A DNA stretch of 46,131 nucleotides from a virus. The first letter of the stretch is position 1. Each line of letters begins with the position of its first letter. The notes under the pieces were generated by a model. The model searched no databases. It was not told the DNA's origin and was given only the letters and a program-made list of their open reading frames with translations. Location of the stretch: positions 1-46,131 of IMG/VR virus record IMGVR_UViG_3300047316_000145, one strand, 5' to 3'. Made by a program: the position numbers and the translations under genes. Below, in pieces: positions 1 through 46,131 of the stretch.

Positions 1-22
1 CTGCGCACACTCCGTTTTGAGT
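1..22. repeat. Terminal direct repeat marking circular closure (left copy)
   Basis: The first 22 bases of the window are identical to the last 22 (46110-46131). One protein-coding frame runs through the repeat in both places and joins into a single sensible endonuclease. This is what an assembler leaves when it closes a circular or circularly permuted genome. It is too short to be a biological terminal redundancy by itself. The unique length is then 46,109 bases. Confidence 0.9.
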
Positions 23-337
23 AACGAGCAAAGCTTCGTATTCTTCGGTTGAGATTCCGAATTTCTTTTTAAGATGCGCTGCTCGTTGAGACTGTTTTTC
101 TTTAGGTGATAGCCCTTGCTTACGTTTACGAGCAGCACTCTGCACGCGACATTTTTCAAGGTTGGCGTAATAGTATTTGAGCGCGTATTCCCTGCGTTTG
201 ATTACGCCAACTTCGCCAAGTTCGTATTTGCGCCGCACGACAGCGGCTTTTTTCTTGCCGCTATCTCGATATCGTTTTTGTGCAGCTTTGTGTTTTTCGC
301 TGCCTCGATACTTCTTTTGCGCCGCGGTTTCAGACAT
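1..337 (-). CDS. Endonuclease VII-like HNH endonuclease, N-terminal part (continues at 46109-45934)
   Basis: This is the 5' part of a gene that crosses the circular join; the rest lies at the right end of the window. Joined, it encodes 170 residues. The ATG at 335-337 overlaps the stop of the tail chaperone fusion as ATGA. The first 95 residues are lysine- and arginine-rich helical repeats (KKYRGSEKHKAAQKRYRDSG), a basic DNA-binding stretch common in phage HNH enzymes. They lead into a KKFGIS-EEYEALL segment typical of recombination endonuclease VII proteins, and then the zinc/HNH core. The family cleaves branched or mismatched DNA in T4; here the role may be junction resolution or homing. 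It sits between the tail chaperones and the tape measure, where such a gene has no structural reason to be. Confidence 0.85.
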   Translation of the reverse strand, partial: MSETAAQKKYRGSEKHKAAQKRYRDSGKKKAAVVRRKYELGEVGVIKRREYALKYYYANLEKCRVQSAARKRKQGLSPKEKQSQRAAHLKKKFGISTEEYEALLVTQNGVCA

Positions 338-929
338 CAGTCTCGGGCTTCCTCGATCCCGTCAAGCCAATCGTGCGCGGTCCACAGATCCTCCCAGGAC
401 CACGTTTGCTCGACGTCGCACAGGCGTTCGCTCATGGCTTCAGAGAGGACGATACGCCAGATTGCGGCGTCTGCCCCTTCTGGCGTTCGGAGCCGTTTGC
501 CGGAGCGCTTTGGAGCAGCGCCCCCAATTCGCCTAAAAAACTTGCGAAATTGAACTTGAAACAGAAGATGAGCCATTTCCACATATTGATGTGGTTGGCC
601 CCCGAAAAGTGATCATCAAACACGGCGGCCAACGATACCGGAGCGCTGGGAATGGTTCCGGTAGTGACCTGTAACGTCAGGCTAACCATGGTCGCTTGCG
701 CGAACACGTCGCATACCATGTCTAGATCTTCGTCTGACATGCCGTTTGCTACGGCTGACATGAGCGCTTCGATAGCTCCGGTGTCACCCTTCTGGATGTC
801 GTCGACTTTCAGACCTGCAACCAAGAGGCGGGCGCAACGCATTTCGATGCGCCGTGCAGCCTTCGCCCCGATTTGGGTAACGGTGTACTGGGTCGATCCG
901 ATGACGGTGGTAGTGGTTTCTCGGGTCAT
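337..929 (-). CDS. Tail assembly chaperone, -1 frameshift product (gpGT-like)
   Basis: Predicted long form of the tail assembly chaperone. Ribosomes reading the 165-residue frame would slip back one base at 534-540, after about residue 132. They would then continue in the second frame for 65 residues (starting RRIGGAAPKR) to the stop at 337-339, giving 197 residues. In lambda-like and Mu-like phages the G and GT products together coat the tape measure during tail polymerisation. The position, after sheath and tube and before the tape measure, matches that role. The second frame has no convincing start site of its own: its first ATG/GTG lies inside the first frame with no ribosome site. The ratio of products cannot be judged from sequence. 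Confidence 0.75.
432..929 (-). CDS. Tail assembly chaperone, unshifted product (gpG-like)
   Basis: 165 residues, starting at the ATG at 927-929, which overlaps the stop of the upstream transglycosylase-like gene as ATGA. The N-terminal half (MTRETTTTVIGSTQYTVTQI) is a small beta-rich start followed by a helical body rich in small acidic segments (ANGMSDEDLDMVCDVF). This is how many contractile-tail chaperones look. The C-terminal 33 residues after the slip site are low-complexity (SAPANGSERQ), consistent with read-through of an out-of-frame tail. The gene is assigned by its position between tail tube and tape measure and by the overlapping -1 frame, not by a confident sequence family match. 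Confidence 0.75.
   Translation of the reverse strand: MTRETTTTVIGSTQYTVTQIGAKAARRIEMRCARLLVAGLKVDDIQKGDTGAIEALMSAVANGMSDEDLDMVCDVFAQATMVSLTLQVTTGTIPSAPVSLAAVFDDHFSGANHINMWKWLIFCFKFNFASFLGELGALLQSAPANGSERQKGQTPQSGVSSSLKP
534..540 (-). other. Slippery heptamer T TTT TTA for -1 ribosomal frameshifting
   Basis: On the minus strand the chaperone frame reads AGT TTT TTA GGC, giving a T_TTT_TTA heptamer of the X_XXY_YYZ type. Slipping back one base leads directly into the open second frame (AGG CGA ATT), which stays open for 65 codons. It lies exactly where tail chaperone genes of other phages carry their slip site. A downstream stimulatory structure was not identified by eye. Confidence 0.75.
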
Positions 930-1405
930 GGTTGAACCCGAGCATACCACCGTTGGGCAAGCAATACACGTTGCTTAGACGCGTCTCCGCCCGCTTCGCA
1001 CGAACCGGACGTGTATGCGCGGAGCATCAAAGGCACCGGTCCGGTACACGCTGTCTGCGACCTTCGCATCAATTCCAAGGCGATGCGCACCGCGGTGCGA
1101 CGGTCCGTCAATTGACCATGGCCTTGGATCTGCCACAACGACCACGAGCGGCCATGGTCACCCCGGGTCTCGCCGGTGTCTACGTCGGCCCGCCAGGCGC
1201 TCTCACGCCACGCCACGGCGAGCAGAAGCACGGCAGTGCGCTCTCGCCCGTGGGGCCCACCAAACAGCGGAGGCGCTTCCTGGACGGCGGAGGCTACGTC
1301 TTCGGCGATGTCCGCGTAACGGCTAGCGGCGACCCAAGGTAGCTCACCGCGTTGGAGTTCGGGCGGAGCTACCAGGAGCATCAAAGTCAGGAGCCAAGTG
1401 GCCAC
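926..1405 (-). CDS. Putative lytic transglycosylase / lysozyme-like protein in tail operon
   Basis: 159 residues from a GTG start three bases after the tube gene stop. The N-terminus (MATWLLTLMLLVAPP) is hydrophobic and looks like a secretion signal or membrane anchor. The central segment LLAVAWRESAWR carries a candidate catalytic glutamate (E68), followed by GRSWSLWQIQ, which resembles the serine/glutamine motif of SLT-type transglycosylases. Enzymes of this fold cut the glycan strands of peptidoglycan. In the tail operon it could act locally during injection, but the signal-like N-terminus also suggests export for lysis. The assignment rests on short motifs only; the overall similarity is unproven. 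Confidence 0.55.
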   Translation of the reverse strand: MATWLLTLMLLVAPPELQRGELPWVAASRYADIAEDVASAVQEAPPLFGGPHGRERTAVLLLAVAWRESAWRADVDTGETRGDHGRSWSLWQIQGHGQLTDRRTAVRIALELMRRSQTACTGPVPLMLRAYTSGSCEAGGDASKQRVLLAQRWYARVQP

Positions 1406-1408
1406 CGT

Positions 1409-1831
1409 TCACGGGTTCCCGCCTGCAAACTGCGTCCCGTCGATCGCGACAAGTTTCCAAACCCGATCCTTGGGCTCGTTCGAAAACTCGGTCTCGGGCG
1501 GTCCCATGATGCGCGCTTGTCCCGCGACGAACAGGCTGTTACCGCCCAGGTCCGACAGGATGAACGGGCCGATTCCCGCGCCGTTGCCGCTTGAAATGTC
1601 AGCCTGGCGAATCGCGCTAAGCAGTGCGTTGACGATCGAAGTCTGAAGAAGGGTGATTTCGATTTCGAAAATCAGGTTGCCCTTTTTCCAGAATACGGCG
1701 TCGCCACCTACGCCGGCTTGCACGTCGTAGTCCGGATCCTTCTTCGTGATCTTGATTGCGCCGCCGCTACCGTACCCCGAGAGGGGCACAGTCAGAAACG
1801 CACATTTGACGTTGTCAAGTCCGTAGTTCAT
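1409..1831 (-). CDS. Tail tube protein (DUF3277/KPP10-type structural protein)
   Basis: 140 residues beginning MNYGLDNVKCAFLTVPLSGY; the ATG overlaps the sheath stop codon. The size, the beta-rich composition (GGAIKITKKDPDY, NLIFEIEITLLQTSIVN) and the position immediately after the sheath gene match the inner tube proteins of contractile tails that carry DUF3383-type sheaths. Such proteins stack as hexameric rings around the DNA channel. The C-terminus (DRVWKLVAIDG) is consistent with a final beta strand of this fold. The family is recognised from pattern and gene order; no cysteine or catalytic feature is expected. Confidence 0.8.
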   Translation of the reverse strand: MNYGLDNVKCAFLTVPLSGYGSGGAIKITKKDPDYDVQAGVGGDAVFWKKGNLIFEIEITLLQTSIVNALLSAIRQADISSGNGAGIGPFILSDLGGNSLFVAGQARIMGPPETEFSNEPKDRVWKLVAIDGTQFAGGNP

Positions 1832-3192
1832 ACGCTCAGGGTCCCGCTAATTTGAACCGCGTTGATAGCACCCGCGAGCGTCGCGGTGAACTTGACGTTG
1901 GGGAGCAACCGCGAAGCGCGGATCGCAGGGTCGATATCCTTGACCAGCGGGGCCGTGCACGTGGGCCCAGGCGACGCTGCCAAGAAATTGTTGACGATCC
2001 CGGACTTGAGGCGGGCAATCACGATGCCCTTGATCGCGTTGATTCCGTCATCCGTGTAGGGGATTTTCGAGCCGCTGTTTGCTGCGTTGTAGAACGCCGC
2101 GATTACGTCGGTCTGAAGGCGTGAGAACAGCCAATCAGAACCGACGATGATATCGATGTGCTCGTTGTCAGCGACAAGATCCGAGTAGGTTTGCGACAGT
2201 CCGCCAAGGCTGACATACACGTTGCCGCGCTTGTTCTGGACCTTGATCGCACTACCGTCCGCCAAGAGCGGGCCGTCAACCGAGATGCCGCCAAGCGTCA
2301 GGAACGACCAAGAGTTCCCGCCCGGAGCTTGCGCACCGGCCGCAAGACCCTTGGCCAACCACGCAACCCCGCGGTACCCGAAGATCTGGGTTTGCGAGAA
2401 GATGCCGGCGACTCGCGCGTAACCCGCGGTCTTAAGGACGCTCATCACGTCAGAGGTAACGGTGTTATCTGCGCAATCCGAATCGCTGGTTTCGTACAGC
2501 TGGATCTTCTTTTCGGTTTCCAGCTGGACCTGCAACGCTTCGATCTCGAGCGCTGCGCAGCTGTCGATCGTGACGCCGTACCACGTCGTTGCGTCAACAG
2601 TCTTGATCGCGTTGTAGTCCAGCACGATGCCAGCATCGGCCGTCGTGTTCGCGACGTGTAGATCGGTCAAAGCCGGGAGGTTCTTCAGATCGAACAGGAT
2701 GCCGCTAGCCGCGGTACCCGTGATCGTAACCTCGCCGGTCGAACCGTTGACTACCGAACTAGACGACGCCAGCGCATCGATCGCAGTGTTAAGCGCCGTG
2801 CCGATAGTGACGGCGGTTTCGCTGCTACCGTTCGTGTACGTGATAGCCGTGGCAAGGCCCGTTGCGTCAACGTACGTGAGCGAATAGATGAACCCAGCGG
2901 TAAGATTCTTCGGGAGAATCTTGATGATTTCCGTGACGGGGTGCGTGCGCTTCCCGATCACGATTTGCGACGGGCTCGGGTTCTGCGAGAACACGGAAAT
3001 AGCCATCTTGTAGGCCGGATCCGTGATGTGAAACCCGTCGTCAAGCATGCCTTGCGTTGACGTGTAGATCTCTACCAGGTTCGCCGTGCGGGTGTGGTAC
3101 ACCAACAGCAACGGGATACCGAACCCTTGCAACGACGGGAACACCGTTTGACGGGTGATCGTGACGTTGACAATCTGGTCAAGTAGACTCAT
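1828..3192 (-). CDS. Tail sheath protein (DUF3383 family)
   Basis: 454 residues, the contractile outer layer of the tail. The start MSLLDQIVNVTITRQTVFPS and the segment IVIGKRTHPVTEI are typical of DUF3383 sheath proteins, as is a C-terminal part with SGSKIPYTDDGI and VKFTATLAGAINAVQISGTL. The terminal strand probably joins the sheath mesh. A threonine/serine-rich insertion at about residues 105-190 (VNGSTGEVTITGTAASGI) is likely a surface-exposed domain. The ATG overlaps the preceding terminator gene as ATGA. This protein is the main reason for calling the phage a myovirus. Confidence 0.9.
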   Translation of the reverse strand: MSLLDQIVNVTITRQTVFPSLQGFGIPLLLVYHTRTANLVEIYTSTQGMLDDGFHITDPAYKMAISVFSQNPSPSQIVIGKRTHPVTEIIKILPKNLTAGFIYSLTYVDATGLATAITYTNGSSETAVTIGTALNTAIDALASSSSVVNGSTGEVTITGTAASGILFDLKNLPALTDLHVANTTADAGIVLDYNAIKTVDATTWYGVTIDSCAALEIEALQVQLETEKKIQLYETSDSDCADNTVTSDVMSVLKTAGYARVAGIFSQTQIFGYRGVAWLAKGLAAGAQAPGGNSWSFLTLGGISVDGPLLADGSAIKVQNKRGNVYVSLGGLSQTYSDLVADNEHIDIIVGSDWLFSRLQTDVIAAFYNAANSGSKIPYTDDGINAIKGIVIARLKSGIVNNFLAASPGPTCTAPLVKDIDPAIRASRLLPNVKFTATLAGAINAVQISGTLSV

Positions 3193-3746
3193 GGGATCAC
3201 GATATCCAAGGGCTGTTCGGCGCCCGGCAGAAGTTGCGACGTACCCGTGATTTCAGCGATGTAGGGATAGCGCGTCGGATCGGCTTCACTGAAAGAGGCG
3301 TTCAAGCTGACGTCCAACGCAGCCTTGGAAATGATGCGGTCGTCCACAGGCACTTGGAGATCTTGCACCTGACCAGTCGTAGCGATCGACACGTTCACGG
3401 CGTTCAGCGCATCAATAGAGCTCTGCCAGCGGAGACGCAAACGCATCTTCTCAAGGATGGCCCAAGCCGTGTTAACGTTCTTCTGTTCCAACGATTCGGC
3501 GATGATGCGCCAAGGCAAGGCCCGTTGACCTACGGCCACGTCTCCGAAGTCTTGCGTCCCTACGTCGAATGTCGTGCGGACTTCATCGCGTCCAACACTT
3601 GCCGTGGCCGTGAACGATAGGAGCACGATGCCGCGGGTGACATCGTTCGTCTCCGGGCGAGGTTGGTTCTCCCATACCGCGTCAAGCCCGGTCAAGGCAG
3701 CGGCGAGCGCCAAGAGACCGTCACAGGTGCTATCGAGCGACGACAT
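3189..3746 (-). CDS. Tail terminator / neck protein (LIC_12616-like)
   Basis: 185 residues, located between the gp10-like neck gene and the sheath gene, the usual position of a tail terminator that caps the finished tail and meets the head. Visible features are an alpha/beta N-terminus (DGLLALAAALTGLDAVWENQPRPE), a central GIVLLSFTATASVGRDE strand pair, and DVAVGQRALPWRIIAESLEQK. That pattern resembles LIC_12616-type neck proteins. No enzymatic motif is present. It overlaps the sheath gene by an ATGA and the upstream neck gene by 17 bases. Confidence 0.6.
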   Translation of the reverse strand: MSSLDSTCDGLLALAAALTGLDAVWENQPRPETNDVTRGIVLLSFTATASVGRDEVRTTFDVGTQDFGDVAVGQRALPWRIIAESLEQKNVNTAWAILEKMRLRLRWQSSIDALNAVNVSIATTGQVQDLQVPVDDRIISKAALDVSLNASFSEADPTRYPYIAEITGTSQLLPGAEQPLDIVIP

Positions 3747-4188
3747 GGCCCCTGATGCTCGCGCGGAGTTGACCGGTACGACCGATCAACGGCTTGGAAC
3801 TACCCTTCTGACGGATCGTGCTGTCAGCGTTCGGCGGAGGTACGCCGGCGCTGATACGCTTCTGGACTTGACCGGCGAAATACTGCGCGGTCAGGTCAAG
3901 CGCTGCACGGGGGTCCGCGCCTTTAAAGATCTTCTCGCCTGCGCTCTTGAGCTTAGCTTGAATGTCCGCTTGATTGGCGTCGAACCAACCCGACAGGAAC
4001 GGTCGAGCCGGGATGCGTTCCGTACCGTATTCGTTCCAAGTCGCCACGTCGGCAACCGTTGCGCCACCTTCGTATGCGCTTGCGCCTTCCGCTTCGTGGA
4101 CCCCGACCGTGATAGCAAGCTTCGACGCTTTGCAGCGCGCCAGAAGTGCTTTCAGGCCGGTATCTTTGTCAGAATACGCGGTCGGCAA
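3730..4188 (-). CDS. Neck / head-completion protein (HK97 gp10 or Mu gpG-like virion morphogenesis protein)
   Basis: 152 residues. The segment VGVHEAEGASAYEGGATVADVATWNEYGTERIPARPFL is typical of this family: a strand, then a loop ending in an EYGT-IPARPF motif. The C-terminal KPLIGRTGQLRASI is the equally typical LIDTGxLRxSI-like end. Proteins of this group act at the head-to-tail junction during assembly. The gene overlaps its upstream neighbour by 20 bases and its downstream neighbour by 17, in line with the surrounding connector cluster. Confidence 0.8.
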   Translation of the reverse strand: MPTAYSDKDTGLKALLARCKASKLAITVGVHEAEGASAYEGGATVADVATWNEYGTERIPARPFLSGWFDANQADIQAKLKSAGEKIFKGADPRAALDLTAQYFAGQVQKRISAGVPPPNADSTIRQKGSSKPLIGRTGQLRASIRGHVVAR

Positions 4189-4444
4189 AAGTGATCTCTT
4201 CTCGCAAACGTTCGTAGGCTGTACCGTACGTGCTCGTCGCTTTGTCGCTTTGAAGGCGCGCCGTCATCCCGTTGGGCGAAAGGGCGAGCAACGAAGCGGT
4301 CAACAAGCCTTGACCTTGATCGTATTGGTCACCCCATTCAGCAACGGACATGCGAGACACAGCAACCGCCAGCATCGTGCTGACGAGCGAATCAGACGTC
4401 TTGGCGAATTCCGGGTATTGCGTTCGGAAAGTCGCCAGGTCCAC
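4169..4444 (-). CDS. Head-tail connector protein (DUF4054-like)
   Basis: 91 residues with the start MDLATFRTQYPEFA, a hallmark of DUF4054 connector proteins (small all-helical adaptors that bind the portal). The middle contains a helix pair, AEWGDQYDQGQGLLTASLLALS. The size and place between the capsid protein and the gp10-like gene support the call. It is separated by two bases from the preceding gene. Confidence 0.75.
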   Translation of the reverse strand: MDLATFRTQYPEFAKTSDSLVSTMLAVAVSRMSVAEWGDQYDQGQGLLTASLLALSPNGMTARLQSDKATSTYGTAYERLREEITFADRVF

Positions 4445-4446
4445 CG

Positions 4447-4827
4447 TTACCCTCGCTTGCGCTTCAGGACGGCCGAGAGAACCTCGGGACGTTTCTCGTC
4501 AACAGCAAGTTTGTCGAGGCTATCGAGGTTCGCTTTGCTGACGAGATCCAGCGCGACGTTCTCGGGAAGGTCCGCCAAACCCCGGCGCTCCTGGAACTTG
4601 CTCGCCGGCATCGGTTCGGCTGCGCCCTTCACTTCGACGATTTCGTGCACCGCCGACATGATCACGCCGGCGACGCGCCGGTTATGCGTACCGGCCTTGA
4701 TCATCGCTGCGCCGCGAGCATCCGTCACGTCAACCAGATCGCCAGGGGCGACGAGGGTCGAAACTTCGATCCCATCCTGAAGAGTCTGGATCCAATACGG
4801 CCTGGCGCTACGGTTCTGAATCATCAT
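4447..4827 (-). CDS. Head/neck protein of unknown exact role
   Basis: 126 residues following the major capsid gene by an ATGA overlap. The first 60 residues are beta-rich (LVAPGDLVDVTDARG) and the last 50 are charged and helical, ending LSAVLKRKRG. The same position in related phages often holds a small head-completion or capsid-associated protein, but no family motif could be recognised. The structural role is inferred from context only. Confidence 0.6.
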   Translation of the reverse strand: MMIQNRSARPYWIQTLQDGIEVSTLVAPGDLVDVTDARGAAMIKAGTHNRRVAGVIMSAVHEIVEVKGAAEPMPASKFQERRGLADLPENVALDLVSKANLDSLDKLAVDEKRPEVLSAVLKRKRG

Positions 4828-5840
4828 GAGTGAATGCCATCCACGTATTCGATCCCCATGGGATAGTGAACCGCGACGCCGCCGAAAACATTGTAACAGT
4901 TGATCAGGAACGTAAGGGCCTTCGCAATCGGAGGCAGCTGCGTAAATTCTTTCATGATCATGAGTTCCACGATCTCAGAATCACGCTTGTAACTCACGAG
5001 GCGTGGCTTCGTTCCGCCAGCATCCGCCGTAGCGAGGAACGTCCACCAATCGATGTTTTTGATGTACGCGCTTTGCTCTAGAAACAAGCGGCCGACAGGC
5101 TTGGGGTTCAAGTCGCTGAACGGCTTGGACATGATCAAGTTGTAGCTCGCGATATCGAGCAGATAGGTATCAGGGGGGAAGATACCCTTTGACGCCTCAA
5201 CCTGCTTGTTGGCGATCGTGTTCAGGTCCGCCAGGATCTGATCGCTGGTAGCGATGTCCCACGACCCGATGATGTCGCCGCCAGCTGCCGTCAGCAACGT
5301 GACGTTCGTATTGTTCAGGAAACCAGGGATGTTGGCGTCCGCCTCGCCGATGGCTGCGATCTGCTCGATCAAGTTTTCGATCGAGCGCTTCGCAGCGAAC
5401 GCCAGCTTGGCGTCGATATTGACGCCCGAGAACGCAGCCTTAGCAAGATCCAAAAGGCTGTAGTGGTACGCGATGCCGCCCGTCTTGAGAGGGTGGAGCA
5501 CCTCGGCGGCGAGCGTCGACACGACGGGCAGATCTGCCGCATAGTCATGGATGATCTTGGCCATGCCGGCCCAGGTGTAGCCACGCTCGCTCCAAGCTTC
5601 TGCACCCTCGGGAACTTCGTAGTTCACCGGGAGGAACAGACGCGCCTTGAGCTCCGGGAATTTCTTGTCAAAGGTCCGCTTGACGACGTAGGTCAGCTGA
5701 CGGGTAATGACGGCGGTTTCGCCGGCGTCCAGACGTTCGCCCCGGCCTTCCCACCAACCCTGAGTAACAAGCGCGCCAAGACGCGCAAGGTTCTCTTTGC
5801 TGTCTTCGTACCAGGCCGAAATCGCGTTTCCGAATCGCAT
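4824..5840 (-). CDS. Major capsid protein (DUF2184 family)
   Basis: 338 residues. The N-terminus (MRFGNAISAWYEDSKENLAR) leads into VKRTFDKKFPELKARLFLPVNYEVPEGAEAW. The stretch TYTWAGMAKI with ADLPVVSTLAAEVLHPLKTGGIAYHYSLLDL follows the pattern of DUF2184 capsid proteins of HK97-like fold. The C-terminal part (FLINCYNVFGGVAVHYPMGI) is the final strand region of that family. It sits downstream of the portal, protease and head-decoration genes. No N-terminal cleavage site could be fixed from sequence, although a DUF2213 protease lies upstream. Confidence 0.85.
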   Translation of the reverse strand: MRFGNAISAWYEDSKENLARLGALVTQGWWEGRGERLDAGETAVITRQLTYVVKRTFDKKFPELKARLFLPVNYEVPEGAEAWSERGYTWAGMAKIIHDYAADLPVVSTLAAEVLHPLKTGGIAYHYSLLDLAKAAFSGVNIDAKLAFAAKRSIENLIEQIAAIGEADANIPGFLNNTNVTLLTAAGGDIIGSWDIATSDQILADLNTIANKQVEASKGIFPPDTYLLDIASYNLIMSKPFSDLNPKPVGRLFLEQSAYIKNIDWWTFLATADAGGTKPRLVSYKRDSEIVELMIMKEFTQLPPIAKALTFLINCYNVFGGVAVHYPMGIEYVDGIHS

Positions 5841-5851
5841 GGGTATTTTCC

Positions 5852-6151
5852 TCAGGCCGCAAACCAGTTGGAGCCGTCTGACACGAACGTGGTGCGGCCG
5901 TAGGCCGTAGTAAGAGACTTGGTGCTTGCGCCGTTGATCGTCTGGGAAAGGGACGTCGCAACCGTTACCGCGGTAGTGGAGTTGTTGGACTCCTGGATAA
6001 CAATGCTACGCCCTTGGAGACCCTTCGCGGTTGGGAGGGTAACCGTAAAGGCCCCTCCTGCCGCGTTGACTTTGACCATCTCGCCCGCCTTGGCCGTGTA
6101 AGCCGCGGTCTTGACGGGCGTGACAGAGAGTTTGCCTTGGAACGGGTACAT
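5852..6151 (-). CDS. Stand-alone capsid decoration / head fibre beta-domain
   Basis: 99 residues starting with an ATG that shares one base with the preceding stop (TGATG). It is a clear paralogue of the C-terminal domain of the upstream 275-residue head protein. Both share the order K-T/S-A-Y-T-A, GGAFTVTLPTA, a TTAVTVAT-SQTING stretch, and an end of the form SDG-NW. It is probably a beta-sandwich carried on the capsid surface. It lies directly before the major capsid gene, eleven bases away. The function is inferred from the position. Confidence 0.7.
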   Translation of the reverse strand: MYPFQGKLSVTPVKTAAYTAKAGEMVKVNAAGGAFTVTLPTAKGLQGRSIVIQESNNSTTAVTVATSLSQTINGASTKSLTTAYGRTTFVSDGSNWFAA

Positions 6152-6978
6152 CAGGCCTCAACCATGACCCAGTTTGCGCCGTCCGACGTAAACTCTTTGC
6201 CGGCGTGCGCCGTGGTCATGCTCGCCGTGCTCGATCCGTTGATCGTTTGGCTGGACGTCGTTGCGACGGTAACGGCCGTCGTCGACGCCGTATTGTTGAA
6301 GACGCGGATCGACTGGCCAACCACACCGACAGCCGTCGGCAGGGTAACCGTGAATGCGCCACCCGTCGGGTCAACCAGGACAAGATCGCCGATGACGGCG
6401 GTGTAGGCGCTGGTTTTCACAGCAGTGACGTTCCACGAACCGCCCGTCAGGACCGAAGCATCCGCGCTCGCGAGCGGGAAGTTACAGTCAACCAGGGCAA
6501 AGCCTGCAGTGCTCGCCCCGATCAGGACCTTCGCCCCGCGGACCTTGACGGCCTGGGTCGAACCCGCGTCGTTGCGGATTGAACCCTTGGTCGAACCGGT
6601 CGAGTACCATGCGTAAACATCGTCACCCTGGGCAACGGTGTTTTGCACAAGGCACCAGATCCGGCCCTTGCGAACCAGGGCCACGGAATCTTTGAGAGCG
6701 AAGCGCGGCGATGCCGGTTGCTTCATCACGTTCAGGACCGTGAAGCCAAAAACGACGCTATTCGCATCGACCGGGTATTTGACCTTGAGGCCGTACCCGG
6801 GGAGCAAAGACGTCTGGGCGGTGTCCAGGATGACGGCCACGCCAGCTTCGACGCCAGCGGACTCCGACACGAGAGCGGACATGATGTCCGCCTGACCCGG
6901 GTCGAACAACTGCCCGGCGAATGCCGCTGCCGGGAACTGGTCAACCGTAGTCTGGGGAAAGATATCAGCGCCCATCAT
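6151..6978 (-). CDS. Head structural protein with C-terminal beta-domain (cement protein-like)
   Basis: 275 residues. Residues 1-170 form an N-terminal region (FPAAAFAGQLFDPGQADIMS; GRIWCLVQNTVAQGDDVYAW) reminiscent of phage cement/decoration proteins that occur just before capsid genes. Residues about 180-275 duplicate the small protein encoded next to it (VDPTGGAFTVTLPTA, TTAVTVAT). It overlaps the protease stop as ATGA, with two consecutive ATG codons at its start. It is probably a capsid-stabilising protein, with the C-terminal domain exposed. Confidence 0.65.
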   Translation of the reverse strand: MMGADIFPQTTVDQFPAAAFAGQLFDPGQADIMSALVSESAGVEAGVAVILDTAQTSLLPGYGLKVKYPVDANSVVFGFTVLNVMKQPASPRFALKDSVALVRKGRIWCLVQNTVAQGDDVYAWYSTGSTKGSIRNDAGSTQAVKVRGAKVLIGASTAGFALVDCNFPLASADASVLTGGSWNVTAVKTSAYTAVIGDLVLVDPTGGAFTVTLPTAVGVVGQSIRVFNNTASTTAVTVATTSSQTINGSSTASMTTAHAGKEFTSDGANWVMVEA

Positions 6979-8234
6979 TTCACCGTTGCGGCCATAGGCT
7001 CGGAAGAACGTTTCTGGTTGTCGGCGCGCTGTTGCTGCTCGGCATTCAGCTCGCGTTGCCCGCCGCTGCCGGCCGGGAAACCGTTGTCGTCATGGCGCAT
7101 ACCGCCGTCAACCGGGGTACGCAGGCGCTGCCGGGCCGCGTCGTTGCGCGACGTCCTGGAACGGCCGTTCAGTTCCATCTCCGGGGCGGTGTTCTTTGCA
7201 GGCTGCATCAAAGCGTCCTGCGCCTGGGTCGGCTCACCTTCCGCGGCTTCGTCACCCGTAACGGCTGCCATCATCGCTTTGAAGGCGCCCATCACCATGT
7301 CAGGGCTGGCGCCCTTGAGGTCCAGGCTAGGCTGCCAAGCGACCAACGCTTCGGTCATGAGGGCGATCGGGTCGCTCCCACCATCGGGCTCGGCCGGGGG
7401 TTCGTCCGCGTCCGCGCGGAGGTAGTGGGCGTTCCCCTTGCGGATGCTCTCAAGCAAGGTGACGCGTTCTTTGACCGCGGCCGCGATGCGGGCCGGCGAC
7501 TCGGCAGCGTCGCAACGCTTCTGCAAGTCCGCCGTCTTGGCCGTCTCGACCTTCAGAGCACCCTTGAGGCCGTCTCGGTCGGCCGCCAAAGCGTCTACGG
7601 CAGCCTGGGCCGTTTCAGGGGTGCAATCTTTGCCATCGATACGCAGCGCCATGTCGGCAGTTTCCGGCACAGCTTGGCCGGAGTCAACAAGAATTGCGTC
7701 ATCGCTGTCGATTCGCAGGGCACATTCCGGCCCAGCGCGCCCTCCGCCAGGCGGCTGTAGGGAAACGTGGTTGTATTTGATATTCGTCTGTCGGCGATCG
7801 TACGGCTGCCCGTCGTAAGAACCGGGGGTTTCGTCCGTATCGGCGTAATATCCGGCCGAAAGTTCCTTGCGCTCGCCGCTTTGGATCTTCTGAATTGCGT
7901 CCGCGTCGTTGATATAGAGGGTTGCGCCAACAAGCCGGCCGTCGTGGGTCACAGTTTCGCCGACATGGCCCACGCTGGCATCCTTCCAAGTCGCCGGAGT
8001 CACAGCGCCTTGCGGCGGATGAAGGTCCGTCACGGCAGCACCTGCCAGGGTGCCCAACGATTCCGCGTTGAACACGTCCTGCGGGTGGCGGAGCTCGCGC
8101 ACCTGCGATCCGTCCGCCCGACGGTAGGTCAGGACACCGGCGCGGGTGGGTGTCGCCTGGATCTTGAGTCCGCCAGTGGGCGTCCGTTCTACGGTGTCAA
8201 GCCTGAACGTGTCGAACCGCAGCGATCGCGCCAT
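6975..8234 (-). CDS. Prohead protease with scaffold-like C-terminus (DUF2213 family)
   Basis: 419 residues. The N-terminal half follows DUF2213 proteins: a strand region with GVLTYRRADG, VFNAESLGTLAGAAVTDLHP, and GERKELSAGYYADTDETPG followed by NHVSLQPPGGGRAG. These proteins are regarded as capsid maturation proteases. The second half (about residues 210-419) is a coiled-coil and low-complexity region rich in Ala, Glu and Gln (AADRDGLKGALKVETAKTAD), as expected for a fused scaffold. The gene begins at an ATG next to a 38-base gap shared with the divergently transcribed membrane peptide. Confidence 0.8.
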   Translation of the reverse strand: MARSLRFDTFRLDTVERTPTGGLKIQATPTRAGVLTYRRADGSQVRELRHPQDVFNAESLGTLAGAAVTDLHPPQGAVTPATWKDASVGHVGETVTHDGRLVGATLYINDADAIQKIQSGERKELSAGYYADTDETPGSYDGQPYDRRQTNIKYNHVSLQPPGGGRAGPECALRIDSDDAILVDSGQAVPETADMALRIDGKDCTPETAQAAVDALAADRDGLKGALKVETAKTADLQKRCDAAESPARIAAAVKERVTLLESIRKGNAHYLRADADEPPAEPDGGSDPIALMTEALVAWQPSLDLKGASPDMVMGAFKAMMAAVTGDEAAEGEPTQAQDALMQPAKNTAPEMELNGRSRTSRNDAARQRLRTPVDGGMRHDDNGFPAGSGGQRELNAEQQQRADNQKRSSEPMAATVK

Positions 8235-8272
8235 GGCACAACGCTAGCACATGTGCCACCATCGAAGCCACC

Positions 8273-8458
8273 ATGACCAACGATTCACACGGCGTACTCG
8301 TGATTATCTGGCCGGCCCTTATTGGGCTGGCAGGGCTCATCATCTTCCTGATCTGCAAGCCGGAAAGCCCCAACCCCAAAGAACTCGGCCGCATCATGTT
8401 CTTCTGCGGGCTCTTGGCGGTGTGTTTCGCGTTGCTCGGATCCGCGTTCAGGTTCTAG
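8273..8458 (+). CDS. Small two-helix membrane protein
   Basis: 61 residues with two predicted membrane helices: VLVIIWPALIGLAGLIIFLI and a second at IMFFCGLLAVCFALLG, with the charged loop CKPESPNPKELGR between them. It is encoded against the direction of the head operon, followed closely by the HNH gene on the same strand. The ribosome site is poor, so expression is uncertain. Possible roles are superinfection interference or a lysis accessory, but nothing in the sequence decides this. Confidence 0.55.
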   Translation: MTNDSHGVLVIIWPALIGLAGLIIFLICKPESPNPKELGRIMFFCGLLAVCFALLGSAFRF

Positions 8459-8471
8459 CTTGACTCCTAGT

Positions 8472-8497
8472 ATCAGGCCATGCTGTAATAGCCTGAT
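8472..8497 (+). promoter_or_regulatory. Hairpin over the HNH start codon
   Basis: The arms ATCAGGC (8472-8478) and GCCTGAT (8491-8497) are perfect complements separated by 12 bases. The right arm covers the first two bases of the proposed ATG at 8496. No T-run follows, so it is not an intrinsic terminator. Such structures hide the translation start of several T4 homing endonucleases; a similar role here is inference. Confidence 0.45.
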
Positions 8498-9017
8498 GCC
8501 GCCTGGACCCAAACCGAAGCCTAGCGTCTTGTCATCTTGTTGCCCGGGCCGAATGGCTCGTTACAAGAAAGGCGGGTTATGCACTAGTTGTTTCCGCGTA
8601 CAGCAACGGAAAGACAATCCGGATTTAGCCCGTAGACACCGAGAGGCGTCAGAACGCTGGAATGCTAAATATCCGGAACGCCGTAGTAAGTACCTCAAAG
8701 CAAAACATCGCAAGGATCCGCGATTGGCGATGATTCAGAATGCTAAGAATAGGGCTAAAAAACTAGGCATTAGGTTTTTCTTAAGCGTTGACGATCTGGA
8801 CGTTCCTGCGTTCTGTCCGCTTCTAAATATCCCTATTTTTGTGGGTGATGTGCGAGGCGATAACTCACCTTCTTTAGATAGAATCGTCCCGGAAAAGGGG
8901 TATGTTTCAGGTAATGTGTGGGTCATTAGCGATTTGGCTAACCGCATCAAACAAAATGCAACGCCAGATCAGATCGAGCAGGTTGCTATCAACCTTAGGA
9001 AACGACTCAATCAATAA
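8496..9017 (+). CDS. HNH homing-type endonuclease
   Basis: 173 residues from the ATG at 8496; a TTG 36 bases upstream would add twelve residues. An N-terminal cysteine cluster (SCCPGR, CTSC) is followed by basic repeats (NAKYPERRSKYLKAKHRK). The C-terminus carries the nuclease core: CPLLNIPIFVG, then SPSLDRIVPEKGYVSGNVW and VISDLANRIKQNAT. This is the pattern of phage HNH proteins with an N-V-W motif after the central D-R. It is on the plus strand inside the minus-strand head operon and is richer in A+T than its neighbours, both signs of a mobile gene. Its last eleven bases overlap the end of the Mu F-like gene. Confidence 0.85.
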   Translation: MPPGPKPKPSVLSSCCPGRMARYKKGGLCTSCFRVQQRKDNPDLARRHREASERWNAKYPERRSKYLKAKHRKDPRLAMIQNAKNRAKKLGIRFFLSVDDLDVPAFCPLLNIPIFVGDVRGDNSPSLDRIVPEKGYVSGNVWVISDLANRIKQNATPDQIEQVAINLRKRLNQ

Positions 9018-9717
9018 CAGCGATCGCAACGCACCTGCATTGGATCCCACCGCCAGGATGTGCGCGTTCGCCTGTGCGTTGATCCTGAATAGGTGGCGAA
9101 TCCCACCTTTGAATGGTCCCGTCTAATTCTGCGTGATCCGGCCTTACGCGCTCATCCGAAGACGTAGACCACTCATAGCTAGTGATACCGGCTGAGACCT
9201 GCCGATATTCGGTAATTGCACTAGAAAGCTTTAGGACTTGATCGCGGGCAATAAGGTCCGCGTGCGACTTCGCCACGTCGAACCGCTCCTGGATCAAGGC
9301 GCGAACCTGTTCCACGCGCATCGCTTCGCGTTCGGCCTGTTCGAGCACGTCCCGGAGCTCCGCGATCATCTTCCGATCCATCGACCGAATCAGCTCTAGG
9401 TTCCGGTCCCGGAACACGGCGATCGGGGCGTTGGGTGCGTGCTGAGACGTCGGGACGCCGACCACGCGCTTGTTCTTCCGGTCCACTGCTCGCGCGAGAC
9501 CCTCGAGGTGCTCTTCGGGGATAGGGTTCTCGGCGACGACGCGGACAAGCTTACCGATCGCGCGGTTTACGAAGTCCGACGCGTCCGCTTTGATCCGGCC
9601 CGTGAAGTGCACCGGGTTGCGGTCCCATCCTTCCGTCAGGTCCAGCGCTGCGAACTTGTCCGTGCGTCGGCGGAGGTAAGCGGCAAACTCATTGGCCAGG
9701 CCGATCGGCGGTTTCAC
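9007..9717 (-). CDS. Minor head protein (Mu gpF / SPP1 gp7-like)
   Basis: 236 residues translated after the portal by an ATGA overlap. The C-terminal portion carries the family signature: TSYEWSTSSDERVRPDHAELDGTI, RWDSPPIQ, and PGGGIQCRCVAI, the C-R-C-end typical of the phage Mu head morphogenesis domain. The N-terminal two-thirds is mostly helical. These proteins sit inside the capsid near the portal. Note that the stop codon lies within the oppositely oriented HNH gene; the C-terminal motif is complete, so the insertion did not destroy the protein. Confidence 0.85.
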   Translation of the reverse strand: MKPPIGLANEFAAYLRRRTDKFAALDLTEGWDRNPVHFTGRIKADASDFVNRAIGKLVRVVAENPIPEEHLEGLARAVDRKNKRVVGVPTSQHAPNAPIAVFRDRNLELIRSMDRKMIAELRDVLEQAEREAMRVEQVRALIQERFDVAKSHADLIARDQVLKLSSAITEYRQVSAGITSYEWSTSSDERVRPDHAELDGTIQRWDSPPIQDQRTGERAHPGGGIQCRCVAIAVID

Positions 9718-11162
9718 TTGTCTTGTTCGTGCAGTGCGATCGCCACGGCCTGGTCTTGCGGCTTGCCTGCGGCGATTTCTGTCGGGATGTCTTTCTTCGG
9801 ATCGCCCGTAAGATGATCCTTTTTCGGTGTTGCCGGCGCTTGCGCGGGCTTGCCACCTTCGGGGTCAAGGGTCGTTGCACGCGGCAACGCGGCCCAAGTC
9901 GGGGCATCGTTGGGGTTGTACACGTTGTCAGCGCTGTATTCGCCTTTACCCCAGCGATCTTTCCAGATCTGTTGCGGGGTTGCGGCGCCCATTTCTTCGT
10001 AGATCTTGTCACCCTGGGCCACGGACAGACGATAGTCCGCCTCTTCCTTGGGCGACATTTGCCACATAGAAGGCCATTCGATCTTGACCTCGCCGTTGTA
10101 ACCCATGCTCTTGGCCAAGAGGTTCAAGAGCATCAAGAGCGGAGGTTCCACGACGCGCTTACGCTCAGCCGCTACCTTGTCGTAGAAGATGCGGATATCA
10201 ATTGCGCCGGTCGCTTGTAGCCCCGCGGGGGACTCACCGAGTAGGACCGCTACCGGGATACCCGTGGCTGCGGCCAACTTCTTCCCGAACAGCATCACGA
10301 CGTCGCTTGTACCGCTGAATTGCGTAGCGACCTTGGTAAATTCCTCTTCCTTGTCTAGGAACAAGGCACGCGCGACCGATCGCGACATGTCGAGTAGCAT
10401 CGCGCGGGTTTTCAAGAGGTCGCTTTGCTTGCCCGCAAGCCCGGAGATTAGGCCCTTGAGCTTGATCACGGCCTGTGATGCGTCGGACAGCATGATACCA
10501 GCGCTGTGGAACGCTTCGTCGAACGCCTGGATATCAGGCAAGAGTGCTTGCAGGATCGAATAGTCCCATCCACGGTTACCTCGGCGCGTTAGATCGTCCG
10601 TATGAGCTCCACCGAAGCGGATCATACGGGTATGATGTACCTCGGCGCTACCACCCTCGATCCCCCATAGGAGCCACGACTCCGGGTACAGCATATGCGG
10701 ACCCTTGGGCATGGCGAAGCGCGGATCGAACACCTCGAGAAATTCAAGTGACTTGGCCTTGGCCCAGTCCAACGGTTCTGACGGGTCTCGGCCGTCGTTC
10801 ACGCCAGCCCAGATCAGGGTACCGCCGAACAGGCGCCCGAACACCTGAGCATCAAAGAACGCTTTGAACATGCCCATGGCAACGGCGCGACGGTGAATTC
10901 GCTCAGCCCATGCCGGATCGTCGCACTTGACCTCGACACCTTCGCGCCAGGCTTCCTCAACCGGTAGCGCCACGATCTTCCGGGCGGTGGAACTACCGTT
11001 ATAAATTGGGGCTAATTGAATTGGCCAAAGGGGAAAGTCTGGGATGAAAACACTTTGAGTAGTCCGGTCGCGACTCGTCCCGAATCCCGTCAGAGCATTG
11101 GCCCAGCTGTCCAAATGAGCCAAAGGTGCGGACATCATAGTCAACGCTTTGAGGTAGTTCAC
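9714..11162 (-). CDS. Portal protein (DUF1073 family)
   Basis: 482 residues. A GTG start overlaps the HNH stop (GTGA). Family features seen in order: DFPLWPIQLAPIYNGSSTAR near residues 44-63, ARKIVALPVEEAWREG, FDAQVFGRLFGGTLIWAGVNDGRDP, then the stem/wing region and GIPVAVLLGESPAGLQATG, and finally MLLNLLAKSMGY. These are hallmarks of DUF1073 portals, which form the dodecameric DNA gate. A flexible tail (PAQAPATPKKDHLTGDPKKD) precedes a C-terminal PQDQAVAIALHEQ segment that is common at the end of phage structural proteins. Pfam relates this family's N-terminus to the anti-CBASS Acb1 group, but nothing here suggests more than a portal. Confidence 0.85.
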   Translation of the reverse strand: MNYLKALTMMSAPLAHLDSWANALTGFGTSRDRTTQSVFIPDFPLWPIQLAPIYNGSSTARKIVALPVEEAWREGVEVKCDDPAWAERIHRRAVAMGMFKAFFDAQVFGRLFGGTLIWAGVNDGRDPSEPLDWAKAKSLEFLEVFDPRFAMPKGPHMLYPESWLLWGIEGGSAEVHHTRMIRFGGAHTDDLTRRGNRGWDYSILQALLPDIQAFDEAFHSAGIMLSDASQAVIKLKGLISGLAGKQSDLLKTRAMLLDMSRSVARALFLDKEEEFTKVATQFSGTSDVVMLFGKKLAAATGIPVAVLLGESPAGLQATGAIDIRIFYDKVAAERKRVVEPPLLMLLNLLAKSMGYNGEVKIEWPSMWQMSPKEEADYRLSVAQGDKIYEEMGAATPQQIWKDRWGKGEYSADNVYNPNDAPTWAALPRATTLDPEGGKPAQAPATPKKDHLTGDPKKDIPTEIAAGKPQDQAVAIALHEQDK

Positions 11163-11629
11163 GCGATGAACTCCAATACAGTCTTTGTATGCTTACGCAT
11201 ATTGCACATCGCGCACGACGGGAAGAGATTGTCAAGAGTGTGCGATCCGCCTCGCGAAAGCGGCGTCCCGTGATCCCAATGCTCCACAGGGCCGATCGTA
11301 CCACGCAAAGCGCAGTAGAAGCACCTGTTTTCAAATTTCGCAAGCCTTTCTTGTAGTTGCGCCGACGAGATTGGGTCAACCGATACGCTAGCTTTCAGCG
11401 CTCGACGTTTTCTAGACGCCTCGCTCGCTTTTTCTGGATGTTTCTTTTGCCAGCGTAAACAGGCGCTACGGAAACGTTCAGGATCAATCAGGCGGATTTT
11501 TCTGGCGTATTCTCTATTTTTAGCTCGAATTTTTTCGCTTTGTTTGTAGGCTTTGATTTTTTCTTTATTCTTGAGTTTTGAGCGTTTACACCATTCTTTT
11601 TGTTTCTGTTTCCTTTCTTCAGATGTCAT
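11159..11629 (-). CDS. HNH endonuclease between terminase and portal
   Basis: 156 residues. An N-terminal run of basic repeats (KSKLKNKEKIKAY-like, RSACLRWQKKHPEKASE) precedes a zinc/HNH core: CFYC, then VEHWDHGTPLSRGGSHT-DN and CAMCNMRK. All metal and catalytic positions expected for an HNH enzyme (C-C, H-D-H, N, C-C) are visible. The gene is joined by ATGA to the terminase and by GTGA to the portal, so it is fully embedded in the packaging operon. In HK97-like phages an HNH enzyme cooperates with terminase; a homing role is the alternative. Its coding sequence is clearly richer in A+T than the flanking genes. Confidence 0.85.
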   Translation of the reverse strand: MTSEERKQKQKEWCKRSKLKNKEKIKAYKQSEKIRAKNREYARKIRLIDPERFRSACLRWQKKHPEKASEASRKRRALKASVSVDPISSAQLQERLAKFENRCFYCALRGTIGPVEHWDHGTPLSRGGSHTLDNLFPSCAMCNMRKHTKTVLEFIA

Positions 11630-13140
11630 CCTGCCATGTCCTTTCGCGCGTTCGTCATGGCTTGCTCAAATAGAGCGCTATAACCGTGCGCACGGAAGTA
11701 TACCAGAGCCTGGGTCAAGCTGTCTACTTCATCGTCGTTGAGATCCATCGGGAAAGCTTCCGCTTGGCTCATCATGTGCCAAATGCCAGGGTGCGCCGCG
11801 GGGAGGAACACCGAGCCGGCCGAGAAGAGAGGGGCGACGGCCTGGGCGCGGGCTTCCTTGCCACCCTCGGGGCGGACAAGTTCGATACCTCCCAAGCTGT
11901 GCCGGAGCTCGCTCTCGATCGCAGGTCCGTTGGCTGCGTCCTCAATCAGAATCGTCCCGGCGGTTGGCCAAGCGATAGAGAAGCGAAGTAGTGCGATCTT
12001 AGTATCCGCAAAGTCCAGTCGTTCGTTGACTAGATCCAACATGAAGAAATCTCCGCCGTAGGTCCGCCAGGACTGCAACGCTACGAAGTCCGAGTGTTGC
12101 GTTCCCTTGAACGCCAGATCGGCCGAGATCAGATCGAACCCGGATTCCGGCAAGGCACGACAAGGGCGGCCGGTGTCGTGCGGACTCACGTACCCAGGAT
12201 CGTTGACGTGACGATCAAAGCATTCGTTGCACAGACACGGCTCGTTACCGGTTCCCCAGAAACGCCAACGGGACCGCCGGAAGATCGTACCGCCCAGCGC
12301 GTGCGGCCGCTGCTGGAGTTGCCCCGCGGCGTGGGTGTCCAAAGACTTCTCAAGCTCGATCACGGTATCCAATGGGAAGCGCGCGGGCCACAGTAGTTCG
12401 CCGTCTTCGGTGCGCCGGTCGCCAGGGCACGAGTAGGTTTTCTCAAAGCGCATCGGAAGACGCAGCACCGTCCACCCTCCTGCGCGGGCCATCTCGCCTG
12501 ACAGATCATCCTTGTGCAACCGTTGCATAACGATCACTTCTCGGTGCGTGGCCGGGTCGGCACGACGTGTGGGCATCGTGGCTTTCCACCACGAGGATAC
12601 TTCGTCTAGACGCTTGTGCGTGATGGCGCTACCGCCCAACGTGTCGGCGGGTTTGATTGGGTCGTCCACTACCACGATGTTACCGTGTCGTCCGGTACCT
12701 CGAGAGCGGGGCGAGGTAGCGAAACGGAACCCACCACCCTTGATATCGAAGTTGAAAGCGCTAGGGGACTTGTGATCCAAGAGCGGTTGAAACCGTTCAG
12801 CCCACCACGAAGACTGCAACAAGCGGATGATCTTCCCGCCGTCCCGTGTGCCTGGTAGGGACATGTCGAAAGACGCATTGATGAAGCGTGTCCCGGGGCG
12901 ATCGAGCCATTCCCAAGCTTGCCAGAATACACCGCTAAGGAGTGACTTCGCAGCACCCGGGGGGACGTTGATAAGGAGCTTACGAATCTCGACACGCGAC
13001 ACCGCTTCCAGATGTTCACAAATAGCCTCTAAGTGCCATCCCGGAACGAACGGTGTTGATTCGACTTGCGACCACGTGACTTGTACGAAGTCGTATAGCC
13101 CGCCGCGTAGGACCAATTCACGTTCGATTTGCGCTAGCAT
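11626..13140 (-). CDS. terL: Terminase large subunit
   Basis: 504 residues. ATPase domain: Walker A NVPPGAAKS (59-66), an unusual variant in which Ala replaces the usual Gly before the Lys, and Walker B IVVVDD (155-160). The segment RSRGTGRHGNIVVVDDPI is typical of this family. The nuclease domain of RNase H fold shows its acidic residues at D341 (SADLAFKG), E400 (ILIEDAANG) and D473 (DDEVDSL). A cysteine-containing insertion lies at about 302-327 (CLCNECFDRH). The protein pumps DNA into the prohead and cuts concatemers. The start ATG follows immediately after the previous TAG stop. Confidence 0.92.
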   Translation of the reverse strand: MLAQIERELVLRGGLYDFVQVTWSQVESTPFVPGWHLEAICEHLEAVSRVEIRKLLINVPPGAAKSLLSGVFWQAWEWLDRPGTRFINASFDMSLPGTRDGGKIIRLLQSSWWAERFQPLLDHKSPSAFNFDIKGGGFRFATSPRSRGTGRHGNIVVVDDPIKPADTLGGSAITHKRLDEVSSWWKATMPTRRADPATHREVIVMQRLHKDDLSGEMARAGGWTVLRLPMRFEKTYSCPGDRRTEDGELLWPARFPLDTVIELEKSLDTHAAGQLQQRPHALGGTIFRRSRWRFWGTGNEPCLCNECFDRHVNDPGYVSPHDTGRPCRALPESGFDLISADLAFKGTQHSDFVALQSWRTYGGDFFMLDLVNERLDFADTKIALLRFSIAWPTAGTILIEDAANGPAIESELRHSLGGIELVRPEGGKEARAQAVAPLFSAGSVFLPAAHPGIWHMMSQAEAFPMDLNDDEVDSLTQALVYFRAHGYSALFEQAMTNARKDMAG

Positions 13141-13572
13141 CTACATCGTACACTTGCCAAGGCCGCAATACTTACGGACCTTGGATCGGGGAATGTGGGG
13201 GTTGACGCACCACGATGCGCCGCATACCTGACACGAGAACTCCTGATTTTTGAGCCTGTCGCGTTCGGCGTCGCGGTAGCGTTTCGCGGCGGCGCGCAGC
13301 TGGGCTTTACGCTTCTGCGATTTCTTGAAGCGCCGGCGTTCGTAGGCGCGCCTCTGCTCGGGGTTGAGGTCGCGCCACTTCTTCGCACGCACCTTGGCGG
13401 CTGCTTTTCGCTCGGGCTTCGCGTCACGTTTGCGATTGTAGTATTTCAGGATCAAGCGTTCGGTTTCGGCGACTTCCTTCCGGATGTCCCGATCCCGCAT
13501 CGCGGCTTCTTTGCCGGATGAGAAGCCCGAGAGCTCGGACCAATCAATTCCTTTCAAGGCGCTTGATCTCAT
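13141..13572 (-). CDS. Basic zinc-finger protein of unknown function, next to terminase
   Basis: 143 residues if the first ATG is used; a second ATG at 13500 would give 119, and the exact start is uncertain. The centre is strongly basic and helical (AKVRAKKWRDLNPEQRRAYE), followed by a zinc-like C-terminus: SCQVCGASWC, then RKYCGLGKC. The layout of basic repeats plus C-x2-C resembles the HNH enzymes of this genome, but the H-N-H core residues are not apparent. It could be a decayed HNH gene or a DNA-binding packaging accessory. It ends one base before the terminase ATG. It is not recognised as a small terminase. Confidence 0.55.
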   Translation of the reverse strand: MRSSALKGIDWSELSGFSSGKEAAMRDRDIRKEVAETERLILKYYNRKRDAKPERKAAAKVRAKKWRDLNPEQRRAYERRRFKKSQKRKAQLRAAAKRYRDAERDRLKNQEFSCQVCGASWCVNPHIPRSKVRKYCGLGKCTM

Positions 13573-13882
13573 CCTGTAGGAGCCAAATTGCCTTCTTCAG
13601 ATCCTCGATCGCCGGCCCCTTCTCTCCCGCGCGCCAAATGTATTTGACCGCGTTTCCTCGGTTGAAATTCATGTGGCGAACGATTTCGATACACTCGATT
13701 CCGGAAGTGTGGCTGGTGTAGTGGGCGGGGTGATTCACCGGGTCGGGCGGCGGAGGCGCCGAGAAGCGATGTTCAAACGCGTTTTGCCAAACCAATCCGT
13801 TTGCTCGGTGCTCCAACGTATGTCCTTTGGGACGCTGACACTTCAAGCCAGCATCCGCGTCTTGTGCGCCACACTTTTTCAT
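13544..13882 (-). CDS. DUF3310 (SaV-like) protein
   Basis: 112 residues from the ATG at 13880-13882, which overlaps the preceding stop as ATGA and has a GAAAGGAT ribosome site upstream. The domain at about residues 45-112 is clear: DPVNHPAHYTSHTSGIECI, RHMNFNRGNAVKYIWRAGEKG, then EDLKKAIWLLQDEI. This family is widespread in phages next to nucleotide-metabolism or replication genes; its biochemical role is not settled. Residues 1-44 hold a Cys/His pair (KKCGAQ, LKCQRPKGH) that might bind zinc. Confidence 0.8.
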   Translation of the reverse strand: MKKCGAQDADAGLKCQRPKGHTLEHRANGLVWQNAFEHRFSAPPPPDPVNHPAHYTSHTSGIECIEIVRHMNFNRGNAVKYIWRAGEKGPAIEDLKKAIWLLQDEIKRLERN

Positions 13883-14448
13883 CGTACCGTGATCCTTTCG
13901 GTCAAAGCCCAGCGCACCCCCGGGATGGCCGGGGGATCTACGTGCGGCGAGTCTGGTGCTCGGGCCAAGATCTTGGTGATATCGGCAGAGCAATATTCTC
14001 GCGGTACCCGGTCAGGATCCTGGATCTCGGCCGTCCAGATCTGCCGCACGGTAACCTTGTCGACATGCACCGGTGTCGGGATGATCGCCGTAGGCACCTG
14101 GCCCGTGGCGAAGGTCGCTACAGCGCTTTGCATGGCGGCGATGCGGGACGCTTCGACCCGGGCATGATGCGCCCCCATCTCGCGGCGGAGGTGCGTGGAT
14201 GCCTCAGTGAGCGGATTCGACAACGCGGCGAACAAGGCGTCCACTTCGCGCTTGACTTCAAGCAGAGGCCTTGTGATGCGCTGCCGGCGTTCTTCTACGG
14301 CTTTGGTCATGTCCCGGAGGCTACGGGTCCAGTCCGCTGCCGTGGCCATGGTGGCATCGTCCGTCACGCGGAACGCAGCGATCTGGTCCCGCAAGGTGCT
14401 GTGCTTGGCTTCATCGCGGATGATGGCCGTACGTTCGTCGGGTGTCAC
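13879..14448 (-). CDS. Coiled-coil phage protein, unknown function
   Basis: 189 residues from a GTG start at 14446-14448 that overlaps the preceding stop (GTGA) with an AGG ribosome site eight bases upstream. The N-terminal two-thirds is a long alpha-helical coiled coil (TKAVEERRQRITRPLLEVKR, VDALFAALSNPL). The last third is a compact domain with VRQIWTAEIQDPDRVPREYC and ends IPGVRWALTERITVR. This arrangement, ending in a short I-P-G-V-R strand, occurs in many phage proteins next to recombination genes. I do not recognise a named function. The upstream long version of the frame is judged not to be translated. Confidence 0.65.
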   Translation of the reverse strand: MTPDERTAIIRDEAKHSTLRDQIAAFRVTDDATMATAADWTRSLRDMTKAVEERRQRITRPLLEVKREVDALFAALSNPLTEASTHLRREMGAHHARVEASRIAAMQSAVATFATGQVPTAIIPTPVHVDKVTVRQIWTAEIQDPDRVPREYCSADITKILARAPDSPHVDPPAIPGVRWALTERITVR

Positions 14449-14804
14449 TTTTGTGACCTCACAAGGCGGATCATTTCCGCGCCGATCATTGCCATGTTGC
14501 CGTCGTTGGTGTTGCAGGCTTCGACGTAACGACGGGCGAGCGCTGCCAGCGGCGCGTCGATGGCGAGCTGGGCCTGTAGGGCGTCGCGCTCGGAATTGTC
14601 CGGGAACTGTTCGGCCATCGACATCATGCCTTTGAGGGTTGCCAACTCCGCCGCGAGGCGGTCCCGGTCGGCGGCCGCGTCGGCGTAGCACCGGTCCGCC
14701 CGTTCAAGCGCGTCAGCGAGAACCTCAAACAGTCGATAGGTGTCACGAACAGACACCTTGTCGACGTCGAAGGCTCGGGCCCGCTGGATGATTTCTTCGT
14801 TCAT
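14445..14804 (-). CDS. Small acidic helical protein, unknown function
   Basis: 119 residues from the ATG at 14802-14804 (ATGA with the preceding stop). It is almost entirely alpha-helical, with heptad-like patterns (YRLFEVLADALERADRCYAD, AAADRDRLAAELATLKGMM). It probably forms a dimer or coiled coil. No known motif is seen. Its place in an unbroken run of overlapping small genes upstream of the coiled-coil protein suggests a replication-associated accessory. Confidence 0.6.
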   Translation of the reverse strand: MNEEIIQRARAFDVDKVSVRDTYRLFEVLADALERADRCYADAAADRDRLAAELATLKGMMSMAEQFPDNSERDALQAQLAIDAPLAALARRYVEACNTNDGNMAMIGAEMIRLVRSQK

Positions 14805-14962
14805 CACGGCTTCTCCAGCGCGGCGCGCTCTAAGTTCTCGCGCCACTCCGCTGCGAGCTCGGCGCGGAGGCTTTCGAGAGTTTCGATCGCGTGACATCGA
14901 CAACGGCAAACAAGCGAGCACTCATCTACAGAATCTTGCCTGCAAGATGTACAGTCGATCAC
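14804..14962 (-). CDS. Tiny cysteine-rich protein (zinc-ribbon like)
   Basis: 52 residues from a GTG at 14960-14962 whose start overlaps the regulator stop (GTGA). Its first half contains the cysteine pattern CTSC, then VDECSLVCRCRCH, and the second half is helical (ETLESLRAELAAEWRENL). It is probably a small zinc-binding helix protein. It is too short for confident classification; the unbroken coupled run of neighbours supports that it is translated. Confidence 0.55.
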   Translation of the reverse strand: MIDCTSCRQDSVDECSLVCRCRCHAIETLESLRAELAAEWRENLERAALEKP

Positions 14963-15171
14963 GTGATCAGATCCTCCAACGTGATAGCGCCCTTGGTCGC
15001 GTCCACCAACGCTTGCGCCTTGTCGCCGCGGGTGAGTTTCGCCCCGCGGTCCAGTGCGCCGAGGGTAGTAAGGCTCACCCCTGATGCCGTTCGGAGTCGT
15101 TGCATGAAATACGTGCGCGATAGCGCGGGGTATTCTTTTACCTGTTTGTTGATCCATTGGTGTAGAGTCAT
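14959..15171 (-). CDS. Helix-turn-helix DNA-binding protein
   Basis: 70 residues from the ATG at 15169-15171. The stretch MTLHQWINKQVKEYPALSRT with YFMQRLRTASGVSLTTLGAL and DRGAKLTRGDKAQALVDATK follows the order of a Cro/XRE-like helix-turn-helix: a short N-terminal helix, recognition pair around GVSLTTLGAL, and a C-terminal helix with TLEDLI. It may regulate the replication genes or act as an antirepressor partner. The starts of it and its neighbours are fixed by ATGA and GTGA overlaps. Confidence 0.65.
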   Translation of the reverse strand: MTLHQWINKQVKEYPALSRTYFMQRLRTASGVSLTTLGALDRGAKLTRGDKAQALVDATKGAITLEDLIT

Positions 15172-15347
15172 CGTGCGGCCCGTCGTGCTTTTGCGCGCTC
15201 CCGTTCTGATTTGCACAGTAGCGCCCTACCAGGAGGCAACGCAGGATCATTCGGAGCGATCTTTTCCAACGCCTTAATCAAAGCAAGGATAACGCAGTAC
15301 GGACAGTCTGATGATTGCGGCGTGGCGTGGTAGTTGTCACAGGTCAT
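15168..15347 (-). CDS. Small Cys/His protein, unknown function
   Basis: 59 residues from the ATG at 15345-15347 (ATGA). An N-terminal C-x-x-x-H region (MTCDNYHATPQSSDCPYC) is followed by a helix (VILALIKALEKIAPNDPAL) and a basic end (CKSERERAKARRAAR). The pattern suggests zinc binding and contact with nucleic acid. It is translated between the RuvC-like gene and the helix-turn-helix gene. I do not recognise a family. Confidence 0.55.
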   Translation of the reverse strand: MTCDNYHATPQSSDCPYCVILALIKALEKIAPNDPALPPGRALLCKSERERAKARRAAR

Positions 15348-15757
15348 CGTCCGATCCTCCACAGGCCTAAGCCTACCGCGTCTAGGGTGTCGTGTGTGTG
15401 CTTCGTGGGAATCCGCATGCGCTCCTCGGCTGAGAGTTTCTTCAAGGTGCGCCCGGCGTGGATCTCCTTTGGCACTTGGCCCTTCCAGGACCTGGGCTGG
15501 ACCAATTCGACCACGTACCCCATGCGCGTGAAGCGTCCGCGGAGGTCGCCAACTTTGAGTTGTAGCGCCATGATGTGCGCGGGGTTGGTCTTGGAATGTG
15601 GATAGATCGTAGGTTCTTCAATGATCACGAGTCCGCCATAGGGGACGCTGAGGCTATCCCACAGAGCCGGCTTGATGGTCCCGCATGCCGTCAAAGCGTT
15701 GGACTCGAACACAGCCCAACCCGTGGCCAGTCCGGGATCAATAGCTAGCAAGTTCAT
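15344..15757 (-). CDS. RuvC-like Holliday junction resolvase
   Basis: 137 residues from the ATG at 15755-15757. The RNase H-like fold shows its acidic catalytic set in order: D7 in LLAIDPGLATGWAV, E47/E48 in GGLVIIEEPTIYP, and H120, D123 and D126 in KHTHDTLDAVGLGLW. The length is close to that of phage RuvC enzymes. It would cut four-way junctions made by recombination or stalled replication, allowing packaging of unbranched DNA. It is joined to both neighbours by ATGA overlaps. An endonuclease VII-like enzyme is also present in this genome, so two candidate resolvases coexist. Confidence 0.8.
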   Translation of the reverse strand: MNLLAIDPGLATGWAVFESNALTACGTIKPALWDSLSVPYGGLVIIEEPTIYPHSKTNPAHIMALQLKVGDLRGRFTRMGYVVELVQPRSWKGQVPKEIHAGRTLKKLSAEERMRIPTKHTHDTLDAVGLGLWRIGR

Positions 15758-15936
15758 ACGCGCCTCGCCGCATCCGCTGCTTTGGTCCAAGCGTCTTTGG
15801 CGAAGTCCGGCAACCGGTCCCATTCGACGCAGTAGAAGCGCCCGCGCTGGGCTTCCTTGGATTGCGCGTGCGGTCGGATGGCGTCCAGTCCGTTGGCCTT
15901 CTGGAATGCTTCGTAGGCTGCCTGTGCGGGTGTCAT
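15754..15936 (-). CDS. Small helical protein, unknown function
   Basis: 60 residues. It is a helical peptide beginning MTPAQAAYEAFQKANGLDAI and containing YCVEWDRLPDFAKDAWTKAA. The D-F-A-K-D-A-W segment is common in small phage proteins encoded near nucleotide metabolism genes. No function is assigned. The start overlaps the deoxyribosyltransferase-like gene as ATGA. Confidence 0.6.
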   Translation of the reverse strand: MTPAQAAYEAFQKANGLDAIRPHAQSKEAQRGRFYCVEWDRLPDFAKDAWTKAADAARRV

Positions 15937-16298
15937 GCGCCGCCTAACGGCCTATAAGCCGGAAAGGGTTCACGTTCGGTAGCATGTGCGACATGCTCAA
16001 TACTGTCGAACACAAGCAATCCGTGGTCTTTAGCCCACCCCATTTCTAGATCTGCACCTACAGATTCTCCGGGAAGGCGCAAGATAGCGTCGCACCGCTC
16101 TAGCCACGCCTTATCTAGGTCCAACCATGCTTCAACCCGTCGAGGGAACCAAAGTTCCAAATGCCAGAACAGATGTGGCACGAAAGGCCAATGACCCATT
16201 GACATCAATTGATGCGCGGCTTCGTATGCAATCCGCATATTATCCGCGAAAACACCCTTGGCCATCGGACCCGCTACATAGATACGGAGTTGCTTCAC
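15933..16298 (-). CDS. DUF4406 / nucleoside 2-deoxyribosyltransferase-like protein
   Basis: 121 residues. The N-terminus reads QLRIYVAGPMAKGVFADNM, the Y-V-A-G-P-M nucleotide-binding start of this family. The central HWPFVPHLFWHLEL, LERCDAILRLPGESVGADLE (with the typical D-A-I-L-R-L-P-G-x-S-x-G) and MGWAKDHG follow in the expected order. Members either exchange bases between deoxynucleosides or hydrolyse nucleotides. Placement next to a MazG-like enzyme points to nucleotide pool control. Substrate and direction of reaction cannot be told from sequence. Confidence 0.8.
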   Translation of the reverse strand: MKQLRIYVAGPMAKGVFADNMRIAYEAAHQLMSMGHWPFVPHLFWHLELWFPRRVEAWLDLDKAWLERCDAILRLPGESVGADLEMGWAKDHGLLVFDSIEHVAHATEREPFPAYRPLGGA

Positions 16299-16597
16299 GG
16301 TTTGGCCTCGTCATCGGTCAAGGAATCGTACACAGGATCCATTTCTTCGAAGATGCGGATAGCTACGCAAGCCACTTGGATCGCTTCCTTACGGATACGC
16401 GCAGGTCCCTCTCGCTTCAGGATGGCCGCGGCAAGTTCTCCAACTTCTTCTACCAACGCCGTCAGTAGAAATCGCCGACCGGGAAACTTCCGCCGTGCGG
16501 AATAGATCTCAGTGCGCAGGGCTTTGATGGTTTCTTCCGCGCCATCCTGGGTTTGGGTGGTCCACAGGGGCAATTCTTTGATGTCAGGCATATTCAT
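16295..16597 (-). CDS. MazG-like nucleotide pyrophosphohydrolase
   Basis: 100 residues. The metal-binding helix is visible as FLLTALVEEVGELAAAIL, with the E-E-x-x-E pattern, and a second helix RKEAIQVACVAIRIFEEM supplies the usual E-x-x-D-like partner, although the expected Asp is replaced by Ala/Val here, so activity needs checking. MazG-like enzymes split NTPs to NMP and pyrophosphate. The ATG is coupled to the polymerase stop. Confidence 0.65.
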   Translation of the reverse strand: MNMPDIKELPLWTTQTQDGAEETIKALRTEIYSARRKFPGRRFLLTALVEEVGELAAAILKREGPARIRKEAIQVACVAIRIFEEMDPVYDSLTDDEAKP

Positions 16598-18333
16598 TTC
16601 GAGTACCTATCTAGGATTCGGACTTCCGCATCAATGGTGGTCACGTCCGGTAGCCAAGGCTTAGCCGCTTCGATCATAAGGCGGCGGAGTTCGGAGCCGA
16701 TGAACTCCGCCATAGGGGTTGGTGCTTCCAACACGAATTCGTCATGCACGAACAAGATCATCCGCGCGGGTGACATGCTGCCGATGTAACACGATCGGGC
16801 GATGTCGAATCCTGCTGCTTTGGCGATGTCAGACCCGAGACCTTGAAACAGGGTATTGCAGCCGTTGGTGAACCTGACACCGGAACGCAACCGGCCAGAG
16901 AAGAGTTGCTCCACACACCCGCGGGTTTCGACTACGCGGCCGATTACGCGGAAGTATTCGCGGGACTCCGGCCACATGCTGAACCACAAATTCCGAAGGT
17001 CCTCGGCCTGTTGATCCGTAAGGCTGACGTTCCAAGACTGCTTAGCGTAGTGCACCAACGTGGGAGCTCCGAGTCCGCCAGGGCATCCGAAGTTCACAAC
17101 TTTGCCGGTCTGTCGCGCTTGGAAAACCTCTTTCGTTTTCTTGTTGGCTACGCACCAATCAAGAGGCTTGCCTAGGATATTCGACGCGATGATCATATGA
17201 GGATCTTCGCGACGGTTCAACGCCTCAGCCATGGCGGACTGTCCGAGTAGGGTCTTACAGACTTGCGCCCATGCGAACAGTTCCAACATGGTGTAGTCAG
17301 CTGCTACCAGCTTGCATCCCTCTCGAGGGATGATGGCCTCGCGTTCGCCATGGTCACGTGAGAAATTCTGTGAATTGATACCGGTATCGTCATCTTCGTC
17401 CGCGCCGCTAGAAGTGCGTCCGGTCCAGGTCAAGACCTTGACGTGCGGGTGGAGGATCGGCAGATCCATCTTTTCGACTTTGGCGATCATCGTGGGGTAT
17501 TTGGAGAATTCCGCATAAGCCACGAGCTCCGGATCGTCGGAGGATTGACAGGCTTCACGGTTGAGCGCGGGTTTGCCCGTGTCTGTGACAGGATGGTCAA
17601 CGCCTTTGCGGGCATAGGCCAGCACGAGGCGCGCACCGGCCTTCTTCGTGTCTCGGGTGCCATTGGAACGCAACAGGCCTGACTCCAAGAGCGATGATTC
17701 CGTGGCCGCTTTGCCAGCATGTAGCTTGACCAAGATCTCTCGGATCTTGTCTTGGTCAATGCGCATGCCCCAAACCGACATGAGCTGAATCCAGAACGCC
17801 GCACGTGCCTGGCGGAACTGGTCAACCAATAGGTCCGCTCGGGACTCTTGGTCTTGCCAGATCTGGTACGTCGCAACAGCGTCATCAATAGCGTAAGTCT
17901 TGAACGCTTCGGGCCAGTGTGCACAGGGGATGTCCAACATCTCAGAGTAACGGAGGCGTACCGTCGACTTGTCCAGGTCCAAACCGAGACGGTGTTTCGC
18001 CACGGAAGCAAGGCTGTACGACTTGGACCGGAACGTCCCGTCCGCGATGTCCAAGAGTTGTTCTCGGATCATGGTGTCAGTGATCCGATTGTTGGCGTAC
18101 GCGTCGAAGATGTCAGATAGGAGTCCCGGCATGTCCGCTGCGATGACGGCCATATCGTACGCTACGTGGTGTCCCACGATCCCATGGTCCAGGCATTGGC
18201 GGACGTAACTGCCCACGCTGGGATTGGTCCTGTGCAAAAGGTTGGTATCGGGCTGGGCCGTGGATACACACACCAGCGGCGGAGCCATACGACCCGGGCC
18301 GAAGAGACAAGTTTCCGTGTCGAGGGCGATCAC
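16594..18333 (-). CDS. DNA polymerase I-like (family A) with 3'-5' exonuclease domain
   Basis: 579 residues from a GTG at 18331-18333 overlapping the preceding stop (GTGA) with an AGGGAAGG ribosome site upstream. The exonuclease domain has motif I D5-x-E7 (ALDTET), motif II D60 (GHHVAYDMAV) and motif III Y-x3-D151 (YAIDDAVATY). The polymerase domain has motif A D346 (VAADYTMLELF), motif B R407/K411 (RQTGKVVNFGCPGG) and motif C D531 (FVHDEFVLE). Motif B ends GCPGGLG where most enzymes have G-x-x-Y-G; the Tyr is absent. It is the replicative polymerase of the phage. A longer upstream start is judged unlikely because the domain begins at the exonuclease motif. Confidence 0.9.
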   Translation of the reverse strand: MIALDTETCLFGPGRMAPPLVCVSTAQPDTNLLHRTNPSVGSYVRQCLDHGIVGHHVAYDMAVIAADMPGLLSDIFDAYANNRITDTMIREQLLDIADGTFRSKSYSLASVAKHRLGLDLDKSTVRLRYSEMLDIPCAHWPEAFKTYAIDDAVATYQIWQDQESRADLLVDQFRQARAAFWIQLMSVWGMRIDQDKIREILVKLHAGKAATESSLLESGLLRSNGTRDTKKAGARLVLAYARKGVDHPVTDTGKPALNREACQSSDDPELVAYAEFSKYPTMIAKVEKMDLPILHPHVKVLTWTGRTSSGADEDDDTGINSQNFSRDHGEREAIIPREGCKLVAADYTMLELFAWAQVCKTLLGQSAMAEALNRREDPHMIIASNILGKPLDWCVANKKTKEVFQARQTGKVVNFGCPGGLGAPTLVHYAKQSWNVSLTDQQAEDLRNLWFSMWPESREYFRVIGRVVETRGCVEQLFSGRLRSGVRFTNGCNTLFQGLGSDIAKAAGFDIARSCYIGSMSPARMILFVHDEFVLEAPTPMAEFIGSELRRLMIEAAKPWLPDVTTIDAEVRILDRYSK

Positions 18334-18704
18334 GTTCCGTATGCCTTCCCTTGCACGCCATGCGGACACTCGAACACGAACAGGAGACAGCCGCACCAAC
18401 ACGTTCCACCAGTGCGAGACCTTTCAAGAGGTGTCATGTCCTGTGGCCCTAGAGGTCGCATATCCACGAAGTAACCAAATACCTTGTGATCGGGAGGTAC
18501 GGCCCGGAGAAGCGTAGTGAGGTTCTCCGGGCCGTAGGTACTCACTTTCGTATGCATGTCGAGGATGAATGGCGAAAGTCCTTGGCCGTCGTGACTAACG
18601 ATAGCTTGGAACTTCTCGCCAGTTTCGTCGTTGACCATAGCCAACTCGAGGATCTTGTCGTTCACCGGGTCAAGCCCGGTCGTTTCCAGGTCCAGCCAGA
18701 TCAC
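18330..18704 (-). CDS. Truncated DnaQ-like 3'-5' exonuclease domain protein
   Basis: 124 residues from a GTG at 18702-18704 overlapping the SSB-like stop (GTGA). It begins with a clear exonuclease motif I, IWLDLETTGLDPVNDKILEL, and continues VNDETGEKFQAIVSHDG and DMHTKVSTYG, close to oligoribonuclease-type proteins. Motifs II and III are not seen. The last third turns into a cysteine stretch (GGTCWCGCLLFVFECPHG) not expected in that fold. The protein therefore may be inactive or a partial regulatory copy. It lies directly before the polymerase, which has its own complete exonuclease. Confidence 0.65.
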   Translation of the reverse strand: MIWLDLETTGLDPVNDKILELAMVNDETGEKFQAIVSHDGQGLSPFILDMHTKVSTYGPENLTTLLRAVPPDHKVFGYFVDMRPLGPQDMTPLERSRTGGTCWCGCLLFVFECPHGVQGKAYGT

Positions 18705-19396
18705 AGGTTCCACCCCGTCCCATCCCACCACGCACCATCCGCGCGGACGAAGTTCGGAGGCAAGTTCGCCGGGCGAACCTTGGCCGCTGGCGGTGGAGGC
18801 GGAGGGGGCGGAGGCGCACCCCAGGCCTGGCCAGGCGGCGGAACGGGCGGACGTTGCTGAGGCGGCGGATTCCCATAGCCGGCCTCAGCCATCGGAATCT
18901 GAGGCGACGCCGGCATGGCCAGGATCGCCTGCGCCGTGACCTGATTGCCCGGATAGTGAATCCACCTGGGTTTGCAGAAAAGTCCGTCCGGATGTTTCTT
19001 CGACGGATTGACCGAGATGTTACGCGCTTCGCACGCAATCGTCGCACCCATGAACGGATTGGACACGTTCGTCATGTGTGAGCACAACTCCGTGACCATC
19101 GTATCTTGCGAACGGTCGTTGCGGTTCAAACCGAACAGATCGAACACGAACCCCTTGATCTCGCCCAGGCTCATCCGAGCATTCTTGCCCTCAAGAGAGA
19201 ACACCGCATCGCGAGGCGTACCAGGTTGCACGCCATTGTCAGCCTGGACCGTGCGGAACGCCACAATCAGAAAACTACCACCTTCCCAACCCTTCTTAGT
19301 CCTGATCGATTCGATCGACAGAACGTAATTGCCCTCAGTGAACGGGTTGCCTTTATCATTGAACTCAGCCGTACCAACACCATTCCACCAATTCAT
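18701..19396 (-). CDS. Single-stranded DNA-binding-like protein with proline-rich tail
   Basis: 231 residues from the ATG at 19394-19396 with an AAAGG ribosome site eight bases upstream. Residues 1-150 look like a beta-rich DNA-binding domain (AEFNDKGNPFTEGNYVLSIE, WEGGSFLIVAFRTVQAD, VSNPFMGATIACEARNIS). The rest is a proline-rich linker with a run of nine prolines and an end with two tryptophans (ADGAWWDGTGWNL). It lies between helicase and polymerase, as single-strand binding proteins do. It lacks the acidic tip of bacterial SSB. The family assignment is by context. Confidence 0.6.
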   Translation of the reverse strand: MNWWNGVGTAEFNDKGNPFTEGNYVLSIESIRTKKGWEGGSFLIVAFRTVQADNGVQPGTPRDAVFSLEGKNARMSLGEIKGFVFDLFGLNRNDRSQDTMVTELCSHMTNVSNPFMGATIACEARNISVNPSKKHPDGLFCKPRWIHYPGNQVTAQAILAMPASPQIPMAEAGYGNPPPQQRPPVPPPGQAWGAPPPPPPPPPAAKVRPANLPPNFVRADGAWWDGTGWNL

Positions 19397-19406
19397 GACT
19401 TTGCCT

Positions 19407-21071
19407 TTACCTTTGCCAAAATGCGTTATCCGTATCAATTTCGGGTGGGATATCAATTCCCGCGATCAATAGCTTTTGCTCTGCACCTGTCGTTTGTTGC
19501 ACGTAGTGACTATCTCGAAAGGCTTTCCAGAAAGCGTCCAGGTGTTCCGCGCAGCCTAACATGACATCGTAAATAACTTCATCCGCCTCTTGTCCGTCGC
19601 GATGCATGCGGCCTAGCAGCTGTTCGATCTGGCTTCCGTTGGGTGGACAAGAGACTACCAATCCCCGGGACCATGCTTGCAGGTTCCTACCTTCGCTGTT
19701 CGACGGGACGCTGGCGATCATGCTCCAATCCTTGTCGTGCGCTTCGATGTATCGCCCCGCGTCGTCTAGACCGTTTCGACCATAATAACGCAGGTTACTT
19801 AGCTCTGCAAGCTTATTCGCGAAGGCGACATGTTCGGTCCAGACGATGCCCGTGTGTTGCCGCGCCCATTCGGCGGTGTATTCGACCGGACGTGTGCATA
19901 GCCATTCAGCGACGGTATCGGGCTCGAAGGTATCTTTGATGGCGCGCCAGTCCCGCAAGAGGGGTACGGCGTGGGGGTAGTGTCCTTGCTCGGTCGCGCG
20001 GATGACAGCCAGTTCACTGTCTAGCTGCCGTTGGTTGCTGCCAAGGATCTTGCGACACGTTTGCGCCCAGGCCTTGCGTGCGGCCAACCATTCGGTCGGT
20101 GCGGGTACCTTCCAACGGTAGAAGAAGCCCAACGCGAGCTCTCGAGCGTGGCGCCATACGCTCATGCCATCGGTGAGCGGTTCGCCGTTCGGCGTTTCCC
20201 ATAGATCGCGAAGACGTTGGAACGCCGCTTCGGTGGATACTTCGTAGCGAGCAGCACGAACGACAAGGGAACAAGCCACGCGGGAATCGACCGTGCTAAC
20301 GACACCACACGTTTCAACCAACCGCGACCGAAACGCCGCGCGCACGACCGATAAGGTTGGGTCTCCGTCGGTCCAGATGACAAGCGCCCCCGGTTCAACC
20401 CTTTCGCGGTTGTGCTCATCCAGGCAATCCGCCCAATCTTCGATTTCGCCATGGTTGTTAGGCACCGGGTTATTGAGAGGTTTCAGACACCATCGGATGA
20501 TGTGTTCGTAATCCCGTAGTGAGCGCTTCGTGATCGTACCAGACAGCGCACATACCTTCGTTTCCGGGTGCTCGTGCAAGTACCTTGCGAAGCGCTTCGT
20601 TACGGCCGTCTTGCGATGCCTCAGCTTGTGAGCCTCGTCAGGGATGATGAGATCCGGGCGATACTTCTCCAACATCCGAGCATGTTGGAGGCGACTCAAT
20701 AGCTCGTAAGACTCAATGCGCAGGAAGGTTGGGATCTTCCAATGCCTCGCTAGCGCCACCATCTCGCGCTTGGTCTTGTCGACGAGCTTGGCGGGCAAGA
20801 GCAGTAGGGGGCGCTTGGAACCCAGGACGACAGGCAACAAGAGGCTTAGCAGCGTCTTGCCACCACCTACCCTGATCGGTCCGAACAGTCCGCCGCACAC
20901 CGCTGCCTCATACAAGGCCCGAGCCTGGACAGGCCGGAGGGTTTGCGTGCCCCCCGGCCGTCGCAGGATAGCGCTCAGTCGTTCCGCGAAGTCCAGATCA
21001 TCCGATGGCGTGCGCCTGGGCAACGCGATGATGCGCGCGAGCTCGCGGGTGTTCTGGACTGCTCGGGTCAT
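19407..21071 (-). CDS. SF2 DEAD/DEAH-type helicase
   Basis: 554 residues. Walker A is VGGGKT at 68-73, the DEAH box PDEAHK at 144-149, and motif III SGT at 177-179. The second RecA domain carries VSCPPNGSQIEQLLGRMHRD (motif VI with R-x-x-R, here as QLLGRMHRDGQ). The order and spacing fit phage SNF2/RecG-like superfamily 2 helicases of replication modules. The start ATG overlaps the upstream stop as ATGA. It probably unwinds or remodels forks together with the polymerase and the SSB-like protein. Ten bases separate it from the SSB-like gene. Confidence 0.85.
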   Translation of the reverse strand: MTRAVQNTRELARIIALPRRTPSDDLDFAERLSAILRRPGGTQTLRPVQARALYEAAVCGGLFGPIRVGGGKTLLSLLLPVVLGSKRPLLLLPAKLVDKTKREMVALARHWKIPTFLRIESYELLSRLQHARMLEKYRPDLIIPDEAHKLRHRKTAVTKRFARYLHEHPETKVCALSGTITKRSLRDYEHIIRWCLKPLNNPVPNNHGEIEDWADCLDEHNRERVEPGALVIWTDGDPTLSVVRAAFRSRLVETCGVVSTVDSRVACSLVVRAARYEVSTEAAFQRLRDLWETPNGEPLTDGMSVWRHARELALGFFYRWKVPAPTEWLAARKAWAQTCRKILGSNQRQLDSELAVIRATEQGHYPHAVPLLRDWRAIKDTFEPDTVAEWLCTRPVEYTAEWARQHTGIVWTEHVAFANKLAELSNLRYYGRNGLDDAGRYIEAHDKDWSMIASVPSNSEGRNLQAWSRGLVVSCPPNGSQIEQLLGRMHRDGQEADEVIYDVMLGCAEHLDAFWKAFRDSHYVQQTTGAEQKLLIAGIDIPPEIDTDNAFWQR

Positions 21072-21379
21072 GCGAGATGATAGCCAAGACGTTCGCAGCT
21101 AGAGCATTGGCTGTGATAGTTGCATTGGCCTTTGATGAACGCTTTACCGTCCAACCATACTTCTGACCCCACAGCAGCGAACGCACAGACATCCGCGCTG
21201 GTATCAGGCGGCGGAGGCGGATCGGGCTTGCGCGGCGCTACCGGCGCTACCGGCGCTACCGGCGCGACCGGTTGATCCCAACGCTTGATCCATTCGGCGA
21301 GCGCTTCATCCGCGAACGTGGCGTTACCCATTTGCAGGTACACCGCTTCCCAGAACGATCGCCGTGCGTCGTTATTCAT
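21068..21379 (-). CDS. Small protein with VAP repeats and cysteine cluster
   Basis: 103 residues from the ATG at 21377-21379. An N-terminal helical domain (FWEAVYLQMGNATFADEALA) is followed by a repeat of Val-Ala-Pro (VAPVAPVAPVAPRKPDPPPP) encoded by a 9-base tandem repeat. The C-terminal region has cysteines in a zinc-like array (CAFAAVGSEVW, GQCNYHSQCSSC). It may be a scaffold or adaptor among the replication proteins. Nothing more can be said of the function. Confidence 0.6.
   Translation of the reverse strand: MNNDARRSFWEAVYLQMGNATFADEALAEWIKRWDQPVAPVAPVAPVAPRKPDPPPPPDTSADVCAFAAVGSEVWLDGKAFIKGQCNYHSQCSSCERLGYHLA
21233..21268. repeat. 9-bp tandem repeat (4 copies) coding for Val-Ala-Pro units
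   Basis: CGGCGCTAC is repeated three times and followed by a fourth copy with one change (CGGCGCGAC). In the minus-strand gene it encodes successive VAP units. It is prone to copy-number change by slippage. Confidence 0.85.
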
Positions 21380-21551
21380 ACAACTCCGGGTGCTCCTCTT
21401 CATGCGCGGACATCGTGTCTTCCAGGTCAGCGTGCAAGATGGCCAGGAAGCTTTGCGCCGCTCCGGGGGTGAGGGTCCGGAGCAATTGCGCGATCTTCGC
21501 CATGGCTTGATCCTTGGCGTCCTCAGCGTCCGCGTCCTCGTCTTCGCTCAC
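21372..21551 (-). CDS. 59-residue acidic protein, unknown function
   Basis: A small gene starting at a GTG (21549-21551) that overlaps the nuclease stop as GTGA and ending in TAA within the next gene's start (ATGAATAA overlap of eight bases). It reads MSEDEDADAEDAKDQAMAKI, then LLRTLTPGAAQSFLAILHAD and ends HEEEHPELYE. It is strongly acidic at both ends with an amphipathic helix between. Its position suggests a replication accessory or an acidic DNA mimic. No family recognised. Confidence 0.6.
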   Translation of the reverse strand: MSEDEDADAEDAKDQAMAKIAQLLRTLTPGAAQSFLAILHADLEDTMSAHEEEHPELYE

Positions 21552-22696
21552 AACGCCTCCACAGCATCAGCGAGAGCTCGGAGCGCGTCAGCGACCGCGG
21601 CGTAACCCCCGGTTCCTTCGGCCTGGGCGACGCTCCCCGCGACCTTCGGCGGACGGCCCGGCCTGCGTTTGGCCGGCTCGGCGGCGACCACGGGAGCGGG
21701 CGGAGGCGCGCCGTTGGTGGGCGCGATCGGCGGAGGGTTGATCGCGGGCGGGGCGACCGGGGGTGGCGGCGGAGGGGGTGGACCGAAGGCCTGGACCGGG
21801 GGCGGAGGGGGCAAGGGCGCGGGTGCCTTCAAGACCCAATTTGCGCCGTCGGGGCAGTAGTGCGTTGCGGTTACGTGGGTCGGCGGGAGGCCATCCCACG
21901 GATTGCCCGCGGGGGGCGGAGGGGGCAACGGCGTGCCTCCAACCTGTGCTGCTACCTGGGCGAGGAACGAATCGGGGGTAAGAGCTGACATGTGGCGAGT
22001 CTCCTGGGCCAGTAAGGCCGTCAATTTGTCCTGGGCTGTGAGGTTGCAAAGCGAGCGATACTGACATCCGCCGTATTGCTCGCAAGCGATCGGATTGGGT
22101 GGAAGTTCCAAGGCCGTGCGCGCGGTTACCTGGGCCATGCGCAAAGCGGTCGCTCGCGCGCGTTCGATGGTCGGGGTGATGTCCGCACGGGTGACGCGTT
22201 GGTGCACCGCGTGGAGCTTGGGGCGCGAGCGGGTGACGTAGTTCCAACGCAGATCTACCGCCGGCGCGGCGTGGTACAGGTTGAAGGCGAAATGCGCGTA
22301 GATCGCCGCCTGGGTATCGTCCTTGAGAGATTCGATAGCGTACCGGAACGATCCGCATGTTTTGTGATCGTCCACCGTAGGAATCCCGTCAGCGTCCGGG
22401 GGTTCCAGGACATCAGGGTACCCGTGGAAAGGCGGGAATTGGATGTGCTGTTCGATGTCGAGTCCGGGCGTGCCAGGTTGCGGTAATACGTGTAGGAACT
22501 CGAACGCGCACGCACCTTCGGGGTTTGTCAGATCGGGCATGACCCCGTGTTTGAGGTAGCCCTCTAGGATGCTGTGGACCGCGGTACCGAACTCGGCATA
22601 AGGGTTCGGGACGCCTGGCACCTTGTCGATGGTCCTCCAAGCCCATTTCCTCTGACACAGGTCAAAGGCATTGATGCTGCTAGGGCTTGCGAGCAC
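21548..22696 (-). CDS. Cas4/RecB-like PD-(D/E)XK nuclease with 4Fe-4S cysteines and proline-rich tail
   Basis: 382 residues from a GTG. Nuclease domain at 1-235: C14 in FDLCQRKWAW, H41 in FGTAVHSILEGYL, D95 in GYPDVLE, and D110-x-K112 in TVDDHKT. Three further cysteines are C205, C211 and C217 (IACEQYGGCQYRSLC). One N-terminal and three C-terminal cysteines is the Fe-S cluster layout of Cas4/AddB-type nucleases. Residues 240-360 are proline-rich with runs of seven and eight prolines, then a basic AT-hook-like RRPGRPPK. It probably trims DNA ends in recombination or repair. The tail resembles that of the SSB-like protein. Confidence 0.8.
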   Translation of the reverse strand: MLASPSSINAFDLCQRKWAWRTIDKVPGVPNPYAEFGTAVHSILEGYLKHGVMPDLTNPEGACAFEFLHVLPQPGTPGLDIEQHIQFPPFHGYPDVLEPPDADGIPTVDDHKTCGSFRYAIESLKDDTQAAIYAHFAFNLYHAAPAVDLRWNYVTRSRPKLHAVHQRVTRADITPTIERARATALRMAQVTARTALELPPNPIACEQYGGCQYRSLCNLTAQDKLTALLAQETRHMSALTPDSFLAQVAAQVGGTPLPPPPPAGNPWDGLPPTHVTATHYCPDGANWVLKAPAPLPPPPPVQAFGPPPPPPPPVAPPAINPPPIAPTNGAPPPAPVVAAEPAKRRPGRPPKVAGSVAQAEGTGGYAAVADALRALADAVEAL

Positions 22697-23048
22697 GGAT
22701 CCATTCCGCCATTTCTTTGCGAGTCACGCCATGCGGCGAGCCGGCCCATTCAGCACCGGACGTTTTGTGGAAACCCTCGTGACCATACACACTGTCACAG
22801 GTATATGAGCCATATTGATTCGAGTAGGTGGCTTTGCACTTGTCATCGCGGACAATGACAGAACCTTCCACGATCTTCGCGCACGCTTCGCGTTCTTCGG
22901 CGATGGCCGTTGTGATCAATTCCTGAATGTACTCGATCGAGTGCACCGGAACCGTGATAGTCGGCAGCCCACACGGCGTGTCGCATTTGCGGCAAGCATG
23001 CTGAATTTCGATCTTGAACCACGCATCCGGGGTGATGATGCGGGTCAT
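22680..23048 (-). CDS. Cysteine-rich protein with phage-accessory helix motif
   Basis: 122 residues from the ATG at 23046-23048 (ATGA with the preceding stop). It begins with a C-x-x-C-like region (HACRKCDTPCGLPTITV), followed by the helix ELITTAIAEEREACAKIVEG that is frequent in small phage proteins, and a second Cys/His part (DKCKATYSNQYGSYTCDSV, YGHEGFHKTSG). It may bind zinc. Its 3' end overlaps the nuclease gene by 17 bases. No biochemical role can be named. Confidence 0.6.
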   Translation of the reverse strand: MTRIITPDAWFKIEIQHACRKCDTPCGLPTITVPVHSIEYIQELITTAIAEEREACAKIVEGSVIVRDDKCKATYSNQYGSYTCDSVYGHEGFHKTSGAEWAGSPHGVTRKEMAEWIRARKP

Positions 23049-23233
23049 GATCGGCCCCGGATCGCCTTCGCGCAACCACCCTCGGTCCCTTCGTACTCGT
23101 CAGCGATCTTGGCGCACGCTTCACGCTCTTCTGCGACTGCGGCGCGGATGGCGATAACGAACTTCACGTAGACGCCGGGATCGTCCGGCCCGTAATTAGC
23201 CATGACGATCGCGGCGCGCTCCTCTGGTGTCAC
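23045..23233 (-). CDS. Small phage protein with AVAEEREACAKIAD helix
   Basis: 62 residues from a GTG at 23231-23233 that overlaps the ParB-like stop (GTGA). It contains VIAIRAAVAEEREACAKIAD, a helix found in many phage accessory proteins, and ends with a small basic tail. The same helix occurs in the next gene downstream, so the pair probably arose by duplication or domain exchange. Role unknown. Confidence 0.6.
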   Translation of the reverse strand: MTPEERAAIVMANYGPDDPGVYVKFVIAIRAAVAEEREACAKIADEYEGTEGGCAKAIRGRS

Positions 23234-24168
23234 AGGACCTCTTCTCCCACAGGTGCGTTGTTGCTCGGGCGCATGACCTTCGCGCAACGCTTCTGGATCT
23301 CCGGCCATTCGTCCAACGCTTCGATATCGCCGGTCGTGATCCATTGGAGGAAACCACCGATGACAGCTTCCAATTCGCTCTCGAATTCCTCGCCGGTGTC
23401 GGACAAGTCGTATTGATCCGCCAGCACCGACAGAGCTCGCGCGGTGGGCTTGGCGCTCGCCTTGCGGGTCGGGCTCGCAAGCTGCGCCTTGACTTCCTTG
23501 GTCGTCTTGCCGTTGACGTGGGCCCGTGCTTCGGGCGGCGCGGTAGCGAGCGCGTAGCCAGCCGTGGGGGCGAGTGTACCGGTCGCGATGGCCTCTTGCT
23601 GTTCGGCGGGCAACTTGAGGAGGCTCAACCAATTGTCGAGCGTCCCACGCGAGATGGTCTTGCCGTCCGGTCCGCGGAACACCGCGCATACCTGGGCCTT
23701 GGTCTTGCCGATCTTGAGGAGGCGTTGCGCCTGTCGCGCCTTGGCGACGGCGCTCATGGGCTTGTGCCATTCGTTGCTGACTGACACGCTTACTTCGTCA
23801 GCTTCCTTGCGGACCACGTACGGAACCGAGATGGTTTCACCCGCGGCGCAGCGCTTGTTAGCCTCCCGGGCGGCCATGGTGCGCTGTCGGCCGTTGACGA
23901 CCACGCGGATCGTCGGGCGTTCACCCGCGGAGCTCCGGATCGGAACGACCGTGATCGCGTCGTTCACGCCGTGTTCCAGGATCGAGTCTACCAATCCGGA
24001 TTCCGGCGGTTGCAGGCGCTCCGGGTCGTCGCTGAACTTGTCCAGTTCATCGATGTCGATGCCAGGCGGAAGCGGGTCGAGTCCGTGGATATAGAGCGTG
24101 GCCGGGTCGGCCCATCCACCCTGTAGAAGTTGTTTCGCGGGAACGATTCCAGTCGTTGCCATGTTCAT
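23230..24168 (-). CDS. ParB-like DNA-binding protein
   Basis: 312 residues from the ATG at 24166-24168 (ATGA); a second ATG lies two codons further on. The ParB N-terminal fold is seen at about 45-125: PPESGLVDSILEHGVNDAIT, VVPIRSS, and RVVVNGRQRTMAAREANK, which has the family's G-R-x-R signature (here GRQR). It then has a helix-turn-helix-like segment (GKTKAQVCAVF, TISRGTLDNWLSLLKLP). ParB-like proteins bind specific DNA sites and can hydrolyse CTP; no ParA partner is encoded nearby. In phages such proteins act in replication or gene control. The C-terminal 100 residues are acidic and helical. Confidence 0.75.
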   Translation of the reverse strand: MNMATTGIVPAKQLLQGGWADPATLYIHGLDPLPPGIDIDELDKFSDDPERLQPPESGLVDSILEHGVNDAITVVPIRSSAGERPTIRVVVNGRQRTMAAREANKRCAAGETISVPYVVRKEADEVSVSVSNEWHKPMSAVAKARQAQRLLKIGKTKAQVCAVFRGPDGKTISRGTLDNWLSLLKLPAEQQEAIATGTLAPTAGYALATAPPEARAHVNGKTTKEVKAQLASPTRKASAKPTARALSVLADQYDLSDTGEEFESELEAVIGGFLQWITTGDIEALDEWPEIQKRCAKVMRPSNNAPVGEEVL

Positions 24169-24335
24169 CCTTCTTTGATCAGAGCCTCTAACAGATCGGC
24201 CAGGTCCTGCGTTGCTTCGCGAGGGAAAGCGATTTCTAGTGCTGCTTCGGGTGTATCTCGCAGGACCTTGATCCACCCCTTTGCTTCACTGATTCGGTCG
24301 ATGGGTGGATCCCATCCTTGCGGATGATCTTTCAC
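24165..24335 (-). CDS. 56-residue protein, unknown function
   Basis: Starts at a GTG (24333-24335) overlapping the upstream stop as GTGA. The sequence is helical and acidic (ISEAKGWIKVLRDTPEAALE, ATQDLADLLEALIKEG). It is coupled to ParB by ATGA. No motif recognised; it may be a partner of the ParB-like protein. Confidence 0.6.
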   Translation of the reverse strand: MKDHPQGWDPPIDRISEAKGWIKVLRDTPEAALEIAFPREATQDLADLLEALIKEG

Positions 24336-24583
24336 TTCGCGCTCCGGAGCGCGGCGGCGTAGGCGCGGCCCTGGGCGGCGGCTTCGACGGCGGCATTGAA
24401 CCAATTCGCGTTGATATTGACCCAATCCGGCGCGGACCCTCCAACTCCGGCACCGCAACGGATCATGCCATAAGCTTCGCCTCCGATGACTGGGTACAGG
24501 TTGACGGACGCGTGCGGGCCGACGCCGGACATGCGGCGGATAACCCTGCGAGCGGTGGCGCGGTCGGCTTCGGTGATCTGCAT
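24332..24583 (-). CDS. Small conserved-looking phage protein, unknown function
   Basis: 83 residues from the ATG at 24581-24583; an upstream TTG nine bases earlier is possible. It begins MQITEADRATARRVIRRM and continues SVNLYPVIGGEAYGMIRCGA. No ribosome site is visible, whereas a sequence similar to a promoter lies 8 to 36 bases upstream, so it may be translated from a leaderless transcript. It starts the second segment of the replication operon. Confidence 0.6.
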   Translation of the reverse strand: MQITEADRATARRVIRRMSGVGPHASVNLYPVIGGEAYGMIRCGAGVGGSAPDWVNINANWFNAAVEAAAQGRAYAAALRSAK

Positions 24584-24590
24584 GTCAACC

Positions 24591-24620
24591 AAGCTAGGTT
24601 AGTTGCCAAGGGTTGTCAAC
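24591..24620 (-). promoter_or_regulatory. Candidate promoter with repeated GTTGNCAAS boxes
   Basis: On the minus strand TTGACA (24614-24619) is followed 17 bases later by TAGCTT (24591-24596). The -35 is perfect; the -10 is weak. The sequence GTTGTCAAC (24612-24620, nearly palindromic) overlaps the -35, and a similar GTTGCCAAG starts exactly 10 bases away (24602-24610). The TGTCAAC core recurs at 24583-24589. The phased repeats look like an operator controlling the small gene starting at 24583. No gene lies in 24584-24666. Confidence 0.45.
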
Positions 24621-24666
24621 TGGGGATTTGCACAATTGTTGGCGTCAGGTAGGCACATAACTTGCC

Positions 24667-26910
24667 TTAGTTCATCCTTGCTTGTTCGCCGCGTTCCAAC
24701 CTGGCCTGTAGCGTCGGCACGTCGTAACCCACGGTTTCAGCCCAATGCAGGAGGATCTCCGTGCGGATGCGGTAATAATGCCCATCGGTACCGGTCCGAC
24801 GCAGGTGCACCTTGAGGGGTTCCGCCAGGCTTCGCAGTGTCTGTGACAGGTAGTACGGGCTCGGGCCTTGTTCGCTACGTTGATTCAACGACGCGGCGAG
24901 ACTGCTCGGCAAGACGTGGATAGCGCCTTTTTCTAGGACGAATCCAGGCTCTTGGCGTTCCTTCAAGATCTGGGCGACGCACACTTGGAGGATTTTCCCA
25001 CCAATGTTGCTCGCGGCGGCCAAGTGATCCGTAAGCTCGCGTCCCTGGGATGCGATGGCGAATTGCCCTTCGGACTTCGGTTTCGGTAGGCTCAGGATGT
25101 GCTGGGCGATTTCATCCGTGTGAATGAGGCTCGTCACGTCTCGTGAGCGCAGGAAGTCCCGCCCGGCCGTCAGGACGGGCACCCGAAGGATCCGCCGGGC
25201 GATGGCCTCCGCGTCATCGTGGGTCAACATGTTCGCCGCTACACGGAAGATGTTCTCGTTGTTGGCCGTCAGCGCCGTGCGGCAATAGCCGACGAGTTTC
25301 GCGTGGTCGCGAAACTTGCGGTTGATCGTATGGGTGCGCTGTTGGATGAAATCCCGGAATTCTTCCGTTTTGTAGTTGCCGTGGTTGTCTTTGGGGAACT
25401 TCTCGTCACCCCATACCAAGGGACTCGTTAGCAGGTCAGCGTTGAACGATCCGAACGCGTGGTCCAATTGCACGAAGGCACCCCACAGACGTGCGCACCC
25501 CGAGATCAAAAGGCTTTTGCCGGCTCCGCTCGCGCCTACCAGGTACAGGCAAATCAGCGGTTGATCGGTGTGGGGTAACCACGCGAGCCATTGCCGCACT
25601 AGCGGGGCGTTCTCGCCGCACATTGCATCTAGCCATGCGTCTACCAAGGGTGAGCGCTTGGGCTCCAAGGCTCGCATGGGAGCGGTGGGGAGCGTCAGGG
25701 TCGTTCCGTCGAAGCGCGCTTCGGTTTGCGCGTAGGTGTAGCAAATCTCGTTGGCGTGCTGGCCGCATTCGGTCAGCAAGGATACGGCGCTACGCGGTAG
25801 GCCATCCGCGCGCAGCGGATCAATGTCGAACGGGCTGAGAGCGCGTTGGAGGTCGGGTAAATCGACCGAGCCAAAGTCTCGGTACCCGTCGATCGTCAAG
25901 CCGTAAAGGCGTTTACCACACAGGAGGACCGTACTGTTAGGGGACTTCGCGGCGAACCTTTCGCGCATGTAAGACGTTTCGTCGGGAGTGTAGGGCTCGT
26001 CGCGCTGTTGCCCGATTCGTTCGAAGTGTTCGCGGATGCGTTCTTCGCGTGTATCCCTTTGCGCTTGGCGTTCCGCTGCGTAGAACCTTTCGATCTTCTC
26101 GCGTGCATGTTCGTGCGCGCGGTCCGCTGGCATGACGTCCAGCGACGGCGACATGAGGGTTAGCAGGCTGTCGGTCGAAACGTCTAGTCCCCAAGCGACC
26201 TTGAAATAGCCAATCAGGCTAACTAAGGTCGCATCGATTGCACCGGCGCTTGCGTAGGGTTCGTGCACGAGGATTGCGCGTACCGCGTCCCTAGCAGCGT
26301 TGACGTTGCGCCTTTTCTCTGGGTCGTTGACCGAGCGGGATCGGTACGTGAGTGTTTTCTCTAGTGCTTCCAGGTCCTCTCGCGTGATCTCGCGAGAACC
26401 CGGCAAGAGGTACGGATCGAACGGCCGGCCGGTAAGGCGCACAATCAGGGGAGGCGGGTCGCCTGGTTTACGTGCCGGGATGTAGAAGATCCTGCTCGGG
26501 TTGTGTGTGGCCGGGTCGGAGGGTACGCCGATATACCGCTCGAGGGCTTTGCGGTGTTTCCGCCATGCGCCAGGGTGGTCGTCCCTTGGCAGGATTACTC
26601 GGAAGGCGATGGGCTTATCCGTGAAATGACTATAGCTGGTGTACACCAGGCCTTGGAAGCGCTGCACGCGTTGGATGACCTGCGATGCCTGATCGGTGGT
26701 TAGCCGGTCGTAGTCGAACACCTGGGCGGATAGCGCTGTCACATTGGCGTCAAAGCGCGGGCCCTTCAGAACGTGAGGGCCGAAGGCCGGGCGCATGTTC
26801 GGGTCGACGATGACCGGAGGGTCACGCGTCAGCGCTTCCACGAAGGCGTCCCACGGGAGCTCCACCGAGCGCCCTTGGTCCGTGTGGTCCGCGTAGGCTG
26901 TGAACTTCAC
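24667..26910 (-). CDS. AEP-type primase / SF3-like helicase
   Basis: 747 residues from a GTG at 26908-26910 that overlaps the regulator stop (GTGA). The N-terminal primase-polymerase domain shows D66-x-D68 (VFDYD), the S-x-H-like TSYSH (91-95), and THNPSRIFYIPA (135-146), as in archaeo-eukaryotic primases. The C-terminal helicase domain has Walker A VGASGAGKS (458-466), a D-E pair at 502-503 (LVWGDEK) and TANNENIF sensor-like motif near 548. It should make primers and unwind DNA for the phage replisome. Long upstream read-through versions of the frame are judged false. Confidence 0.88.
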   Translation of the reverse strand: MKFTAYADHTDQGRSVELPWDAFVEALTRDPPVIVDPNMRPAFGPHVLKGPRFDANVTALSAQVFDYDRLTTDQASQVIQRVQRFQGLVYTSYSHFTDKPIAFRVILPRDDHPGAWRKHRKALERYIGVPSDPATHNPSRIFYIPARKPGDPPPLIVRLTGRPFDPYLLPGSREITREDLEALEKTLTYRSRSVNDPEKRRNVNAARDAVRAILVHEPYASAGAIDATLVSLIGYFKVAWGLDVSTDSLLTLMSPSLDVMPADRAHEHAREKIERFYAAERQAQRDTREERIREHFERIGQQRDEPYTPDETSYMRERFAAKSPNSTVLLCGKRLYGLTIDGYRDFGSVDLPDLQRALSPFDIDPLRADGLPRSAVSLLTECGQHANEICYTYAQTEARFDGTTLTLPTAPMRALEPKRSPLVDAWLDAMCGENAPLVRQWLAWLPHTDQPLICLYLVGASGAGKSLLISGCARLWGAFVQLDHAFGSFNADLLTSPLVWGDEKFPKDNHGNYKTEEFRDFIQQRTHTINRKFRDHAKLVGYCRTALTANNENIFRVAANMLTHDDAEAIARRILRVPVLTAGRDFLRSRDVTSLIHTDEIAQHILSLPKPKSEGQFAIASQGRELTDHLAAASNIGGKILQVCVAQILKERQEPGFVLEKGAIHVLPSSLAASLNQRSEQGPSPYYLSQTLRSLAEPLKVHLRRTGTDGHYYRIRTEILLHWAETVGYDVPTLQARLERGEQARMN

Positions 26911-27122
26911 GCGGCGACTACAAGCTGGCGCGGGTCCAGGCCATACAGCGTGCACAGCGCGAGCAGGGCGGTGGCTTGCGGCTCCGTCACGCCCCGTTCG
27001 TAGGCGTAGATGCTGACGTCGCGGATGCCCGTGCTGTGGGCTACCTCGAACACCGACAAGCCTTTCGCCTGGCGTGCTTGTTTGAGGCGAGGTCCGAGGG
27101 TCATCCAGTCGGGGCGAAGCAT
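26907..27122 (-). CDS. XRE-family helix-turn-helix regulator
   Basis: 71 residues from the ATG at 27120-27122; an internal ATG six codons in is an alternative. The order GPRLKQARQAKGLSVFEVAH, STGIRDVSIYAYERGVTEP and ATALLALCTLYGLDPRQL is a complete Cro/CI-type helix-turn-helix. The palindrome ACGCAA-N9-TTGCGT lies 32 to 52 bases upstream, so it probably controls its own operon. It is the first gene of the replication operon and is translationally coupled to the primase. No peptidase or multimerisation domain follows, so it is not a CI-like repressor in size. Confidence 0.8.
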   Translation of the reverse strand: MLRPDWMTLGPRLKQARQAKGLSVFEVAHSTGIRDVSIYAYERGVTEPQATALLALCTLYGLDPRQLVVAA

Positions 27123-27153
27123 CGTCCAAGGTTCTACATGGCGCCGACGCGCT

Positions 27154-27174
27154 ACGCAAGCGTTATATTTGCGT
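27154..27174. promoter_or_regulatory. Operator-like palindrome upstream of the regulator
   Basis: ACGCAA (27154-27159) and TTGCGT (27169-27174) are perfect inverted arms with nine bases between. A minus-strand TATAAC hexamer lies within the spacer, so a bound regulator would cover the -10 of the operon promoter. No good -35 was found. The likely ligand is the XRE protein encoded 32 bases away. Confidence 0.45.
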
Positions 27175-27290
27175 GTAGGTAACGCTCCCACTTATTTTTG
27201 GGTAGGTAGATGTGCGTATGGGGTTTGGGAAGGCTTCCTTTTTAAGGGGTACTGATGCAATGAAAGTACTATTAATATTTAGCAATGTTT

Positions 27291-27316
27291 TGCGAATTTG
27301 CATTATTTCATTCGCA
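27291..27316. repeat. Inverted repeat in AT-rich block
   Basis: TGCGAAT (27291-27297) and ATTCGCA (27310-27316) are perfect complements separated by 12 mostly A/T bases, next to a TATTAATA palindrome. It may be an origin element or an operator. Confidence 0.4.
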
Positions 27317-27417
27317 TCCGGACCCACCATGTTAAAGTCTTATACCTGCTTCCCATTACAGACTTTACAAGGTTTTTGTTGAATGAAGACGCTAAGATGA
27401 CGCGGGGCAGCAAGTGT

Positions 27418-27528
27418 GGAAGATGTGTGGAAACCACCGTAACACTTCCTTCCCACACAAAAAATTGACAAGGAACAATTCTGTAGGTTACGCAGTGCGC
27501 TGGGGATAACTCCTGCCCCACATCTTCC
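27418..27528. repeat. Long-spaced inverted repeat pair
   Basis: GGAAGATGTG at 27418-27427 and CACATCTTCC at 27519-27528 are perfect complements within longer similar flanks, about 90 bases apart, surrounding the plus-strand TTGACA at 27465. Similar GTGTGG/CCACAC words lie between. They could be paired binding sites for a regulator or an origin-binding protein. Confidence 0.45.
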
Positions 27529-27555
27529 CACGGCGCTAGGCTTGACGGACACGCT

Positions 27556-28095
27556 ATGCGTGGCTACGCTGCGCTAGGGCCAGTGGACTACGACCTATCC
27601 GAACCGTGGAGGCGCCAGCCATTCGACACGGACCAAAGCTACGCAATCTTTCAGGATTTCCTTGCGCTTAGCTACCCACGCAAGACGAAGAAGTTACCGG
27701 AAAAGCTTCGCGCGATCGCGGAGTCTTGGCGCATCATTCATGGGTGGGATGTGAGGGCTGCGCGCTACGATGCGCACATCGCGGACATCCGCCAAGCCGC
27801 CGTCGAGCGCGTCACGGAGTCTCTCGCCGAGCGCCACGCCCGTCTCGGGTTCGAGGTGACGAGCATCGCTGCGGCGGACCTGGCGCGCCTTCGCAAGGCC
27901 CAGGCGGCGCTGTCGGACGATCTACCCCGGTTGAACGACGGTCAGATCTTGCGCTATCTCGAGACCGGCATCCGGATCGAGCGCGAAGCCGCGGGCGCTG
28001 CGCCGCCTCAGGTGGAGACCCTGGACTTGAGCGCCCTGTCGGTGGATGAACTCCGCGCCTGGCGTGCGCTCGCCGCCAAGGCTGTGCGCCGGTGA
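27556..28095 (+). CDS. Possible terminase small subunit or DNA-binding protein
   Basis: 179 residues on the plus strand. The N-terminal segment EPWRRQPFDTDQSYAIFQDF with LRAIAESWRIIHGWDVRAAR-YDAHI resembles the helix-turn-helix start of phage small terminase-like proteins. The remainder is a long acidic helix with ERVTESLAERHARLGFEV and a C-terminal LSVDELRAWRALAAKAV. It would normally lie next to the large terminase; here it is about 14 kb away in the opposite orientation. The ATG follows the control region. Alternatively it is an early DNA-binding protein. The family resemblance is by eye only. Confidence 0.6.
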   Translation: MRGYAALGPVDYDLSEPWRRQPFDTDQSYAIFQDFLALSYPRKTKKLPEKLRAIAESWRIIHGWDVRAARYDAHIADIRQAAVERVTESLAERHARLGFEVTSIAAADLARLRKAQAALSDDLPRLNDGQILRYLETGIRIEREAAGAAPPQVETLDLSALSVDELRAWRALAAKAVRR

Positions 28096-28289
28096 CACCG
28101 CGGGCCACGGATCAACGCCAGGCCTGCACCATCGCCCGGGCCATCGTCGACCGGCTCATGGCCGTGGGCGGGATAGCCCTGGCGGATGAAGGCGAGGCGC
28201 TACTCGCGGCGCCCAGCATCGACTGGGCCGCGCTCCTGACCTGGAACCGCCGCGCGTGCGACTACCTGATCGAACGAAACAAGCGCTAA
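28092..28289 (+). CDS. Small helical protein coupled to the small-terminase candidate
   Basis: 65 residues from a GTG that overlaps the previous stop (GTGA). It is rich in Ala and Arg (QACTIARAIVDRLMAVGGIA, DWAALLTWNRRACDYLIE). It is predicted to be helical and soluble. Its stop overlaps the stop of the convergent minus-strand gene by a few bases, with no terminator between them. Function unknown. Confidence 0.65.
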   Translation: MTPRATDQRQACTIARAIVDRLMAVGGIALADEGEALLAAPSIDWAALLTWNRRACDYLIERNKR

Positions 28290-28492
28290 GCCGGACAGTC
28301 CCCAGGCTCTTCGCTGTCGCCGTCACAGGAACACGCGTCGTCGTGATCCCAACGTAGGCAACAGATACCACCGCACGTCAGCGGTTTGTCGCAACGTTCT
28401 TTTGATTGATCGTTGGACGGTTGGAGTTCTCGGATGGTCGTACCGTTGTCACGTTGGATCGTGACCCATTTGTAGACAAGATCCCAGCTCAT
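28286..28492 (-). CDS. Cysteine-rich small protein, unknown function
   Basis: 68 residues from the ATG at 28490-28492 (ATGA). The N-terminus is a strand pair (MSWDLVYKWVTIQRDNGTTI) and the second half has seven cysteines (CDKPLTCGGICCLRWDHDDA, then CSCDGDSEEPGDC) with many acidic residues. It is probably a zinc-binding or disulfide-containing accessory. It ends head-to-head with the plus-strand gene. Confidence 0.6.
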   Translation of the reverse strand: MSWDLVYKWVTIQRDNGTTIRELQPSNDQSKERCDKPLTCGGICCLRWDHDDACSCDGDSEEPGDCPA

Positions 28493-28683
28493 AGACCACC
28501 CCGGTTCTCAATCGCCCACTGCCTGGCAAGTTCTTCGCATTCGTTGGCGAAGGTTTCGGCCGTAGCAACGGCTTGCTTGTCGAGTAGGTCCCCGACCGAG
28601 ATACGGCGCAGGTACGTCGCAAGGTCCTGGTACTCGGCTGCACGGAAGCGGTACACGGCAAGTTCTTCCGGGGTTGCGTTCAT
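28489..28683 (-). CDS. Small helical protein, unknown function
   Basis: 64 residues from the ATG at 28681-28683 (ATGA). It has the pattern MNATPEELAVYRFRAAEYQD with the helices LATYLRRISVGDLLDKQAVA and TFANECEELARQWAIENRGG. It looks like a compact helical protein of the kind encoded beside replication or lysis genes in phages. No function assigned. Confidence 0.6.
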   Translation of the reverse strand: MNATPEELAVYRFRAAEYQDLATYLRRISVGDLLDKQAVATAETFANECEELARQWAIENRGGL

Positions 28684-29045
28684 TTCCCCTCCGCAGGCGT
28701 CGCGACACCGAAGCGGCGACAGAGCACCTTGGCGGACGCATCGCAATGCCAAACCTCGCCGTCGACAACGAACCACGCTGTAGGCTGATATCCGGGGTTG
28801 ACGGGCTGGGGATGCGCGCAGCCCGCGAGCAGAAGGAAGCCACCCATCATGACGGCGCGAACGCGAGCTCGCAACGCTGCGTCGCTCTCGCGGGGCTTGC
28901 GCTTGACGTTGTAGGCGCTAGCGAAGCGGTCGAGAACATCGTTTTCTGTCAAAGGTCGTGAGCGCGAACGCTTCTGGATCACACGGACCGTGTACCCCAG
29001 AACCACACCGAGCACGAAGCACACGAGGCCGAATAGAGCGATCAT
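28680..29045 (-). CDS. Membrane protein with internal lipobox, possible spanin-like component
   Basis: 121 residues from the ATG at 29043-29045. The N-terminus is a membrane helix (MIALFGLVCFVLGVVLGYTV), followed by a basic helical middle (VIQKRSRSRPLTENDVLDRF). Then comes MMGGFLLLAGCAHPQPVNPG, which looks exactly like a lipoprotein signal with lipobox L-A-G-C and starts with two Met codons (28845-28850). The last 45 residues are secreted-type with two cysteines. It could be one protein or two nested in-frame products, an inner-membrane protein and a lipoprotein, as in some spanins. Ribosome sites do not decide it. Confidence 0.55.
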   Translation of the reverse strand: MIALFGLVCFVLGVVLGYTVRVIQKRSRSRPLTENDVLDRFASAYNVKRKPRESDAALRARVRAVMMGGFLLLAGCAHPQPVNPGYQPTAWFVVDGEVWHCDASAKVLCRRFGVATPAEGK

Positions 29046-29100
29046 ACGCCGAAAGGCCCGGCCCTTTGCAGGGTGCGGGCCGGAGCGGCGTTTAGATGAA

Positions 29101-29403
29101 TTAGTCCCCGCAAGAATTGATGTGGCAGGTAGCACCGCACGTTTTGCAGGTCGCCGGTGCGCGGGGAACGCGAGCGACGTTCGGCTGACGTTTCCAAGCA
29201 GAAGAACCGTCGGCAAACTTCGCGTTAAGGTTCGGAAAACCCTTGTCCTGAATGCGCGAAACCAAGCGTGCCGCGTCGAATGCGCTGGCGAAAACTTCCT
29301 GGTGATAAAACGTTTCCCACATATCGTCGAACGGCTCGCGGTTAAGGATATGAACGCTGTAACCGCCGCCAACCTTAGCCGTACCAATCAGGTCGTTTCG
29401 CAT
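29101..29403 (-). CDS. Small zinc-ribbon protein, unknown function
   Basis: 100 residues from the ATG at 29401-29403, preceded by a purine-rich ribosome site (GGAAAGGAAAAAGAAA). A small alpha/beta body (GGGYSVHILNREPFDDMWET) ends with the cysteine cluster CKTCGATCHINSC. It may be a zinc-binding accessory. It lies downstream of the intrinsic terminator, so it probably has its own promoter in the gap 29404-29479. Confidence 0.6.
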   Translation of the reverse strand: MRNDLIGTAKVGGGYSVHILNREPFDDMWETFYHQEVFASAFDAARLVSRIQDKGFPNLNAKFADGSSAWKRQPNVARVPRAPATCKTCGATCHINSCGD

Positions 29404-29479
29404 TTTCTTTTTCCTTTCCAACCGCCCGCAAGTCAATACATAACGCACGTTAGTTACCCTGTCAACAGTTGGCAGAAAA

Positions 29480-29511
29480 AAACCGCCGTGACCTTGCGAT
29501 CACGGCGGTTT
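29480..29511 (-). terminator. Strong intrinsic terminator (minus strand)
   Basis: A perfect 12-bp stem: AAACCGCCGTGA (29480-29491) pairs with TCACGGCGGTTT (29500-29511) around an eight-base loop. On the minus strand the stem is followed by a run of seven or more T residues (plus-strand A-run around 29476-29482). It ends transcription from the 90-residue gene upstream. No other gene lies between it and that gene's stop. Confidence 0.9.
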
Positions 29512-29545
29512 CTCCCTTCGGGGGCAGTTAGAGCCCCTCCGGAAG

Positions 29546-29818
29546 TCAAATCGGCGTCTTGACCTCGAACGGGTGCACGTCGTAGTGCCCGTTCGTCTTG
29601 CTCTTGCGGAACGTCACGACGTCCGTACCGAACTTGAAGGGACCCGAGACGCCCGAGGCCTCGATCAGGGCTTCGACGTTCTTCGCGCTCGCCGCATCGT
29701 GCTGCTCCAAGGCCTGAAGAATCATGGCGCGCTTGGCCATGTCCTCGGCAACGGGGCCCTTCGCGTTCTTGATAGCTTCGGACTTCTCGGCCATGGCTTG
29801 CTTCGACAGACGGGGCAT
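29546..29818 (-). CDS. Isolated small basic/helical protein with strong expression signals
   Basis: 90 residues from the ATG at 29816-29818, with an AGGAGGAAAGATC ribosome site (a strong Shine-Dalgarno) directly upstream. The sequence starts MPRLSKQAMAEKSEAIKNAK and has a helix (AMILQALEQHDAASAKNVEA), then a small strand end (GPFKFGTDVVTFRKSKTNGH). It is a single-gene transcription unit with its own candidate promoter and terminator, suggesting high or independently timed expression. It may be an early regulatory or DNA-binding protein. No family recognised. Confidence 0.7.
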   Translation of the reverse strand: MPRLSKQAMAEKSEAIKNAKGPVAEDMAKRAMILQALEQHDAASAKNVEALIEASGVSGPFKFGTDVVTFRKSKTNGHYDVHPFEVKTPI

Positions 29819-29873
29819 GATCTTTCCTCCTGGGTAAAAACCCTAATGTCCCGTCAACGTAGCACCTGTGGTG

Positions 29874-29902
29874 GTTGTAAGGCAACTTATTTCGTTGCAC
29901 AA
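29874..29902 (-). promoter_or_regulatory. Candidate promoter for the isolated 90-residue gene
   Basis: On the minus strand TTGTGC (29897-29902) is followed at exactly 17 bases by TACAAC (29874-29879). The -10 matches the consensus at four of six positions and the -35 at three. A GCAAC/GTTGC stem-loop overlaps the spacer. It would start transcription about 48 bases before the ATG. The assignment is a pattern match only. Confidence 0.35.
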
Positions 29903-29942
29903 CGCCTCGCCGTGCCGCATCCTGCTCGGGTGAGGTCACGCC

Positions 29943-30149
29943 ATGCAAACCGTCATCCTCGAATACGGCGCCCAGCGCTACACGGTCCAGGTGGAACACG
30001 TCGCGCAAATCCGGCGGTACGCGCCTTGGCTCAAGGTTCGTACCCGGCCGCGGCTGCGTCTTGTCCGCGGCGGCCGCGCTACTTCAAGCGCTGCGAGTAA
30101 CTCAGGGCCGTCCCGTGTGACCCGGCAACGTCATCGTCGCGCACGGTAA
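29943..30149 (+). CDS. Possible small plus-strand protein
   Basis: 68 residues from the ATG at 29943, with a GTGAGG ribosome site about seven bases upstream. The first 40 residues are a plausible small beta/basic domain (MQTVILEYGAQRYTVQVEHV), but the rest is arginine-rich and overlaps the 3' end of the convergent propeller gene by 71 bases. It may be a real gene with an overlapping 3' end or a chance frame. The N-terminal part is the best evidence. Confidence 0.4.
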   Translation: MQTVILEYGAQRYTVQVEHVAQIRRYAPWLKVRTRPRLRLVRGGRATSSAASNSGPSRVTRQRHRRAR

Positions 30150-31386
30150 CGAGGCGATTGTCCACCAACTGGATCGCGCTCAGGCTGCTAGACGTCCCGG
30201 CCTCGGTCGTCACAAGGTTGTTACCTTGGATGACGTCCCAATCTTGGCCTTTGTTGCGTCCTACGGCCAACATGCCGACGATCTGGGCGTCCGGCGTGGT
30301 GAATTGCGCGCTCGCGACTACGAGCCCTCCCAGGGCCGCCATGGGGACCACAGCGCGGGACGTGTCGATCAAGTGCTCGGCTCGAGAACGCGAGAACGAA
30401 AACGCCGTGATCGTCGCCGCCAAGGTCCACGCCGCACCCGTGGGCGACGTCCAGACCTGCGTCAACCCGCCTCCCTGGATCAGCGCGTAGAAGAGATGAT
30501 CGGCTTCGTTCCACACCAGGCCGGCGAAGGGCTGCCCGGTCGCGACGGTCGCGTGCGTCCACGTCACGGCGTCAGCGGAGTACCAAACATTCGCATCGGC
30601 CCCTACGGGTGACGGCGCGGCGATCACGACGTTCGAGGTACCGCAAGCAATCATCGGGGCGATAAAACCGGCTAACGTCACCCCCGACGCACCGGGAAGG
30701 CTCGGCATCGCCAGGGTGCCGGCGTTGCCGGTCGTGCTCGCGGGCAGGAACGTGAAGACGCCAACGTGCGGGCCCGAGACCTCGCCGGCCCCGACCCATC
30801 GGCCGTTGAACCATCGCGCGGCGTAGGTTTTCTGTCCGTTGGCAAGGGTGAACGTCGTCCCCCATGCGCCGTTCAGCCCGCGGCGAGCGTACACTTGCCC
30901 GGCACCCTGCGAGATCCAAGCGAACAGTCCATGTCCGGGACCGTAGGCGATCTGGTACGTTTCGCCCGCGCCCGAATTCATGGGCGCACCGTCGTCGATC
31001 CAGGTCTCGCCGTTGGACGAGCGGAGGACGCGCGGTTTGGAATCGTCCGTCTGGTCTTGCCCGGCAACAAACAGTTTGAAGTTGTCCGCCTCGTAACAAG
31101 CGCAGTTGTCCTGCAAGAGGTTCGCCAGGTCGTGCGACGCCCCAACCGGAATGATCGGATCCGACCAATTCCTAGCCTCGATCGTGTCGTGGTACGCGAG
31201 CCAGATCCCCATGCTGTTGAGGATCCAATTGACCACTTGCGCGGGCAAACGGGTGGACGGCGCGAACCCCTGCGCGGTCAAAGTCGCGCCCGGGTCGGTC
31301 TTGGTCGGGGTGGACGACCACGGGTCCGCGCCCGCGGGGTAGCTGGCTGTCGTGGCCCAAATAGGTACGGCGCCGCTCGGCCTCAT
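30079..31386 (-). CDS. Tail fibre / receptor-binding protein with Asp-box propeller repeats (copy B)
   Basis: 435 residues. It starts MRPSGAVPIWATTASYP, the same opening as the adjacent upstream gene. Asp-box-like beta-propeller repeats recur: SSNGETWIDD, SADAVTWTHA, SPTGAAWTLA and a final NKGQDWDVI. These S-x-D/N-x-x-x-W strands are the signature of sialidase-type or BNR propellers. It probably forms a receptor-binding or carbohydrate-binding domain at the end of the tail. It is the last gene of the lysis/baseplate operon (ATGA coupled). Whether it has enzymatic activity cannot be told. Confidence 0.6.
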   Translation of the reverse strand: MRPSGAVPIWATTASYPAGADPWSSTPTKTDPGATLTAQGFAPSTRLPAQVVNWILNSMGIWLAYHDTIEARNWSDPIIPVGASHDLANLLQDNCACYEADNFKLFVAGQDQTDDSKPRVLRSSNGETWIDDGAPMNSGAGETYQIAYGPGHGLFAWISQGAGQVYARRGLNGAWGTTFTLANGQKTYAARWFNGRWVGAGEVSGPHVGVFTFLPASTTGNAGTLAMPSLPGASGVTLAGFIAPMIACGTSNVVIAAPSPVGADANVWYSADAVTWTHATVATGQPFAGLVWNEADHLFYALIQGGGLTQVWTSPTGAAWTLAATITAFSFSRSRAEHLIDTSRAVVPMAALGGLVVASAQFTTPDAQIVGMLAVGRNKGQDWDVIQGNNLVTTEAGTSSSLSAIQLVDNRLVTVRDDDVAGSHGTALSYSQRLK

Positions 31387-32558
31387 AGTCGCATGCTCTG
31401 CCTAAGGGCACAGTTGGTAGCGTTGTTCAACATGACCAAAGAGTCTCCAGCGAGGTAGATCCCGAACGTTGGATAGGACAGGTCTGCCTTGCCTTGCGGC
31501 GCCTGGATGAGCGACCACGAGCGCAGCGCGTTGGTGCCGACGAGCAAAGCATCGGACGCCAGGCCATCGGGAACGGTCGGGCGGAAGGTCGCGACCACGG
31601 CGTCGCCCAAGCCCCCGACCGCGCCGCCGAAGGTCCCCGACGCTTCGAACCCCGTCACGACTTGCGACCACAGGACGCCATTAGGTGAGGCCCAGATCTT
31701 CCCATCGGCGATCGCCACGAAGACACGCGACCCGGGAAGATAGGAGAGGCCCGACAGCGCGACCCACGGGACCATGACGGCCTTAAACGCGCTCGCCACG
31801 CTCGACGTGCGCCACAGTTGGGAGGTACTCGCCACGATGCGATCGCCCGGAGACGTCGCGCCGAACATGATCGGAGACGCGACAGCGCCAGGCAGCGCGA
31901 GAATATCCCAAGTATCAGCGTCAACGTTGACAGACCACGCCTTGAGGATCGTCCCGCCTGTTGAGAGACCGACCACGATGAAACGGTTATCAGGCTCGGC
32001 CCAAAAGGCATGTTGGATAATACCAGCGGGTTGATTCGTGCTCGCGATCCATCCGACCATGCCGGCATTCGAATTGAGGTAGGCGAACGACGGCAGCAAG
32101 ATGCCCGCCCCTGACGTCAGCCATGTGAAGTACCGTCCGTCATCGGAGCATGCGTTCTGATAATAGGCCGTCGGATCTCCTCCTGAGTGACGGAAAGGTA
32201 GACCCCCGGATCCGTTCGTCACTTGTGACCAAGTGTTCCCGCCGTCGTAAGAGTAGGAGAGTTGCCCGATTGAATTGTCAACCGCGTGCAACCCACCGAA
32301 GAACCAAATCTTACGAATGGGATCGTAGGAGAAACAATCCGATCCGATCGCGGTATTGTGGATCGGAACGGTCTTGCTCCCGCTCCAATTCAGCACTTCG
32401 TACGCGTCGCGAGGGACAGCCCAATCGCGCACCCCTTGGCGGATCGAATAATTCGCAATCTTCTCGTCGAACGTCCCCGGGGTGAAACCCACCCCCGGTG
32501 CGGACACGACAGACGTTGGATGATCCGCCCAATCGGGGAATTGACCTAGAGGCCTCAT
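31383..32558 (-). CDS. Tail fibre / receptor-binding protein with Asp-box propeller repeats (copy A)
   Basis: 391 residues, coupled by ATGA to the baseplate gene upstream. The opening MRPLGQFPDWADHPT repeats in the neighbouring paralogue. Repeats of the Asp-box type include SYDGGNTWSQV, SPNGVLWSQV and NVDADTWDIL. A SDDGRYFTWL segment and several W-x-F strands fit a beta-propeller of sialidase or BNR type. It is probably a host-recognition protein attached to the baseplate. The paralogy with the next gene implies two alternative or assembled receptor-binding parts. Confidence 0.6.
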   Translation of the reverse strand: MRPLGQFPDWADHPTSVVSAPGVGFTPGTFDEKIANYSIRQGVRDWAVPRDAYEVLNWSGSKTVPIHNTAIGSDCFSYDPIRKIWFFGGLHAVDNSIGQLSYSYDGGNTWSQVTNGSGGLPFRHSGGDPTAYYQNACSDDGRYFTWLTSGAGILLPSFAYLNSNAGMVGWIASTNQPAGIIQHAFWAEPDNRFIVVGLSTGGTILKAWSVNVDADTWDILALPGAVASPIMFGATSPGDRIVASTSQLWRTSSVASAFKAVMVPWVALSGLSYLPGSRVFVAIADGKIWASPNGVLWSQVVTGFEASGTFGGAVGGLGDAVVATFRPTVPDGLASDALLVGTNALRSWSLIQAPQGKADLSYPTFGIYLAGDSLVMLNNATNCALRQSMRL

Positions 32559-33124
32559 GACATGCTCACGAGTAAGCCCCCGACGTCGGAGATCCCGTCA
32601 TCCCAGCCCGGCCCGTCGGTCCAGGTGAAGTCCGTTCCCGCGGGGTTGGTAGAGTATTCGAACAAGAGGCGGACTCCACCTTGCTTGGCGCGCGTCAGGT
32701 TCTCAAGGAACGTGGTAGCCGAGAACAAGACTTGTTGCGCGATCTGCACGAGCAACGCTGCGTTACCTTCGTCGGTCAAGGTGAAGGTGTATCCGGCCGG
32801 GATACTGAGTTCTCCGACCGTGAACATGTTGTTACCGGTTCCGGTGCTGCGTAGGATCGCAATCTCAGCGCGCAGGGCAATGCGGTAGTCATCGTCCGCC
32901 AGGCTTCCGCGCGGCCGGTTCAAGATCTTCCCGATGTTGTCCAGCGCTACGCCGATACCGCCGTCGATCGTGCGCTTCTCGATCACTTCCCAGATTGCAC
33001 CCTCTAGGATCTGGATCCGTTCGAGGTACGTCGACAACCACGCTTTGAAAAGGTTCGCGTTCTTATACTGCTCAATCAGCCGCGCGATACCAAGCGCAAC
33101 GTGGTTGTCGATCGGGGTGATCAC
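32555..33124 (-). CDS. Baseplate wedge protein (DUF2612-like)
   Basis: 189 residues from a GTG that overlaps the stop of the 38-residue gene as GTGA. It contains helical N-terminal segments (WLSTYLERIQILEGAIWEV) and DNIGKILNRPRGSLADDDYR, followed by RIALRAEIAILRSTGTGNN. This matches DUF2612-type baseplate proteins seen at the end of contractile tail modules, where they attach the fibres. It directly precedes the two propeller-type fibre genes, which agrees. Confidence 0.65.
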   Translation of the reverse strand: MITPIDNHVALGIARLIEQYKNANLFKAWLSTYLERIQILEGAIWEVIEKRTIDGGIGVALDNIGKILNRPRGSLADDDYRIALRAEIAILRSTGTGNNMFTVGELSIPAGYTFTLTDEGNAALLVQIAQQVLFSATTFLENLTRAKQGGVRLLFEYSTNPAGTDFTWTDGPGWDDGISDVGGLLVSMS

Positions 33125-33237
33125 AGGCCGTGCCTATACAAGTCGCGGTGTGCGATCCAACACATGTCGCAATAGCAAAGTCCGCGCATCCACATTGCAT
33201 GCACGCGGACAAGCCGCATCAAGCGCGCGAGCCTCAT
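33121..33237 (-). CDS. 38-residue Cys-containing microprotein
   Basis: A tiny gene linked to both neighbours by overlaps: its ATG (33235-33237) shares ATGA with the lysozyme stop, and its TGA shares GTGA with the baseplate gene start. It reads MRLARLMRLVRVHAMWMRGL, then CYCDMCWIAHRDLY. It has a basic helix followed by a C-x-C-x2-C cluster. It may be a zinc-binding or cysteine switch peptide, or only a coupling leader. Confidence 0.5.
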   Translation of the reverse strand: MRLARLMRLVRVHAMWMRGLCYCDMCWIAHRDLYRHGL

Positions 33238-34037
33238 GAGAAGTAGTCCGGATCGAGCATCCGGTTCACATCAGCGTGGCCCGGGTAACCCGGGACGAGG
33301 GCGCTCGCCGAATACTGCCAGATCTTCGGCGCGCCTAGGCCGATGCATCCCAGGGGTTGCGGGCCCCAGGTAGCGACCCAAAGCCAAGGAGTGCTTTGCC
33401 CAATGTTGGGCAACGTGTTCCAGAAACCCGGCATCGTATAGATACCGACGTTTTTCGGCGATGCTTCCAAGCATTCGGCCAAGCGCTCGACCACGACCGA
33501 CAACGCTTGATGGTCCGCCTCTTCCACGTCCAGAACCGGCGGAAGTTCCCATTCGTAGCCGTCGATCGTCGACAGGAAGTGATCGATCTGCTCGGCGCCG
33601 TCGCGAGCTCGGAAGTAGTGGTACGGTCCACGCTTCAGGCCGACCGCGCCCGCGCCGCCGAAGTGATCGTGCATACGCCCGTCAGTGACCGTGACACCTT
33701 CGCTCGCCTTGATATAGGCGAACGTTCGACCGCTCGCCACGACCTGCGACCAGTTCACCGGCCATTGACCCGCGTGCAGATCGATGCCTTCCGGCAACGT
33801 CGGATGCGTGTCCACGAACGTTGGATCGCCGTCCGTATGGTACAGCGTGATGCCGGGATGTGGATGCGGTAGCGGGTTCGTCGCGGTCCCGTTGGTGTGA
33901 ACCTCGACACGCGCCGTGATATCCACATCGCCGAAGAACCTGTGGAACTCGGTCCCGAGCGGGTTGCCGAGTAGGGTCAAGGCCCAGTTGGTTTCCTCAG
34001 GCGTGACCTCTGACGGGCGGAGGATGCGGCCTGTCAT
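33234..34037 (-). CDS. GH25 muramidase endolysin
   Basis: 267 residues. The GH25 domain spans about 82-267: GIDLHAGQWPVNWSQVVASG contains D86, then YIKASEGVTV, a YHYFRAR strand, and the acidic pair region LDVEEADH (D170 and E172). The C-terminal strand WQYSASALVPGYPGHADVNR completes the barrel. It cleaves the glycan chain of peptidoglycan and would serve as endolysin. The N-terminal 80 residues are a separate region with HTDGDPTF and a low-complexity HPHPG stretch. No signal peptide is seen, so it needs a holin or release pathway. Confidence 0.85.
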   Translation of the reverse strand: MTGRILRPSEVTPEETNWALTLLGNPLGTEFHRFFGDVDITARVEVHTNGTATNPLPHPHPGITLYHTDGDPTFVDTHPTLPEGIDLHAGQWPVNWSQVVASGRTFAYIKASEGVTVTDGRMHDHFGGAGAVGLKRGPYHYFRARDGAEQIDHFLSTIDGYEWELPPVLDVEEADHQALSVVVERLAECLEASPKNVGIYTMPGFWNTLPNIGQSTPWLWVATWGPQPLGCIGLGAPKIWQYSASALVPGYPGHADVNRMLDPDYFS

Positions 34038-34714
34038 GCGGCCACCGTCGGGAACGTCGCGTCGCCGTGCGCACGGAGCGCAAGATCCAGGTCAGCCCAG
34101 GTCATGAAGAACTGACCTCCCTTGCCCCAGGACTTGCCCCAGGAATTCCAGAAGCCAACAAGCTGATTGGCCTTGTCCACCTTGAACGCCTGGATCTCGT
34201 GGCCGCCGCGCACGCTGCCAGTGTACTTGATAAGGCCGTTCTCGTCCGGCGTATCGCATCCGGTCAGCCACGCCATGCCGACGATGCAAGGCGAGAGCGC
34301 AAGGGATTTCAGTACGTGCTCGAGTCCGAAGGCGTGTGAGTACCCCGGGATCAAGCCCAGGTTCTTCGCTGCCTTCATGACAGCGAGACCACTTGAACCC
34401 GTGTCAGTCGGAGGGTAGACGCCTTTGATGCGGTCGAGGCGCGTCGCGGCTGAGTACAGCTTGACGGCGTAGGTTTCGTTAAATTTGTTGGTAAACGGCT
34501 CCGTGCTGAGCGCACCAGCGCAGGCGTTGCCGGTGCATGAGCCTAGGTCGCCTTGATCGAACGGCAGAACGTTGCGCTTGTGTTCGACGTCGACGATCTC
34601 CGCGGCCATCTTGGCGGGATGCTTCCGCGAACGCGCGTCATGCGTGACGTGGCGCCCAAGGCGCTTCCCTTCGATCACACGCTCGACGGTGCGGCTACGT
34701 AGGATACCGTTCAT
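34034..34714 (-). CDS. Papain-like (C1 family) cysteine peptidase
   Basis: 226 residues from the ATG at 34712-34714 (ATGA). The C1 active site is complete: Q54 (oxyanion hole) and C60 in QGDLGSCTGNAC, H172 in GGHEIQAFKVD, and N190 in GFWNSWGKSWG. Short basic residues before the active site could be a pro-segment. Such peptidases are uncommon in phages and are usually thought to act on host or phage proteins. It lies between a lipoprotein and the endolysin, so a role in lysis or in envelope processing is likely, but its substrate is unknown. Confidence 0.8.
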   Translation of the reverse strand: MNGILRSRTVERVIEGKRLGRHVTHDARSRKHPAKMAAEIVDVEHKRNVLPFDQGDLGSCTGNACAGALSTEPFTNKFNETYAVKLYSAATRLDRIKGVYPPTDTGSSGLAVMKAAKNLGLIPGYSHAFGLEHVLKSLALSPCIVGMAWLTGCDTPDENGLIKYTGSVRGGHEIQAFKVDKANQLVGFWNSWGKSWGKGGQFFMTWADLDLALRAHGDATFPTVAA

Positions 34715-35013
34715 TTCACCCTCGCCGGGCGCCACTGGCCCGAAGCTTTGACCATCATGTACAGGTCGGTTTGCGTCATCGGCGCAATGACGGATGCACC
34801 GGCCGTGCTCTTGTTGCGATTTGCGATCATCTGTTCGATGACGTTGATATCGCCACAAATGACCTCGCCGCCCGGCGCGCCAAGTGCAACGAAACCGACG
34901 TCGCAAAGCCCAGTCAGCACGTCCGATGTGATAGCGCCTTGCTGCGGCGTGCAACTAACAACAATCAAGTTTGCTGCCATCCAGACAAAAAGAACCACCA
35001 ATGCGCTTTTCAT
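34711..35013 (-). CDS. Lipoprotein, possible outer-membrane spanin-like
   Basis: 100 residues. The start MKSALVVLFVWMAANLIVVSC is a lipoprotein signal ending in a lipobox V-V-S-C, followed by TPQQGAITSDVLTGLCDVGF. It would be lipid-anchored after export; the presence of a lipobox suggests a Gram-negative envelope. Two more cysteines (LCDVG, VICGD) could form a disulfide. Located between holin-like and peptidase genes, it may be a spanin subunit or a protective factor. Confidence 0.75.
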   Translation of the reverse strand: MKSALVVLFVWMAANLIVVSCTPQQGAITSDVLTGLCDVGFVALGAPGGEVICGDINVIEQMIANRNKSTAGASVIAPMTQTDLYMMVKASGQWRPARVK

Positions 35014-35273
35014 TTCATCATGTCCTTTGCAATAGCTTCGGCCTGGGCCGTCGTGTTGGGCGGCATGCGCTGCAACGCGTCCGAGACCACAGCCTCAGCG
35101 GTTGCGGTCGGGATGACTTGTGATCGCAGGTAGAAGAGCAACCCGGCGACGACGGCGCCCATGGCGCCCGCTGCAAACTTGGCTTCGGTGCCGGGCATCG
35201 CTGCAACGGTCGGGATGAAAGCGGAGATGCCGGCCGCGATGCCACCGATGATAAGGGACGGTTCACTTGACAT
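35010..35273 (-). CDS. Holin-like membrane protein
   Basis: 87 residues with two possible membrane segments (LIIGGIAAGISAFIPTVAAM; AGAMGAVVAGLLFYLRSQVI), a Gly/Ala-rich composition and a charged C-terminus (AIAKDMMK). Its size, membrane pattern and location beside the lysozyme and spanin-like genes fit a holin that forms the lysis pore. The ATG overlaps the gene upstream. The class of holin (I or II) cannot be assigned with certainty. Confidence 0.6.
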   Translation of the reverse strand: MSSEPSLIIGGIAAGISAFIPTVAAMPGTEAKFAAGAMGAVVAGLLFYLRSQVIPTATAEAVVSDALQRMPPNTTAQAEAIAKDMMK

Positions 35274-35943
35274 TGTGTGGCGCTTCTTTCATTTCGAATT
35301 GGACGGCCGGGCGCGTGATTCGATAGGTAGCATACACCGACACCAAGATCAGGACAATCCCGGTGACAATCGGAATCAAGATCCTATCGAGCAGACGATC
35401 ACGTGTCTTTTCGGCCGCGGCATCCTTGACAAGCGCGGCTGCCTTGCCGGCCGCCACCTCATCCTTGAGCTCTCGGATCTCGCGTTCGTGATCGCGCCGT
35501 TCGTCTGCCTCGCGCGCGATCTTCTCGGCTTCCTCTCGAGAGATTGCGTTGCGCTGGTCTGTCGTGATCGCATCGCCTGGAATACTCGAACGATCCAAGA
35601 CACCATCGCGACGCATGGCGCGCATCTGTTTGCGCAAAAGCACGATGTCCTCAGCTTTGATGTCTACGGTCTTCGTGAAAGCCTGCAAGCGCGCGGCGGT
35701 CACCTCTGCGAGTTCTTTGACACCCTCAGCGGTTTGCTTGGTTTGCATGGTGAAGCCCATGACCCGACCAAGGAACTCCGCTTGATTTTCGAGCAAGCCT
35801 TCGATCTTGTCGAAGCGCTGATGGTTGTGTTTGGCGATCGATTTAGCCCAATCAGGAGTGTTCGCCGGAATATTGCTTCCGAACTCGCTTGAGTTCTCCT
35901 GAGAGATCACTTTTGTCGATCGGCTTGAAGAGATATCCGTCAT
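35263..35943 (-). CDS. Coiled-coil protein with C-terminal membrane anchor
   Basis: 226 residues from the ATG at 35941-35943, with a GAAGGG ribosome site seven bases upstream. About residues 40-180 are a coiled coil (LAEVTAARLQAFTKTVDIKA, EEAEKIAREADERRDHEREI). The C-terminus has one membrane helix (ILIPIVTGIVLILVSVYATY). It could be a membrane-bound sensor, spanin or lysis-timing protein. It overlaps the CheY-like gene by 92 bases and the holin-like gene by 11, so it is likely expressed with both. Confidence 0.75.
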   Translation of the reverse strand: MTDISSSRSTKVISQENSSEFGSNIPANTPDWAKSIAKHNHQRFDKIEGLLENQAEFLGRVMGFTMQTKQTAEGVKELAEVTAARLQAFTKTVDIKAEDIVLLRKQMRAMRRDGVLDRSSIPGDAITTDQRNAISREEAEKIAREADERRDHEREIRELKDEVAAGKAAALVKDAAAEKTRDRLLDRILIPIVTGIVLILVSVYATYRITRPAVQFEMKEAPHNVK

Positions 35944-36205
35944 AATTCAACCCTTCGACGTCGCCAGGTTGCCAACCAGTTACCAGGATTACCGGAATAG
36001 ACCAGCGTTCTTTGATTCGCCTTAGCAGTTCTGGGCCGCCTCGAGGCATTGTGAAATCCACTAGCGCTATCTCGACCGTGAAGCATTCCAACATCGTGAT
36101 GGCGTCATTACCGTTGGCCGCTTCGATTGAGTCTTCGCCAAGCAACTTAAGCAAACGCCCGATGCCTGCTCGCGTTGCTTCGCTGTCGTCAACGATCAAA
36201 ATCAC
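35852..36205 (-). CDS. CheY-like response regulator (receiver domain only)
   Basis: 117 residues comprising a single, apparently complete receiver domain. It has the acidic pair D6/D7 (ILIVDDSEA), the phosphoacceptor D50 in LVDFTMPRGG, T76 in VILVTGW, an aromatic at Y91 and K94-P95 in YLFKPIDK. No output domain follows, as in CheY or Spo0F. It is coupled to the baseplate J stop by ATGA and overlaps the next gene extensively. A receiver domain of this kind is not a normal part of phage tail modules. Its signal could come from a host histidine kinase or phosphotransfer protein. Confidence 0.9.
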   Translation of the reverse strand: MILIVDDSEATRAGIGRLLKLLGEDSIEAANGNDAITMLECFTVEIALVDFTMPRGGPELLRRIKERWSIPVILVTGWQPGDVEGLNYDGYLFKPIDKSDLSGELKRVRKQYSGEHS

Positions 36206-37455
36206 GGCGTAACCGCCACGCGAGTAACGGTAATGTTGCTGGTGTCGAGTAGGAACTTCGTCCGGAAAGGCACAGGGAAGTTCACGAGATTGCCGAGCAA
36301 CGAAGACAGCACGTTGCCTAGCTGAAGGTTTGTGACGTCCAGAACTCCGAGGCCAGCCCCCTGTGCTGCGGCAACGTAGTGGGTCGCGCGAATCTCTGTC
36401 ACGCCGAGCACAGCCTTAGCGTCCAGCTGCGCAACGAGTGCAGCCTTGAGAGCGATATCGCCAGCGTAATCGTCCGGCCTGGCAACGTCGGTCTCGACCG
36501 TGATAGCGATCTTGCCGTTGATAACGGCAGCACGAGAGAACGCAACGTTCTGCGGATTGCCTTCTTTGTCGGTTGCGATGCCGGACTGGTTGCCAAAAGC
36601 CGTGATGCCTGCGCCTTTGGTATCCCATACGGCTTGCGCTACGGAATTGTCCGGTGCGTCTTCGCCTGGGCCATCGTAAATGACGGCCTCGACAGCATGC
36701 GCAGGGATGCCTTCTGGCGAGATGTAATCGCTTGTGTTCTCGTAAGTCTTGCAATCGAGCACAGGCTTGCTGTCGTCCGGGTTCGTGATGGCCGCAACCT
36801 TGGCTTGGATGGTGTCGACGGTGCCGGCGCCAGATGCTTCAAGTTCGTTCACACGACGAACGCGGAGCTCCGGGTCAGTGTCACGCTCTTGGCCTGGGAT
36901 CGCATCAGCGGGATTGGTGACAGAGTTCCAGCCAACGGTTGGCGTCTGGATCACGGTTAGCATCGTGGCATTAGCGATCGTGCGACCGACTACGGTGCAG
37001 GTAGCGGGTCCCGTGACGTTCAGAACCCCAGCAGTCGAGTTCACGATGTCCGCATCGGTTGCGAACACGATCCCGGGTTCACCAACCACGCTTACAAGAG
37101 CGCCGGCCGTGACGGTCGTATGAGCGTTCAGGTTGAGTGACAGGATAACGGTGGACGCCGTTGCCGCTCCACGTACGGTACCCGTGACGGCGCTCAGGGC
37201 ATCAAGTAGGAAGTCTTCCGCAGCATCAGGGTCGAAACCATCCCAGGCGACTTGCAAAGCTTCCCAAACACTACGTTCGCGCTCGGCGTAGATACCGTTG
37301 ATTTCCCCCATGGGCGCGTCAGCTTCGCAATCCAGGTTCGGATCAAGCACGGCGCGTTGCCGTGCTGCCAGGTCACCTAGGATGGTTCCCGGCGTAGCGG
37401 CGTCGCCGATGGTCGGAATCTGAAGGCCGTTAGCGGTAACGTAGGGGCTAGACAA
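36202..37455 (-). CDS. Baseplate J-like wedge protein
   Basis: 417 residues. It contains the typical N-terminal INGIYAERERSVWEALQVAW and the strand region VSVVGEPGIVFATDAD, NAVGTVTGPATCTVVG-like repeats, DPELRVRRVNELEASGAGTV, and NPDDSKPVLDCKTYENTSDY. J-like proteins form the outer wedge of the contractile baseplate and contact the sheath. It is preceded by the gp25-like gene and followed by the CheY-like gene. The C-terminus ends in a beta strand (ITVTRVAVTP). Confidence 0.85.
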   Translation of the reverse strand: MSSPYVTANGLQIPTIGDAATPGTILGDLAARQRAVLDPNLDCEADAPMGEINGIYAERERSVWEALQVAWDGFDPDAAEDFLLDALSAVTGTVRGAATASTVILSLNLNAHTTVTAGALVSVVGEPGIVFATDADIVNSTAGVLNVTGPATCTVVGRTIANATMLTVIQTPTVGWNSVTNPADAIPGQERDTDPELRVRRVNELEASGAGTVDTIQAKVAAITNPDDSKPVLDCKTYENTSDYISPEGIPAHAVEAVIYDGPGEDAPDNSVAQAVWDTKGAGITAFGNQSGIATDKEGNPQNVAFSRAAVINGKIAITVETDVARPDDYAGDIALKAALVAQLDAKAVLGVTEIRATHYVAAAQGAGLGVLDVTNLQLGNVLSSLLGNLVNFPVPFRTKFLLDTSNITVTRVAVTP

Positions 37456-37927
37456 TGAACGGCTCCGCTAAGGCTGTGAGGGTGCGACCATCATCCAACA
37501 ACGCCACGAAATCGAGCTTGCCGGTGCGCGCACGACTGTCAACGGTGAACGACAGGCTTTGAATCTTGGTAATTTGCGGAACGCTTAGGATGACTTTGCG
37601 GAATACCGCGTTGATAGCCGGGATGTTGGGGCCTTTGACGCCGAACACGATACCGCCTGCCTCGCGTAGGTACGGAACGCCAAGGCGCGTGTCGAGAAAC
37701 CATTCGCCCAGGAACATGCGCAAGCGTTGACGAAGTTTCTGGGCGATCGCGTCGTCGCCCTTGGCGATCTGTAATGACGAGAAGTGTACGTCGTTCGTGT
37801 TCGGGTCGAACATGATGGTAGCCGCGTAGCCACCTGTAGGCGTCGTGGTGGGCGCAGGCGCGGACACGAATAGTCCAGCGCCGCCGAATGCGCCTCCGCC
37901 GTAGACACCTAGACCGAACGGAATCAC
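37448..37927 (-). CDS. Baseplate wedge protein (gp25/W-like)
   Basis: 159 residues. The core has VHFSSLQIAKGDDAIAQKLR, RLRMFLGEWFLDTRLGVPYL and a C-terminal DFVALLDDGRTL, the features of T4 gp25/P2 W-type proteins. A glycine-rich N-terminus (MIPFGLGVYGGGAFGGAGLF) is an addition. Located just before the J-like gene, it nucleates sheath assembly at the baseplate. Eight bases overlap the J-like gene. Confidence 0.75.
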   Translation of the reverse strand: MIPFGLGVYGGGAFGGAGLFVSAPAPTTTPTGGYAATIMFDPNTNDVHFSSLQIAKGDDAIAQKLRQRLRMFLGEWFLDTRLGVPYLREAGGIVFGVKGPNIPAINAVFRKVILSVPQITKIQSLSFTVDSRARTGKLDFVALLDDGRTLTALAEPFIV

Positions 37928-38154
37928 GTTTGCAAGCCTACGAAACCCGTTGCCGTGGTAGACGTTGCGTTTACGCGCACAACGTTATCTGCTGGCCACC
38001 ATTGGCCAGTGAATACTGTAATCGGGACATCATCCCCAGCATACGTGTGAACGATCATCGTTCCGCCGGTTCCAACGAAAATCCAATCCGGTTGAAATCC
38101 GCACGCTGCATTTACGGTAACCGAATCATTCGCTACGAAATTTTTGGTTTTCAT
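37924..38154 (-). CDS. Small tail or structural protein
   Basis: 76 residues from the ATG at 38152-38154 (ATGA). It is beta-rich (MKTKNFVANDSVTVNAACGF, PDWIFVGTGGTMIVHTYAGD) and lies between the lectin-like protein and the gp25-like gene. It may be a tail fibre connector or chaperone. A longer upstream reading of this frame is rejected because the lectin-like gene occupies it. Confidence 0.6.
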   Translation of the reverse strand: MKTKNFVANDSVTVNAACGFQPDWIFVGTGGTMIVHTYAGDDVPITVFTGQWWPADNVVRVNATSTTATGFVGLQT

Positions 38155-38855
38155 GTAATCGCGTACCTCGCCTTGAGATAGCCGGTGACCTGCGCGCGCT
38201 CGCCACTGCTCAACACGCGATTGTAGGCGATGACTTCTGGAATGTCCGAGTCGGTCCCGTTGGTCACGTTGCCCGCGCCGCCGAAGAGCGCGCCGATGGC
38301 CTGGAGGTTCGCCGCCGCGGTCGGCTTCGTGAAGACCTGCACACCGTCGAGATAGCCGAAGATCGCGCCGCCGTTCACCTGCGTGAGCGTGACGATGTGG
38401 AGGCCCGCGGAGAGCAGCGCGGTGTACACGAGCTGGTCCGCCCCGTTGCCACTGAACCACTCGACGTCGGTCCCGGCGATGTTGCCGAGGACGCCCTGAG
38501 CGTTGTTCGTCCCCGAGTAAAAATAGGTTGCTTGGCTGGTCGTGAGCTTGCCGAGAACGAAGAGGTAGGTGGCCGACGTTGGCGCGCTCATCCCGGTCAC
38601 ATCGAGGCGCGAGAAGGTGTCGCCCTTGATCGTAGGTTGGCCATTCTGACCCGCCGCGACGAAGGTCGGTTGCTGCGCTCCGGTTGCTTGTGTGGCGGCC
38701 TCGCCGAGACGTCCAATCCAACTGTTTACCTTGGAGCCGGCGAGCGTTACGCCCAGGTCAGCGCGGAGCCAAAGAACTAGCCCGGATAGATCGATCGGGG
38801 CAAATCCACGTACAGAGGATTCGAAATCCGGACCGATGCCAGGACCTAGGCGCAT
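38151..38855 (-). CDS. Tail protein with concanavalin A/LamG-like fold
   Basis: 234 residues. The first 50 residues (PIDLSGLVLWLRADLGVTLA) and a central block (TQVNGGAIFGYLDGVQVFTK, NVTNGTDSDIPEVIAYNRVL) match the strand order of LamG-type laminin/lectin domains as found in phage fibre tips. It is likely an adhesin attached to the baseplate. The start has one base overlap with the preceding stop. Confidence 0.65.
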   Translation of the reverse strand: MRLGPGIGPDFESSVRGFAPIDLSGLVLWLRADLGVTLAGSKVNSWIGRLGEAATQATGAQQPTFVAAGQNGQPTIKGDTFSRLDVTGMSAPTSATYLFVLGKLTTSQATYFYSGTNNAQGVLGNIAGTDVEWFSGNGADQLVYTALLSAGLHIVTLTQVNGGAIFGYLDGVQVFTKPTAAANLQAIGALFGGAGNVTNGTDSDIPEVIAYNRVLSSGERAQVTGYLKARYAIT

Positions 38856-40612
38856 CAGTTACCTCGGTACTCCGCGAGACAGTGAACAACGAAGTTAGCG
38901 TGCCCAGATACAAGGTCGGTGTTCTGAACGGTCACGATCAAAGACCCAGCGTTGATCGTCTTCACAGAGACGACTTGCACGTATCCGGCAGGGTCCTCCA
39001 CGGTGCACGCGGGTGAATACTGCGTCCCACGGAAGGCCGTCGTCCAGGTGACCGTTTCGTCTTTGCGCGTCGACGCGGCGAGCGTGCCAGAGTCGTTCAC
39101 GAAGCCGATCTTCTTACCGCCGCCGTCGGTGTCGATGCCCTGGCCAATTCGGACCATGCGGCTATCAAACTCCCAAGCCGAACCCATACTAGCTTGGCCG
39201 CAGCCCATTACGCACTGACCCGACGAGCCCATCTTGAGCGTGTTGATGTCGTCGCTCGCGGACATGTCGCCGACGATGGCGAGCCCGACGTTCGGATCGC
39301 CGGAGATGTCGATCGCGCGCGTGTCTTTGCAGGTCACGCCGGCCGGGCAAGTGTTGCGTGGGTTGAGGTTCGTGATCTGGATGCCACGAAGAAAGCCCCC
39401 CGTGGTCGAGTTCGCGCCGGAGATGAAGACTCCCGCATCGGCGCGCTCGGGTCCGAAGTTGACGATGCGCGCACCGTAGGAAGGAGCAGTCTCGGCGCCG
39501 GTTTTGTACTCCTTCCGCAAGATCAGATTGACCCCGTGCATCGCCATGTAATGCGACGGTGGGGAGTAGATCCGCTCGGTAGATGCCCAGTTCAGCCCAT
39601 TGGCCGGGAGCGTGATCGTGTGATTCACGGGATCGACCGCGGTCGCCTCGATCCCCTGTTGCATGTACCAGGGGCCCGTCGCGGCTGCGATGTTTGAGTC
39701 CAGGTTGTACGCGTCGAACACGCCCCAAAGCAGGAGATGCGTCGAATCTGTCGGCGTTGCTTTGTACCAATGCCCGACGCACTTCCCGCCCACGTTCACG
39801 TCATCGTAGTTGCACGTCGGGGCATAATCGTCGTCAGTGCCAACGCTTTTGAAATACCAGAGCCCTGGCGTCGACACTGGAAGCGATGAGCCCGAGAATG
39901 TCACAACGGTGCAAGACGATCCCGCGCCGAGAGGGCAAGTGCCACCGGTGACTGAGCATTCGCCAGCGCTCGAGTCAGTGCAATCGGTGTAGCTGGCGAT
40001 CGCGCCGCTCGAGTGGACGTGGTTGTAATTGAAGATCGCTCGCGAACCGATCACCTCGTTATGCGTGGTGACGGCGTAATGCATCGTTGTCATTGACGGG
40101 GATGCCGGAGTTGAGACGGTGCCCTCGAAGACAGCAGCGCCCTGGTCTGCTTCGTACTCGCCGAGCGCGGCACACTCGGGCGTCGAGCTCGGGAGTGTGG
40201 TCTCTCCACCGCCCCAACAGAACGAGCCGCCGTCGCCGAAGAACGCGTTTCCCTTGCCGTAGCCCTGCGCGACTCCGTAATAGCCGGCGCCCTGGCCCTG
40301 CGAGCGCATGGTGAGCACGCCGAAGGACAGGCCGTACGCGGTCTGTGCCGTTCCGTCGTAGCGTCCACCGCTCTGCGTGTACGCCTGCAACCGAAGCGGG
40401 CTCGCGAAGTCGTTGCCGCTGACGGTGGAGTAAGTCGCGTTCGCGGCGAGCGTCGCGTGAGACGGTTGGGAGTTGTACGGGTTCGTGAGTGGCATCGCGC
40501 CGTAATTGATCTGGATACCCTTGTCGCTTGGGCCGGCCGCGCCCAACGCAGCGGCACCTAGAAAAACCGACCAAGCGAGACCAATACTAATCCAGATCGA
40601 AGCGTGTTTCAT
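38855..40612 (-). CDS. Tail-associated protein with N-terminal secretion signal
   Basis: 585 residues. The N-terminus MKHASIWISIGLAWSVFLG with AAALGAAGPSDKG looks like a Sec signal peptide with an A-x-A-type cleavage site near residue 26. The remainder is beta-rich and serine/threonine-rich, with many Cys pairs (CTDSSAGECSVTGGTCPLGA, CTVEDPAG-YVQVVS). Structural proteins of phage tails normally carry no signal peptide. It may be exported to the periplasm or cell surface during infection, or it may be a fibre with an unusual N-terminus. No enzymatic motif was recognised. Confidence 0.65.
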   Translation of the reverse strand: MKHASIWISIGLAWSVFLGAAALGAAGPSDKGIQINYGAMPLTNPYNSQPSHATLAANATYSTVSGNDFASPLRLQAYTQSGGRYDGTAQTAYGLSFGVLTMRSQGQGAGYYGVAQGYGKGNAFFGDGGSFCWGGGETTLPSSTPECAALGEYEADQGAAVFEGTVSTPASPSMTTMHYAVTTHNEVIGSRAIFNYNHVHSSGAIASYTDCTDSSAGECSVTGGTCPLGAGSSCTVVTFSGSSLPVSTPGLWYFKSVGTDDDYAPTCNYDDVNVGGKCVGHWYKATPTDSTHLLLWGVFDAYNLDSNIAAATGPWYMQQGIEATAVDPVNHTITLPANGLNWASTERIYSPPSHYMAMHGVNLILRKEYKTGAETAPSYGARIVNFGPERADAGVFISGANSTTGGFLRGIQITNLNPRNTCPAGVTCKDTRAIDISGDPNVGLAIVGDMSASDDINTLKMGSSGQCVMGCGQASMGSAWEFDSRMVRIGQGIDTDGGGKKIGFVNDSGTLAASTRKDETVTWTTAFRGTQYSPACTVEDPAGYVQVVSVKTINAGSLIVTVQNTDLVSGHANFVVHCLAEYRGN

Positions 40613-41874
40613 GGCGCTTTATATTCGGTGCTTTCGAAAAGTCCGGCGTAGGTTGTTAAGGTGCCAGGCGTTCCCGAATCGTAGAAACCAACCGCGCCGC
40701 TTTGGGTGAACGAATTGGCGTTAGCAATGATTCGCTCGACGCCCCACGTTGCCGTGGGATTGACTTGAATGTCAGTATCAAAAGCGTTGTATTCGATCGC
40801 GGTAGGTTGCTGGGCTGATAGAATCATAGCGTCACCGGTCGTTTGCCAATCGCAACGCGTTACCGTGATGAACTTGCGTGCTGTGGCAGAGCCGGCGCCT
40901 TGCACCATTAGCGATGCATTAGAAAGCGCATCGTTGTGAACGTGATCAAAGATGCACGTATCCGCGCAATCTTCAATATCGATCGGGCGCATGGTGGCGC
41001 TCTTGATTTCAATATCCTTCATGCCGCCACCAGCGCCGTTTGCCAGCGCAAAGGCTTTGGGTGCGTGATCGAATGACCCGCCAACGATGTTGGTACGCAG
41101 CGCCGTGGTACGGATGCACGCATTCGTTACGAGTGAATTGCCGTCGAAGGCGATATCGGTGAATGCTACATCATTCGCCGATACCGTAATCATGTTCGAC
41201 GCTGCGCCTGAGAGCTTGATCGTTGCTCCGACTCCGCGCACGTCTAGCCCGGCCTGAGATACCGCCCAGCCGGCCGTTAGGTGGATACCAGCTTCTAAAA
41301 TGAGCGGACGTCCGGCCGCTGCCGCTGCCGCTGTAGCAAGGTTATCGCCTGTGGCGACGAATAGGTAAGCACCCTGTACCTGCGAAAGCGCCGCCGCGGC
41401 GTTAGCTACGGCCGTAGCGGCGTCTGTCAAACCTTTTCGGATTGCTCCGCTCAGTCCGGGAACGCCACCAACGACACCACCAGCCCAGCCTAGCGTTTTG
41501 GCAATGCTATTCAGGTTCACGATCGTTTTGGTTGGATCCGTATCCGCCGGGATACCAGGCGGCGGAAGCGCATAAACGCCGGTAGGATCTGGAACACAGA
41601 TCGGAAGTAGCTCGGTAGTGGACCCGACCAATAGCGTACGCACCAACTGGACAACGTACCATTCACCCGCGGCCGGTGGCGTGAACGTCGCCGGGTTGCT
41701 TGTGGCGCTGGCAACCGTCGGCGCGCTGGCGAGATTGTCGGGAAAGAACGCAATCGACCACAGGCGCGAAACCGGATCGATCGGATTGGTGTCGGTCAAC
41801 GCGATCGGGCTCAAGTCACCATCGCCGGTGACGAGCATGATTCCCGCGGTTTGTGTGCCGAGTTTGATCGCCAT
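40609..41874 (-). CDS. Beta-helix tailspike-like protein
   Basis: 421 residues. An N-terminal domain (GTQTAGIMLVTGDGDLSPIA) is followed by a helical linker (DAATAVANAAAALSQVQGAY) and a long set of short beta-helix coils (ASNMITVSANDVAFTDIAFD, NIVGGSFDHAPKAFALANGA, CADTCIFDHVHNDALSNASL). It resembles the pectate lyase-like repeats of tailspikes. It may bind or degrade a surface polysaccharide. It is coupled to the next gene by ATGA. Confidence 0.7.
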   Translation of the reverse strand: MAIKLGTQTAGIMLVTGDGDLSPIALTDTNPIDPVSRLWSIAFFPDNLASAPTVASATSNPATFTPPAAGEWYVVQLVRTLLVGSTTELLPICVPDPTGVYALPPPGIPADTDPTKTIVNLNSIAKTLGWAGGVVGGVPGLSGAIRKGLTDAATAVANAAAALSQVQGAYLFVATGDNLATAAAAAAGRPLILEAGIHLTAGWAVSQAGLDVRGVGATIKLSGAASNMITVSANDVAFTDIAFDGNSLVTNACIRTTALRTNIVGGSFDHAPKAFALANGAGGGMKDIEIKSATMRPIDIEDCADTCIFDHVHNDALSNASLMVQGAGSATARKFITVTRCDWQTTGDAMILSAQQPTAIEYNAFDTDIQVNPTATWGVERIIANANSFTQSGAVGFYDSGTPGTLTTYAGLFESTEYKAP

Positions 41875-42548
41875 TACTCGACCTTGACCTTCGACGCGGC
41901 AACGTTGCCAGGGGTGTACGTAATCGGCGGGGATGCGGTAGCAAATGCGGCTGAGATGGCCAACAGTTCGGTATGCACCTTGGTAGCGTCCGCCGCCGGA
42001 TTGACCGCTCCTGAGCCGAGCTTGATGCTTGGGGCGTCAAGCGTTGCTTCACCCGTGCCGGACCCATCCAGGGTCAACGTCGCGCCGTTGACGACCATCG
42101 ACAGCGAAGCCGTAGGGTTCGGGATGGGCGTCCCGACGTCCGCTAGAAGCCCCGGAATTGCAACGCAGTGCGCAATGTGGTGCATGCGCTGGTCAGTGCT
42201 CGGGGCCACCACAGGCGCCCCGGTCAAACGCCATTGCGTAGCGTCGAGCATTAATGGCATCAATAATACCACGTCCCCAGGCACAAGAGCCCAGGAAATT
42301 GCGACGCCTCCGCCCCTTTGGTACAAGACTGGCACATTCGGCACAACTGGGAACGGTTCGGGGCTTAATGTGTCATCGTCGGTTGGAATACCACGTGAAC
42401 ATACAGGTAGGACGTCTACCGTCGCGGCGGAGACACCTGGCACGGCTGCCGAGAACGCTTGCACGATGGCGGGCATTGCTCCATGCACGTCCGCTAACGC
42501 CGATTGGATGGCACGGAGGATGAGCTCCGCTTCTGTTATATCGCGCAT
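41874..42548 (-). CDS. Baseplate spike protein (Gp138-like / gpV-like)
   Basis: 224 residues. It has the N-terminal domain of Gp138-like spikes (VDVLPVCSRGIPTDDDTLSP; QRGGGVAISWALVPGDVVLL) followed by a beta-helix-like C-terminal end (GATLTLDGSGTGEATLDAPS, IKLGSGA). It forms the central needle of the contractile tail, piercing the outer membrane. Its place after the hub gene agrees. The C-terminus lacks an obvious metal-binding apex of the HxH type. Confidence 0.75.
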   Translation of the reverse strand: MRDITEAELILRAIQSALADVHGAMPAIVQAFSAAVPGVSAATVDVLPVCSRGIPTDDDTLSPEPFPVVPNVPVLYQRGGGVAISWALVPGDVVLLMPLMLDATQWRLTGAPVVAPSTDQRMHHIAHCVAIPGLLADVGTPIPNPTASLSMVVNGATLTLDGSGTGEATLDAPSIKLGSGAVNPAADATKVHTELLAISAAFATASPPITYTPGNVAASKVKVE

Positions 42549-43372
42549 CAGTAAGGCTTAGCCTTGATGTCAACAGACCAATCCGTTCCGTGCGTGTCGC
42601 CGGTATGCGTCGTTTCTTCGACCCGGAATTGACCCTGTAGCTTCTCGCTGGAAAGCACTAGCAATCGACCGGGGAATACGTCCGGTTGCATCAGTGCTTT
42701 GCAGTTGAGCATTCCGTCTTTGTCAATAGACGGGCTATCGAGCAGGCCGGTGCCCTCGCCTAGGAGGATGGCGGTGCCTAACAAGGCTTTCGTAATCGAT
42801 AGGATCTGAAGCTTCCCGTTTTGGATGCTCCAATCGTACCCAACAGATGCCAGGATGCGCGTCAGTTCCCGCGCGGCGCTGCCGTGAAGCACGGTTCCCA
42901 TGGTGAACATGCTACCAAAGGGTGCTAGAGCGGCCGCAGCCTGTGGCACGTTGCCCGGGTCGACGCCTAGAGCGCCAGCAAGGGCCGTCAAAACCTGTTG
43001 AATCGTGCTTCCCTTGTGAAACGGTTGGGAGATACGGGAGTGTTGGATGGCCTTTTCACCATCTCCTGCGCCCATATGGGTTACCAGATCGGCGCCTTCG
43101 CGCACGACGGTGTTCGTCCGGACGTCGCCCAGGAAGAGCGTTGACGTCTGACCGACGTAACCGGCGTCAATCTGAATCACAGCCTGTGGAAGAGACTGGA
43201 TAGCGCTCGAATTGGCATCGCTCAGGTTGTAAATCTTGAGGTCAACGGTGTTCGCCTGCGATTTGAGGTTCTTCTTTACGCTGAAAACGCACCGCAAACC
43301 AGTGATCGCGATGCCTAGCAAGCCACCCGGGAGGCTTACGGTAACGGTATAATCCCTATCAAACAGGGGCAT
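42548..43372 (-). CDS. Baseplate hub / late control D-like protein
   Basis: 274 residues. It contains FDRDYTVTVSLPGGLLGIAI, DLKIYNLSDANSSAI (the N-x-x-Y-N-L-S pattern of gpD-like hubs), QIDAGYVGQTSTLFLGDVRT and KLQILSITKALLG. The fold is that of the baseplate hub that holds the spike. The order hub, then spike, fits contractile tail modules. The start overlaps the baseplate plug gene stop. Confidence 0.7.
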   Translation of the reverse strand: MPLFDRDYTVTVSLPGGLLGIAITGLRCVFSVKKNLKSQANTVDLKIYNLSDANSSAIQSLPQAVIQIDAGYVGQTSTLFLGDVRTNTVVREGADLVTHMGAGDGEKAIQHSRISQPFHKGSTIQQVLTALAGALGVDPGNVPQAAAALAPFGSMFTMGTVLHGSAARELTRILASVGYDWSIQNGKLQILSITKALLGTAILLGEGTGLLDSPSIDKDGMLNCKALMQPDVFPGRLLVLSSEKLQGQFRVEETTHTGDTHGTDWSVDIKAKPY

Positions 43373-43707
43373 CAGGTTACCGGGATGAAAAGTAGCTGCG
43401 TACGCAGGCCGAAATCAGGCAACTGCGCCGGCAAACTGTCCGGATCGACTACGAAGAACTGTCCGTTTGGCGCTTGCGGCAGGGTTTCACGGCTGTACAG
43501 GGGCCAATCTGACAAGAGCTTAAGCCCAGCTGTGATGATGACGCCGTTTTGGTCATATACGGACATGTAAAAGCGCTGTTCGCGGTCGTGCCAGTCAAAC
43601 AGTAGGATGTAATCAACGCCGTTCAGCACGACACGCGCGTCAAAAAGCGGCGTTCCCGGGTTCGGGATGTTGATCGTAACGGCCGCGTCGACTGTAACTA
43701 GCTTCAT
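43372..43707 (-). CDS. Baseplate plug protein (Pam3 gp18-like)
   Basis: 111 residues. The pattern DARVVLNGVDYILLFDWHDR, EQRFYMSVYDQNGVII, TAGLKLLSDWPLY matches the small baseplate plug or hub adaptor family recognised in cyanophage Pam3-like tails. It is expected between the tail tube-associated protein and the hub. The start is coupled by ATGA. Confidence 0.7.
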   Translation of the reverse strand: MKLVTVDAAVTINIPNPGTPLFDARVVLNGVDYILLFDWHDREQRFYMSVYDQNGVIITAGLKLLSDWPLYSRETLPQAPNGQFFVVDPDSLPAQLPDFGLRTQLLFIPVT

Positions 43708-44387
43708 TTGGCGAGGTTCACCACGAAGTGCCCGAACGCATCAAGCACAGTAGCCTTTTGCTCGGGCGTTGACGCCGTTGGGGTCTGAGCTCCGGCCGAT
43801 ACTTTGGGCGCACCGGCTGTAATCAAGGGCTTAGGGGCCGCTACGGTAGCGCTAGAGACAGTCGTAATGTGCTCAAAAACGAGCGTGAATTCGCCTTTGC
43901 CTTCGTCATCCTTGCGATTCAACGTCACGGACGTCAACGCCATATCCGTATATTGCGCAGTCGTGCTCGTTACGGTGCAAAGCACCTTATCGGTCCGGAT
44001 GCTCTCCAATGCGGTGTGCGCATCAGTGATTGGGTCAAACGGAATTGGGAAGCTTTGCGGCGAAACGACCACCGGCGATACCGCGGCACCCGTGATAGCG
44101 TTGATCGCGACCTGCTCAAGGAATACGAACGGAGGGGGCGGCGGCAGTGGAGGGATTGCAAGCACTGTAGGGATAGCTTGCCCCGTATTCGGGGTCATCG
44201 TGATGACGCCGGAGACGGTGTATTTTACCGGATTGACCTTGATATGGTCCGAGATGTTGGCCCCAAGTTCCACCGGGAACTTGGTGGGTTCGTTGACACC
44301 TTCATGCACTTCCGAAGTCGTCACGTCGAACACGAACACAGGTTGGAACGACGTAGGATCCGGCAGGATCGATACACTGTCGCTCAC
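43704..44387 (-). CDS. Baseplate/tail protein near tape measure
   Basis: 227 residues. It is beta-rich at the start (PVFVFDVTTSEVHEGVNEPT; VNPVKYTVSGVITMTPNTGQ), has a proline-rich insert (LPPPPPFVF) and a strand-rich end (FTLVFEHITTV), followed by a flexible Pro/Ala-rich tail. This is a common type of protein following the tape measure in DUF3383-type tails. It may join the tube end to the baseplate. The exact role is inferred from position. Confidence 0.6.
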   Translation of the reverse strand: MSDSVSILPDPTSFQPVFVFDVTTSEVHEGVNEPTKFPVELGANISDHIKVNPVKYTVSGVITMTPNTGQAIPTVLAIPPLPPPPPFVFLEQVAINAITGAAVSPVVVSPQSFPIPFDPITDAHTALESIRTDKVLCTVTSTTAQYTDMALTSVTLNRKDDEGKGEFTLVFEHITTVSSATVAAPKPLITAGAPKVSAGAQTPTASTPEQKATVLDAFGHFVVNLAK

Positions 44388-45943
44388 TTGCGAGCCTCTA
44401 CAGCGTTCAGAGTCGCTTGACGTTGCCCGGCGAGAACGACCTTGACGCCATCGATTGATTGATCGGCCGCGTCTTTTGAGTCCGCGCCGTTGATCGTCTG
44501 GTTGATCGTCACGTTTTGCTTGGCGTCAACGTTCCGGGTCATGTTGGTAGGACGGGGCGCAGCGATGGTCACGCTCGGCAGGAACTGGCCCTTGATGCCG
44601 CCTTTGTTCTCGGATGCTGCCAAGTCCACGCCCGGGAAGTAAGGCGCTGAGATACCCTCTTCCGTGAGTGCTGCCGTGGTGCGCTTGCGCGTCTTACGAG
44701 TGAGACCGCGTTGGGCGAGGTTAGCGCCTACTGCGTTGCCCTGAGCATCCTCCGCACCGACACCTGGAATCTGACTAAGCGCACCATTTAGGCCAAATGA
44801 GAAGATCTTGAACAGTTCCTTGATTTTATTGCCAATGCCTTCGACAGACTCGAGATCCTTGACGAGTGCTTGGACGTCCTTGCGTAGATCCGCGATCCAG
44901 CTCTCGCCTTGTTTGCCGAACAAGAGCACGATCAACTCTTCCGTTGCGGTTTTGGCGTCGCCCTTGAAGAAGTGGATCAAGTCGTCCACTACCGCAATCA
45001 GGAATAGCACTGCGCCAGCGATCAACGCTGGTCCGATCAACGCTTTGGCCCAGGCGATGATCGCAGCACTCCCGAACGCAATGATCGCTGCCGTTAGAAC
45101 ACCAAGGCTAGACGTCAAGAGATTGGACGTGTCCACGTTCTTTTTGAACCACGTCAAGCTTTCGTTGACTTTTAGAAATAGGAACGTTAACGCCGGGACT
45201 AGAGCTGACAGAACCGACACGCGTAGCGCGTTGCTGGCGAGGCTCAGGCGTTTCTGTTCCTTGCCGTATTCCGCGAGCTTCTTACGATTGTCGTCCGTGA
45301 TGCCGCCGAACAGATCGAACTCCTCGCCGAGCGCGCGGATGGCCTCAGGAGACTTCTTCAAGAGCGGGAGGATGTCCGCACCACTGCGGCCGAAGATCTC
45401 TTGAGCGGTAGCAGCCTGGCGCGCGGGATCTTTGATGGCCGCCAACTTGACGACGGTATCCGCGAAGACATCACTGGATTCCCGCGCTCGACCGGATGCG
45501 TCTTTCAGATTGACCTTAAGATCTTTGAGCGCCTCGCCCGCCTTCTTTTTGCCGAGCTTGTCAAGGCCACCTTCGGCAAGGCTGGTGAAATCCTCGTTAG
45601 CGTCGCTAGCGGTACCACCCGCTGAGGCCATGCCAAGGCGTAGATTGCGGAACGTGACGGTTAGCTGTTCGGTGCTGAGTCCAGTCTGATATTGGATGCG
45701 TTGGAATTGTTCGAAGCCAACGCCGGCTTTGATCGCAGCCTTATTGATTTCAGAACTCTCTTTCGAAAGTTCGTCAATCTGCCCCTTGAGGAAGCCCAGC
45801 CCGACACCGGCTAACGCGCCGCCGACAACGCCCTTGAGGTTCGTTACCTTGCTAAGCAGGCCGTCGACGTTGATATTCGCCTTCTTAAGGGCGCTATCGT
45901 CGATTTCGAAGCCTAGGCGCGCGAGAACGTCCCTTAAAGGCAT
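44384..45943 (-). CDS. Tape measure protein
   Basis: 519 residues. It starts MPLRDVLARLGFEIDDSALK with a helical N-terminal region, a glycine-rich hydrophobic part (GVVGGALAGVGLGFLKGQID) and membrane-like segments at about 275-325 (IIAFGSAAIIAWAKALIGPA, IAGAVLFLIAVVDDLIHFF). Low-complexity and coiled-coil features dominate. Tape measures set tail length at about 1.5 angstrom per residue, suggesting roughly 75-80 nm here, a short myovirus tail. It is overlapped by ten bases by the endonuclease gene. Confidence 0.85.
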   Translation of the reverse strand: MPLRDVLARLGFEIDDSALKKANINVDGLLSKVTNLKGVVGGALAGVGLGFLKGQIDELSKESSEINKAAIKAGVGFEQFQRIQYQTGLSTEQLTVTFRNLRLGMASAGGTASDANEDFTSLAEGGLDKLGKKKAGEALKDLKVNLKDASGRARESSDVFADTVVKLAAIKDPARQAATAQEIFGRSGADILPLLKKSPEAIRALGEEFDLFGGITDDNRKKLAEYGKEQKRLSLASNALRVSVLSALVPALTFLFLKVNESLTWFKKNVDTSNLLTSSLGVLTAAIIAFGSAAIIAWAKALIGPALIAGAVLFLIAVVDDLIHFFKGDAKTATEELIVLLFGKQGESWIADLRKDVQALVKDLESVEGIGNKIKELFKIFSFGLNGALSQIPGVGAEDAQGNAVGANLAQRGLTRKTRKRTTAALTEEGISAPYFPGVDLAASENKGGIKGQFLPSVTIAAPRPTNMTRNVDAKQNVTINQTINGADSKDAADQSIDGVKVVLAGQRQATLNAVEARK

Positions 45944-46131
45944 TTGTGCCTTTCGATATAGTCAATCAAGGCCCGGAGCCTAAGAGTATCCTCTTTGGCG
46001 AGTCCGATCGCAGTGTTGCACGGCGTACAAAGCAGTCCGCGGATTTTACCCGTAACGTGGCAATGGTCGATGGCAAGACGTCGACCACTAGGGCAACTGT
46101 TGCGACAGACTGCGCACACTCCGTTTTGAGT
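45934..46131 (-). CDS. Endonuclease VII-like HNH endonuclease, C-terminal part (continues from 337-1)
   Basis: The 3' part of the gene crossing the circular join. It supplies the nuclease core: VCAVCRNSCPSGRRLAIDHC, HVTGKIRGLLCTPCNTAIGL and DTLRLRALIDYIERHKCL. The C-x2-C pair, D-H-C-H and the second C-x2-C are the zinc and catalytic motifs of recombination endonuclease VII. It overlaps the tape measure start by ten bases. The first 22 bases of the window repeat the last 22 here, and both readings give the same protein. Confidence 0.88.
   Translation of the reverse strand, partial: TQNGVCAVCRNSCPSGRRLAIDHCHVTGKIRGLLCTPCNTAIGLAKEDTLRLRALIDYIERHKCL
46110..46131. repeat. Terminal direct repeat marking circular closure (right copy)
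   Basis: Identical to bases 1-22. The endonuclease frame is continuous through the join, confirming circular closure rather than a chance match. Confidence 0.9.

Follow-up and report, generated by a model that had tools for sequence, protein, structure and literature searches.

A conserved small-protein gene with apparent expression signals of its own in a lineage of contractile-tailed phages

The host-takeover module of phage SPO1, attributed to Stewart 1998, reportedly encodes small proteins of unclear function with strong individual expression signals. According to the title of a reference in PMC12282133, the genes of this module are clustered in the terminal repeat. Phage morons, in the account given in PMC6814406 (citing Juhala 2000 and Hendrix 2000), are said to take no part in the lytic cycle.

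Here we analyze a gene for a 90-residue protein in virus record IMGVR_UViG_3300047316_000145; the whole stretch of DNA analyzed, 46,131 bases, is called the window. Measured against morons as PMC6814406 portrays them, the gene is alike in standing singly between operons with a promoter-like site and, judged by sequence, a terminator of its own, and in its variable orientation and neighbours; it differs in not being sporadic, since each of the five related phages found has it. The likeness to the SPO1 module would be an analogy in signals only, a small protein with strong individual signals, and the locations differ: the SPO1 genes are clustered in a terminal repeat, whereas this gene lies between tail genes and the small terminase.

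Proteins encoded in the window include a tail sheath (PHROG 205), which identifies a contractile-tailed phage, a major head protein, a DNA polymerase, an exonuclease, a ParB-like protein, a GH25 endolysin, a small terminase (PHROG 6299, E = 5.6e-6) and one XRE-type regulator that matches repressor and regulator families. No convincing integrase match was found among the window proteins scanned for function, and the majority of long gene-like open reading frames (ORFs) lie on the minus strand. A megablast search of phages with window positions 20001-45000 gave no match, and the annotated phage records searched held no close relative of the lineage; the top polymerase match, MW202816.1 (28%), was dropped because its gene layout differs.

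The gene and its signals in the window

The features of the locus are as follows.

29546..29818, minus strand: gene for the 90-residue protein, ATG to stop (ORF call; homologs in four other phage records)
29826..29831, minus strand: AGGAGG ribosome-binding site (read from sequence), 7 nt before the ATG
29856..29885, minus strand: candidate promoter TTGCCT-18-TACGTT, the best upstream site (18% of shuffles reach its score)
29476..29514, minus strand: intrinsic terminator with T tract and a perfect stem of 12 bp, which extends further if pairs in the loop and T tract are counted (hairpin scans, folding)
29943..30149, plus strand: divergent small ORF of 68 aa, its first ~36 codons conserved in the closest relative, in antisense overlap with the end of the tail-fibre gene
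29101-29448, minus strand: next ORF beyond the terminator (ORF list)

The initial annotation had described an isolated single-gene unit with a strong ribosome site, a candidate promoter and a perfect 12-bp stem terminator. The gene and its ribosome site were recovered as described, and the inverted repeat (29480-29491/29500-29511) is complementary at 12 of 12 positions, its end overlapped by a run of seven Ts on the minus strand (29476-29482). The terminator region folds with −46.5 kcal/mol (z = −5.6), which none of 200 shuffles equals. A strict hairpin scan of both strands ranks this terminator first in the window (−24.6 versus −11.7 kcal/mol for the runner-up), as does a scan that allows mismatches (−27.8, with the next distinct hairpin at −24.0), bearing out the terminator claim; on the plus strand the hairpin folds too (−19.6), but its T tract there is poorer. 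The candidate promoter is likewise present, but 18% of shuffled sequences match it and a stricter promoter/terminator scan lists no promoter in the window. The hairpin is absent from that list too, which holds four other terminator-like sites in the window against 3.0 expected. The unit is self-contained as proposed, but 'isolated' is too strong a word with ORFs adjoining on both sides (29943-30149, plus strand; 29101-29448, minus strand). The gene sits among small genes, with tail genes on one side and the small terminase on the other, a position that is uninformative on the timing of its expression.

The divergent small ORF was compared with the relatives separately. It matches a minus-strand ORF in the closest relative (L002:8376-8528), to which it is 55% identical across 31 aa when the two sequences are compared directly (E = 3e-11), and the divergent starts of the two genes lie about 120 bp apart in both phages. 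It adjoins the gene for the 90-residue protein in two of the five phages and is absent beside it in the other three; one weak match lies elsewhere in G029, a 27-codon frame at L045:11033-11113 (E = 0.0023).

A five-member protein family

The 90-residue protein had been said to have no recognisable family, and we found no match in Pfam, PHROGs, NCBIfam or PADLOC-DB and nothing below E = 0.79 among PDB sequences. With the window protein as a single query, searches of plasmids, genome_contigs and viral_contigs returned no relative. Four relatives were found in contigs of uncultivated phages, each fetched through another gene. The first, at L002:8647-8910 in G001, was reached via a tail fibre of 79% identity and is 35% identical to the window protein across 68 aa (E = 2e-8 in a search of that locus). 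A two-row profile identified a third member at L026:18581-18931, in a contig reached via a baseplate protein (E = 2.3e-8 and 8.2e-7), and two further members lie in contigs reached via the small terminase, at L037:8240-8488 (E = 8.8e-10) and L039:10631-10939 (E = 5.7e-5). A small-terminase scan of viral_contigs yielded four records, all four of which contain a family member. When viral_contigs was queried with the G001 member, or with the alignment of two rows, G001 itself was the only record returned, and tblastn searches of phages with each of the five members found no relative.

The five members are 82-116 aa long and share the pattern GP[F/H]K...FRK. In held-out profile searches of 12,936 ORFs from 38 sources, each member was the first match outside the training rows (E = 8.6e-7, 3.9e-17, 1.8e-9, 1.1e-20 and 1.7e-14), while the best unrelated forward match had E = 0.12 and the best reversed-sequence match 1.9; the test is only partly independent, since the alignment was built with all five rows. 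The search pool included the ORFs of MW202816.1, none of which is among the best seven matches listed for any profile. Applied to 29 fetched records, several of the non-matching ones being short fragments, the five-row profile necessarily recovered the four records that had contributed to it and left 24 without a match; the remaining record, G012, matched weakly (E = 0.0077) and was not counted as a member. A small-terminase profile, run on 17 of the 29, found a terminase only in the same four. A match in a Pseudomonas jumbo phage (E = 0.5) was rejected as antisense inside a large gene. Against PHROGs and Pfam, the best E values of the five members were 0.049 and 0.14.

The gene is thus present in four other phages, the conservation on which the initial proposal had been made to depend. 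On these sequence comparisons the 90-residue gene is real and conserved, and it appears to found a new small-protein family with a gene arrangement of known kind, turning a former orphan ORF into a five-member family with conserved gene architecture. With five phages known, the gene is found in all members of the lineage recovered and would be core to it.

Transcription signals and neighbouring units

A strong hairpin follows the gene in all five phages. It ranks first among the hairpins of the window, of L003 and of L026, and it takes second place in both L037 and L039; for the relatives, these ranks are over the loci named. The best promoter-like site upstream of the gene is sigma-70-like in every case and ends 32-60 nt before the start. 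Singly, each such site is weak evidence (equalled by 18% of shuffles in the window and by 5, 5.3, 1.3 and 7.7% in the relatives), and combined by Fisher's method they reach about p = 0.001. In the window, G001 and G020 the gene shares its strand with the tail genes; in G028 and G029 it is instead on the strand of the small terminase and runs against the tail genes. Because the hairpin is retained while the strand changes relative to both flanking units, the arrangement is best read as an autonomous unit; such strand variation would be expected of an independent transcription unit.

These observations bear on two other accounts of the locus. The gene might be the ordinary last gene of a late operon, its hairpin serving as the operon's terminator and its promoter being a chance match. 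In the window and G001 it does follow the fibre gene on the tail strand, so that read-through from the tail operon could also reach it there, and the promoter match in the window is weak and passed over by the stricter scan. However, the hairpin is kept on the other strand in G028 and G029, further same-strand ORFs lie beyond the terminator in the window, and promoter-like sites occur in five of five phages; we consider this account quite unlikely. We give a similarly low probability to an accessory gene of the moron type that would carry its own promoter and terminator, be dispensable for the lytic cycle and serve, for example, in anti-defence or superinfection exclusion. Its own promoter-like site and terminator, an intergenic position between operons and the shifts in orientation and neighbours among relatives all suit such a gene, but morons are accessory, yet this gene is present in five of five lineage members found, and the PADLOC search gave no match.

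Neighbouring promoters in three sister phages carry a sequence dyad of the type TACGTCA-N4-TGACGTA or TGCGYCA-N4-TGRCGCA. These promoters, several of them near-identical, precede ORFs of 64-252 aa wherever the next ORF was read, and are located as follows.

L039:5009, 7376, 8112, 9096 and 11010, plus strand: near-identical dyad promoters, inverted repeat in the −35/−10 spacer
L037:3386, 7404 and 8554, plus strand: dyad promoters, inverted repeat in the −35/−10 spacer
L026:18346 (minus strand) and 19061 (plus strand): dyad promoters, inverted repeat in the −35/−10 spacer

The five promoters of G029 follow the pattern TTGAC-N(1-2)-RTRCGTCA-N4-TGACGTA and lie in a 12.5-kb locus around the small terminase, with no further dyad in the other 35.7 kb examined of that record; the ORF downstream of the fifth encodes 93 aa, and those downstream of the other four 64 to 252 aa. 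All five dyads of G028 (two exact, three with one mismatch) fall within the terminase locus, and G020 has two dyads together with the variant at L026:19061. No dyad was found in the 150 nt upstream of the family gene in any of the five phages (N3-N5 gap, up to 2 mismatches); in G001 this stretch holds one unlike 15-mer with a one-base gap. The window and the examined parts of G001 lack the dyad altogether, and the contrast between the family gene and its neighbours accordingly covers three of the five phages. The dyad resembles an operator signal and possibly marks a phage regulon around the small terminase. Its absence at the family gene fits separate control, though not specifically early control.

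Expression level and role of the protein

We scored codon choice against capsid and sheath usage (sheath only in G028). The five members score 0.791, 0.751, 0.830, 0.779 and 0.878, in every case above the mean simulated from capsid/sheath usage, with a margin of only 0.006 in G001; simulations from other long genes reach the score of the family gene in 0 to 0.9% of cases. In the window the gene has the highest score of 27 genes compared, and when 15 long genes are cut into overlapping stretches of its length, 8 of the 346 reach this value. When simulations are matched for GC3, however, 4.9, 19.9, 6.2, 63 and 21% reach the score; this control weakens the excess and indicates that the codon signal is mainly high G+C at third positions. 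Before it was applied, 7 of 28 neighbouring genes, including four in G029, likewise stood out at the 1% level or below (the 28 are free of in-frame stops; window 28699-28492 contained a stop and was left out). The family gene tops its neighbour set except in G001, where ORF L002:7554 scores 0.767. The suggestion of a highly expressed protein consequently survives in part: codon choice is like that of capsid and sheath genes in all five phages, but the GC3-matched control removes most of the signal. By its sequence features, the gene is probably strongly expressed.

The window and G001 differ in how far their proteins have diverged. Identity is 62% for the capsid, 66% for the sheath, 66% for the portal, 59% for the tape measure, 73% for baseplate J and 79% for the tail fibre, while it is 35% for the family protein, 40% for the small terminase, 44% for the polymerase and 28% for the primase. 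In the family gene, differences are spread flatly over codon positions (37, 35 and 39 in 81 codons), which reflects saturation and is not evidence of purifying selection. It is mainly because the family protein has diverged far more than the virion proteins that we prefer a host-directed, non-virion role, which on this comparison is more likely than a structural one. The small terminase, polymerase and primase have diverged about equally, so fast divergence is no proof of a host-directed role.

A structural role would take the form of a late virion-associated or morphogenesis protein made in many copies (a decoration protein, an internal head protein or a tail-fibre chaperone), encoded at the end of the late region ahead of a terminator. 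Several facts are compatible with it: in the window the gene comes after the tail-fibre gene and shares its strand, its codon use is capsid/sheath-like, it occurs in all lineage members found, and one member has a weak, non-significant match to a PHROG tape-measure family (E = 0.049). Speaking against it are the low identity to the nearest relative (35%, where virion proteins have 59-79%), the three ORFs between the gene and the fibre gene in G001 and the location of the gene opposite the tail-gene strand in two of five phages. We regard a virion role as unlikely.

The properties of the protein narrow its possible functions. All five proteins are without cysteine and without a strongly hydrophobic stretch, and have a net charge near neutral (pI 9.0, 9.1, 5.5, 6.8 and 8.0). 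A holin or membrane role was rejected because the top 19-residue hydropathy is 1.39, and a DNA mimic because the proteins are not acidic overall. The G028 member is predicted (pLDDT 84.4, pTM 0.52) to form a helix at residues 6-45 followed by strands at 50-53, 59-67 and 70-77. The window protein, modelled from three sequences, shows the same order of elements at a pLDDT of 60.7, too poor to use; a structure search of the PDB with this model had a best E of 1.8. With the G028 model, Foldseek searches of the PDB and BFVD found nothing below E = 0.1 (best 0.72 in the PDB), and the best VIA-align Z was 3.8. A profile search of PDB sequences reached E = 0.03 at best, in a match confined to the helix. 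Structural matches to the two models, among them HU, Pur-alpha, Cren7 and MIP-type helices, all had E above 0.1 or Z under 4, and none was accepted as a relative.

Our preferred reading, which we hold tentatively and at somewhat less than an even chance, is that the gene is a core, self-contained unit whose product is an abundant, soluble, non-virion protein of the host-directed (takeover) type, transcribed independently. According to this reading, a sigma-70-like promoter and a strong ribosome site would serve this core gene of the lineage alone, and a strong terminator would insulate it against the convergent units of tail and terminase genes. Host RNA polymerase would transcribe the gene independently of the tail operon and, in the three sister phages, independently of the operator-like dyad found at neighbouring promoters. 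The protein would be made in large amounts and act stoichiometrically, as a host-directed, non-virion protein of the takeover type. It would be small and soluble, with a long N-terminal helix, a three-stranded sheet and invariant GPxK and FRK; oligomerization would probably take place via the helix, and a host macromolecule would probably be bound via the sheet carrying the invariant K and RK.

A stronger version of the host-directed reading is doubtful: a new abundant host-directed family, core to an undescribed myovirus lineage, whose insulated and operator-free unit would be expressed before, or independently of, the remaining programme. The gene is a specific candidate for encoding an abundant, host-directed protein in a lineage for which the annotated phage records searched offered no close relative. 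Proof of a host-directed role would make the protein a new small inhibitor, and proof of a structural role a new abundant virion protein.

Three further observations concern other parts of the window. At 28680-29040 (minus strand), overlapping frames resemble a spanin pair by eye, one ORF being membrane-anchored and the other encoding a lipobox protein (LLAGC); the long frame 28680-29387 of this putative spanin region has no Pfam match. An HNH endonuclease, possibly a homing endonuclease, is encoded at 11159-11629 (minus strand; PF01844, E = 1.4e-8) between large-terminase-like and portal-like ORFs. The tail-fibre region contains two tandem genes for apparent paralogs (30079-31386 and 31383-32558, minus strand), the protein of 30079-31386 matching the relative's copy of the 31383-32558 protein at 25% identity (E about 6e-9).
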